NCBI GenBank assembly: GCA_023140215.1
Contig: JAGLMC010000066.1
Coordinates: 1 to 35,480 of the forward strand
Reading direction: 5' to 3'
Length of the DNA stretch: 35,480 bases
From: Alphaproteobacteria bacterium
Lineage (GTDB): Bacteria > Pseudomonadota > Alphaproteobacteria > Micavibrionales > Micavibrionaceae
The stretch's first letter is position 1. Every line of letters starts with the position of its first letter. The translations under genes and the position numbers were made by a program. The notes under the pieces are model-generated. The model ran no database searches. It saw only the letters and a program-made list of their open reading frames with translations, and was not told the origin of the DNA. This document shows positions 1-35,480 of the stretch, one piece after another.

Positions 1-455
1 TATTGGATCGTATGGGACTCACATTAGAGCAATATAAGGTTTTCCATCCCGGTGGAAAGCTTGGGCAGCGATTGCTTAAGGTAGAGGAAATTATGATTAA
101 ACAGAAAAATTTGCCTCTTGTTACGGATGGTACGACAATGGACAAGGCTTTGCTGGTTTTAACAGAGAAGAATCTTGGTTGTGTGCTTGTTGTAGATCAA
201 AATCAGATTCTTTTGGGTATTATAACTGATGGTGATCTTAAGCGTCATATGTCTCATGACTTATTGCAAAAATCGGTTAATGAGGTCATGACTCCGGGGG
301 CAAAAATTATTGAAGCGGAGGCTTTGGCTGTAGAAGCTCTTGAAATTATGAGTGGTACTCCGGGTCAATATTTGACTAATTTGATTGTTATGAAAGAAAA
401 CATTCTTGTCGGAATGATTCGTCTTCAGGATTGTTTGCAAGCCGGTTTAGCATAG
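1..455 (+). CDS. kdsD: Arabinose-5-phosphate isomerase KdsD (KpsF/GutQ family), 5' truncated
   Basis: C-terminal part of a KpsF/GutQ-type D-arabinose-5-phosphate isomerase, which makes the precursor of Kdo for LPS inner core. The window begins inside the gene, so the reading frame is open from base 3 and the TTG there is not a start. What is visible is the end of the SIS sugar-isomerase domain, with the family motif FHPGGKLGQRLL. Two CBS domains follow: one around VEEIMIKQKNLPLV to ITDGDLKRHM, the second from VNEVMTPGAKIIEAEAL to the C-terminus. The isomerase active site lies upstream of the window and cannot be checked. It is followed 19 bp later by lptC and lptA on the same strand, a common alphaproteobacterial LPS arrangement, so co-transcription is likely. 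Confidence 0.93.
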   Translation, partial: LDRMGLTLEQYKVFHPGGKLGQRLLKVEEIMIKQKNLPLVTDGTTMDKALLVLTEKNLGCVLVVDQNQILLGIITDGDLKRHMSHDLLQKSVNEVMTPGAKIIEAEALAVEALEIMSGTPGQYLTNLIVMKENILVGMIRLQDCLQAGLA

Positions 456-474
456 GCAAGAATGAGGTGGGCTA

Positions 475-1200
475 ATGATTGATGATCTTGATTCTGATTT
501 TGATGGTACTTCTCAAGAGCATGCACGTAAAGATCATGCTCGGCGTTTTCGTCTTGGAAAAAGAACTGCCAGTACAAATACAGTAAAGGTAAATAAAGGA
601 TATTCCCGTTTTATCCGCTGGATGCGTTTGGTTTTGCCATTTGTAGCGTTAACTCTTATTGCTATAGTTTTTGCGTGGAGCAATATGAGTGATGAAAATA
701 TTGTTCCGCTTCAAACACAAGAAGCAGCACCTAAGACGATTGGTAAGAATGAGCTGTTAAATCCTAGATTTGAAAGCACTGATGAAAAGAAACAACCTTA
801 TACAATTACGGCGGTTCGTGCAATTCAAGGTGAAACAAATGAGGAGCTTATTATTCTTGATGAACCACTGGCTGATATATTGTTAAATAGCGGAAACTGG
901 ATTGCGCTTAAAGCAAAGCAAGGAGCATATAGGCAGGATAATCAACGGTTATTGCTTAAAGGTGATGTGCGTTTGTTTCACGATCAGGGTTATACAATAG
1001 AAACTACGCAGTTACAGCTTGATATGGAAAAAAATATGCTATGGTCTGAAGAAGCTATTTATGCTCAAGGGCCGGCAGGATCACTAGAAGCTGTAGGAAT
1101 GAATGTAAATACAACGACCGGTGTATTTGTGTTTCAGGGCCCTGCCAAGTTAATATTAAACCGTTCCGTATCGAATATAAATATTGGGAGCTTTCAATGA
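475..1200 (+). CDS. lptC: LPS export ABC transporter periplasmic protein LptC
   Basis: A 241-residue bitopic inner-membrane protein. A charged cytoplasmic N-terminus (about 45 residues) is followed by one membrane segment near residues 50-68 (WMRLVLPFVALTLIAIVFAW) and a periplasmic beta-rich domain with the LptC pattern (NPRFESTDEKKQPYTITA, QLQLDMEKNMLWSEEA). LptC hands lipopolysaccharide from the LptB2FG transporter to LptA. The ATG at 475 has a clear Shine-Dalgarno (GAGGTGG). The stop overlaps the start of lptA in an ATGA, which indicates translational coupling. The cytoplasmic tail is longer than in E. coli LptC, as is common in alphaproteobacteria. Identification rests on topology, motifs and context and is strong. 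Confidence 0.9.
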   Translation: MIDDLDSDFDGTSQEHARKDHARRFRLGKRTASTNTVKVNKGYSRFIRWMRLVLPFVALTLIAIVFAWSNMSDENIVPLQTQEAAPKTIGKNELLNPRFESTDEKKQPYTITAVRAIQGETNEELIILDEPLADILLNSGNWIALKAKQGAYRQDNQRLLLKGDVRLFHDQGYTIETTQLQLDMEKNMLWSEEAIYAQGPAGSLEAVGMNVNTTTGVFVFQGPAKLILNRSVSNINIGSFQ

Positions 1201-2009
1201 AAATTCAGTTTTTTGCTATATTTGTTATTATGCTCGTTTTAGAATGCTTGTCACAAGCGCAAGCTCAAACAGACATGAATGCTTCACGGTCTGAACCAAT
1301 TGAAATTACTGCTGATGAAAGTCTTGAATGGAAGCGTAATGAAAAGATTTTTGTGGCACATAAAAATGCTGTTGCAAAGCAGGGAGCTGTTTCAGTGTCG
1401 GCAGAGACTTTAACTGCAAATTATCGTGAAGCTAAAGGCTCGGATATGGAAATATGGCGTGTCACTGCTGATACAGATGTTACTATTCGATCTCGTGATA
1501 GTGTGGCTTATGGAGATCACGCTATCTATAATATAGATGAAGGATTAGCCGTGATGAAAGGGGACGCATTGCGCATGGTTTCTACCGATCAAACGGTTAC
1601 TGCTAAGAATAGTTTTGAGTATTGGGTTGTAGATGGACGTATTAATGCAATTGGTAGTGCAAAGGTTGTTCGTCCTAAACCTGATGGGGGGCATGATAGC
1701 GTTGAGGCTGATAAAATTTCGGCTATTTTAAAGGAAAATGCGAAAGGGGAACGAGTTCTTTATTCTTTGGAGGCTATAGGTAATGTTATTATTACTTCTC
1801 CGAATGAAGTTGTGACCGGAGCTTATGGGATTTATAAGGCTGATACGAATATTGCACAGCTTACCGGTGGTGTGATAATTAAGCGCGGCCCTAATATTTT
1901 ACAAGGTGAAAAAGCGACGGTTGATCTGAATACAAATACTAGCCGTATGTTTAGTAGTAAAACGTCTGATGAACGTGTGCGTGGAGTGTTTTATCCAGGT
2001 AGTGAATGA
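1197..2009 (+). CDS. lptA: LptA/OstA-family LPS transport periplasmic protein
   Basis: A 270-residue exported protein with a signal peptide (about residues 1-24, ending in the AQAQ region) and an OstA/LptA beta-jellyroll. The usual opening is visible (EPIEITADESLEWKRNEKIFVAHKNAV), followed by repeating strands such as YGDHAIYNIDEGLAVMKGDA. It forms the periplasmic bridge that carries LPS between LptC and LptD/E. At 270 residues it is longer than E. coli LptA (about 185), a length common in alphaproteobacteria. The start codon overlaps the lptC stop by four bases. lptB, which often follows, is absent here: the gene ends 10 bp before the convergent stop of the AsmA-like gene. Confidence 0.88.
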   Translation: MKIQFFAIFVIMLVLECLSQAQAQTDMNASRSEPIEITADESLEWKRNEKIFVAHKNAVAKQGAVSVSAETLTANYREAKGSDMEIWRVTADTDVTIRSRDSVAYGDHAIYNIDEGLAVMKGDALRMVSTDQTVTAKNSFEYWVVDGRINAIGSAKVVRPKPDGGHDSVEADKISAILKENAKGERVLYSLEAIGNVIITSPNEVVTGAYGIYKADTNIAQLTGGVIIKRGPNILQGEKATVDLNTNTSRMFSSKTSDERVRGVFYPGSE

Positions 2010-2019
2010 AGCGACTATA

Positions 2020-5000
2020 TTACTCAAATAAAATACGGCGTAAAATTCCGGGAGCAAGAACAGAAAGCGGATTTACAGAGACTTCAGGATCATCAGCTTT
2101 GCCCTTAACCTTATAAGTAGCAGCAAATACGCCACCGGAACCACCGGTTAAAATATCACCCAAAAGAGGAATAGCGCTTAGTAGTTTATTAAAACTGGAA
2201 AGAGGAACTAGAGTTCCGGACATATCAATACTTCCGGCTGATTTATCAAACGTACCATCAAAGGTTAATCCTAATGAATTTCCAGATGTACGGCCTTCTT
2301 TGAGAACTAACAATCCACCGTCTTGACGATAAAGCCAATCAAAATTTGCTTCTAATTTTGTAAATATTATGCCTTGATTATCTAAAGCAGATAACAAACC
2401 GGGAAGCGATAAAGCAGCGAGCAGGCGTGCAAGTGCAGGAGTTTCTACAACTTTAAAATTTGTAATTTCAGCCGCACCTAAAAGATTACGATCATAAATT
2501 CCACGAGTTGGCTCAGCATAAGCTATAAGTTTACCACCAACTATTTTATCATAAACTCCAAAAGCACGAAGCGCTGCACCGGCATTATCAGCTTCTAGCC
2601 GAAATGTGCGTTTTCCTGTTTCATCAGGCTTAAAGCGTAAATAAATATCACCTGAACCTGCAATAGCATCAAATTCAAGTTGGTTAAAACGTCCCTGAGC
2701 ATCAATATCGGCATAAATCTTACCATATTGAATGATTTGATTGTCATCGCTGCGCATTTGCTTTGCTTTTATTGAAATCGCTATAGGCGGATTATTATAA
2801 ATTTTATTTTTATTTTCATCTTCTCTTAAAAAAGGCCTGATATCGAACATAGATGCTTCAATAGATATATTTATACGTCCGTCAGATTCAATATTAAATT
2901 CTAAATCTCCAGTAGATTCATCAATCACAAAATTTCTAAGATGTCCTTGATATAGCTCTGTTTCTCTATTTTGCTGATGAAAAAGTAAATGAGAATTACT
3001 AAGTTTAAATTCAGGAGCAGATGCAACAAGATCCAGAATTTCTTTAACAACACCATTTTGCAGAATGACTTTCATTCGTGCATTACCCTTCACACCGATT
3101 GCTTTCTCATAACCAAAAGGCTCAACAAAAAAGCGTCCTGATGTTAAATCAACACGAACATCCGCTTCAGAACGGCCACCGGAAAATTCTGTATATGTCA
3201 CTTTAACAGGAACAGAGCCTTCTAAAAATTCATTAAGATTAATTCCAAAATGTTTTCTTAAACTTGGATCAAAAACCAAAGAAACTTTAACCTTATTCTT
3301 ATAAGCTTTTCCTTTACTGTTTAAAAATTCATTATAATTAACATGAACCTTACGCCCACCAAGCTTTCCATTACCATTAATGAAAAATTGATTATCCGCT
3401 ATGCTTACTTTAAAAGGGCCTTCTGTTAGGTCTAAGCCTTGCACAACGCTAGGCAAAACAGCATTGTGTAAAACTCCATTCATAGCAACTTTAACATCTT
3501 TAACTCTAAGATTTTTAGATGTTGGAAATTTAATATTAACGATAATATCTGCCGTTCCTGCGATCTTAGACATGTTAAAATCATGTTCTAAAGCAATAGG
3601 CTCTTTTGAAACATAGTTTAAAACATCCTTAAATGGGCCTTCGAGTTTAATATTAATATCTGCTGTACCGGCACCAGACTCAATAATATTACAAAGCTCT
3701 ATTTTTGCATCTTTAATATTAAGATCAGCAATCATAGCTTGATCTATATCAATATTGAGAGTTTCTTTATCATAATTAAAAACACCAGAACCGGATGCTT
3801 TGGAAACAGGTATCATAGGTGATCTATAATCAATATTCATGTCATCGAAAGCAAAGCCGGCCTCAATGTTTTTAGCATCTTTGTTCCAGCCATTATCATC
3901 TTTCGTAAAAGCAAGATCCATAGTTACAAATGCATCATAAAATGTTCCATTGGAAATACGTTCTACAATCCATTTTTCACTATTATCTCCTTTGGCAATA
4001 ACCGGCCAAAATGGCGCAATTTTTGATTGTTCAAGTTTATCAACCATAATTTTTACGGGGGCATGAATAGTATCATTTTTATAAATAAAAGATCCTTCAG
4101 CGCGAATAGGCACGTTTTTAGCTATTACTTTAAACTCAGAAATCGAAAGCTTTTGTGTTGAGTCATCATAAAAAGCATTAAGCATTAAATCTTTAATTGG
4201 TAAAGGAGCTACAGAGATTTCAGGAATAACTACAGCTCCCTTATCAGCATCAATAATAAAATTTACCTTTTGAGGCGTAAAATCAGAATTTAACTTTGCG
4301 GAAATATGCGCATTAAATGTAATATCTTGATCTTTAAGACTGGATAATTCTACAAATTTATCGGCGAGAATAGAGGGAGAAAAATTAGTCAATGATGCTT
4401 CCAGATCAATATCATGACTATCCCACGAAAAGAGAAAATTGCTCTCAAGAATTCCATATTTGTTATTGATACTTGGTAAAAGTGTATAAAAATCAGCGAT
4501 CAAGCCTACCTGCGTTGAACGAAAAGATGCATCAAGACGAGGAATATCCCACACCGTATTAAACAAACGATCATCAATAACTAAACGCGCCTCTTGAATT
4601 TTAAGAGCTTTCAATGTTGTCAACGGAGAATCAGAATCTAGCTCTGCATCAGGATGGGAAATATATTTTAAAATACGCTCTGCAAAAGCTCTTTGATTAT
4701 TAGAATCTTTAGCCACAGTTTCTTTAGAACTAAAATTCCCTATTGCAGAAAAATCAATATCAATTTTACCGTTTTTTTGACGTACAACATGTAAGGACGG
4801 TTTTTTAAGAATAAGAGCTGTTGGCGCAATATGACCAATAAGTAATTGCCTTTTTGATAAACTCAGCGCTACTTCATCTATCGCAATAATAACTTTATCA
4901 TTAGCATCAAAAACCTTTACATCTTGTAATCCAAGTAAAAGAGGCCCATTCAAATCAGGCCAATGAAGAACAAGTTTATCCATTGTTGTATAAGTTCCAC

Positions 5001-5181
5001 GCTCAGTATTACGTAAAGCGTCTTGAATGTAATTTTTAGCAAAACCAATATCAACAAGCTCGGTAGTTAAACGCAAAACCAGCACACCAATAACCAACGT
5101 TAAAAGTACGGTAATAACGGTTATAATTTCAAAACAGATTAAACTTGTTCGCCAACAAAGACGTTTAATATCTTGAGACAA
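2020..5181 (-). CDS. AsmA-like / YhdP-DUF3971 family envelope protein
   Basis: A 1053-residue protein with an N-terminal membrane anchor (about residues 14-38) followed by a very long beta-strand-rich periplasmic region. The C-terminal part carries the AsmA_2/YhdP signature: ALSLPGLLSALDNQGIIF, GLTFDGTFDKSAGSIDMSGT, a hydrophobic NKLLSAIPLLGDILTGG, and an ending like ADDPEVSVNPLSVLAPGILRRIL. AsmA/YhdP/TamB proteins are thought to form bridge-like conduits that move phospholipids to the outer membrane. The start is a TTG at 5181: the frame is closed upstream by a TAA with no ATG or GTG between, and a GGAG lies about 10 nt before the TTG. The gene converges on lptA with a 10-bp gap. Family assignment is firm; the precise paralogue is not. 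Confidence 0.85.
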   Translation of the reverse strand: MSQDIKRLCWRTSLICFEIITVITVLLTLVIGVLVLRLTTELVDIGFAKNYIQDALRNTERGTYTTMDKLVLHWPDLNGPLLLGLQDVKVFDANDKVIIAIDEVALSLSKRQLLIGHIAPTALILKKPSLHVVRQKNGKIDIDFSAIGNFSSKETVAKDSNNQRAFAERILKYISHPDAELDSDSPLTTLKALKIQEARLVIDDRLFNTVWDIPRLDASFRSTQVGLIADFYTLLPSINNKYGILESNFLFSWDSHDIDLEASLTNFSPSILADKFVELSSLKDQDITFNAHISAKLNSDFTPQKVNFIIDADKGAVVIPEISVAPLPIKDLMLNAFYDDSTQKLSISEFKVIAKNVPIRAEGSFIYKNDTIHAPVKIMVDKLEQSKIAPFWPVIAKGDNSEKWIVERISNGTFYDAFVTMDLAFTKDDNGWNKDAKNIEAGFAFDDMNIDYRSPMIPVSKASGSGVFNYDKETLNIDIDQAMIADLNIKDAKIELCNIIESGAGTADINIKLEGPFKDVLNYVSKEPIALEHDFNMSKIAGTADIIVNIKFPTSKNLRVKDVKVAMNGVLHNAVLPSVVQGLDLTEGPFKVSIADNQFFINGNGKLGGRKVHVNYNEFLNSKGKAYKNKVKVSLVFDPSLRKHFGINLNEFLEGSVPVKVTYTEFSGGRSEADVRVDLTSGRFFVEPFGYEKAIGVKGNARMKVILQNGVVKEILDLVASAPEFKLSNSHLLFHQQNRETELYQGHLRNFVIDESTGDLEFNIESDGRINISIEASMFDIRPFLREDENKNKIYNNPPIAISIKAKQMRSDDNQIIQYGKIYADIDAQGRFNQLEFDAIAGSGDIYLRFKPDETGKRTFRLEADNAGAALRAFGVYDKIVGGKLIAYAEPTRGIYDRNLLGAAEITNFKVVETPALARLLAALSLPGLLSALDNQGIIFTKLEANFDWLYRQDGGLLVLKEGRTSGNSLGLTFDGTFDKSAGSIDMSGTLVPLSSFNKLLSAIPLLGDILTGGSGGVFAATYKVKGKADDPEVSVNPLSVLAPGILRRILFE

Positions 5182-5380
5182 TGAATAGATGCTCCGGATA
5201 AATTATTTTAAAACTCTGACTAGAGACCTTAAATCACAACGCATATCATATCTATATTTTTTTAAATAGTGAAGTCATGAGATAAAGAATATAAAGGTTT
5301 TATTTTGTTTGGGCTGGTTGAGCATTTTCAATGTTACAATGACGCTAACTCATTGATTTAATTTAATAAAATATAAAGAA
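5182..5380. other. Intergenic region between the AsmA-like gene and tRNA-Gln
   Basis: About 200 bp of AT-rich sequence. It must hold the promoter of the minus-strand AsmA-like gene. I see no open frame of credible length and no strong terminator hairpin downstream of the tRNA. Confidence 0.5.
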
Positions 5381-5455
5381 TGGCTGGGGTGGCAGGATTC
5401 GAACCTGCGCATGATCGGATCAAAACCGATTGCCTTACCGCTTGGCTACACCCCA
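5381..5455 (-). tRNA. tRNA-Gln (anticodon TTG)
   Basis: On the minus strand a complete 75-nt cloverleaf including an encoded CCA end. The acceptor stem is TGGGGTG paired with CACCCCA followed by G and CCA. The D-arm region is AGCCAAGCGGTAAGGC. The anticodon stem is ATCGG/CCGAT around the loop TTTTGAT, giving anticodon TTG (reads CAA). The T-arm contains GGTTCGAATCC. The U1-A72 pair and G73 are typical of bacterial tRNA-Gln. Confidence 0.97.
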
Positions 5456-5954
5456 ATAATCTAGAATATATTCCAACTCTTGCAGAAACTCTAACTTTCA
5501 AGCACATTTTTACTTGCTAATGAAAGAGGATGCCGCAATCAGGAATTAAATTCGGAACACGATGATTACAAATTAAATTATGTCTAACTTGATATCGCAC
5601 CATGTTTAATAGTCCAAATCCATATAAAACCCTTTTCCACATAGATTATAGGAGCCTTTTATAATAGTTTTTAAACGACGCTGTCAATATGAATTAATAC
5701 TAAATGGACTCTCTCAGCGTTATTATAGCTTTGTTAAAATTGAATTATTTTTTTCACTCTTGGGATTAGTCTTATGTTTAGTTATAGCACCAGAAAACAT
5801 GTAAAGTCTCAAAGGGCTATCCAGAAGAGTGTAACCGCTTCAATCAAATAAAAACAAAAAGATAGTGCCTTTTCTTTCGGTACAAGTTATACTCATGAAA
5901 GTATCGCTACTTGTCCCTTCCTTTCACGGTGCTTCCATGTCACTCTTAAAATCA
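5456..5954. other. Long intergenic region upstream of the pilus N-domain gene
   Basis: About 500 bp without a convincing gene. It should contain the promoter of the minus-strand tRNA and that of the plus-strand pilus operon. An unused upstream extension of the pilus frame (GTG 5865, ATG 5895, ATG 5937) lies at its right end. A basic 25-codon ORF at 5774-5851 is visible but unsupported. Confidence 0.5.
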
Positions 5955-6551
5955 ATGAATATTAAAAAATCTTTATATCTATGTATTTTCTTTCTGGCTA
6001 TTAATATGCCTTTAATCGCGCACGCGCAGGATATAACGCCAATAGGAATCAATGTTGATATACTACCTGCAAAAACATTTTCCAGTGATTCGTCCTATGC
6101 AAATATAGATACGTCAACACATCCACCGGTGCGTCTTACTCCAGACAAATCAGAGCTTATACGTCTTGAACGAGAAGCTAAAACAATTATTATCGGTAAT
6201 CCGGCACATCTAAATATTCTTGCAGATTCAGCTAAAACTCTTGTTCTTGTACCAAAAAGCCCCGGAGCTACGCATTTTACAGTTCTTGACCATGAAAGTA
6301 ATATTTTAATGCAAAGACATGTAATTGTAGCTAGCCCAAAGAAAAAATATATAAGGATCAGACAATCTTGCGCAACAAGCGATGATGAAAATTGTCAACC
6401 TATAAAAGTATATTACTGCCCTGATATGTGCCATGAAATTTCCATTGCATCCAGTGAAAGTGATGCAAATAGCAATGATGGAGCAATGAGTGAAACGGCA
6501 GGAAATGTCTCTTATGAATCTTCAGGCGATAAAGAAATTAATGATGAATGA
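5955..6551 (+). CDS. Pilus assembly protein with secretin N-terminal (T2SS-T3SS_pil_N-like) domain
   Basis: An exported protein of about 198 residues from the ATG at 5955, chosen because it gives a clean signal peptide (MNIKKSLYLCIFFLAINMPL ending at AHAQ). In-frame upstream starts exist at 5937, 5895 and GTG 5865, and none has a good Shine-Dalgarno. Residues about 58-126 match the short N-terminal domain of RcpA/CpaC secretins (LTPDKSELIRLEREAKTIII, GNPAHLNIL, LVPKSPGATHFTVLD). The secretin channel domain is absent. A tail follows with four cysteines (139, 147, 155, 159; last two in YYCPDMCHE) and an acidic, Ser/Asn-rich end. It lies 30 bp before a TadD-like lipoprotein on the same strand, so it probably serves a Tad/Flp pilus whose other genes lie elsewhere. 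Confidence 0.75.
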   Translation: MNIKKSLYLCIFFLAINMPLIAHAQDITPIGINVDILPAKTFSSDSSYANIDTSTHPPVRLTPDKSELIRLEREAKTIIIGNPAHLNILADSAKTLVLVPKSPGATHFTVLDHESNILMQRHVIVASPKKKYIRIRQSCATSDDENCQPIKVYYCPDMCHEISIASSESDANSNDGAMSETAGNVSYESSGDKEINDE

Positions 6552-6581
6552 CCAAACCAAGAATATTAGGGCAAAATAGAT

Positions 6582-7313
6582 ATGATAATAAAAAAGAAAA
6601 TATATAAGACTCTACTAAGCCTTGGTATGTGTGCTTTTCTTATTGCTTGTCAAACAAATCAAGCTGTAGAAGATCAATATAATAGAACATCTAAAATCGA
6701 TTCAGCACTTCAACGAGCGGCAATTAAGGCTAATTTAGCTGGAGAATCAGCAAAATCCATAGTATATCTTGAAAAAATATATAAACGTAACAGCAACGAT
6801 ATAAATGCCACATTAAACTATGCTGTAGCACTCAGAAAAAATGATTATCTCAACAAAGCCGCAATCATATTAGCTCCATTTGCAAATGATGAAGAAAGTC
6901 CATCGAGCATAAAAACAGAATATGCCGCTATTCAACTTGCAAAAGGAAACTATTTTTCAGCAGAAGAATATGCACAAAAAGCAATCCTTAAAAATGAAAG
7001 TGATTTCCGCGCATATCACTATTTAGGAATTTCTCTAGATGCTCAAGCAATGCACAAAAAAGCTGAGCGTGCTTTCCGCAAAGGTCTCGATCACTGGCAA
7101 GGAGACCCAACAACAATTATGAATAATTTAGCTCTAAACCTTGCATCACAAGGCTTCCTGAATGAATCAATAGAAATACTCCAAAAAGCGCAAGCAGTCG
7201 CGCCTTACAGATTTGAGATTGAGCGTAATTTACGGATTGTAACAGCTTTACAACAATCAAATAGCGATTACATAGCACCAAAGCCTACAACAAAACCTGA
7301 CTTTTCTTATTGA
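6582..7313 (+). CDS. TadD-like TPR lipoprotein (tight-adherence pilus)
   Basis: A 243-residue lipoprotein with a lipobox at LIAC (Cys about residue 23) followed by tetratricopeptide-like helices, for example around AALRKND, AEEYAQKAILKNESDFRAYHYLGISLDAQAM, KAERAFRKGL and NNLALNLASQGFLNESIEIL. The layout (lipoprotein, then three to four TPRs, then a short proline/lysine tail) is that of TadD, the lipoprotein that helps localise the RcpA secretin in Tad/Flp pilus systems. It sits directly after the pilus N-domain protein, 30 bp apart, probably in one transcript. Other TPR lipoproteins could look similar, and context tips the call. Confidence 0.75.
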   Translation: MIIKKKIYKTLLSLGMCAFLIACQTNQAVEDQYNRTSKIDSALQRAAIKANLAGESAKSIVYLEKIYKRNSNDINATLNYAVALRKNDYLNKAAIILAPFANDEESPSSIKTEYAAIQLAKGNYFSAEEYAQKAILKNESDFRAYHYLGISLDAQAMHKKAERAFRKGLDHWQGDPTTIMNNLALNLASQGFLNESIEILQKAQAVAPYRFEIERNLRIVTALQQSNSDYIAPKPTTKPDFSY

Positions 7314-7426
7314 TTTTTCCTACAATTATATAAAAGAAAAAAACATGACTAAATAATCATATTATTTCGTATGATAATTCTTTATTCATCATTGCTTTTT
7401 GCTAAGAGCCACGTCATATTGCCCTG

Positions 7427-8110
7427 ATGAGGGAAGAAAATTCTACTGAAAAAGCATTAAATGAACACACCAAAGGTACGAATATGAGTCCTATGGCTCG
7501 TTTGCGTGGATATTTGTTTGCCGGAATTTTAGTGACTGCACCTATCAGCATTACTATATATTTAACTTGGGTTTTTCTAACATTTATTGATAATCGGGTT
7601 GCAAAAATTATACCGGATCAATGGTATAGCGACTTATACGGTGAGACAACTATTCCGGGACTTGGACTTATTGTTGCTTTAGCGTTTTTTGTTATTATTG
7701 GCTGGTTTGCTACAAATTTCTTTGGACGTTTAATTATCCGTCTTTCTGAATATGTTGTTGATCGCATGCCTGTAATTCGTACAATTTACAGTGCAATTAA
7801 ACAAATATTTGAAACTATTATGGCTACGCAATCTCAAGCTTTCCGAGAGGTTGTTATGATGGAATATCCACGCAAAGGCGTGTGGTCTATAGGATTTGTA
7901 ACTGGAAAATCACAAGGTGAAGTACAGCGCGTTACTAAACAGGAAACAATTAATGTTTTTGTACCGACAACACCTAATCCAACATCGGGCTATCTTTTGT
8001 TTGTTCCAAAAAAAGAACTGATTTATCTCAATATGACCGTAGAAGAAGGTGTGAAACTTGTTGTATCTGCCGGTATTATAACACCGCCTGATAGATTAAG
8101 TACAAAATAG
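7427..8110 (+). CDS. DUF502 family inner-membrane protein
   Basis: A 227-residue DUF502 protein of unknown molecular function. Two membrane segments (about residues 27-50 and 72-97) precede the conserved RMPVIRTIYSAIKQIFETI stretch. A soluble C-terminal domain with the family motifs follows: GVWSIGFVTG, NVFVPTTPNPTSGYLLFVP, VEEGVKLVVSAGI. The frame opens with ATG at 7427, but an in-frame ATG at 7484 has AAAGG seven bases upstream and gives MSPMARLRGYLF, which resembles the usual family N-terminus. The shorter form may be the real protein. The gene stands alone, 113 bp after the TadD-like gene. Family assignment is secure; function is unknown. Confidence 0.88.
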   Translation: MREENSTEKALNEHTKGTNMSPMARLRGYLFAGILVTAPISITIYLTWVFLTFIDNRVAKIIPDQWYSDLYGETTIPGLGLIVALAFFVIIGWFATNFFGRLIIRLSEYVVDRMPVIRTIYSAIKQIFETIMATQSQAFREVVMMEYPRKGVWSIGFVTGKSQGEVQRVTKQETINVFVPTTPNPTSGYLLFVPKKELIYLNMTVEEGVKLVVSAGIITPPDRLSTK

Positions 8111-8287
8111 TCTGAGGGTTCTGTTTAAAAAATCACTATATTAATTTTGTCTTGTAAATCAATACTATGCGATATTGTATTGCCCGCTTTTATAATTTTT
8201 CAATTGGTTATTAGCCTAAAATTTTATAGTTTTTACACATTCTTTATGCATAGTTATCGTAAATATGAACATTAGTTCATAAAGCAA

Positions 8288-8321
8288 CAAAAACCTCCCG
8301 AATCCATTAAGATAAGGGAGG
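8288..8321 (-). terminator. Rho-independent terminator of the outer-membrane barrel gene
   Basis: On the minus strand, about 40 bp after the barrel stop codon, a hairpin CCTCCC/GGGAGG (8293-8298 with 8315-8320, 16-nt loop) is followed by a T-run. The loop is long, but position and T-tract fit an intrinsic terminator. Confidence 0.65.
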
Positions 8322-8360
8322 CTATGTGTATAAAGGAATAAATATAAGTTGCTATAAATC

Positions 8361-8999
8361 TTAGAAACTATAATTTAAGCCTAATCCGTAAGTCCATGCA
8401 TTATCAACAACATCATCAAAATCAGCTGTTTGATAACGCACAAGACCACGCATATTTATATTATCTGTAAAGTTAACTTGCGCACCACCGCCGACACGGA
8501 AACCGATTTCACTTTCATCAGCATCAATAGAACCAGTGCCCGGAATCGTTGCTGTAAATTCAGCTTTACTCCAGCTAAGACCTGCTGTGCCGATTAATTC
8601 AAACTTTCCTTCTTTGTCTAATGGCAAATAACCAAGCCCGTCAAGCATTATGCCTTGCACTTTTACGTCTGTGCTAAAATCAACCGCTGTGACAATACCC
8701 GATCCAACAGTTGTTCCATTGGCAATACTTTTGCTCTCTTCTTTGGTACGGAAATAGCCAAACTCTACCCCCAAATTTTTATAAAAGCGATTTCCAACAT
8801 GAATATTAAGACCATCAAGACTGTCTTCTAAAATAGTATTTCCATCCAGTGCCAAGCCACCACCAATATCGTAATTATTATAATCATAGACTGATCTTTG
8901 CAGATCAAAACCAACATATGGTTTGAAATTCATCTCTTGCGCTTGTGCAGGAAATGTAAATGCAGCTATACAAGCTGCGGTACAGAGTAGTTTTTTCAT
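8361..8999 (-). CDS. Outer-membrane beta-barrel (porin/opacity-like) protein
   Basis: A 212-residue protein with a Sec signal peptide (MKKLLCTAACIAAFTFPAQA, cut after AQA). It then shows alternating strands typical of the 8-stranded OmpA/opacity-type barrel (KPYVGFDLQRSVYDY, IHVGNRFYKNLGVEFGYFRT, VRYQTADFDDVVDNAWTYGLGL). It ends in an aromatic residue (NYSF), the BAM recognition signature. The ATG at 8999 has CGGGAG upstream. A strong intrinsic terminator and a structured RNA lie immediately upstream, with the U-tract ending only about 30 nt before this ATG. There is hardly room for a promoter in between, so its mRNA probably reads through that element. The ligand or role of the barrel is unknown. 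Confidence 0.82.
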   Translation of the reverse strand: MKKLLCTAACIAAFTFPAQAQEMNFKPYVGFDLQRSVYDYNNYDIGGGLALDGNTILEDSLDGLNIHVGNRFYKNLGVEFGYFRTKEESKSIANGTTVGSGIVTAVDFSTDVKVQGIMLDGLGYLPLDKEGKFELIGTAGLSWSKAEFTATIPGTGSIDADESEIGFRVGGGAQVNFTDNINMRGLVRYQTADFDDVVDNAWTYGLGLNYSF

Positions 9000-9027
9000 C
9001 GGTTTTAACTCCCGTTTTTAAGTTAAT

Positions 9028-9056
9028 AAAAAAAACCACCAGAGGTGATCTCTGGT
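9028..9056 (-). terminator. Strong intrinsic terminator ending the structured RNA, just upstream of the barrel gene
   Basis: On the minus strand a perfect 7-bp stem ACCAGAG/CTCTGGT (9038-9044 with 9050-9056, 5-nt loop) is followed by GG and eight consecutive T. It has the textbook form of a rho-independent terminator. The 9-nt segment 9043-9051 of this hairpin is also the exact complement of 9257-9265, so terminator and long-range helix cannot both form. Confidence 0.78.
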
Positions 9057-9275
9057 AGCCGGATGTTCAAAACCGCTCGTAAAAGAAAACGGCGCGATAG
9101 TCTTTAGGCCGAAGCCTTGGACATGCACCACCGCCACCCGGCCAAAGACCGAGGTGCGGCATCTTTTTGATGCGTTTCTTTTTAAAGAAAATACACCAAA
9201 TAACGGCTGATGCCAGCCGCTTTTACGAAAGGGTTTTGAAGCCCCGCGAGCTGCACAGATCACCTGTACAACTCA
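9028..9275 (-). ncRNA. Unassigned structured RNA or attenuating leader upstream of the barrel gene
   Basis: A segment clearly richer in G and C than its surroundings and without a credible protein. It folds into a long rod closed by three perfect 9-bp helices: 9043-9051 with 9257-9265, 9066-9074 with 9232-9240, and 9077-9085 with 9220-9228. Inside the rod are hairpins at 9106-9117 (cUUCGg tetraloop on the minus strand), 9135-9156, 9159-9173 and 9204-9219. The minus strand is favoured by the UUCG loop and by the eight-T terminator at 9028-9056. I could not match it to tmRNA (no tag frame, no GGTTCGA...CCA end), RNase P RNA (no GAGGAAAGTCC), SRP RNA or a riboswitch I know. A 6S-like RNA is possible. 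The 5' end near 9275 is inferred from a weak promoter. Confidence 0.6.
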
Positions 9276-9281
9276 TTTCTG

Positions 9282-9310
9282 ACTTTACGGGAAAGAATGG
9301 AGCGGAGCAA
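9282..9310 (-). promoter_or_regulatory. Possible sigma-70-like promoter of the structured RNA
   Basis: On the minus strand, TTGCTC (9305-9310) and TAAAGT (9282-9287) are separated by 17 bp, placing a start about 9275, just before the first strand of the outermost long-range helix. The matches are weak (3/6 and 4/6), so position is the main argument. Confidence 0.3.
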
Positions 9311-9381
9311 GGGGAATCTTATTGCTATATATTGTTTGTAATCAGACTATTGTGTTAATTTTAATAAAAGGAGAAAAGAAA

Positions 9382-9870
9382 ATGGTTGCTGAAGAACGCC
9401 GGGTTAAAGAAGAAATAGAAAGGGAAAAATATCGAGAGCGATGGGAAGCTGCAAACGTTATCATGATTGACTATAGTAATTTCTGTATAAAAATGTTAGT
9501 AACATTGAATAGTACAGCAATACTTGCTTCTATAGCATTTATAGGAAGTTTTTCTTTAAATAAAAATCCAGTTTTTGAAGCAGATATAATTGCTAAATCT
9601 ATTCCAAACTCTTTTTTAGCTTGGTCAGCAAGTCTTTCCGCAATTTTACTATCCGCCCTTTTTACGTACTTTTGCCACCGTTGGTATCCTACAATTCTTT
9701 ACGTAGCACATAAGCAAGATTATATTGATATATATGAAAAGCTTACTTTTAAGGAAAAAATGTCATACTACGCTTACAATATTTTTGTCTGGATAGGGAT
9801 AATAAGCGGTATATTTTCATTACTAATGTTTCTTTGTGGCATATGGAACATTACAATTTCTTTTGTTTAA
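9382..9870 (+). CDS. Hypothetical three-TM membrane protein
   Basis: A 162-residue protein I do not recognise. The start is ATG 9382, preceded by AAAGGAG at good spacing; the frame extends upstream to 9322, but that extension runs through the Shine-Dalgarno. A highly charged N-terminal segment of about 28 residues (MVAEERRVKEEIEREKYRER, probably helical and cytoplasmic) is followed by three membrane segments, near residues 38-58, 76-98 and 133-158. The loop between segments two and three contains HRWYPTILYVAHKQDY. There is no catalytic motif. It stands alone between the structured RNA and the macro-domain gene, and its function cannot be inferred. Confidence 0.65.
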   Translation: MVAEERRVKEEIEREKYRERWEAANVIMIDYSNFCIKMLVTLNSTAILASIAFIGSFSLNKNPVFEADIIAKSIPNSFLAWSASLSAILLSALFTYFCHRWYPTILYVAHKQDYIDIYEKLTFKEKMSYYAYNIFVWIGIISGIFSLLMFLCGIWNITISFV

Positions 9871-10045
9871 TAAAGCTTTTAGAAAAATTAATAACATGAT
9901 TGATACTGAAAGAATTATTAATCTTCTATAGGTTATTATCGAGCGTGATTAATGGTTTTCAACTTAAATTTACAATCTTTGTGAGTAAACCGGAATCCGA
10001 AAGTTTAAATTCTCCCAAATGTCAGCCCTGCACTTTATGTTAAAA

Positions 10046-10591
10046 TTAAATCAGACGTTCTTTAAAAATATCATAACTATTTTGATCGGGAGAAACTATC
10101 CTTACTTCCTTAAGCGTTCCATCAAGACGATCTGATATTCCGCGTATAATCAAACGAGCCGCGCGCTTTTTTGGAAAAGCATTTTTACCGGAAGCCAATG
10201 GTGGAAAAGCAATTACATCCATATCTTTATTTTGAGCCATCTCTATAGCTCCACGGCAAGCAGCAAGTAAATCTCTGTCTTTGCGATCAAAATCATTTCT
10301 CCATTCAGGCACAATACAAAAAATCAAAAATTTACATGGTAAATTAAATCCGGGTACAACATAAATATCATCAGAGCGTGGTCTGTATACATTATTTAAA
10401 ATAAATTCATCCAGTTGTTCTCCTGCTGCTTCCAACAAAGACGCATTCACAGAACCATGATATTCAAGGCTTTTAGGAATTATACTAACCACCGCATCTA
10501 CATTTTGCGCGGAAATATCACCCTTCACTAAAGTAATACGATTTAAATAAGGATTGGAAGGTTCTTTTCGCTTTGGTATGATTATATCCAT
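10046..10591 (-). CDS. Atypical macro-domain protein
   Basis: About 181 residues from the ATG at 10591; the open frame extends to 10648, but the extension lies inside the divergent gene. It has macro-domain architecture: NRITLVKGDISAQNVDAVVS at the start, HGSVNASLLEAAG in the position of the usual GGVxxAIxxAAG loop, and VIAFPPLASGKNAFPKKRAA near the ADP-ribose diphosphate loop. The canonical NAAN motif is not present (VSIIPKS instead), so ADP-ribose hydrolase activity is uncertain and binding may differ. Its start codon overlaps that of the divergent substrate-binding protein (shared bases 10590-10591). Family call is good; substrate unknown. Confidence 0.75.
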   Translation of the reverse strand: MDIIIPKRKEPSNPYLNRITLVKGDISAQNVDAVVSIIPKSLEYHGSVNASLLEAAGEQLDEFILNNVYRPRSDDIYVVPGFNLPCKFLIFCIVPEWRNDFDRKDRDLLAACRGAIEMAQNKDMDVIAFPPLASGKNAFPKKRAARLIIRGISDRLDGTLKEVRIVSPDQNSYDIFKERLI

Positions 10592-12290
10592 GAATCTAAG
10601 ACTAACATTTTTTATTTTATTATCATTTATATTTATTTCACACGCCAATGCGAAAGAATATTATGGCTTGGCAATGCACGGCAATCCTAAATACGATGCA
10701 AACGCCGCCCACCTAGATTACGTAAATCCAAAAGCTCCCAAAGCCGGACATATCACAATGTCTACAATAGGCACATTCGATACTCTCAACCCTTACAGCA
10801 TTAAAGGCACGGCTGTGCAAGGACTTAATCTAGTTTATGACCGCTTGATGGAAAGAGTTTGGGATGAACCATTTACAATGTATCCATTAATTGCAGAACG
10901 TATAGATATTCCTGAAGACCGCTCTTCTATTACTGTACATATAAATCCAAAAGCACGCTTTCATGACGGCAGCCAGATCACAGCCGATGACGTTATTTTT
11001 TCTTTTAAAACTTTACGAGAGTCCGGCCGTCCTAATATGCGCCGTATTTACAAGTTAGTTAAAACAGTAGAAAAACGTGAAAATCTTTCAGTTCATTTCA
11101 CATTCGGAGATGGATACGATCAAGAAACCGTCATGATTATAGCCCTTATGCCGATACTTTCCAAAACCTACTGGCACAATCGTATATTTGACAAGACAAC
11201 GCTTGAAATTCCATTGTTAAATGGCCCATATGAAATAGAGAAATTTGAACCGGGACGACAAATCACTTATAAGCGCAAAAAAGATTACTGGGCAAAAGAT
11301 ACTCTAACCCGCATTGGGCATTTCAATTTTCAGCACATTACTTATGATTATTATCGAGATGATACAATAGCTCTTGAGGCTTTCAAATCCGGAGATATTG
11401 ACATTCGCAGAGAATTTGATGCCGGAAAATGGATCAGTGCATATGATTTCCCAGCCCTTAGTAAAGGTAAAGTAATCAAAGAAAATATATTTCATGGGCG
11501 ACCGGAACGTGTTCGCGCTATGATTTTTAACACACGGAGAATTCCTTTTGATGATATTCGCGTTCGTAAAGCATTAAACCTGATTTTTGATTTTGAATGG
11601 ATTAATAAAAATATTTTCCACGGACAATATAAACAAATTAACAGTTATTTTCCAAATTCAGAATTAGCATCACAAACACAAATATCAGTATCACAAATAA
11701 AAGAAACAGCCTCTCCACGTGCTAAAATGCATATGGCCAATGAGCTTTTAAAAGAATCAGGATGGATTGTTGAAAATGGTAATCGTGTTAAAAACGGTAA
11801 GATTTTTAAATTTGAAATCCTCATTAATACTCTTGAAGATGAAAAAATAGCGCTTCATTTTAAACATTCACTTAAAAAACTGGGCATTAAAACATTAATA
11901 CGCACACAAGACAGCGCATCTTTTCTCGATCGTTTAAATGAATATGATTATGATATGACTCTACATTATTGGCAAAATAGCCTGTCTCCCGGCACAGAAC
12001 AAATGCTTTATTGGACGTGCGAAGCTGCTAACCAGCCTGCACAATGGAATTATGCCGGTATATGTGACAAGGAAATTGATGCACTTTCTAGCAAAATTGC
12101 ACAAGCAAAAACCCGTAAAGAGCTTATTGACACTACACAACAACTTGATAGCAAACTTCTAAACGGCCATTACATAATACCGCTTTACTATTCTGGAGCA
12201 GATTATATAAGTTATTGGAAACCTATTCATCGCCCTAATAAAACGCCTCTTTATGGAATTGTACTTGAAACATGGTGGACAGATCAATAA
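10590..12290 (+). CDS. YejA-like ABC transporter peptide-binding protein
   Basis: A 566-residue periplasmic family 5 extracellular solute-binding protein. The start at 10590 gives a signal peptide (MNLRLTFFILLSFIFISHAN); an in-frame ATG at 10554 would add 12 residues before it. Motifs match the YejA/oligopeptide-binding group: EYYGLAMHGNPKYDANAAHL, NPKAPKAGHITMSTIGTFDTLNPY, RFHDGSQITADDVIFSFKTL, NGPYEIEKFEPGRQITYKRK, VRKALNLIFDFEWINKNIF. Such proteins deliver oligopeptides or peptide-like antibiotics to an ABC importer. No permease or ATPase gene is adjacent, so partners must be encoded elsewhere. The gene is divergent from the macro-domain gene with overlapping start codons. Confidence 0.88.
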   Translation: MNLRLTFFILLSFIFISHANAKEYYGLAMHGNPKYDANAAHLDYVNPKAPKAGHITMSTIGTFDTLNPYSIKGTAVQGLNLVYDRLMERVWDEPFTMYPLIAERIDIPEDRSSITVHINPKARFHDGSQITADDVIFSFKTLRESGRPNMRRIYKLVKTVEKRENLSVHFTFGDGYDQETVMIIALMPILSKTYWHNRIFDKTTLEIPLLNGPYEIEKFEPGRQITYKRKKDYWAKDTLTRIGHFNFQHITYDYYRDDTIALEAFKSGDIDIRREFDAGKWISAYDFPALSKGKVIKENIFHGRPERVRAMIFNTRRIPFDDIRVRKALNLIFDFEWINKNIFHGQYKQINSYFPNSELASQTQISVSQIKETASPRAKMHMANELLKESGWIVENGNRVKNGKIFKFEILINTLEDEKIALHFKHSLKKLGIKTLIRTQDSASFLDRLNEYDYDMTLHYWQNSLSPGTEQMLYWTCEAANQPAQWNYAGICDKEIDALSSKIAQAKTRKELIDTTQQLDSKLLNGHYIIPLYYSGADYISYWKPIHRPNKTPLYGIVLETWWTDQ

Positions 12291-12371
12291 AGCTACTAAA
12301 TCTCCATTGAGCACATAATCAGCTCTTGCTATAATTTAAATGATTTTTTTGTTCAAACTGGTAAAATAATT

Positions 12372-12779
12372 ATGATCTACAAGAATTTTTTAATTTTAGC
12401 CTGCATAGCAGTAACAATCTCACTCACAGCTTGTTGCGGAGATAAAACTAAAGATGGTCAGTATTGGCAACGTATTTCTGTTTCTGAAAGCATTCACATT
12501 AGAGGCATAAAAGCAGAGCAAATGCTTAACCGTAATATTGCGCATTGCGTGACAGAATTAAAAGAATTGGAACGTCTGGGCATTCTAAGAAATTCAATCC
12601 CGATAAGTTCTGGAGGAAAGCTTCTTGATCCGGATTCGAAAAAACTTAAAAATTGGGATGCACCGGAATATGATCGTACATTGCTTACTGAACATAAAGA
12701 TTTTCATGATTTTGAAAGCTGTATGTTATCACATGGATGGGAACGAGTTGAGCACTTGTCTTACGATGTATCAAAATAG
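12372..12779 (+). CDS. Small hypothetical lipoprotein with CMxxxGW motif
   Basis: A 135-residue protein with a lipoprotein signal peptide (lipobox LTAC, Cys about 21, followed by another Cys). The mature part is short and mostly helical. It ends with DFHDFESCMLSHGWERVE, a CMxxxGW pattern shared by many small uncharacterised proteobacterial lipoproteins. Cys about 58 (AHCVTEL) and Cys about 117 could form a disulphide. It lies 81 bp downstream of the peptide-binding protein on the same strand. I do not recognise a named family, and its role is unknown. Confidence 0.65.
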   Translation: MIYKNFLILACIAVTISLTACCGDKTKDGQYWQRISVSESIHIRGIKAEQMLNRNIAHCVTELKELERLGILRNSIPISSGGKLLDPDSKKLKNWDAPEYDRTLLTEHKDFHDFESCMLSHGWERVEHLSYDVSK

Positions 12780-12820
12780 CTAATTAATACTTAACGTATC
12801 TGGTGTCACGAAGCTTAAAT

Positions 12821-13780
12821 TCATGCATTATTCTTAGAGCGCATCCAGTCTTCAATTTTCTTTATTACAACGTCAACGCTTAATGATTCCATAAGACATG
12901 GAGCATCGGAGGAGCTATATCCTTCATAATCAATAAGCTCATCAAAACTTTCCGGCGTTGAAATATATGAAGAATTTTCACCCCAAGGTCTATATAAATG
13001 CGGATAGCTTGGTCCAAAAAGTCCAAGTGTCGGAATATCTACTGCTGAAGCGCAATGCATTAATCCAGAATCATTGCCAATATAAAAGCTACACCGCGCT
13101 AAAGTTGCAGCAGCACTACCCGGATCTGTCTTGGCAATAATATCAAGAGCTTGTCCTTCCGGCACACAAGCTAATACTTTACGAGCATTTTCTTCTTCAC
13201 CAAGAGCAGCAAATACAGCAACGCGTGCATTTGGCATAATCCCATTATCAGAAATCGCCCAATTTACAACCTTAATAAACCGCTCTGAAGGCCATGTTTT
13301 GGCAAGCCAATTAGCTGTTGCTCCAACGCCAAGCACCGGCTTTCCATCTGGAATCAATGCTTTAGCTGTATTTAATTGAGCAGCAGTAAACCAAAGTCTC
13401 GGATTGGGAACATCTTCCAGCTTCATAATTTCCGCATTTTGAATAACTTTATGCGCACTTTTATCAACATGTTTGCCAATAGTATAAAGCTTATCAGATA
13501 TGATAAATCTGGACATTACAGAATTACGTAAATCAACCACAATATCCCATCGAGTTCTAACCACACGTTTCCACAAGAGCAACCAATGTTTGTTATGTTT
13601 TTGTTTTTTTAATGGTATAAGCTCATCAAGCAATGGATAGCCTTCAAATAAAGATGCTGATAACACTCCGCAAACAATTGTAACTTTGGCATCCGGAGTA
13701 TGCTTTGCTATATAATCAAGCAAACCGCATGAAAGTACGGCATCACCAATACGGCTGGATGTAATAAATAAAATTCTCAT
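12821..13780 (-). CDS. Glycosyltransferase family 9 (heptosyltransferase-like)
   Basis: A 319-residue cytoplasmic GT9 enzyme. The N-terminal Rossmann part opens with ILFITSSRIGDAVLSCGLL and HTPDAKVTIVCG, as in ADP-heptose:LPS heptosyltransferases. The C-terminal domain has the nucleotide-sugar-binding motif YIGNDSGLMHCASAVDIPTL followed by GLFGPSYPHLYRPWG. It probably adds heptose or a related sugar to the LPS core; the exact acceptor cannot be read from sequence. It diverges from radA with a 90-bp gap that must hold both promoters. No other LPS glycosyltransferase is adjacent. Confidence 0.85.
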   Translation of the reverse strand: MRILFITSSRIGDAVLSCGLLDYIAKHTPDAKVTIVCGVLSASLFEGYPLLDELIPLKKQKHNKHWLLLWKRVVRTRWDIVVDLRNSVMSRFIISDKLYTIGKHVDKSAHKVIQNAEIMKLEDVPNPRLWFTAAQLNTAKALIPDGKPVLGVGATANWLAKTWPSERFIKVVNWAISDNGIMPNARVAVFAALGEEENARKVLACVPEGQALDIIAKTDPGSAAATLARCSFYIGNDSGLMHCASAVDIPTLGLFGPSYPHLYRPWGENSSYISTPESFDELIDYEGYSSSDAPCLMESLSVDVVIKKIEDWMRSKNNA

Positions 13781-13870
13781 AAATGATATAATGGCAGAAA
13801 TAATAAAAAAGGTGCATTATAAATAAAAATGTTCTTGTAATGTTCTTTTTATTCCTGCATAAATGATTCT

Positions 13871-15259
13871 ATGGCAAAAGCACAAAGAACATATGTCTGT
13901 CAATCTTGCGGATCAACTACTTCAAAATGGTCAGGTAAATGCGAAAGCTGTAATGAGTGGAATTCGATAATCGAAGAAATAACACAAGCCGCACCAAAAG
14001 GACTTGGTACAAGAAAAAAAGGCCGTCATATTGAATTTGTTCACTTAAATAGCAAAAATGCAAAAACAATATATCCACGACACATTACAAACATTAATGA
14101 ATTTGACCGCGTTTTAGGCGGTGGGCTTGTACCGGGATCTGCTGTTCTTATTGGTGGAGATCCCGGCATTGGAAAATCAACATTATTATTACAAGCCGTA
14201 TGTGTTTTAGCAAAAAAAGAAATACGTTGTATGTACGTTTCAGGAGAAGAATCTATAGATCAAATACGTATGCGCGCACAACGTTTAGGATTAGCCGATA
14301 CACCTGTAGAACTGGCTAGCGCAACTAATGTACGTGATATAGTCGCATCAATAGAAGATGTTAAACAACCGGTATCACTTCTTATTATTGATTCTATTCA
14401 AACAATGTTTATTGATTCTATTGACAGTTCTCCGGGTACAGTTACACAAGTCCGAACGTCTGCACAGGAAATTATACGTACAGCTAAAACAAAAAATATA
14501 GCTGTAATTTTTGTAGGGCATGTTACAAAAGACGGTCAAATTGCAGGGCCAAGAGTTCTTGAACATTTAGTTGATACAGTCTTATATTTTGAAGGTGATC
14601 GCAACCATCAATTCCGTATTTTACGAGCTGTTAAGAATCGTTTTGGCCCTACAGATGAAATCGGGGTTTTCGAAATGGCTGCCGAAGGCTTAATTGAAGT
14701 TGAAAACCCGTCAGCACTTTTTCTATCACAACGTCACGGTGACGTATCAGGAAGCGCCGTACTTGCAGCACTAGAAGGTTCACGCCCTATTCTGGTTGAA
14801 GTACAAGCTCTTATAGCACCATCATCATTAGCCACACCACGCAGAGCTGTTCTCGGATATGATTCTAATCGTTTGGCAATGATTATAGCCGTACTTGAAA
14901 CACGATGCGGAATAAATATCGGAAGCCATGATATATTTCTAAATATCGCCGGAGGTATACGTATTCATGAACCTGCCGCTGATGTTGCTATAGCAGCAGC
15001 ATTAATGAGCGCACTAAGCGGTACGCCAATTCCTGCTGAAACAGTACTTTTTGGTGAAATTGGATTAGCAGGCGAAATCAGGCAAGTTGCACAATCTGAT
15101 TTACGCCTAAAAGAAGCCTCTAAACTAGGTTTTAAAGATGCAATAATACCATCTATAAAGAACAAAAAAACAAAGCTTGCAAAAGCAATAACTATAAACG
15201 AAATTACACATATTCAAGATATTGCCGATATGCTTATAATTGATAACCCCAAGCCCTAA
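13871..15259 (+). CDS. radA: DNA repair protein RadA (Sms)
   Basis: A 462-residue, full-length RadA/Sms, a RecA-like DnaB-type helicase that promotes branch migration in recombinational repair. Four cysteines form the N-terminal zinc finger (10, 13, 24, 27 in YVCQSCG...CESCNEW). A Walker A motif GGDPGIGKSTLL lies near residue 96, the RadA-specific KNRFG near residue 256, and a Lon-protease-like C-terminal domain starts near ALEGSRPILVEVQAL and includes VLFGEIGLAGEIRQV. The stop overlaps the stop of the convergent small gene by a few bases. Identification is certain. Confidence 0.97.
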   Translation: MAKAQRTYVCQSCGSTTSKWSGKCESCNEWNSIIEEITQAAPKGLGTRKKGRHIEFVHLNSKNAKTIYPRHITNINEFDRVLGGGLVPGSAVLIGGDPGIGKSTLLLQAVCVLAKKEIRCMYVSGEESIDQIRMRAQRLGLADTPVELASATNVRDIVASIEDVKQPVSLLIIDSIQTMFIDSIDSSPGTVTQVRTSAQEIIRTAKTKNIAVIFVGHVTKDGQIAGPRVLEHLVDTVLYFEGDRNHQFRILRAVKNRFGPTDEIGVFEMAAEGLIEVENPSALFLSQRHGDVSGSAVLAALEGSRPILVEVQALIAPSSLATPRRAVLGYDSNRLAMIIAVLETRCGINIGSHDIFLNIAGGIRIHEPAADVAIAAALMSALSGTPIPAETVLFGEIGLAGEIRQVAQSDLRLKEASKLGFKDAIIPSIKNKKTKLAKAITINEITHIQDIADMLIIDNPKP

Positions 15260-15630
15260 TCATCATATTTGCGCATTGTAAGGAACACAACATCATTTCC
15301 GTAATGGATTTGTCCTGACATTTGTATTTTATCTCCTTTGCGAGCCAGCTTGAGTGTTGCTTCATAAGTTACAGATTTTTGTGATGGAGAGCCATCTGGA
15401 GCTGTTAGAAGGAAATCTATTGCCGCATTGCTTGGATCTGCGATGGATATCATTTTAACTTCATTATCATTAATAATTGTAAATGTACTCGTCCACTTAC
15501 AATTAGCTTCATCAAAGCGTTCAGTTTGACTTTTACGGATTTCCGTTTCACCGTCACTGCGTTTTTCTATATCACCGTAACGACTGTTTGTGCTGGTAAT
15601 CCGGTATTTTCCATCTAATGGATGATCCAT
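15256..15630 (-). CDS. Conserved-looking hypothetical protein, 124 aa
   Basis: A 124-residue cytoplasmic protein without signal peptide or membrane segment. It is predicted mostly beta (GKYRITSTNSRYGDIEKRSD, KWTSTFTIINDNEVKMIS, VTYEATLKLARKGDKIQMSG, GNDVVFLTMRKYDD), possibly a small lipocalin-like barrel. I do not recognise the family. The ATG at 15630 has AAGGA about ten bases upstream. It starts 22 bp after the M3 peptidase stop on the same strand, so the two are likely co-transcribed. Its end overlaps the radA stop codon (tail-to-tail). Confidence 0.68.
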   Translation of the reverse strand: MDHPLDGKYRITSTNSRYGDIEKRSDGETEIRKSQTERFDEANCKWTSTFTIINDNEVKMISIADPSNAAIDFLLTAPDGSPSQKSVTYEATLKLARKGDKIQMSGQIHYGNDVVFLTMRKYDD

Positions 15631-15652
15631 AATTTATTTTTCCTTATGCTTA

Positions 15653-17728
15653 TCATTGTCCTTTTTTATTAATGTTGCTCATTTTAGCTGAATTTTGCAA
15701 GAGGCCTTCTCGTCGAAGTAGAGCATTTGGATCTGCATCACGAGTTCTGAAATTTTTATAAAGAATACTAGGATGTTGAGATCCGCCTTTGCTTAAAATT
15801 TCATTTTTGTAGCGTGTTGCTGTTTTTTGATCGTAAAGCCCGTTCTTAAGAAAAACTTCAAATATATCTGCGTCTAAGACTTCTGCCCATTTATAACTGT
15901 AATATCCGGCAGAATAACCACCGGCAAAAATATGACCGAAAGAGCAGGAAAAAGGCCCTGCCAAACGCGGAAATAAAGATGTGTCTTTTGTGTGCTTGTC
16001 TTCGAATGCTGCAACATCGGTAATAGCGTCTGGATTAACTGTGTGCCACATCATATCAAGATTTCCAAAGCTTGTTTGTCGAAGTCCGCTCCAGCCAATC
16101 ATAAAGTTTTTAGCAGAACGGAGTTTTTTAATTAAGTCTTTTGGAATTTTTTCTCCACTTTCATAATGCTGTGCAAAAAGATCTAGTGTTTCTTTTTCGT
16201 AGCACCAATTTTCCTGTACTTGAGAAGGAAGCTCTACAAAATCCCAAAGAACATTTGGACTGCTTAAAGAACTGTAAGTAACATTGGAAAGAAGTCCGTG
16301 AATGGCGTGTCCCATTTCATGAAATAATGTTGTAACTTCGCCGTGTGTTATTAATGAAGGTTTATTGGCTGTCGGTTTTGTGAAATTACATATAATAGCA
16401 ATTAATGGACGTTCGATTTTACCTTGAAATAGGCCTTGTCCACGATATGTAGTCATCCATGCTCCGGGTTTTTTCCCTATACGTGGATGAAAGTCTCCGT
16501 AAAGAGTGCCAATAAATGCGTTGTTTGTTTTGTCATAAACATCAAATGTTTTTACGTCTTTATGCCATGTTGGATAATTTTCGGCTTGTTCAAAACGCAG
16601 GTTAAATAATTTGCTGAAATGCTCGAAACAGCCATTTAAGACTTTATCAAGCTGGAAATATGGACGTAAATCTTCGGAAGAAAAATTAAAGAGTTTTTGT
16701 TTAAGTTTTTCGCTGTAATAGCTAACATCCCAAGGTTGAAGTTCTTCAATATCGCTTGTTTTTTGTGCAAATTCTTGTAGTTCTTTGAGTTCTTGTTTCG
16801 CAGCACTTTTGTAAACGTTTTTGGTTTTTTTAAGGAAATTAAAAACTGTTTCAGGAGTTTCTGCCATTCGGCGTTCCAGAACATAATGAGCGTGTGTATC
16901 ATAACCTAATAGTTGTGCGCGTTCATGGCGAAGAGCTGTGATTTTAAGAATGTTTTCACAGTTATCATATTCATCTTTCCATGCTCTGGAAGCAAATGCA
17001 TGCCATATTTTCTTTCGTAAATTTCGGTTATCTGCATATTGCACAAAGGGAATATAGCTCGGATAATCAAGTGTAAAAAGCCATTTATCTTTATAATCTT
17101 TTTCCTCGGCAGAATGCTTTGCAGTGTCTATTGCGCTTTTTGGAAGTCCTGCCAAGTCATCTTTATTTGTAATAATAAGCTCAAAGTTTTCTGCGGATTT
17201 ATTAACATTATTCATGAATGTTGGGCTGAGCGTTGAAAGTGCCTCATTGATTTGCCTTAGTCGCTTTTTCTTTTTATTGTCTAGAAGCGCACCACCGCGT
17301 ACAAAATCTTTATATGTTTCATCAAGAAGTTTAAATTGCTCTATATTCAGGTTTAATGATTCTCTTTTGTCATAGACGTTTTTAATGCGTTTGAATAAAT
17401 CAGTGTCTAATATTATATCGCTTGAAAAATTAGCATTTAAGGGGCCAATTTTTTCTACCAGATCGTGTAATTCATCACCTCCCATACAGGAAAGTTGGTT
17501 ATAAAAAATACCGGTTACTTGTCCTAGTAATTCTGAGGATGTTTCAAGTGCAACAATTGTATTTTCAAAATCAGGAGTTTCTATGTTTGATTTGATAGTA
17601 TTTATATTTTTTCTAGCTTTTTCGATAGAAGATTCAACGGCAGGTAAATAATGTTCAGTTTTTATTAAATCAAAGGCGGGCGCATAATTGGGTAAATTTG
17701 AGATTTCAAAAAGAGGATTGAATGTCAT
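15653..17728 (-). CDS. M3 family zinc oligopeptidase (OpdA/PrlC-like)
   Basis: A 691-residue M3 metallopeptidase, cytoplasmic, degrading short peptides including cleaved signal peptides. The zinc motif HEMGH is at about residues 470-474 and the third ligand glutamate lies about 25 residues later in the WDFVELPSQVQENW stretch. Other family blocks are LYGDFHPRIGKKPGAW and a Tyr/Gly-rich FAGGYSAGYYSYKWAEVLDAD near the C-terminus. Its length is normal for oligopeptidase A (about 680). It has the small hypothetical gene 22 bp downstream and is divergent from the WecA-like gene with a 73-bp gap. Confidence 0.93.
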   Translation of the reverse strand: MTFNPLFEISNLPNYAPAFDLIKTEHYLPAVESSIEKARKNINTIKSNIETPDFENTIVALETSSELLGQVTGIFYNQLSCMGGDELHDLVEKIGPLNANFSSDIILDTDLFKRIKNVYDKRESLNLNIEQFKLLDETYKDFVRGGALLDNKKKKRLRQINEALSTLSPTFMNNVNKSAENFELIITNKDDLAGLPKSAIDTAKHSAEEKDYKDKWLFTLDYPSYIPFVQYADNRNLRKKIWHAFASRAWKDEYDNCENILKITALRHERAQLLGYDTHAHYVLERRMAETPETVFNFLKKTKNVYKSAAKQELKELQEFAQKTSDIEELQPWDVSYYSEKLKQKLFNFSSEDLRPYFQLDKVLNGCFEHFSKLFNLRFEQAENYPTWHKDVKTFDVYDKTNNAFIGTLYGDFHPRIGKKPGAWMTTYRGQGLFQGKIERPLIAIICNFTKPTANKPSLITHGEVTTLFHEMGHAIHGLLSNVTYSSLSSPNVLWDFVELPSQVQENWCYEKETLDLFAQHYESGEKIPKDLIKKLRSAKNFMIGWSGLRQTSFGNLDMMWHTVNPDAITDVAAFEDKHTKDTSLFPRLAGPFSCSFGHIFAGGYSAGYYSYKWAEVLDADIFEVFLKNGLYDQKTATRYKNEILSKGGSQHPSILYKNFRTRDADPNALLRREGLLQNSAKMSNINKKGQ

Positions 17729-17801
17729 GGTTTTTCTTTATAAGGAATTAATGTGCAACAAGCACTTTTAGTAAAGCATTTCTTATGATAAAGACAGCTT
17801 T

Positions 17802-18881
17802 ATGAATTTATATATTCTTGTTCATGAAGATATTGCCGGTGTTATAGCTTTCTTGGCTGTGGTTTTATTAATGCCGTTAGCGGTAAGGCTTGCTTTTCGG
17901 TATGGTTTTGTTGATGCTCCCGGTGGTAGAAAACAGCATGAAATGTCTGTACCTCCAATTGGAGGGTTGGTTATTTTTTCTGTTATGATGGTTGTTGGTT
18001 TATTTTCAGGACAATCTATAGAGCATTATTGGCCGTTATATCTGGGGTTAATCCTCATTATGATAGTTGGAGCGTTTGATGATTACAGGCATATCAGTCC
18101 GTGGATTAAATTTACGATGCAGTTTGTTGCCACTACGGTGATTGTTGTTTCTGGACAAGCTCAGCTTTTTCATCTTGGTGATCTTTTTGGGTTTGGTGAT
18201 TTGAATTTATGGTTAATTTCTATTCCATTTTCTATTATAGCTGTAGTGCTTTTTATTAATGCAATTAATCTTATGGATGGATTGGATGGGTTAGCTGGAG
18301 GAATTTCTTTTGGGATATTATTTTGGTTAATGCTGGCGTGTTTTATTGCAGGTGAAACACAGAATTTAAAATCTTTATATCCTTTATTTGGTGCGCTTTT
18401 GGGATTTCTTGTATTTAATTTGCGTAGTCCAATTTGCAAAAAAGCATCAGTGTTTCTTGGAGATGCCGGAAGTATGGGGCTTGGACTTGTTTTAGCTTGG
18501 TTTTGTATTGATTTAACTCAAGAACCACATCCGGTAATTCTTAAACCGATTTCGATTGCTTGGCTTCTTGCCTTGCCGATTATAGACACCTGTGCACAAT
18601 TTTATCGTCGTTTGCGTGCAGGCAAGCATCCGTTTTCACCTGATCGCGGTCATTTTCATCATCATTTTATTGAAGCAGGGTTTAGTGTTGGACAGGCAAC
18701 GGCTTGTGTTTTATTGATTTCTTTTGTATTTGGCGGAATTGGTTATGGATTTATTGAGTTCGGTGTACCGCAATGGGTGCTTTGTCTAGTCTGGATTGTG
18801 ATGATTTTAACACATATGGCGATTTCAGAAAAACCTGAGCGTTATATAGGATTTTTTAAACGGTTTATTACCAAATCTTAG
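17802..18881 (+). CDS. Undecaprenyl-phosphate glycosyl-1-phosphate transferase (WecA/MraY family)
   Basis: A 359-residue polytopic membrane enzyme with about ten hydrophobic segments. Diagnostic motifs are FVDAPGGRKQHEMSVPPIGG (36-55), DDYRHI (93-98), NAINLMDGLDGLAGG (153-167), VFLGDAGSMGLG (217-228) and the histidine motif RGHFHHHF (282-289). The HFHHH and GRKQH motifs favour the WecA/TagO/RfbF-like branch over MraY. It would transfer a UDP-HexNAc phosphosugar to undecaprenyl phosphate at the cytoplasmic face to start a surface polysaccharide. The exact sugar is not readable. No further polysaccharide genes adjoin it. Confidence 0.9.
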   Translation: MNLYILVHEDIAGVIAFLAVVLLMPLAVRLAFRYGFVDAPGGRKQHEMSVPPIGGLVIFSVMMVVGLFSGQSIEHYWPLYLGLILIMIVGAFDDYRHISPWIKFTMQFVATTVIVVSGQAQLFHLGDLFGFGDLNLWLISIPFSIIAVVLFINAINLMDGLDGLAGGISFGILFWLMLACFIAGETQNLKSLYPLFGALLGFLVFNLRSPICKKASVFLGDAGSMGLGLVLAWFCIDLTQEPHPVILKPISIAWLLALPIIDTCAQFYRRLRAGKHPFSPDRGHFHHHFIEAGFSVGQATACVLLISFVFGGIGYGFIEFGVPQWVLCLVWIVMILTHMAISEKPERYIGFFKRFITKS

Positions 18882-18897
18882 CTTTTATTATTAAATC

Positions 18898-19518
18898 TTA
18901 GCTAATGAGGTAAACTGTTTGTACTGCTGCCCATTTTAGTACGTCTAGTGATGTTTGATGTACTGCCATACCGATAACCATAATAAAGCATGCAAGCTCC
19001 CATGGTATGCGCAATATGTGTGTGACCATAAATCCTGTATATGCGTAGGAATATAGTGTAATGCAAATCATAAGCGGATAAATGTCTGCCCAACTGTAAT
19101 ATCCGTTTATAAATGCAATGAGTAATGGAAGAGTTAAAATAGCCGCTGGAAGTGTCAGCCAGTTATTTGCTGTGACAAATTGATTGAATTGTTCCAATCT
19201 GTTCATGTTTTTAGCCATGAAATAAACAATACCAAAAAATACGCCCAGATAAATAAACAGGCGCATACTGTAGATCACCATTAAAAGTGTTTGTGTTCCA
19301 CCGGTAATATCTGCATGTGGATGCGCGCTCAGTACAGTAATTAAAGTAATGGGCAATATCATAAAAGGAATAAGGAATGATTTTTTCATGGCTTTAGAGC
19401 TACTGTTAAATCTCTTTGCACACACTGGCATGAAAAGTGCGGCTTCAAGGCATCCTATTAAATGATTTTTTAGTTGAAAGCCGGAGGTCGCGTCGATTCC
19501 GCTCATTTTATCTGACAT
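18898..19518 (-). CDS. Multi-TM hypothetical membrane protein (possibly Yip1-like)
   Basis: A 206-residue protein with about five membrane segments (near residues 50-64, 78-103, 121-140, 145-165 and 172-195) after a short cytoplasmic N-terminus. Features such as YSMRLFIYLGVFFGIVYFMAKNM and a helix-breaking NGYYSWADIYP between segments resemble Yip1/YIPF-type bacterial proteins, but this is a weak resemblance. It is convergent with the WecA-like gene (16-bp gap). Function unknown. Confidence 0.65.
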   Translation of the reverse strand: MSDKMSGIDATSGFQLKNHLIGCLEAALFMPVCAKRFNSSSKAMKKSFLIPFMILPITLITVLSAHPHADITGGTQTLLMVIYSMRLFIYLGVFFGIVYFMAKNMNRLEQFNQFVTANNWLTLPAAILTLPLLIAFINGYYSWADIYPLMICITLYSYAYTGFMVTHILRIPWELACFIMVIGMAVHQTSLDVLKWAAVQTVYLIS

Positions 19519-19733
19519 ATCACCCTCGTTATTTGTTACAATCAGTATTCATTGTTTTGTTTAATTTTTTATTAATTTTATCTAAAAATAATTATTTAAC
19601 GCAAAACATTTACCATATTGTTGCAAAATACTGTTGTGTGGATAATAAACCGAACAAGAAGTTCTAAATATTGCTCAATTTATTATTGTCTCATAAAGTT
19701 CCTAAAAGATTATTATTCACGTAAGATTTTATT

Positions 19734-20567
19734 ATGATTTTTGGATTTCGATTAAAATTTTGTTTTTTTCTTATGGCATTATTTGTAACAAATGGATGTC
19801 AGATACAGCATTCAGAGCGACAAACATATAATGTTATAACTAAAAAATCGGAGAAATATACAAATGCAGAATCTTTATTAAGTTCCAAAGGGTGTTGGGA
19901 ATTTATTGAAGATAAGAAAGAGCTTTCACCCCTCGAACAACATATGAAGGCTCGCTTAAAGGTTGATCCTAAGCATGTTAAAAGTGGTGGAACATATATA
20001 AATAGTAAGAATATGTTGGGGAATACTTCTCATTTCAGGATATTACGACTGGATTCTTCTCAATTTTTAGATGGAATTATTTTGCCTGTTAGAAAACCTG
20101 TGCGTGGTTCTAAAGAATTTATGACAGCTAAGTCGACTTTTATTGATTCTTGTCTAAAATCCAAGTTTGTTTTTGCAAAAAAGCCAATTCATAACATAGC
20201 TAATAAACTTTCAGCTTTAGAGTCTGTAGTTGGGGTATCTGTTATTAAAAATGTTCGTATTGGAGAACATCCGGAAAAAATCCGTTTTGTTTTGGATATG
20301 ACTGGTTTGTCTGATTTTAGTTATGAACTTAATAATAAGAAAGGATATTTACTTATTGATCTTCCTAATACGAAATGGACAGCATCTAAAAAGGAAATAT
20401 TTCAGTTTTATTCACTTATTACCGGCTATTCTGTAAGATCTTATCGTAATGGAACAAAGCTGTTTATTGCTTTGAAAAAGCCGGGGCGTTTAATTACGTC
20501 TGTATCTTTGCCGTCAAATGATGAGTATGGATATCGTATTTATTTTGATATTGGTGATGCAAAATAG
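19734..20567 (+). CDS. Exported AMIN-domain protein lacking an amidase domain
   Basis: A 277-residue protein with a hydrophobic N-terminal signal and Cys 22 in a lipobox-like but imperfect context (VTNGC). The middle (about 30-150) is unfamiliar. Residues about 166-275 match an AMIN domain as found in front of AmiC-type amidases: VSVIKNVRIGEHPEKIRFVL, then KGYLLIDLPNTKW, ITGYSVRSYRNGTKLFIALK and an ending GYRIYFDIG. AMIN domains bind peptidoglycan and direct envelope proteins to septa or pili. Here no amidase_3 domain follows: the protein stops right after AMIN. It precedes the EF-hand/ECF cassette by 136 bp but need not belong to it. Confidence 0.7.
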   Translation: MIFGFRLKFCFFLMALFVTNGCQIQHSERQTYNVITKKSEKYTNAESLLSSKGCWEFIEDKKELSPLEQHMKARLKVDPKHVKSGGTYINSKNMLGNTSHFRILRLDSSQFLDGIILPVRKPVRGSKEFMTAKSTFIDSCLKSKFVFAKKPIHNIANKLSALESVVGVSVIKNVRIGEHPEKIRFVLDMTGLSDFSYELNNKKGYLLIDLPNTKWTASKKEIFQFYSLITGYSVRSYRNGTKLFIALKKPGRLITSVSLPSNDEYGYRIYFDIGDAK

Positions 20568-20703
20568 TTTTATGCTTTTCCTTAAAAAAGTGAATAAATA
20601 CAGTGATATAAAGTATAGCTTGTGATAGAAATATAAAAATTCGAAGGATTTATATGTTTTTATACGTATTACTTATATCAATAAATTAAAAGGAATTAAG
20701 ATA

Positions 20704-21039
20704 ATGAAAAAACTATTTATTTTAACAACAGCTTTATTTGTATTATCTGCTTCTGTTGTTTATGCACAGACTGCTGAAAAAACTGAAACAGCTAAAAAGA
20801 CTAATAATGCTGGTCGTAATATGGGGCAAGTATTTGATAAAAAAGACACAAATGGCGATGGTTATATTTCTTATGATGAATATATTGTGTATACTAAAAT
20901 ACGTTTTGAAGAGATGGATAGCAATGATGATGAAAAGATTTCACGTGATGAGGCCAGAGCTGCTCGTAATAAAATGAAAAAAAAGATAAAAGGGAAAGTT
21001 AAAAAATTCCAACAAAATAAATCTGTAGATCAAGAGTAG
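20704..21039 (+). CDS. Periplasmic EF-hand calcium-binding protein
   Basis: A 111-residue exported protein: signal peptide 1-22 (cut after VYAQ), a Thr/Lys linker, then paired EF-hand loops. Loop one is D48-TNGDGYISYD-E59 with all canonical ligands (48, 50, 52, 54, 56, 59). Loop two is D72-SNDDEKISRD-E83, less canonical because Glu replaces the usual Gly at loop position 6. A very basic C-terminus follows (KMKKKIKGKVKKF). The Shine-Dalgarno AAAGGAATTAAG precedes the ATG. It lies 28 bp upstream of the ECF sigma gene on the same strand, so it is probably part of that operon and either a calcium-responsive partner or a product of the regulon. Confidence 0.85.
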   Translation: MKKLFILTTALFVLSASVVYAQTAEKTETAKKTNNAGRNMGQVFDKKDTNGDGYISYDEYIVYTKIRFEEMDSNDDEKISRDEARAARNKMKKKIKGKVKKFQQNKSVDQE

Positions 21040-21067
21040 GCATTTTATTATAAGTGCTTGTGCTTTT

Positions 21068-21628
21068 ATGGCTATGTATGAAAAAGAAACTGATGAAGGC
21101 CTGATGGAGCGCATTAAAAGCGGTGATCATCAGGCCTTTTCGCTTCTTGTACGCAGGCATACGCAACGTTTCTACGCCTGTGCTTTTCGTTTATGTGCAT
21201 GCAGAAATATGTCTGAAGATATTGTGCAGGATGCATTTTTGAAGCTATGGGAAAATCCTGATAGATGGAAGTCTGGGAAAGGAGCACAATTTACAACTTG
21301 GTTTTATCGTGTGGTAATAAATTTAACGATTGATACGCTACGTAAAACAAAAAAATACAGCGGTATTGAGGCTCTTGATTATATAAAAGATAATGTGTCG
21401 GGGCAGGAGGAACAACTTGTTATAAATGAGCAACAACGAATACTTGAAAGTATGATTCAAAAATTGCCGGAACGTCAAAGAATTGCTCTTAATTTGTGTT
21501 TTTATGAAGGCCTTAGCAATAAAGAAGCGGCCGGGGTTTTAAAGATTGGAGTTAAAGGTCTGGAATCATTGTTAATGCGTGCTAAAAAAAGTTTGCGGGA
21601 TGATTTGCAACGACAGGGAATACTATAA
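21068..21628 (+). CDS. ECF-family RNA polymerase sigma factor
   Basis: A 186-residue sigma-70 family, ECF-type factor. Region 2 spans about residues 14-85 (FSLLVRRHTQRFYACAFRLC, SEDIVQDAFLKLWENPDRW, FTTWFYRVVINLTIDTLRK). Region 4 spans about 125-180 (LESMIQKLPERQRIALNLCF, YEGLSNKEAAGVLKIGVKGL, LLMRAKKSLRDDL). Region 3 is absent, as expected. It is followed by a small one-TM protein and a periplasmic Metal_resist protein, the arrangement of sigma, anti-sigma and sensor in CnrYXH-type systems. The exact trigger is unknown. In-frame ATGs at 21068 and 21074 both lack a strong Shine-Dalgarno. Confidence 0.92.
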   Translation: MAMYEKETDEGLMERIKSGDHQAFSLLVRRHTQRFYACAFRLCACRNMSEDIVQDAFLKLWENPDRWKSGKGAQFTTWFYRVVINLTIDTLRKTKKYSGIEALDYIKDNVSGQEEQLVINEQQRILESMIQKLPERQRIALNLCFYEGLSNKEAAGVLKIGVKGLESLLMRAKKSLRDDLQRQGIL

Positions 21629-21668
21629 TCGTTTGGCTTTACTTTACTGACAAGGAACAAACGACGAC

Positions 21669-21685
21669 AAGTAGATTAACTACTT
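21669..21685. promoter_or_regulatory. Inverted repeat between sigma and putative anti-sigma genes
   Basis: AAGTAG and CTACTT are perfect 6-nt arms around ATTAA, in the 118-bp gap between the sigma stop and the next start. A GGAAC sequence, resembling an ECF -35 element, lies just upstream at 21654-21658, and a second small palindrome TGACA-A-TGTCA is at 21697-21707. It could be an operator or an mRNA hairpin that sets the sigma to anti-sigma ratio; it has no T-tract. Confidence 0.35.
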
Positions 21686-21746
21686 TAGGAGTGTAGTGAC
21701 AATGTCAGGGAGTAAATGGAAATGAATATAAATGAGGAGGAATAAT

Positions 21747-22046
21747 ATGATTGATCTACTTGATAAAATTTTGAGAAAACGTGCAGAGCCACAATTTCCT
21801 GTTAATTTAGTGGCGAATATTATTAATGCCTCTAAAAACATATCACAGCAAAAAAGTTGTTCTTATAATGGCTGGATTATATCTTTTTTTGATAATTTAT
21901 TTTTACCACAACCGGCTTTTGTACTAGCGTTTTTATTACTTTTAGGTACTTTTTTTGGGTTTGAACTTGAGAATGCTTATATGTTTGAACATGATTTATC
22001 CATTTTATATATTGAAGATAGTTTAGAATTGAGGGATTGGTTATGA
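21747..22046 (+). CDS. Putative anti-sigma factor, small single-TM protein
   Basis: A 99-residue protein starting at ATG 21747, preceded by GAGGAGG at ideal spacing; an earlier in-frame ATG at 21732 lies within that ribosome site and is unlikely. The N-terminal 50 residues are soluble and amphipathic (MIDLLDKILRKRAEPQFPVN...). A membrane segment (about residues 57-76, PAFVLAFLLLLGTFFGF) is followed by a short acidic periplasmic tail. No zinc-binding anti-sigma motif is seen. Size and topology match CnrY/NccY-like anti-sigma proteins, and the stop overlaps the next start in an ATGA. The role is inferred from context, not from sequence identity. Confidence 0.6.
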   Translation: MIDLLDKILRKRAEPQFPVNLVANIINASKNISQQKSCSYNGWIISFFDNLFLPQPAFVLAFLLLLGTFFGFELENAYMFEHDLSILYIEDSLELRDWL

Positions 22047-22480
22047 GCAGGAAAATCAAAATATTTTTTACCCTGTCGATTATGCTGAATATTTTATTAT
22101 TAGGCGTAATTAGTGGAATGGTTATTAATAAATTACAATATACTTCATGGAAATATGCAAATGAGGAATTTTCACCTGAATCACGTCATTTAGTAGCGCG
22201 TTCATTTCAAAAAGCACATAAGGATATAAAGCCAACGTTTGAACAATCAAAAAAAGCGCGTAAAAATATTAGAAGTATTTTAGCTGCTGAAGAGTTTGAT
22301 TTAAAAGCTTTTGAGAAAGCTATGCGTAATATGCAAAGCACACATAAAAAAATGATGGAGCGTAAGATTGAAATAATGATTGAACTTGCACAAGAACTTC
22401 CTTTGGAAGAGCGTGTAAAATTATCCGAAAAATTTATGAAATCTTTTGCTAGACAAAAGCATTCAAAAAATAATCGTTAG
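22043..22480 (+). CDS. Periplasmic heavy-metal sensor (Metal_resist/Spy-CpxP-like)
   Basis: A 145-residue protein with an uncleaved N-terminal membrane anchor (about residues 7-29) and a long helical periplasmic domain. That domain shows the Metal_resist pattern FSPESRHLVARSFQKAHKDI, then RKNIRSILAAEEFDLKAFEK, then a final charged helix with several methionines (MMERKIEIMIELAQELPLEE). The ATG at 22043 overlaps the stop of the preceding gene (ATGA) and follows GAGGG; the longer GTG start at 22037 is unlikely. Proteins of this family (CnrX, ZraP-like) sense metals or misfolded proteins and restrain an ECF anti-sigma pair. The ligand is not evident from the sequence. Confidence 0.78.
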   Translation: MSRKIKIFFTLSIMLNILLLGVISGMVINKLQYTSWKYANEEFSPESRHLVARSFQKAHKDIKPTFEQSKKARKNIRSILAAEEFDLKAFEKAMRNMQSTHKKMMERKIEIMIELAQELPLEERVKLSEKFMKSFARQKHSKNNR

Positions 22481-22544
22481 AATTATATAGTTAGAATCAT
22501 ACATATCTTGACCTTTTATCTGAAAAATATTATCCAATACCATT

Positions 22545-23147
22545 ATGAGTAAGTTTTATGATGTAGTTATTGCCCCTGCTCCTGTTCTTAAACAAACGGC
22601 ACAGCCTGTTGATAGGGTTGACGTAGATATTCAAGCACAAATGGATAAGATGCTGGCAACAATGTATGAAGCTCCGGGTATTGGCTTGGCAGCTAATCAG
22701 GTTGGCCTTCTCAATCGTGTTCTTGTTCTTGATATACCTGAAAATAGCTGGAAGTACGGTGAAGAAAAGAACGGAGTTATAGAAGTTCTCTCTTCTTATC
22801 GCAGCGGTGGAGAAAATAATAATCCGGAACCTCCTATAAAGAATTCGATTATCATGGCAAATCCGGAGGTAATTTGGAGTTCAGAGCAACATTCAACTTT
22901 TGATGAGGGTTGTTTGTCTGTACCGGAGCAATATGCAATTATAGAGCGTCCTGCAAAAGTGCGTATTAAATATCTTGATTATGATGGAAAAGAACAGGAA
23001 ATAGATGCTGAAGGATTATTTTCTCATGCGCTTCAACATGAAATTGATCATTTAAACGGTCATCTTTTTATTGATTATCTTTCATCTTTAAAGCGTAATA
23101 TGATTTTGCGTAAGGTAGATAAAATTAAAAAACAGCAGCTTTTGTAA
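22545..23147 (+). CDS. def: Peptide deformylase
   Basis: A 200-residue peptide deformylase, which removes formyl from nascent N-terminal methionine. All three motifs are intact: GIGLAANQ (45-52), EGCLS (121-125) with the metal-binding Cys 123, and HEIDH (165-169). It is longer than the usual 165-185 residues because of a hydrophilic insertion at about residues 65-98 (NSWKYGEEKNG... to NNNPEPPIKN) between the first and second motif. It opens an operon with fmt and truA, overlapping fmt by one base (TAATG). Confidence 0.96.
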   Translation: MSKFYDVVIAPAPVLKQTAQPVDRVDVDIQAQMDKMLATMYEAPGIGLAANQVGLLNRVLVLDIPENSWKYGEEKNGVIEVLSSYRSGGENNNPEPPIKNSIIMANPEVIWSSEQHSTFDEGCLSVPEQYAIIERPAKVRIKYLDYDGKEQEIDAEGLFSHALQHEIDHLNGHLFIDYLSSLKRNMILRKVDKIKKQQLL

Positions 23148-24097
23148 TGAATAAACTTCGCATAGGATTTATGGGTACACCGGATTTTTCTGTATTTGCG
23201 CTGGAGTCTTTATATAAAAGCGGACATGATGTTGTATGTGTTTATTCTCAACCTCCACGCCCTAAAGGAAGAGGACATAAAGTTCAACGCTCACCTGTGC
23301 ATGAATATGCAGATTTGAAAAATATTCCAGTTTTAACTCCTAAAAGCCTTAAAGATCCAAATGTGCAAAAAGAATTTACTGCTTATAATCTTGATGTTGC
23401 TGTAGTTGCTGCGTATGGCTTGTTATTGCCACAAGCTATTTTAAATGCTCCAAGATATGGATGTTTAAATATACATGCTTCGCTTTTACCACGCTGGCGC
23501 GGAGCTTCTCCTGTTCAGCAAGCTATATGGGCTGGTGATAAGGAAACAGGCGTTGGTATTATGCAAATGGAAAAAGGATTGGATACCGGTTCTGTTATTC
23601 AAGAGCAAATCATTCCAATTACCAGTAATGCGACTGCATCTTCTCTTTACGATCAATTATCAAAGATAGGTGGAAAACTAATTACGCAAGTAATTGAACG
23701 CCTAGCCGATGGTGAGGCCGGAGTTAATAACCGTCTACCTGCAACTGTACAAAACGATGCTTTAAGTACCTATGCTCCTTTGTTAACAAAGGATGATGGC
23801 CGTATAAACTGGTCACAAACAGCTATACAAATTGATAGGCAAATTCGTGCGTTAAATCCGTGGCCGGGTGTATGGAGTATTTTTGATGATAATAGAATTA
23901 AAATTCTTGAATCTACATTGAGTACAGAAACAACAGATAAAGTATCCGGCACTATTTTAGATAAAAACGGTATAGTTGCCTGTGGTAAGAATTCTATTAT
24001 TAAACTCGTTAAGATTCAGCCTGCCGGTACTAAACCTATGAGTTTTTCTTCAGCTCTTAATGGTGGTTATGTGAATCTTGATGGATTGTTTTTATGA
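23147..24097 (+). CDS. fmt: Methionyl-tRNA formyltransferase
   Basis: A 316-residue cytoplasmic enzyme that formylates initiator Met-tRNA. The N-terminal formyltransferase domain carries catalytic Asn 108 and His 110 (CLNIHASLLPRWRGASP) and the downstream aspartate in MEKGLDTGSV. The C-terminal tRNA-binding domain follows (INWSQTAIQIDRQIRALNPWPGVW). Length is normal. It overlaps def by one base and truA by four (ATGA), a tightly coupled operon. This pairs formylation with deformylation, a standard bacterial arrangement. Confidence 0.97.
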   Translation: MNKLRIGFMGTPDFSVFALESLYKSGHDVVCVYSQPPRPKGRGHKVQRSPVHEYADLKNIPVLTPKSLKDPNVQKEFTAYNLDVAVVAAYGLLLPQAILNAPRYGCLNIHASLLPRWRGASPVQQAIWAGDKETGVGIMQMEKGLDTGSVIQEQIIPITSNATASSLYDQLSKIGGKLITQVIERLADGEAGVNNRLPATVQNDALSTYAPLLTKDDGRINWSQTAIQIDRQIRALNPWPGVWSIFDDNRIKILESTLSTETTDKVSGTILDKNGIVACGKNSIIKLVKIQPAGTKPMSFSSALNGGYVNLDGLFL

Positions 24098-24843
24098 CCC
24101 GCTACAAACTCACGATTGAATATAAAGGCTCTGATTTTTATGGTTGGCAGTTACAGGATTCTCTGCCAACGATTCAAGGCTCAATAGAGGATGCTATTGA
24201 AAAATTCTCTCATCAAAGAGTTTTAGTGCAATCAGCAGGACGCACTGATGCTGGTGTTCATGCTCATGGGCAAATTGCCCATATTGATCTAGAACCTTTA
24301 TCTCGTAATATGGATGAATACGCAATTCTCAAGGCTATTAATGCACATTTGCGTCCTATGCCAATAAGTATTTTAAATGTTGAGAAAATCACGGATGATT
24401 TTCATGCAAGATTTTCTGCAAAAAATAAGCTTTACCGATATCGCATTATTAACCGTCCAGCTTTCCTGACTTTTGACAAAGGTTTAGCTTATCATGTTAA
24501 GCGTGTGCTTGACGTAAAAGCGATGCATGAAGCTGCTCAAATTTTATTGGGAAAACATGATTTTTCAACTTTTCGTGATTCAGAATGTCAGGCGAATACA
24601 CCTATACGAACTCTGGATTGTTTGAACGTAGAGAAAATATCCAATCAAGAAATTGTGATTGAAGCTGAAGCTATGTCTTTTCTTCATCACATGGTGCGTA
24701 ATATAGTAGGGACATTGATTTTAGTGGGAGAAGGCAAATGGAGTGCTGAAGATGTTCTATTTGCACTTAATGCTAAAGATAGAACCAAAGGCGGTTCAAC
24801 AGCTCCGGCAGAAGGCCTTTATTTAGTAAGAGTGGATTATTAA
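24094..24843 (+). CDS. truA: tRNA pseudouridine(38-40) synthase TruA
   Basis: A 249-residue pseudouridine synthase acting on positions 38-40 of the tRNA anticodon stem-loop. The catalytic aspartate is D52 in the motif SAGRTDAGVHAHGQ. Other family blocks are KLTIEYKGSDFYGWQLQ at the start, FHARFSAKNKLYRYRI and the MSFLHHMVRNIVGTL segment near the C-terminus. It is the third gene of the def-fmt-truA operon with an ATGA overlap to fmt. No terminator with a T-tract is evident downstream. Confidence 0.96.
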   Translation: MTRYKLTIEYKGSDFYGWQLQDSLPTIQGSIEDAIEKFSHQRVLVQSAGRTDAGVHAHGQIAHIDLEPLSRNMDEYAILKAINAHLRPMPISILNVEKITDDFHARFSAKNKLYRYRIINRPAFLTFDKGLAYHVKRVLDVKAMHEAAQILLGKHDFSTFRDSECQANTPIRTLDCLNVEKISNQEIVIEAEAMSFLHHMVRNIVGTLILVGEGKWSAEDVLFALNAKDRTKGGSTAPAEGLYLVRVDY

Positions 24844-24952
24844 GATTATTGCAAGATTTTATTCAAAATTGTACTGTGCAACTGCATGGTGGGCGTAAGC
24901 TCGAAGCATGTCCGGCATTTTAATGCAAAGTATTATAAGCAAGAAAAATTTT

Positions 24953-25642
24953 ATGGAAAATTATTTACAGTTATTATTTGTTTGTTGCTTAATGTGCTTA
25001 CTTACAACGCATGTTATGGCAGAAAGCGAGGTTCAAAATGTTGAAAGAATTTCAGAGATTAATCATTCTAATCCTTTGCAAAATCCATCTTATGATAGAT
25101 CCGGTAAGGTTTTATCTCGCCGTGTTTTAGATAGAAAAAACAAAGTTGTAGGTCATATCGAAGATATAATTATTAAAAGTAATGGGCATATTCAATTTTT
25201 AAATGTAGAGCTGGATCGTTTGAAATTAGGCTCTGTTTATTTGAATTATAAGCAAATGGTTATTAAAAGCACGTCAAATGCTTATTCTCTTGCGATTAAA
25301 GACAGGGAAATCAAAAATCTTTATCCATCGCTACTAGCAGAAATGGAAACGGCTGCTGGGAACAGGAATGAATTAATAAGTGTTAAAAATATTATTGGCG
25401 CATCTATAAGAACAGAAAATGGACGTATGATAGGGGTAGTTAATGAGATTTTATTTAGTGAAAAAGCATCGCGCGTTAAAGCTCTTTATGTAACTTTAAA
25501 AACAGGTGTGCTACGTGGTAAGCACATAGCGATTCCTTTTGGTAGCTCGTTCAGTTTTAATAATACAGGTCAGCGTAAAAATATTATTATTGATAATGAT
25601 ATGGCAAAATCTGTTCTTCAATATGCTAAAGAAAATAAATAA
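24953..25642 (+). CDS. Exported PRC-barrel domain protein
   Basis: About 229 residues from ATG 24953, which gives a direct signal peptide (MENYLQLLFVCCLMCLLTTH, cut near VMAES); in-frame upstream starts exist at 24908 and 24923. The mature part contains two PRC-barrel-like units: one near residues 40-110 (VLSRRVLDRKNKVVGHIEDI), the second near 140-220 (KNIIGASIRTENGRMIGVVN, KALYVTLKTGVLRGKHIAIP). Exported PRC-barrel proteins of alphaproteobacteria are common but mostly uncharacterised. It is monocistronic, 220 bp before the RTX gene. Confidence 0.78.
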   Translation: MENYLQLLFVCCLMCLLTTHVMAESEVQNVERISEINHSNPLQNPSYDRSGKVLSRRVLDRKNKVVGHIEDIIIKSNGHIQFLNVELDRLKLGSVYLNYKQMVIKSTSNAYSLAIKDREIKNLYPSLLAEMETAAGNRNELISVKNIIGASIRTENGRMIGVVNEILFSEKASRVKALYVTLKTGVLRGKHIAIPFGSSFSFNNTGQRKNIIIDNDMAKSVLQYAKENK

Positions 25643-25862
25643 TTTCACTGTTAATGCATTGTAAACAATAAGAAATTAACGCTGATCGAAATTACATAAA
25701 ATATTAACTAAATTGTTGCATAATTAGAAGTGTTATGGTTTTTTATTATTATTGAAAATACACATTTAAAAAAAGTAGAGTGAATTACAGGATTTTAATT
25801 AAAAAATGGAGCTATAAAAGCTTGATATCCTGAGAATTCATAATTAGAGAACGGGGAAGAAT

Positions 25863-27524
25863 ATGGGAATAGTAGGAACAGATGGAAATGATTCTTTACA
25901 TTTTCAGGGAACTCTTGGGCAACTTACAATGTCGATTACGAATCCCTTTAGCAATGAAATTATTGATATAGATGATGAATTTAGAATAAACACTACCACT
26001 TATGACGGTCTGGGTGGTGATGATGTTCTTTATATGAATAATATTGCTGATGCTTTGTTCTTGGTAAATGATGCTGGAGAGCAAACAATCATGAATATAG
26101 AAACAATTGTTGCTGGTGATGGCGGTGACGTTATTAATCTAGCTCATGAAACTGTGACAATTGGTGATATAATAATATCTGGTGGATACGGTGATGATAT
26201 TCTTTGGGGTAATGTCGGTAATGATTACATTCGAGGAATTTATGGTAATGATATCATTGATGGCGGTCCGGGAGATGATATTTTACAAGGCGGTGATGGT
26301 GATGATCGTGTTAGTGGCGGTCTCGGTAATGATACCGTTTCCGGTAATGATGGTAATGATATTCTGTTTGGCGGTAACGATATAGTATCTATTGTGCATG
26401 ATAAAGATTTCGTTGATAGCATTGTATTTCCTCATCTTTTAGAGGGCGTTAATATTGCAAGTTTAGTGCCTCCGGGGACTAGTGCTCTTGGTTTTGCTGA
26501 AGATAATATGAGTGTAGATTTTGATGCAATGGCCACTCTTACTTTCCGTGATGGTTTTGCAGGATATAATAATACACTTGGTATTTATTCAATAGCTGAA
26601 GATGGCACTATTGAAGTGGCTAATGTGCTTTGGGCAAATTCTAAAGATGCCGGAATTGATATTGCGCATGAGATTGATTTGCCGGTAGGAGCAAATGGTG
26701 GAGATTTTGCGTTTTTTATCATCGCTGATGGTGATCGCGTTAATAATGAATATGATGGCTTAGATATTACAGGCGAAGGCAATATCAGATTTGTTTATGA
26801 TTTTGGCGGAGCCGGTGAGCGTGCAGCTAATATTTCTGATGATGGAAGTTTTATTACAATTGTTTATGATGACGGCGTAATTGTTCAAGCGCTTGATGGC
26901 CCTCACTATCACACAACGGAACGCGGTGAAAGTACGGATATTAATTGGGATGGTCAAACTCATATGATTTCTGGCCTTGTTGATGTTGGACAACAAGATG
27001 TGTTGCGTATCGGCTTTGAAGATCTTCCTAATCTTGGTGATGCTGATTATGAAGATGTGTTTTTTGATTTTAATGTTATTGAAACGATTACTACTCCGGC
27101 AAGTGAAAATGGAGATGACATTCTTGAGGGTGGTTATGGTGATGATATTCTCTATGGTGGTAATGGAGATGATATTTTAATTATTGGTATTGGACAAGAT
27201 GATGTCTATGGTGGCGGTGGGAATGATACATTTCTTTATGAATTTTATTTTGAAGGTATTGATACTTTAGTTGATACAATTCATGATTTTGAAATGGGCG
27301 CTAATAATGATGTGTTGGATATTAATGATATTTTACAAGATTATAGCTCTATTGATGATGCCATTGAGGATTTTGTTGAAGTAACAAGCTTGAATGGGGA
27401 CACGCACGTTTATGTAAATGTAGATGGTGCTGATAACGATTTTGTACAGATTTTAACGCTAACCGGTGTTGATACTACTCTTTTAGATATGCTCAATAGC
27501 GGTAATCTGGTCGTTGAATTATAA
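25863..27524 (+). CDS. RTX calcium-binding protein with DUF4114, type I secretion substrate
   Basis: A 553-residue acidic protein without Sec signal. The start ATG follows GGGGAAG. RTX nonapeptide repeats (GGxGxDxx) occur at about residues 105-172 (GGPGDDILQGGDGDDRVSGG) and again at about 413-450 (GGYGDDILYGGNGDDIL). Between them lies a DUF4114-type domain, recognisable at its end by DVLRIGFEDLPNLGDADYED (FED and GDADxxD). The last 90 residues (FEMGANNDVLDINDILQDYS to GNLVVEL) resemble the VCA0849-type type I secretion C-terminal target domain. It is probably secreted through an HlyB/D/TolC-like system and folds on calcium outside the cell, perhaps as an adhesin or surface protein. No transporter genes are adjacent. 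Confidence 0.88.
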   Translation: MGIVGTDGNDSLHFQGTLGQLTMSITNPFSNEIIDIDDEFRINTTTYDGLGGDDVLYMNNIADALFLVNDAGEQTIMNIETIVAGDGGDVINLAHETVTIGDIIISGGYGDDILWGNVGNDYIRGIYGNDIIDGGPGDDILQGGDGDDRVSGGLGNDTVSGNDGNDILFGGNDIVSIVHDKDFVDSIVFPHLLEGVNIASLVPPGTSALGFAEDNMSVDFDAMATLTFRDGFAGYNNTLGIYSIAEDGTIEVANVLWANSKDAGIDIAHEIDLPVGANGGDFAFFIIADGDRVNNEYDGLDITGEGNIRFVYDFGGAGERAANISDDGSFITIVYDDGVIVQALDGPHYHTTERGESTDINWDGQTHMISGLVDVGQQDVLRIGFEDLPNLGDADYEDVFFDFNVIETITTPASENGDDILEGGYGDDILYGGNGDDILIIGIGQDDVYGGGGNDTFLYEFYFEGIDTLVDTIHDFEMGANNDVLDINDILQDYSSIDDAIEDFVEVTSLNGDTHVYVNVDGADNDFVQILTLTGVDTTLLDMLNSGNLVVEL

Positions 27525-27563
27525 TATATAGAAATATTAAGCTCTATCTGTTAGCTTTCTTGT

Positions 27564-28592
27564 ATGGCTTTTGTATTGGAAACGCTTTTTTATCCGCTTA
27601 TGCAACATTTAATTGTACCGGAGAAAGAGTGTTCTTATGCATTTTTAAACGCTCAGTATTTCCCTTATCTTGATAAGATTAATAGTTCAACATTATTTAT
27701 TCAGCAATATTTCAAACCATATGCAAAAATTTTACAAGAACATGATTTTCACGTATCTTCCCGGATTGATATTAAAGATAAAACTTATGATATTGTTCTT
27801 ATTGCGCTCCCTAAAAATACATTGGAATCTAGATATCTTATTGCTCAGGGTCTTTGTATTTTAAAACCAGAAGGTATAATAATTTGTGCAGCAAGTAATA
27901 AAGCAGGCGGTACTCGTATTAAGAAAATCCTGCAAGATTTTGCATGCATTGATATACAGAAATTTTCAAAAAATAAAGCGCGTGTCGTTTGGGCAAAAAA
28001 AGCTGATGTTTTAAATAAAGCAAGTATAGATGCTATTGCGAACGGAGAGCCTCAAGCTATTCTAGATGAAGAATATATTTCTATGCCCGGTATATTTGGC
28101 TGGAACAAAATTGATAAAGGATCAAAAATATTAGAGCAATATCTTTCTGGCAAATTAAAAGGAAACGGTGCTGACTTTGGTTGCGGGTATGGTTCTTTAT
28201 CCAGATATATATTACAGAACAATTCTAATATAGAGAGTTTGTCATGCATTGACGCAGATTACAGAGCTATACAATGCTGTAAGAAAAACCTCAAAAATGA
28301 GATCAAAACAAATATATCTTACTTTTGGGAAGATCTTACACAACCATTGTCCGGTTTAAGAAATCTGGATTTTATTGTTATGAATCCACCTTTTCATGAA
28401 GGTCAAAAAACAAATATAAATGTTGGAATATCATTTATTAAAACGGCGGTTTATACATTAAATTCCGGTGGTATGCTTTGGATGGTTGCAAATGCAGAAT
28501 TGCCTTATGAAAAAATATTAGCAAAAAGCTTTAGTTCTTATAAAAAAGAATTTGAAGGACAGGGATTTAAGGTTTTTTGTGCTGTAAAATAA
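27564..28592 (+). CDS. RsmC-like class I SAM-dependent methyltransferase (16S rRNA G1207 type)
   Basis: A 342-residue protein with two domains, as in RsmC. The N-terminal half (about 1-165) is a degenerate methyltransferase-like fold (KTYDIVLIALPKNTLESRYL). The C-terminal half is the active MTS domain with SAM motif I GADFGCGYGSLS (202-213) and the catalytic NPPFHEG (274-280), which marks guanine N2-methyltransferases. The likely reaction is N2-methylation of guanosine 1207 of 16S rRNA. It is slightly more diverged than typical RsmC, so rlmG-type specificity is not excluded. Confidence 0.85.
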   Translation: MAFVLETLFYPLMQHLIVPEKECSYAFLNAQYFPYLDKINSSTLFIQQYFKPYAKILQEHDFHVSSRIDIKDKTYDIVLIALPKNTLESRYLIAQGLCILKPEGIIICAASNKAGGTRIKKILQDFACIDIQKFSKNKARVVWAKKADVLNKASIDAIANGEPQAILDEEYISMPGIFGWNKIDKGSKILEQYLSGKLKGNGADFGCGYGSLSRYILQNNSNIESLSCIDADYRAIQCCKKNLKNEIKTNISYFWEDLTQPLSGLRNLDFIVMNPPFHEGQKTNINVGISFIKTAVYTLNSGGMLWMVANAELPYEKILAKSFSSYKKEFEGQGFKVFCAVK

Positions 28593-28624
28593 TCACGCTA
28601 TTAAAGTTGCGATTGTGATCCGCC

Positions 28625-28673
28625 CCTTATGAGGCGTAGCTTACATAGCGTTTATATCGCATAGGCTATAGTG
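28625..28673. repeat. Degenerate intergenic repeat, copy 1
   Basis: Sequence from CCTTATGAGGCG through TATCGCATAGGCTATAGTG, lying at the 3' end of holA. It shares order and most bases with 29903-29943, including TATCGC, CATAG and CTATA blocks preceded by a CCTTx...GGxG hairpin-like start. Similarity is by eye and imperfect. Confidence 0.35.
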
Positions 28674-28674
28674 T

Positions 28675-29694
28675 TTAACGTTTGATTGAGCTAATTCCTA
28701 AAATGGCTTGTGAACATAGGGTTTCTACCGGTGCTCCGGTCTGTTTACATTGTGCTTCAAGTTCCATAAGGCGTGACATTATTTTATTGAGGCTTTTAAT
28801 ATTCCATCGTTTTGCCTGATATCTAAATTCATTTTGTTGTTTAAAAAAAACTGGAGGCATGAGCGATTTCATTGCAATATCTGTTGATGTTCCTTGTTCC
28901 ATACGTGCTTTGGTAATATGCAGACGGCGGAAGTGATTTTGTAGAGCTCTCACAATAACAATAAAATTTACGCCATCTCCAAGTAATTGATTATAGGTTT
29001 TGAGAGCTTTGGCCGGTTGGTTTCCGGCAACACTATATATTAAATTATCAAGACTTTGAACTCCGGTTTCACCACAGCATGCTTGTACATCGTTCAAGCT
29101 TACAGGAGATGTTTCAATCCCTTTGTAGGTGATAATTTTTTCCAGTTCACTTCGTACTTTTTGACGATCGCCGGATATATTAATTGCGAGCCAGTTAATA
29201 GCATCCTGTTCAATATTTAGATTTGCGCTCTGTATGCTTTTGCGAATTAAGATAGATAAATTACGTTCATCTTCAATATAACAAGGTAGTGCTGCGGCAT
29301 TTTTAGCAGCTTCACAAAGTTTTCGTAAAGAAGAACGTGTGCCAAGTTCTCCAGCTTCGAGAATAACAAGCGATGATTTATTTGGATTTTCAAGATATGT
29401 TTTAAGTAGTTGTGTTAATTTGTCGGTTGCATTTTTTATGCGAATTAGACGATCTCCACCCATCATTGATATTGCACAGGCTTCATCATTAAGGCGTGCC
29501 GGATCTTCTTGTAAAATATCAGTTGAGAGTGTAACGGCGTTAAATGGATCATTAATATCATTGACGATTGATAGAGCTATAGATTTAGCGCGTTCTTTCA
29601 TTAAACCGTTATCAGCGCCGTAGACAAGAATAACTCTGGCTTTTGGATCAGGGTTTTTTGTAAAGTTTTCGATTTGTTTCCATGGAATCTTCAT
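28675..29694 (-). CDS. holA: DNA polymerase III subunit delta
   Basis: A 339-residue clamp-loader delta subunit, which opens the sliding clamp during loading. It shows the N-terminal motif PKARVILVYGADNGLMKERA, a Ser/Leu-rich KSSLVILEAGELGTRSSLRK, a central DUF-type linker with AINWLAINISGDRQKVRSEL, and the C-terminal collar (VRALQNHFRRLHITKARMEQ). It is the last gene of the run DUF3576-leuS-lptE-holA on this strand. It is separated from lptE by 256 bp rather than overlapping, so it may have its own promoter. Confidence 0.92.
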   Translation of the reverse strand: MKIPWKQIENFTKNPDPKARVILVYGADNGLMKERAKSIALSIVNDINDPFNAVTLSTDILQEDPARLNDEACAISMMGGDRLIRIKNATDKLTQLLKTYLENPNKSSLVILEAGELGTRSSLRKLCEAAKNAAALPCYIEDERNLSILIRKSIQSANLNIEQDAINWLAINISGDRQKVRSELEKIITYKGIETSPVSLNDVQACCGETGVQSLDNLIYSVAGNQPAKALKTYNQLLGDGVNFIVIVRALQNHFRRLHITKARMEQGTSTDIAMKSLMPPVFFKQQNEFRYQAKRWNIKSLNKIMSRLMELEAQCKQTGAPVETLCSQAILGISSIKR

Positions 29695-29737
29695 ATCTAC
29701 ATGTTAAAAGAATTTGGCTGTGCGTCAATTCACTTAT

Positions 29738-29757
29738 TAAGATTACCCGCAATCTTA
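29738..29757. promoter_or_regulatory. Perfect inverted repeat upstream of holA
   Basis: TAAGATT and AATCTTA are 7-nt perfect arms around six bases. It lies about 45 bp upstream of the holA start, with no T-tract, so an operator or 5'-UTR hairpin is more likely than a terminator. Confidence 0.35.
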
Positions 29758-29902
29758 TGGTGTGTTCCCGTTCCTCCACGTTTTTCTTACGTTTTCCAGA
29801 AAATAAATAAAAATGATAATATTTTCACAATATCCCTTGACACTTATCATAAATTGTGATAGGAATATATACTTATACAGGGGATAATTGTATCTTAAAT
29901 GT

Positions 29903-29943
29903 CCTTTACGGAGTGCAGCCTGTATCGCGCATAGACTATAAGG
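29903..29943. repeat. Degenerate intergenic repeat, copy 2
   Basis: Sequence from TCCTTTACGGAG through TATCGCGCATAGACTATAAGGA, immediately after the lptE stop. Its near-palindromic core TATCGCGCATA and the order of blocks parallel 28625-28673. It may be a REP-like chromosomal repeat. Confidence 0.35.
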
Positions 29944-29950
29944 AACTTTG

Positions 29951-30445
29951 TTAGCGTTTAAAATAAAGCGTTATTTGTTGTTCAATTTGTCTGGATATAT
30001 CATCTAGAGCATTTAGTCTGGCATTGTCTTCGGAAACGCGCGTTGAGAATTTGCTTGAAAGAATATTGTAGCTGGTAATACTGCGTATATCACGCTCAAG
30101 AACGGTTTTTCCTGTTTTTTTATTTATAAGTTGTATTTTTGTACTTAGTTTTAATTGACCGCGTGTTGCATCTGCGCTTTTGGTGATATCCAGATTTGTT
30201 AATGCCTCATGGACAGATTTTACATCAAGGTAATAAATTGGGTTTTCAGGGCGTTTATGACTGTAAAATTTGTCGATTAGGGAATTGCGCAAATATTGTC
30301 CTTCACGGTTCGATATATTGCTGATTTCAATTTGTTCCAGCGTCTTTTCTACACCTACGGGTGTATATTTATTTACTCCGTATATCGGGTGGAAACCGCA
30401 GGCGGTTAGTAAAATAAGACTTAAAAATGAGATTAATATTTTCAT
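29951..30445 (-). CDS. lptE: LPS assembly lipoprotein LptE
   Basis: A 164-residue outer-membrane lipoprotein that plugs LptD and completes LPS delivery. The lipobox is LTAC with the family hallmark CGFHPIYG right after it. Blocks such as [20 protein letters not shown] and [20 protein letters not shown] at the C-terminus fit LptE/RlpB. Its start overlaps the leuS stop by four bases (ATGA), so it is translationally coupled. The leuS-lptE-holA order is a recognised alphaproteobacterial arrangement, which strengthens the call despite low sequence conservation. Confidence 0.9.
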
Positions 30446-32985
30446 TTTGCCACAACATTTACAATTTTGCCCGGAATATAAATAAATTTACGTAATGATT
30501 TACCTTCCATAGCACGCTGGACATTAGGCTCTGAAAGTGCTGTTTTTTCTACAAGTTCTTGGTTAGCATTGGTGGCAAGTGTAATAGAAGCACGAACCTT
30601 GCCATTAACTTGTACGCCAATTGTGAAAGTATTACTGGTTAAGAGTGATTTATTAATCTCCGGCCAGCTTTCTTCCGTGAGTAGTGTTGTCGCTCCAAGC
30701 ATGCTCCACAGTTCTTCTGCCAGATGCGGCATTATGGGATTAATGAGCTTAATAAGGATTTCCAGAGATTCTCGCAGTGCCCAGTCGTTATTTTTGTAGC
30801 TTGAAATTGTGTTTGATAGTTCGTGAATATGAGCAACAGCTTTATTGAGGTGAAAATTCTCAATATTTTCACTAATGTTTTTTGTGATTTTATGAGATGT
30901 TTTGCGTAGTTCTTTAGCTGTGTCTGTAAAGCTTTCCGGTGCTGTTGAGCCGTATTCCGGCAGGTTCGGCTGGAGTTGCGATATTGTTCGATGGAGTTTG
31001 TTTATAAACTTCCATGCGCCTTCAATGCCTTTTTCTGTCCACTCAAGATCACGCTCAGGCGGTGAGTCTGATAGAATGAAGAGTCTTGCCGCATCTGCTC
31101 CATATGTATCAATAATGTCTTGTGGATCAATAACATTCTTTTTTGATTTGGACATTTTCACGGATGAACCGACTTTAACGGCACTTTTATCTTTCATCGC
31201 GTCATAGTCTGATGGAAATACCCAGTTATCATTTGAGTCTTGATAGGTCTCATGTGTAACCATTCCTTGCGTAAACAATCCAAGAAATGGTTCATCACAA
31301 TCAATATAACCGCAAGTCTTCATAGCTTTAGTGAAAAAGCGTGCGTAAAGCAGATGTAATACGGCATGTTCCACCCCACCAATATATTGATTGACAGGCA
31401 TCCAGTATGCAGCTTTGTCTTTAGCGACAGGCTCAGTTTTATTATGTGGGTCGCAATATCGGAATTGATACCAGCTACTTTCAAAAAATGTGTCAAATGT
31501 ATCTGTTTCACGTGTGGCGTTTTTACCGCAGGATGGGCATTTACAATTTTTCCATGTTGGATGATGTTCCAGTGGATTGCCGGATTCATTAAAGTTAACA
31601 TCTTCAGGTAATGTCACGGGAAGCTGGTCTTCAGGAACAGGTACAACTCCGCAAGAGTCACAATAGATAATTGGAATCGGGCATCCCCAATAGCGTTGGC
31701 GGGAGATTCCCCAATCACGCAAACGGTATTGTATTGTGCCAAAGCCGTTGTCAATTTCTTCGCATTTTTGAATGCATGCTTCGATAGCATTTTTTACATC
31801 CATACCATTCATAAATTCAGAATTAGCAAGTTTGCCTGAGCCGGTATATGCCTCGGTTGTAACTGTTAAATCGGGCATATCTTCAGGAATGACAACCGGT
31901 AGTATTGGTAAATGATATTTGTTTGCAAAATCACAGTCACGCTGGTCATGGGCTGGAACACCAAAAATTGCACCGGTGCCGTAATCCATTAAAATAAAAT
32001 TGGCGATATATATAGGTACTTCACGGCCTAAAAGTGGATGCGTGGCTTTATAGCCGGTATCAAAGCCAAGTTTATCAGCTTGAGCTATTGCCTCTTCAGA
32101 TGTGCCGACAGATTGACATTCCTGCAAAAAGTCTTGGAATTCCTTTTTGTCACCGGCTAGTTTTTTGCTTATTGGATGGTCTGGTGCAAGCGCTAGAAAA
32201 GAAGCACCAAAGAGTGTATCGGGGCGCGTAGTAAAAACTTCGATTTGTTCGTTATTTTCTTGAGAATTGGGGGAAATAATATCCCACTTAAATTGCAAAC
32301 CTTTGGATTTACCGATCCAGTTTTCTTGCATAATGCGTACTTTTTCCGGCCAGTGATCCAGTTTTTCAAGGCTTTTCAGTAAATCATCCGCATAATCGGT
32401 AATTTTCAAAAACCACTGATTGAGTGTCCGGCGTTCTACAGGCGCATTTGTTCGCCAGCCTTTACCATCAATAACCTGTTCATTAGCTAAAACGGTATTA
32501 TCAACAGGATCCCAATTTACAACAGATTCTTTGCGGTATGCGATTCCTCTATCAAGGAAATCAAGAAACATTTTTTGTTCATGACGATAATATTCCGGAT
32601 CGCAGGTAGCAAATTCACGACTCCAATCTATAGAAAGTCCCATGGTTTTGAGTTGTTTCCGCATGATGTTTATATTTTCATGCGTCCATTTGTTGGGATG
32701 TTGTTTGTTTTCAATAGCGGCGTTTTCTGCTGGAAGTCCAAAAGCATCCCATCCCATTGGATGAATAACATTAAAGCCCTTGGCATTTTTATAGCGTGCA
32801 ACGACATCACCTAGTGTGTAATTGCGCACATGACCGACATGGATTCGGCCTGATGGATAGGGGAACATTTCCAGCACATAGTATTTTTCTTTATCGGATT
32901 GTTCGGTAACTGCGAAAGATTTGTGTTTTTCCCAAATATTACGCCATTTTTCTTCCGTTTCTTTTATGTTGTAACGCTCATTCAT
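30442..32985 (-). CDS. leuS: Leucyl-tRNA synthetase
   Basis: An 847-residue class Ia synthetase, full length. The HIGH-type motif is [19 protein letters not shown] (about 42-60). An editing (CP1) domain follows with [20 protein letters not shown] and [19 protein letters not shown] zinc-type insertion shows CDSCG and CPSCG. The KMSKS motif ([10 protein letters not shown]) is near residue 610 and the anticodon-binding domain occupies the C-terminus ([18 protein letters not shown]). It is the middle of a minus-strand run, 20 bp after the DUF3576 gene and overlapping lptE. Confidence 0.98.
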
Positions 32986-33005
32986 AGCTCTGCCTGTGTA
33001 TTTTC

Positions 33006-33551
33006 TTATTCATTATTGATGGAAGCAATGCGAAGCTGGCGGGCTCTGGTTAATATTGTATCCTCAAGCTGGTGCGCTGTTCCTTCTGCGGGTGTAACAT
33101 CGCGCCATGTATTGTTTTTATAAACTTGCTTAAAGATACGTACTCTAATGCCATCTGATCGTAGTTGCCGTCCCAGTATAAAGGCATTAATTTTAAAACG
33201 TTCGTCTTTTGCTTCTTCAGAAGAATACCAGTCTGTTAGAATTACACCGCCAAAAGGGTCTGCGCTGGCTAGCGGCATAAAGGATATGGTATCAAGAGAG
33301 GCGCGCCATAAGAAGCTGTTTACGCCAATTCCAGAAGCTCCATCTTCGTTTTCATTATCTTTACCGCCAAAGATTTTCATGCCATCACCACCAAATATAC
33401 TATCTGGTTTTGCGTAAATATCTCCACCTATAGAAGAGCGATCATAGCCTGTTGGATATTTTGCTTCTTTTTCAATGTTGCTGCATCCGGTTAATAAGAT
33501 GCTCCCGAATATAATAAATAAGAAATTTGTAATTGACCATAACTTCGGCAT
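33006..33551 (-). CDS. DUF3576 domain lipoprotein
   Basis: A 181-residue lipoprotein (lipobox LTGC, Cys about 23) matching DUF3576, a family largely confined to Alphaproteobacteria and usually located just upstream of leuS, as here. Recognisable blocks are [47 protein letters not shown] and the C-terminal [15 protein letters not shown]. Its function is unknown; a role in outer-membrane assembly has been presumed because of the link to lptE. The 20-bp gap to leuS suggests one operon with leuS-lptE. Confidence 0.9.
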
Positions 33552-33563
33552 TTTTTAAACCTT

Positions 33564-33587
33564 ATGTATTTCAGAATGTATTTCAGG
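33564..33587. repeat. Tandem 12-bp repeat upstream of the DUF3576 gene
   Basis: ATGTATTTCAGA is followed directly by ATGTATTTCAGG, a two-copy 12-bp direct repeat 12 bp upstream of the DUF3576 start codon. It could be a regulator site or a chance duplication. Confidence 0.45.
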
Positions 33588-33701
33588 GTATTTATATGTT
33601 TACCCTAACTAGCATGCTATAAACAAGCTCACAAGTCCGGTTTTGTAAAAGCATTATTTAAAATGGTATTACAAAGCGGTAAAATTAAAACTATTGAGGA
33701 T

Positions 33702-35165
33702 TTATATTTTAGGAATCATTGAAATTGTTGATTTAGGATCAAGCTTAGTTTCAGGATCAAGCTTAGTCTTAGGCTGGTTTTGAGGCTCAGAAGCTATTTC
33801 TTTAAACTTTTTAGCATTATTAGACAGATCTTTTTTCTCCTTTTCCTCTGTAACGTCAGGTGGATTTACATTTTCAAATTCGTTTTTAAGAGGGGTAGGT
33901 GCGTTTGTAGGCTCTGGTTTTGATTCTTCTTTTTCTTGAGAAGATGTATCATCGGAATTTGTGGAAGGTAAGCTTGCTTTTAATCCTGAGATAACTTGTT
34001 TAAACATTGGTGCCATTCTAGACATAAACATTTCAATAAAACTCATAATCATTTCACCAAGCCCTTTAAGGTTTCCAAAGCCTAATTTTTCAATAAAAGT
34101 AGGGTCAGTTAAACTTTCATTTGAAAGTTTCTTTTTTTTATGTAATAGATCAAGTGATATAATAATTTTATTAATTGAATCACCAGTTTCTTTTAAGTCT
34201 TTATAATTTGCTACTTCCTTACAAAAAGCTGTATATTTTTCTCTATCCTTAGAATCAGTAATGTTATTATATTGTTCTTTGGATAATTTACCCTCCTCCA
34301 TTATTAAAGTAATATCTTCTTTACTCAAAAAAGGGTAAGTCTGCCCATCTAATTTGTTCTTCATCTCTTCGAGCATACCAGGATATGCTATTTTAATTTC
34401 CTCCCCTAGCTCCGGTGTATAGAGCCAATTATTATCAACTTCAATTCCAAGTTTATCAGTAATAATAGGCAAGACTCCTTGTAACGATTTATTAAGGGAG
34501 TTAATCGTACCATCGGGCATAGTTATCTTTTCACGACCGGTGAGCAGAGACATTGGATTAGCGAATATAGCCATTATGTCGTCACTCTTAGGAGCAATTT
34601 TTGAGTTAATTTTAGGAACAATGCCAATCAAGAACAATTCCACATCTGCTTGTGCAGCCTTAATGTCAGAAACTGGTTTTGGGGTTGGAATATCGGATGT
34701 TTTATCAGGCGCACTTTCTACTTTAAGTACAGGTATATCTTCATAATGTTCATCGAGTATTTTTACTATATCTTTAGCGTTATTAATTAAATTGACTAGC
34801 AACACAGGATTTTTTTCCATCGCTGGTGAAACCGGTATTTTCTTACTTGTTAATCCGAGTATTAATAATCTAGTGTTGAAGATATCAGATTTAATTGTAC
34901 CATCAGATTTAACTAAGTTTTTGGCTAGTTTATCAGCAGTAATTTTTTCCTTGAATGCAGAAAGATTACGCAATAAATCGCTTCCAAGTTTAGGAGTATA
35001 AGAATCTTCAAATTTAAGGGGGTTATCTTTTTGATTGGCAAGAGCAACTAAGCCACGTAATGCATTATTGATAGGTTTTTTGGGATCAGCAGAATCATAC
35101 TTTAAACCAAAAGGCTCTAATAAAAATTTGTTAAGATTCGCAATTTTTTGCGTTGAAAGTTCCAT
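33702..35165 (-). CDS. Unknown 487-residue protein with internally duplicated YTPxLG module
   Basis: A protein I do not recognise. The start is ATG 35165, seven bases after GAGGG; a GTG at 35171 lies too close to that site. It has no signal peptide. Residues 33-75 and about 225-270 look like two copies of one module (NNALRGLVALANQ... with SYTPKLGSDLL; NKSLQGVLPIITD... with LYTPELGEEIK), vaguely reminiscent of a peptidoglycan-binding three-helix fold. A methionine-rich amphipathic helix follows at about 365-397 (LGEMIMSFIEMFMSRMAPMF). The last 90 residues are disordered, Glu/Lys/Pro/Ser-rich, and contain a TKLDPE-TKLDPK tandem. The mix suggests an exported, phage-like or effector-type protein, but no function can be assigned. 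Confidence 0.7.
   Translation of the reverse strand: MELSTQKIANLNKFLLEPFGLKYDSADPKKPINNALRGLVALANQKDNPLKFEDSYTPKLGSDLLRNLSAFKEKITADKLAKNLVKSDGTIKSDIFNTRLLILGLTSKKIPVSPAMEKNPVLLVNLINNAKDIVKILDEHYEDIPVLKVESAPDKTSDIPTPKPVSDIKAAQADVELFLIGIVPKINSKIAPKSDDIMAIFANPMSLLTGREKITMPDGTINSLNKSLQGVLPIITDKLGIEVDNNWLYTPELGEEIKIAYPGMLEEMKNKLDGQTYPFLSKEDITLIMEEGKLSKEQYNNITDSKDREKYTAFCKEVANYKDLKETGDSINKIIISLDLLHKKKKLSNESLTDPTFIEKLGFGNLKGLGEMIMSFIEMFMSRMAPMFKQVISGLKASLPSTNSDDTSSQEKEESKPEPTNAPTPLKNEFENVNPPDVTEEKEKKDLSNNAKKFKEIASEPQNQPKTKLDPETKLDPKSTISMIPKI
33736..33771. repeat. 18-bp tandem repeat inside the unknown protein gene
   Basis: GGATCAAGCTTAGT occurs twice with an 18-bp period, encoding on the minus strand the hexapeptide tandem TKLDPE-TKLDPK near the C-terminus. 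It is in frame, so copy-number change would only alter tail length. Confidence 0.6.
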
Positions 35166-35385
35166 AAACACACCCTCTTTATTTTAGCCGTTTTTCGACT
35201 TTTTATATTTACACTCTACCGTCTTAACTGATTGATTTACTTATATTTTTATAAGATTATTTGTTATCTTTTTCAGCTAAGATACAGTCATTATGCCATA
35301 ATTACAGATACATTGCAAATTTTACTTTCCATAAGGCGCAGATAATTTTTCTTTGGTTTTTGGAGTTTTATTTAATATTTAGGTG

Positions 35386-35480
35386 TTAGCTTTTAATATT
35401 ATCTTCTTCGAGACTAAGGTCTCCGGCATCAATTTCATTTTCGTCGATATCCAAAGTCCCTTCTTTTTGTTGTTTGTTAG
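35386..35480 (-). CDS. C-terminal end of an unidentified gene (truncated by window edge)
   Basis: The minus strand is open from the window edge to a TAA at 35386-35388, giving 30 codons with a strongly acidic C-terminus (GTLDIDENEIDAGDLSLEED then NIKS). No stop interrupts it, and the composition looks like the tail of a real protein. Its identity cannot be determined from 30 residues. It would be read toward the unknown 487-residue gene, separated by about 220 bp. Confidence 0.45.
   Translation of the reverse strand, partial: NKQQKEGTLDIDENEIDAGDLSLEEDNIKS

Follow-up and report, generated by a model that had tools for sequence, protein, structure and literature searches.

A structured leader RNA of Micavibrionales matches the ribosome-binding site of the gene it precedes and may be a C4/sRNA-Xcc1-type antisense switch

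A structured RNA ahead of an outer-membrane protein gene

The window, that is, the whole 35,480-nt stretch of alphaproteobacterial DNA analysed here, carries on its minus strand a structured RNA element (9028-9275) followed by a gene for a 212-aa outer-membrane beta-barrel protein with a signal peptide (8361-8999; PF13505, E 3.7e-17; PF01389, E 1.1e-4). Read 5' to 3', the element comprises a 5' hairpin, a 5' domain that mimics the downstream target, a core resembling the phage RNA C4 and a terminator. It is adjoined by a divergent gene (9382-9867, plus strand) for a small protein that lacks any Pfam match and appears to contain membrane segments. Farther along, a plus-strand gene at 25863-27524 encodes a 553-aa protein in which GGxGxD-type motifs recur, apparently as RTX calcium-binding repeats. 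An 81-aa open reading frame (9018-9263, minus strand) was set aside as a protein, given that it overlaps conserved RNA helices.

The minus strand of 9028-9275 folds with -114.4 kcal/mol, versus -74.1 (sd 4.5) in dinucleotide shuffles (z -8.9, 0/200). The plus strand is likewise well folded (z -7.0), but the T-run of the terminator and the gene that follows establish minus as the sense strand. This fold, together with covariation in relatives, upholds the proposal of an earlier, sequence-only reading that an unannotated structured RNA is encoded on the minus strand. The cUUCGg hairpin that it had noted on this strand is present, and the letters confirm its three exact 9-nt complements, at 9043-9051/9257-9265 (AGGTGATCT/AGATCACCT), 9066-9074/9232-9240 (TTCAAAACC/GGTTTTGAA) and 9077-9085/9220-9228 (TCGTAAAAG/CTTTTACGA). 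As long-range helices, the two inner ones are conserved with strong covariation, but the outermost is not: all nine of its pairs form in the window sequence only, as against 1-5 of 9 in 16 relatives, and its bases fall in the 5' hairpin and the terminator hairpin, both of which are conserved local structures. A long-range helix between these two hairpins acting as a kissing or anti-terminator device was rejected for this lack of conservation.

Several local features frame the element, all on the minus strand. The 5' hairpin (9248-9274; GAGUUGUACAG gugau CUGUGCAGCUC) shows covariation at all 7 pairs counted in alignment A1, and a second conserved hairpin (CGGCUGGCAUCAGCCG, 9204-9219) is 100% paired in 17 sequences, with one compensatory pair. 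At the other end, a terminator scan identifies an intrinsic terminator (9028-9060; ACCAGAG AUCAC CUCUGGUGG and a U-run), the stem of which covaries in 59 sequences. Upstream, a candidate promoter (9282-9310) consists of a -35 box TTGCTC (9310-9305), a 17-nt spacer and a -10 box TAAAGT (9287-9282); a loose promoter pattern precedes 27/93 copies of the element versus 4.7% in shuffles, which is weak evidence for this candidate, and a stricter sigma-70 scan did not report TTGCTC-17-TAAAGT. The sequence ACCA (9053-9056), lying right after stem P1 of the core and doubling as the first bases of the terminator stem, corresponds to a tRNA-like RCCA and is a candidate RNase P determinant. The C-G, C-G and A-U pairs of this region are unchanged in 58/59, 57/59 and 54/59 sequences, while the adjacent terminator pairs vary freely; because RCCA is near-invariant among such variable neighbours, the pattern suggests recognition by RNase P.

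A multicopy family with two mutually exclusive folds

Copies of the element were detected by blastn in 28/58 related genomes, several per genome, and covariation among the homologs is overwhelming. A covariance model (R1) built on the element's 3' part has matches in 103/142 genomes within the order Micavibrionales, in 58/385 genomes sampled in the class and in 48/398 sampled in the phylum, with up to 9 copies per genome and one strong copy in the window's own genome. We extracted 153 copies, 144 of them non-redundant. Nearly all end in a terminator shortly before the Shine-Dalgarno (SD) sequence and start codon of a gene: an open reading frame of at least 35 aa starts within 90 nt in 139/144 copies, at a median of 22 nt past the terminator. 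In one terminator-less copy (L032:3376-3488, minus strand), SD and ATG come straight after the core, and at another locus (L028:3635-4088) two elements stand in tandem, each with a short open reading frame starting within about 15 nt after it.

The downstream proteins form 95 unrelated groups, most of them without any known family; those recognized include outer-membrane barrels (7/113), Xre regulators, HNH nucleases and zinc ribbons. A crude signal-peptide rule selects 63/139 downstream open reading frames versus 19/220 in the background, an enrichment that is indicative only, as the background frames are longer. At L065, L073, L089 and other loci, the genes resemble nucleases or defence-type genes (DUF4268, PDDEXK_4, HNH; PADLOC candidates UzuA, PDC-S11 and PDC-S26). 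Among clear homologs of the window's outer-membrane gene, the element accompanies those in genomes G124 and G019 but is missing from those in G018 and G122 (L185, L186); the leader was therefore gained or lost independently of the gene.

The element can adopt two folds that have strands in common and exclude each other, and both covary. In state A, a helix joins UUNNNAACC, located in the 5' half, to GGUUNNNAA, close to the 3' end. The 5' strand of long-range helix P2 (UUCAAAACC, 9232-9240) mimics the downstream ribosome-binding site (RBS) region, and the helix that it forms with 9066-9074 has 96.7% of cells paired and 4/9 pairs changed on both sides across 17 full-length sequences; a neighbouring 5' strand (UCGUAAAAG, 9220-9228) is the partner of the loop of hairpin P3. 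In state B, a mid-element GRCCGGGNG pairs with CNCCCGGYC ahead of the terminator and encloses two hairpins, giving the C4-like core (9057-9143): stem P1 (9143-9135 with 9065-9057), hairpin P2 with the cUUCGg loop, hairpin P3 and single-stranded J3/1. Across 59 distinct sequences, 97.5% of the state B cells are paired and 310 are changed on both sides versus 76.5 in shuffles (0/500), and slid controls collapse; the alignment used (A3) was fitted to the state B structure, and a plain MAFFT alignment (A1) shows the same picture. For the window copy, state A is favoured by 18.8 kcal/mol in the full RNA, and the core alone folds to state B. The terminator core (ACCAGAG/CUCUGGU) is intact in both folds.

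An antisense segment matched to the downstream ribosome-binding site

Within the core, a segment that is partly single-stranded in state B (GCGGUUNNNAACNCCCGG) is complementary to the RBS region of its own next gene above those of others. In the window, it comprises J3/1 and flanks (GCGGUUUUGAACAUCCGG, 9059-9076), and its target is the SD region of the outer-membrane gene (CGGGAGUUAAAACCG, 9000-9014), which reaches the base before the AUG (8997-8999). Over the 144 copies, computed pairing with own RBS regions is -11.99 kcal/mol versus -10.38 for swapped ones (z -8.3, 0/20000 permutations), and pairing within the target is most frequent at -11 to -7 relative to the start codon, on the SD sequence. 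For four control segments and for a control target window lying further downstream, z ranges from -2.0 to +0.7. With one copy per downstream gene family, the match persists (z -6.75, 0/20000, n=95); the permutation tests assume independent copies, and de-duplication by downstream sequence and gene family lessens their relatedness but leaves some of it. On average, own targets exceed swapped ones by a modest 1.6 kcal/mol, and generic SD/anti-SD pairing accounts for much of the affinity. In the window, CGGUUUUGAACAUCCG and CGGGAGUUAAAACCG form a duplex of -16.7 kcal/mol that covers -15 to -1. When the 144 targets are ranked for the window RNA, its own comes 4th; for the window target, 61/144 other RNAs pair better than the window RNA, which is thus unexceptional for its own target.

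The 5' domain holds a second copy of the target motif. Against their own 5' leader, the J3/1 antisense segment scores z -16.1 and the P3 loop z -25.6 (0/10000 permutations, n=137). The P3 loop was also considered as a second target-binding site and rejected, the signal being unconvincing: z lies between -1.7 and -0.1 for several target windows, and the best single window under an earlier definition reached -2.3.

Relationship to C4 and sRNA-Xcc1 and the proposed off-switch

In an Rfam scan of the window, nothing scored above gathering thresholds except a tRNA elsewhere, in agreement with the sequence-only reading, which had seen no signatures of tmRNA, RNase P RNA or SRP RNA; these three and 6S RNA were rejected for want of any Rfam match. 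That reading had left three identities open. A 6S-like RNA is not borne out, as no 6S family matched even at E up to 10, and the best resemblances are weak ones to C4 (22.3 bits) and sRNA-Xcc1 (23.1 bits), both over 9049-9149. Nor is it a wholly new sRNA class: it belongs, in elaborated form, to the C4/sRNA-Xcc1 kind. The third suggestion, a large cis-regulatory leader, agrees with the reading preferred here.

C4 RNA is known from phage immunity. In the annotated phage P1 record, putative a1 and b1 sites are followed by C4, a2 and b2, and icd, and Rfam detects C4 at 68.8 bits and the c4-a1b1 leader at 51 bits. C4 (RF01695) and the c4-a1b1 leader (RF03163) of P1/P7 share with the family described here the order of parts, a leader target mimic, a three-stem core (P2 tetraloop, P3 loop, J3/1 loop) and an RBS target in the next gene. 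Each of these C4 features has its counterpart in our data: the three-stem core (outer P1, P2, P3 and J3/1) in the covariation of state B over 59 sequences and the folding of the core alone, the loop-to-RBS complementarity in the two permutation tests (z -8.3 and -6.75, 0/20000 each), and the a1/b1 mimic upstream of the core in the leader matches of the P3 loop (b1-like strand 9220-9228) and J3/1 (a1-like strand 9232-9240). By contrast, both loops pair with the target in P1 C4, whereas here J3/1 matches the SD sequence and the P3 loop has no convincing match; an intrinsic terminator, absent from the annotated P1 layout, lies between core and gene; the domain with the mimic is far bigger; and the downstream genes are a varied chromosomal set instead of antirepressors. 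By model score, the window RNA does not count as a C4 member (22.3 bits against RF01695, below the gathering threshold of 45), and R1 run on phage P1 gives no match at E <= 10. Many copies per genome and an extra 5' region are also features of the C4-like Group 1 sRNAs of Acinetobacter baumannii, whose reads start at the C4 core (PMC5320573); their targets were given as unknown and had not been linked to the adjacent gene, whereas here the adjacent RBS is the matched partner.

The window copy also falls short of sRNA-Xcc1 (RF02221; 23.1 bits, gathering threshold 53), but relatives scoring 54.6-57.9 bits exceed that threshold. At E <= 1e-3, the RF02221 model matches 51/94 Micavibrionales genomes and 0/14 control genomes; many of these matches are R1 copies, one of them (G124:C16) standing ahead of the nearest homolog of the gene in the window, and the element at L087 satisfies both models. 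Judged by these model matches, the element shares ancestry with sRNA-Xcc1, a link established through the relatives. A second, sRNA-Xcc1-like subfamily (L218-L257, e.g. L238, L248 and L255; core GGUCGGGGAGGCGGCGGAAUACAAUAGCG...), brought to light by the RF02221 model, has the same 5' hairpins and domain, terminator, position and gene-specific RBS match. In 40 copies of this subfamily, a set independent of the main one, the own RBS is preferred (z -4.6, 0/20000; control -1.6). In Xanthomonas, sRNA-Xcc1 lies upstream of symE, acts by a mechanism given as unknown and is carried in integron cassettes (PMC12444791). Neither a 5' mimic domain nor an RBS-antisense role is described for it in PMC2996969 or PMC12444791. 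Xanthomonas sRNA-Xcc1 may repress symE likewise.

Our preferred reading, to which we assign a probability of roughly 0.7, is that the window RNA is a cis-encoded antisense leader of the C4/sRNA-Xcc1 type that would repress translation of the next gene. It is likely a built-in off-switch like phage P1 C4, because its segment matches the ribosome-docking site of that gene. Transcription would begin just upstream of the 5' hairpin, at the candidate promoter; most transcripts would stop at the intrinsic terminator, yielding an RNA of about 245 nt, and some would continue into the outer-membrane protein gene. In the C4-like core, J3/1 would be exposed and, being complementary to the SD region, would block translation, acting in trans as part of the terminated RNA or in cis within the read-through mRNA. 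The 5' domain would act as a target mimic that binds the J3/1 segment and the P3 loop, masking both (state A), and removal or unfolding of this domain would free the core (state B). A plausible agent is RNase P, cleaving ahead of stem P1. In phages, this enzyme excises C4 by a cut at the P1 stem's 5' end, and the C4 loops occlude the RBS, blocking translation (PMC5320573).

It is about an even bet that C4-class antisense leaders are, beyond phages, a general and reusable translational switch of bacterial chromosomes, with hundreds of copies in Micavibrionales and other Alphaproteobacteria each retuned to the RBS of its next gene and controlling envelope and accessory genes, the built-in mimic setting a threshold and sRNA-Xcc1 working alike. 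With the present data, C4 and the orphan sRNA-Xcc1 (as described in PMC2996969 and PMC12444791) come under one architecture, and sRNA-Xcc1-like RNAs gain a testable target, the next gene. If the switch is real, these leaders would rank among the cis-antisense systems with the most copies in bacteria, each copy specific to the gene that it precedes; the self-contained decoy could serve as a threshold or memory device, surface-protein control in obligate predators such as Micavibrio would be concerned, and a programmable translational switch would be on offer.

The place of the element before diverse genes is typical of leaders in general, and every copy has an intrinsic terminator between structure and gene. 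The folds might set terminator formation, perhaps via a ligand or protein, with the RBS match secondary, as in a transcription attenuator or riboswitch; the outer three terminator pairs draw on the GYC bases that also enter stem P1 in state B, which makes terminator and stem P1 competitors. We consider this unlikely, in that the terminator core stays intact in both folds and the gene-specific SD match is left unexplained, and a metabolite riboswitch was rejected, because the 95 unrelated downstream gene families share no function. Within the antisense-leader reading, a large share of control could still be transcriptional, because the terminator between core and gene has no equivalent in the annotated P1 layout; with three bases shared by the terminator base and stem P1, control may be mainly translational or also transcriptional.

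Promoter-like sequence and terminator also delimit a discrete unit, and sRNA-Xcc1 was described as an sRNA of about 88 nt with many predicted targets (PMC2996969), as would suit a free-standing sRNA acting in trans on other mRNAs, its adjacency to a gene being incidental. This is improbable: start codons at a median of 22 nt after the element in 139/144 copies leave no room for a separate promoter, and the antisense segment matches the adjacent gene. More improbable still is a mobile cassette of the MITE or integron type whose DNA structure, not RNA, matters. The numerous copies, several at contig ends, the movement of sRNA-Xcc1 in Xanthomonas integron cassettes (PMC12444791) and the presence of the element at some but not all homologs of the window's outer-membrane gene would fit it, but copies within a genome have diverged, G-U pairs occur often, and terminator, SD sequence and orientation are preserved. 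An integron origin was rejected, since no integron integrase above the cut-off occurs in the 58 relatives, as was the idea that the window copy came from a phage or plasmid, since it has no blastn match in either collection and the exact core pattern is missing from viral contigs. Horizontal spread and RNA function are compatible. In G019, several near-identical units of element and outer-membrane gene (L022-L025 and L027), some with shortened genes and many at contig ends, are recent duplications.
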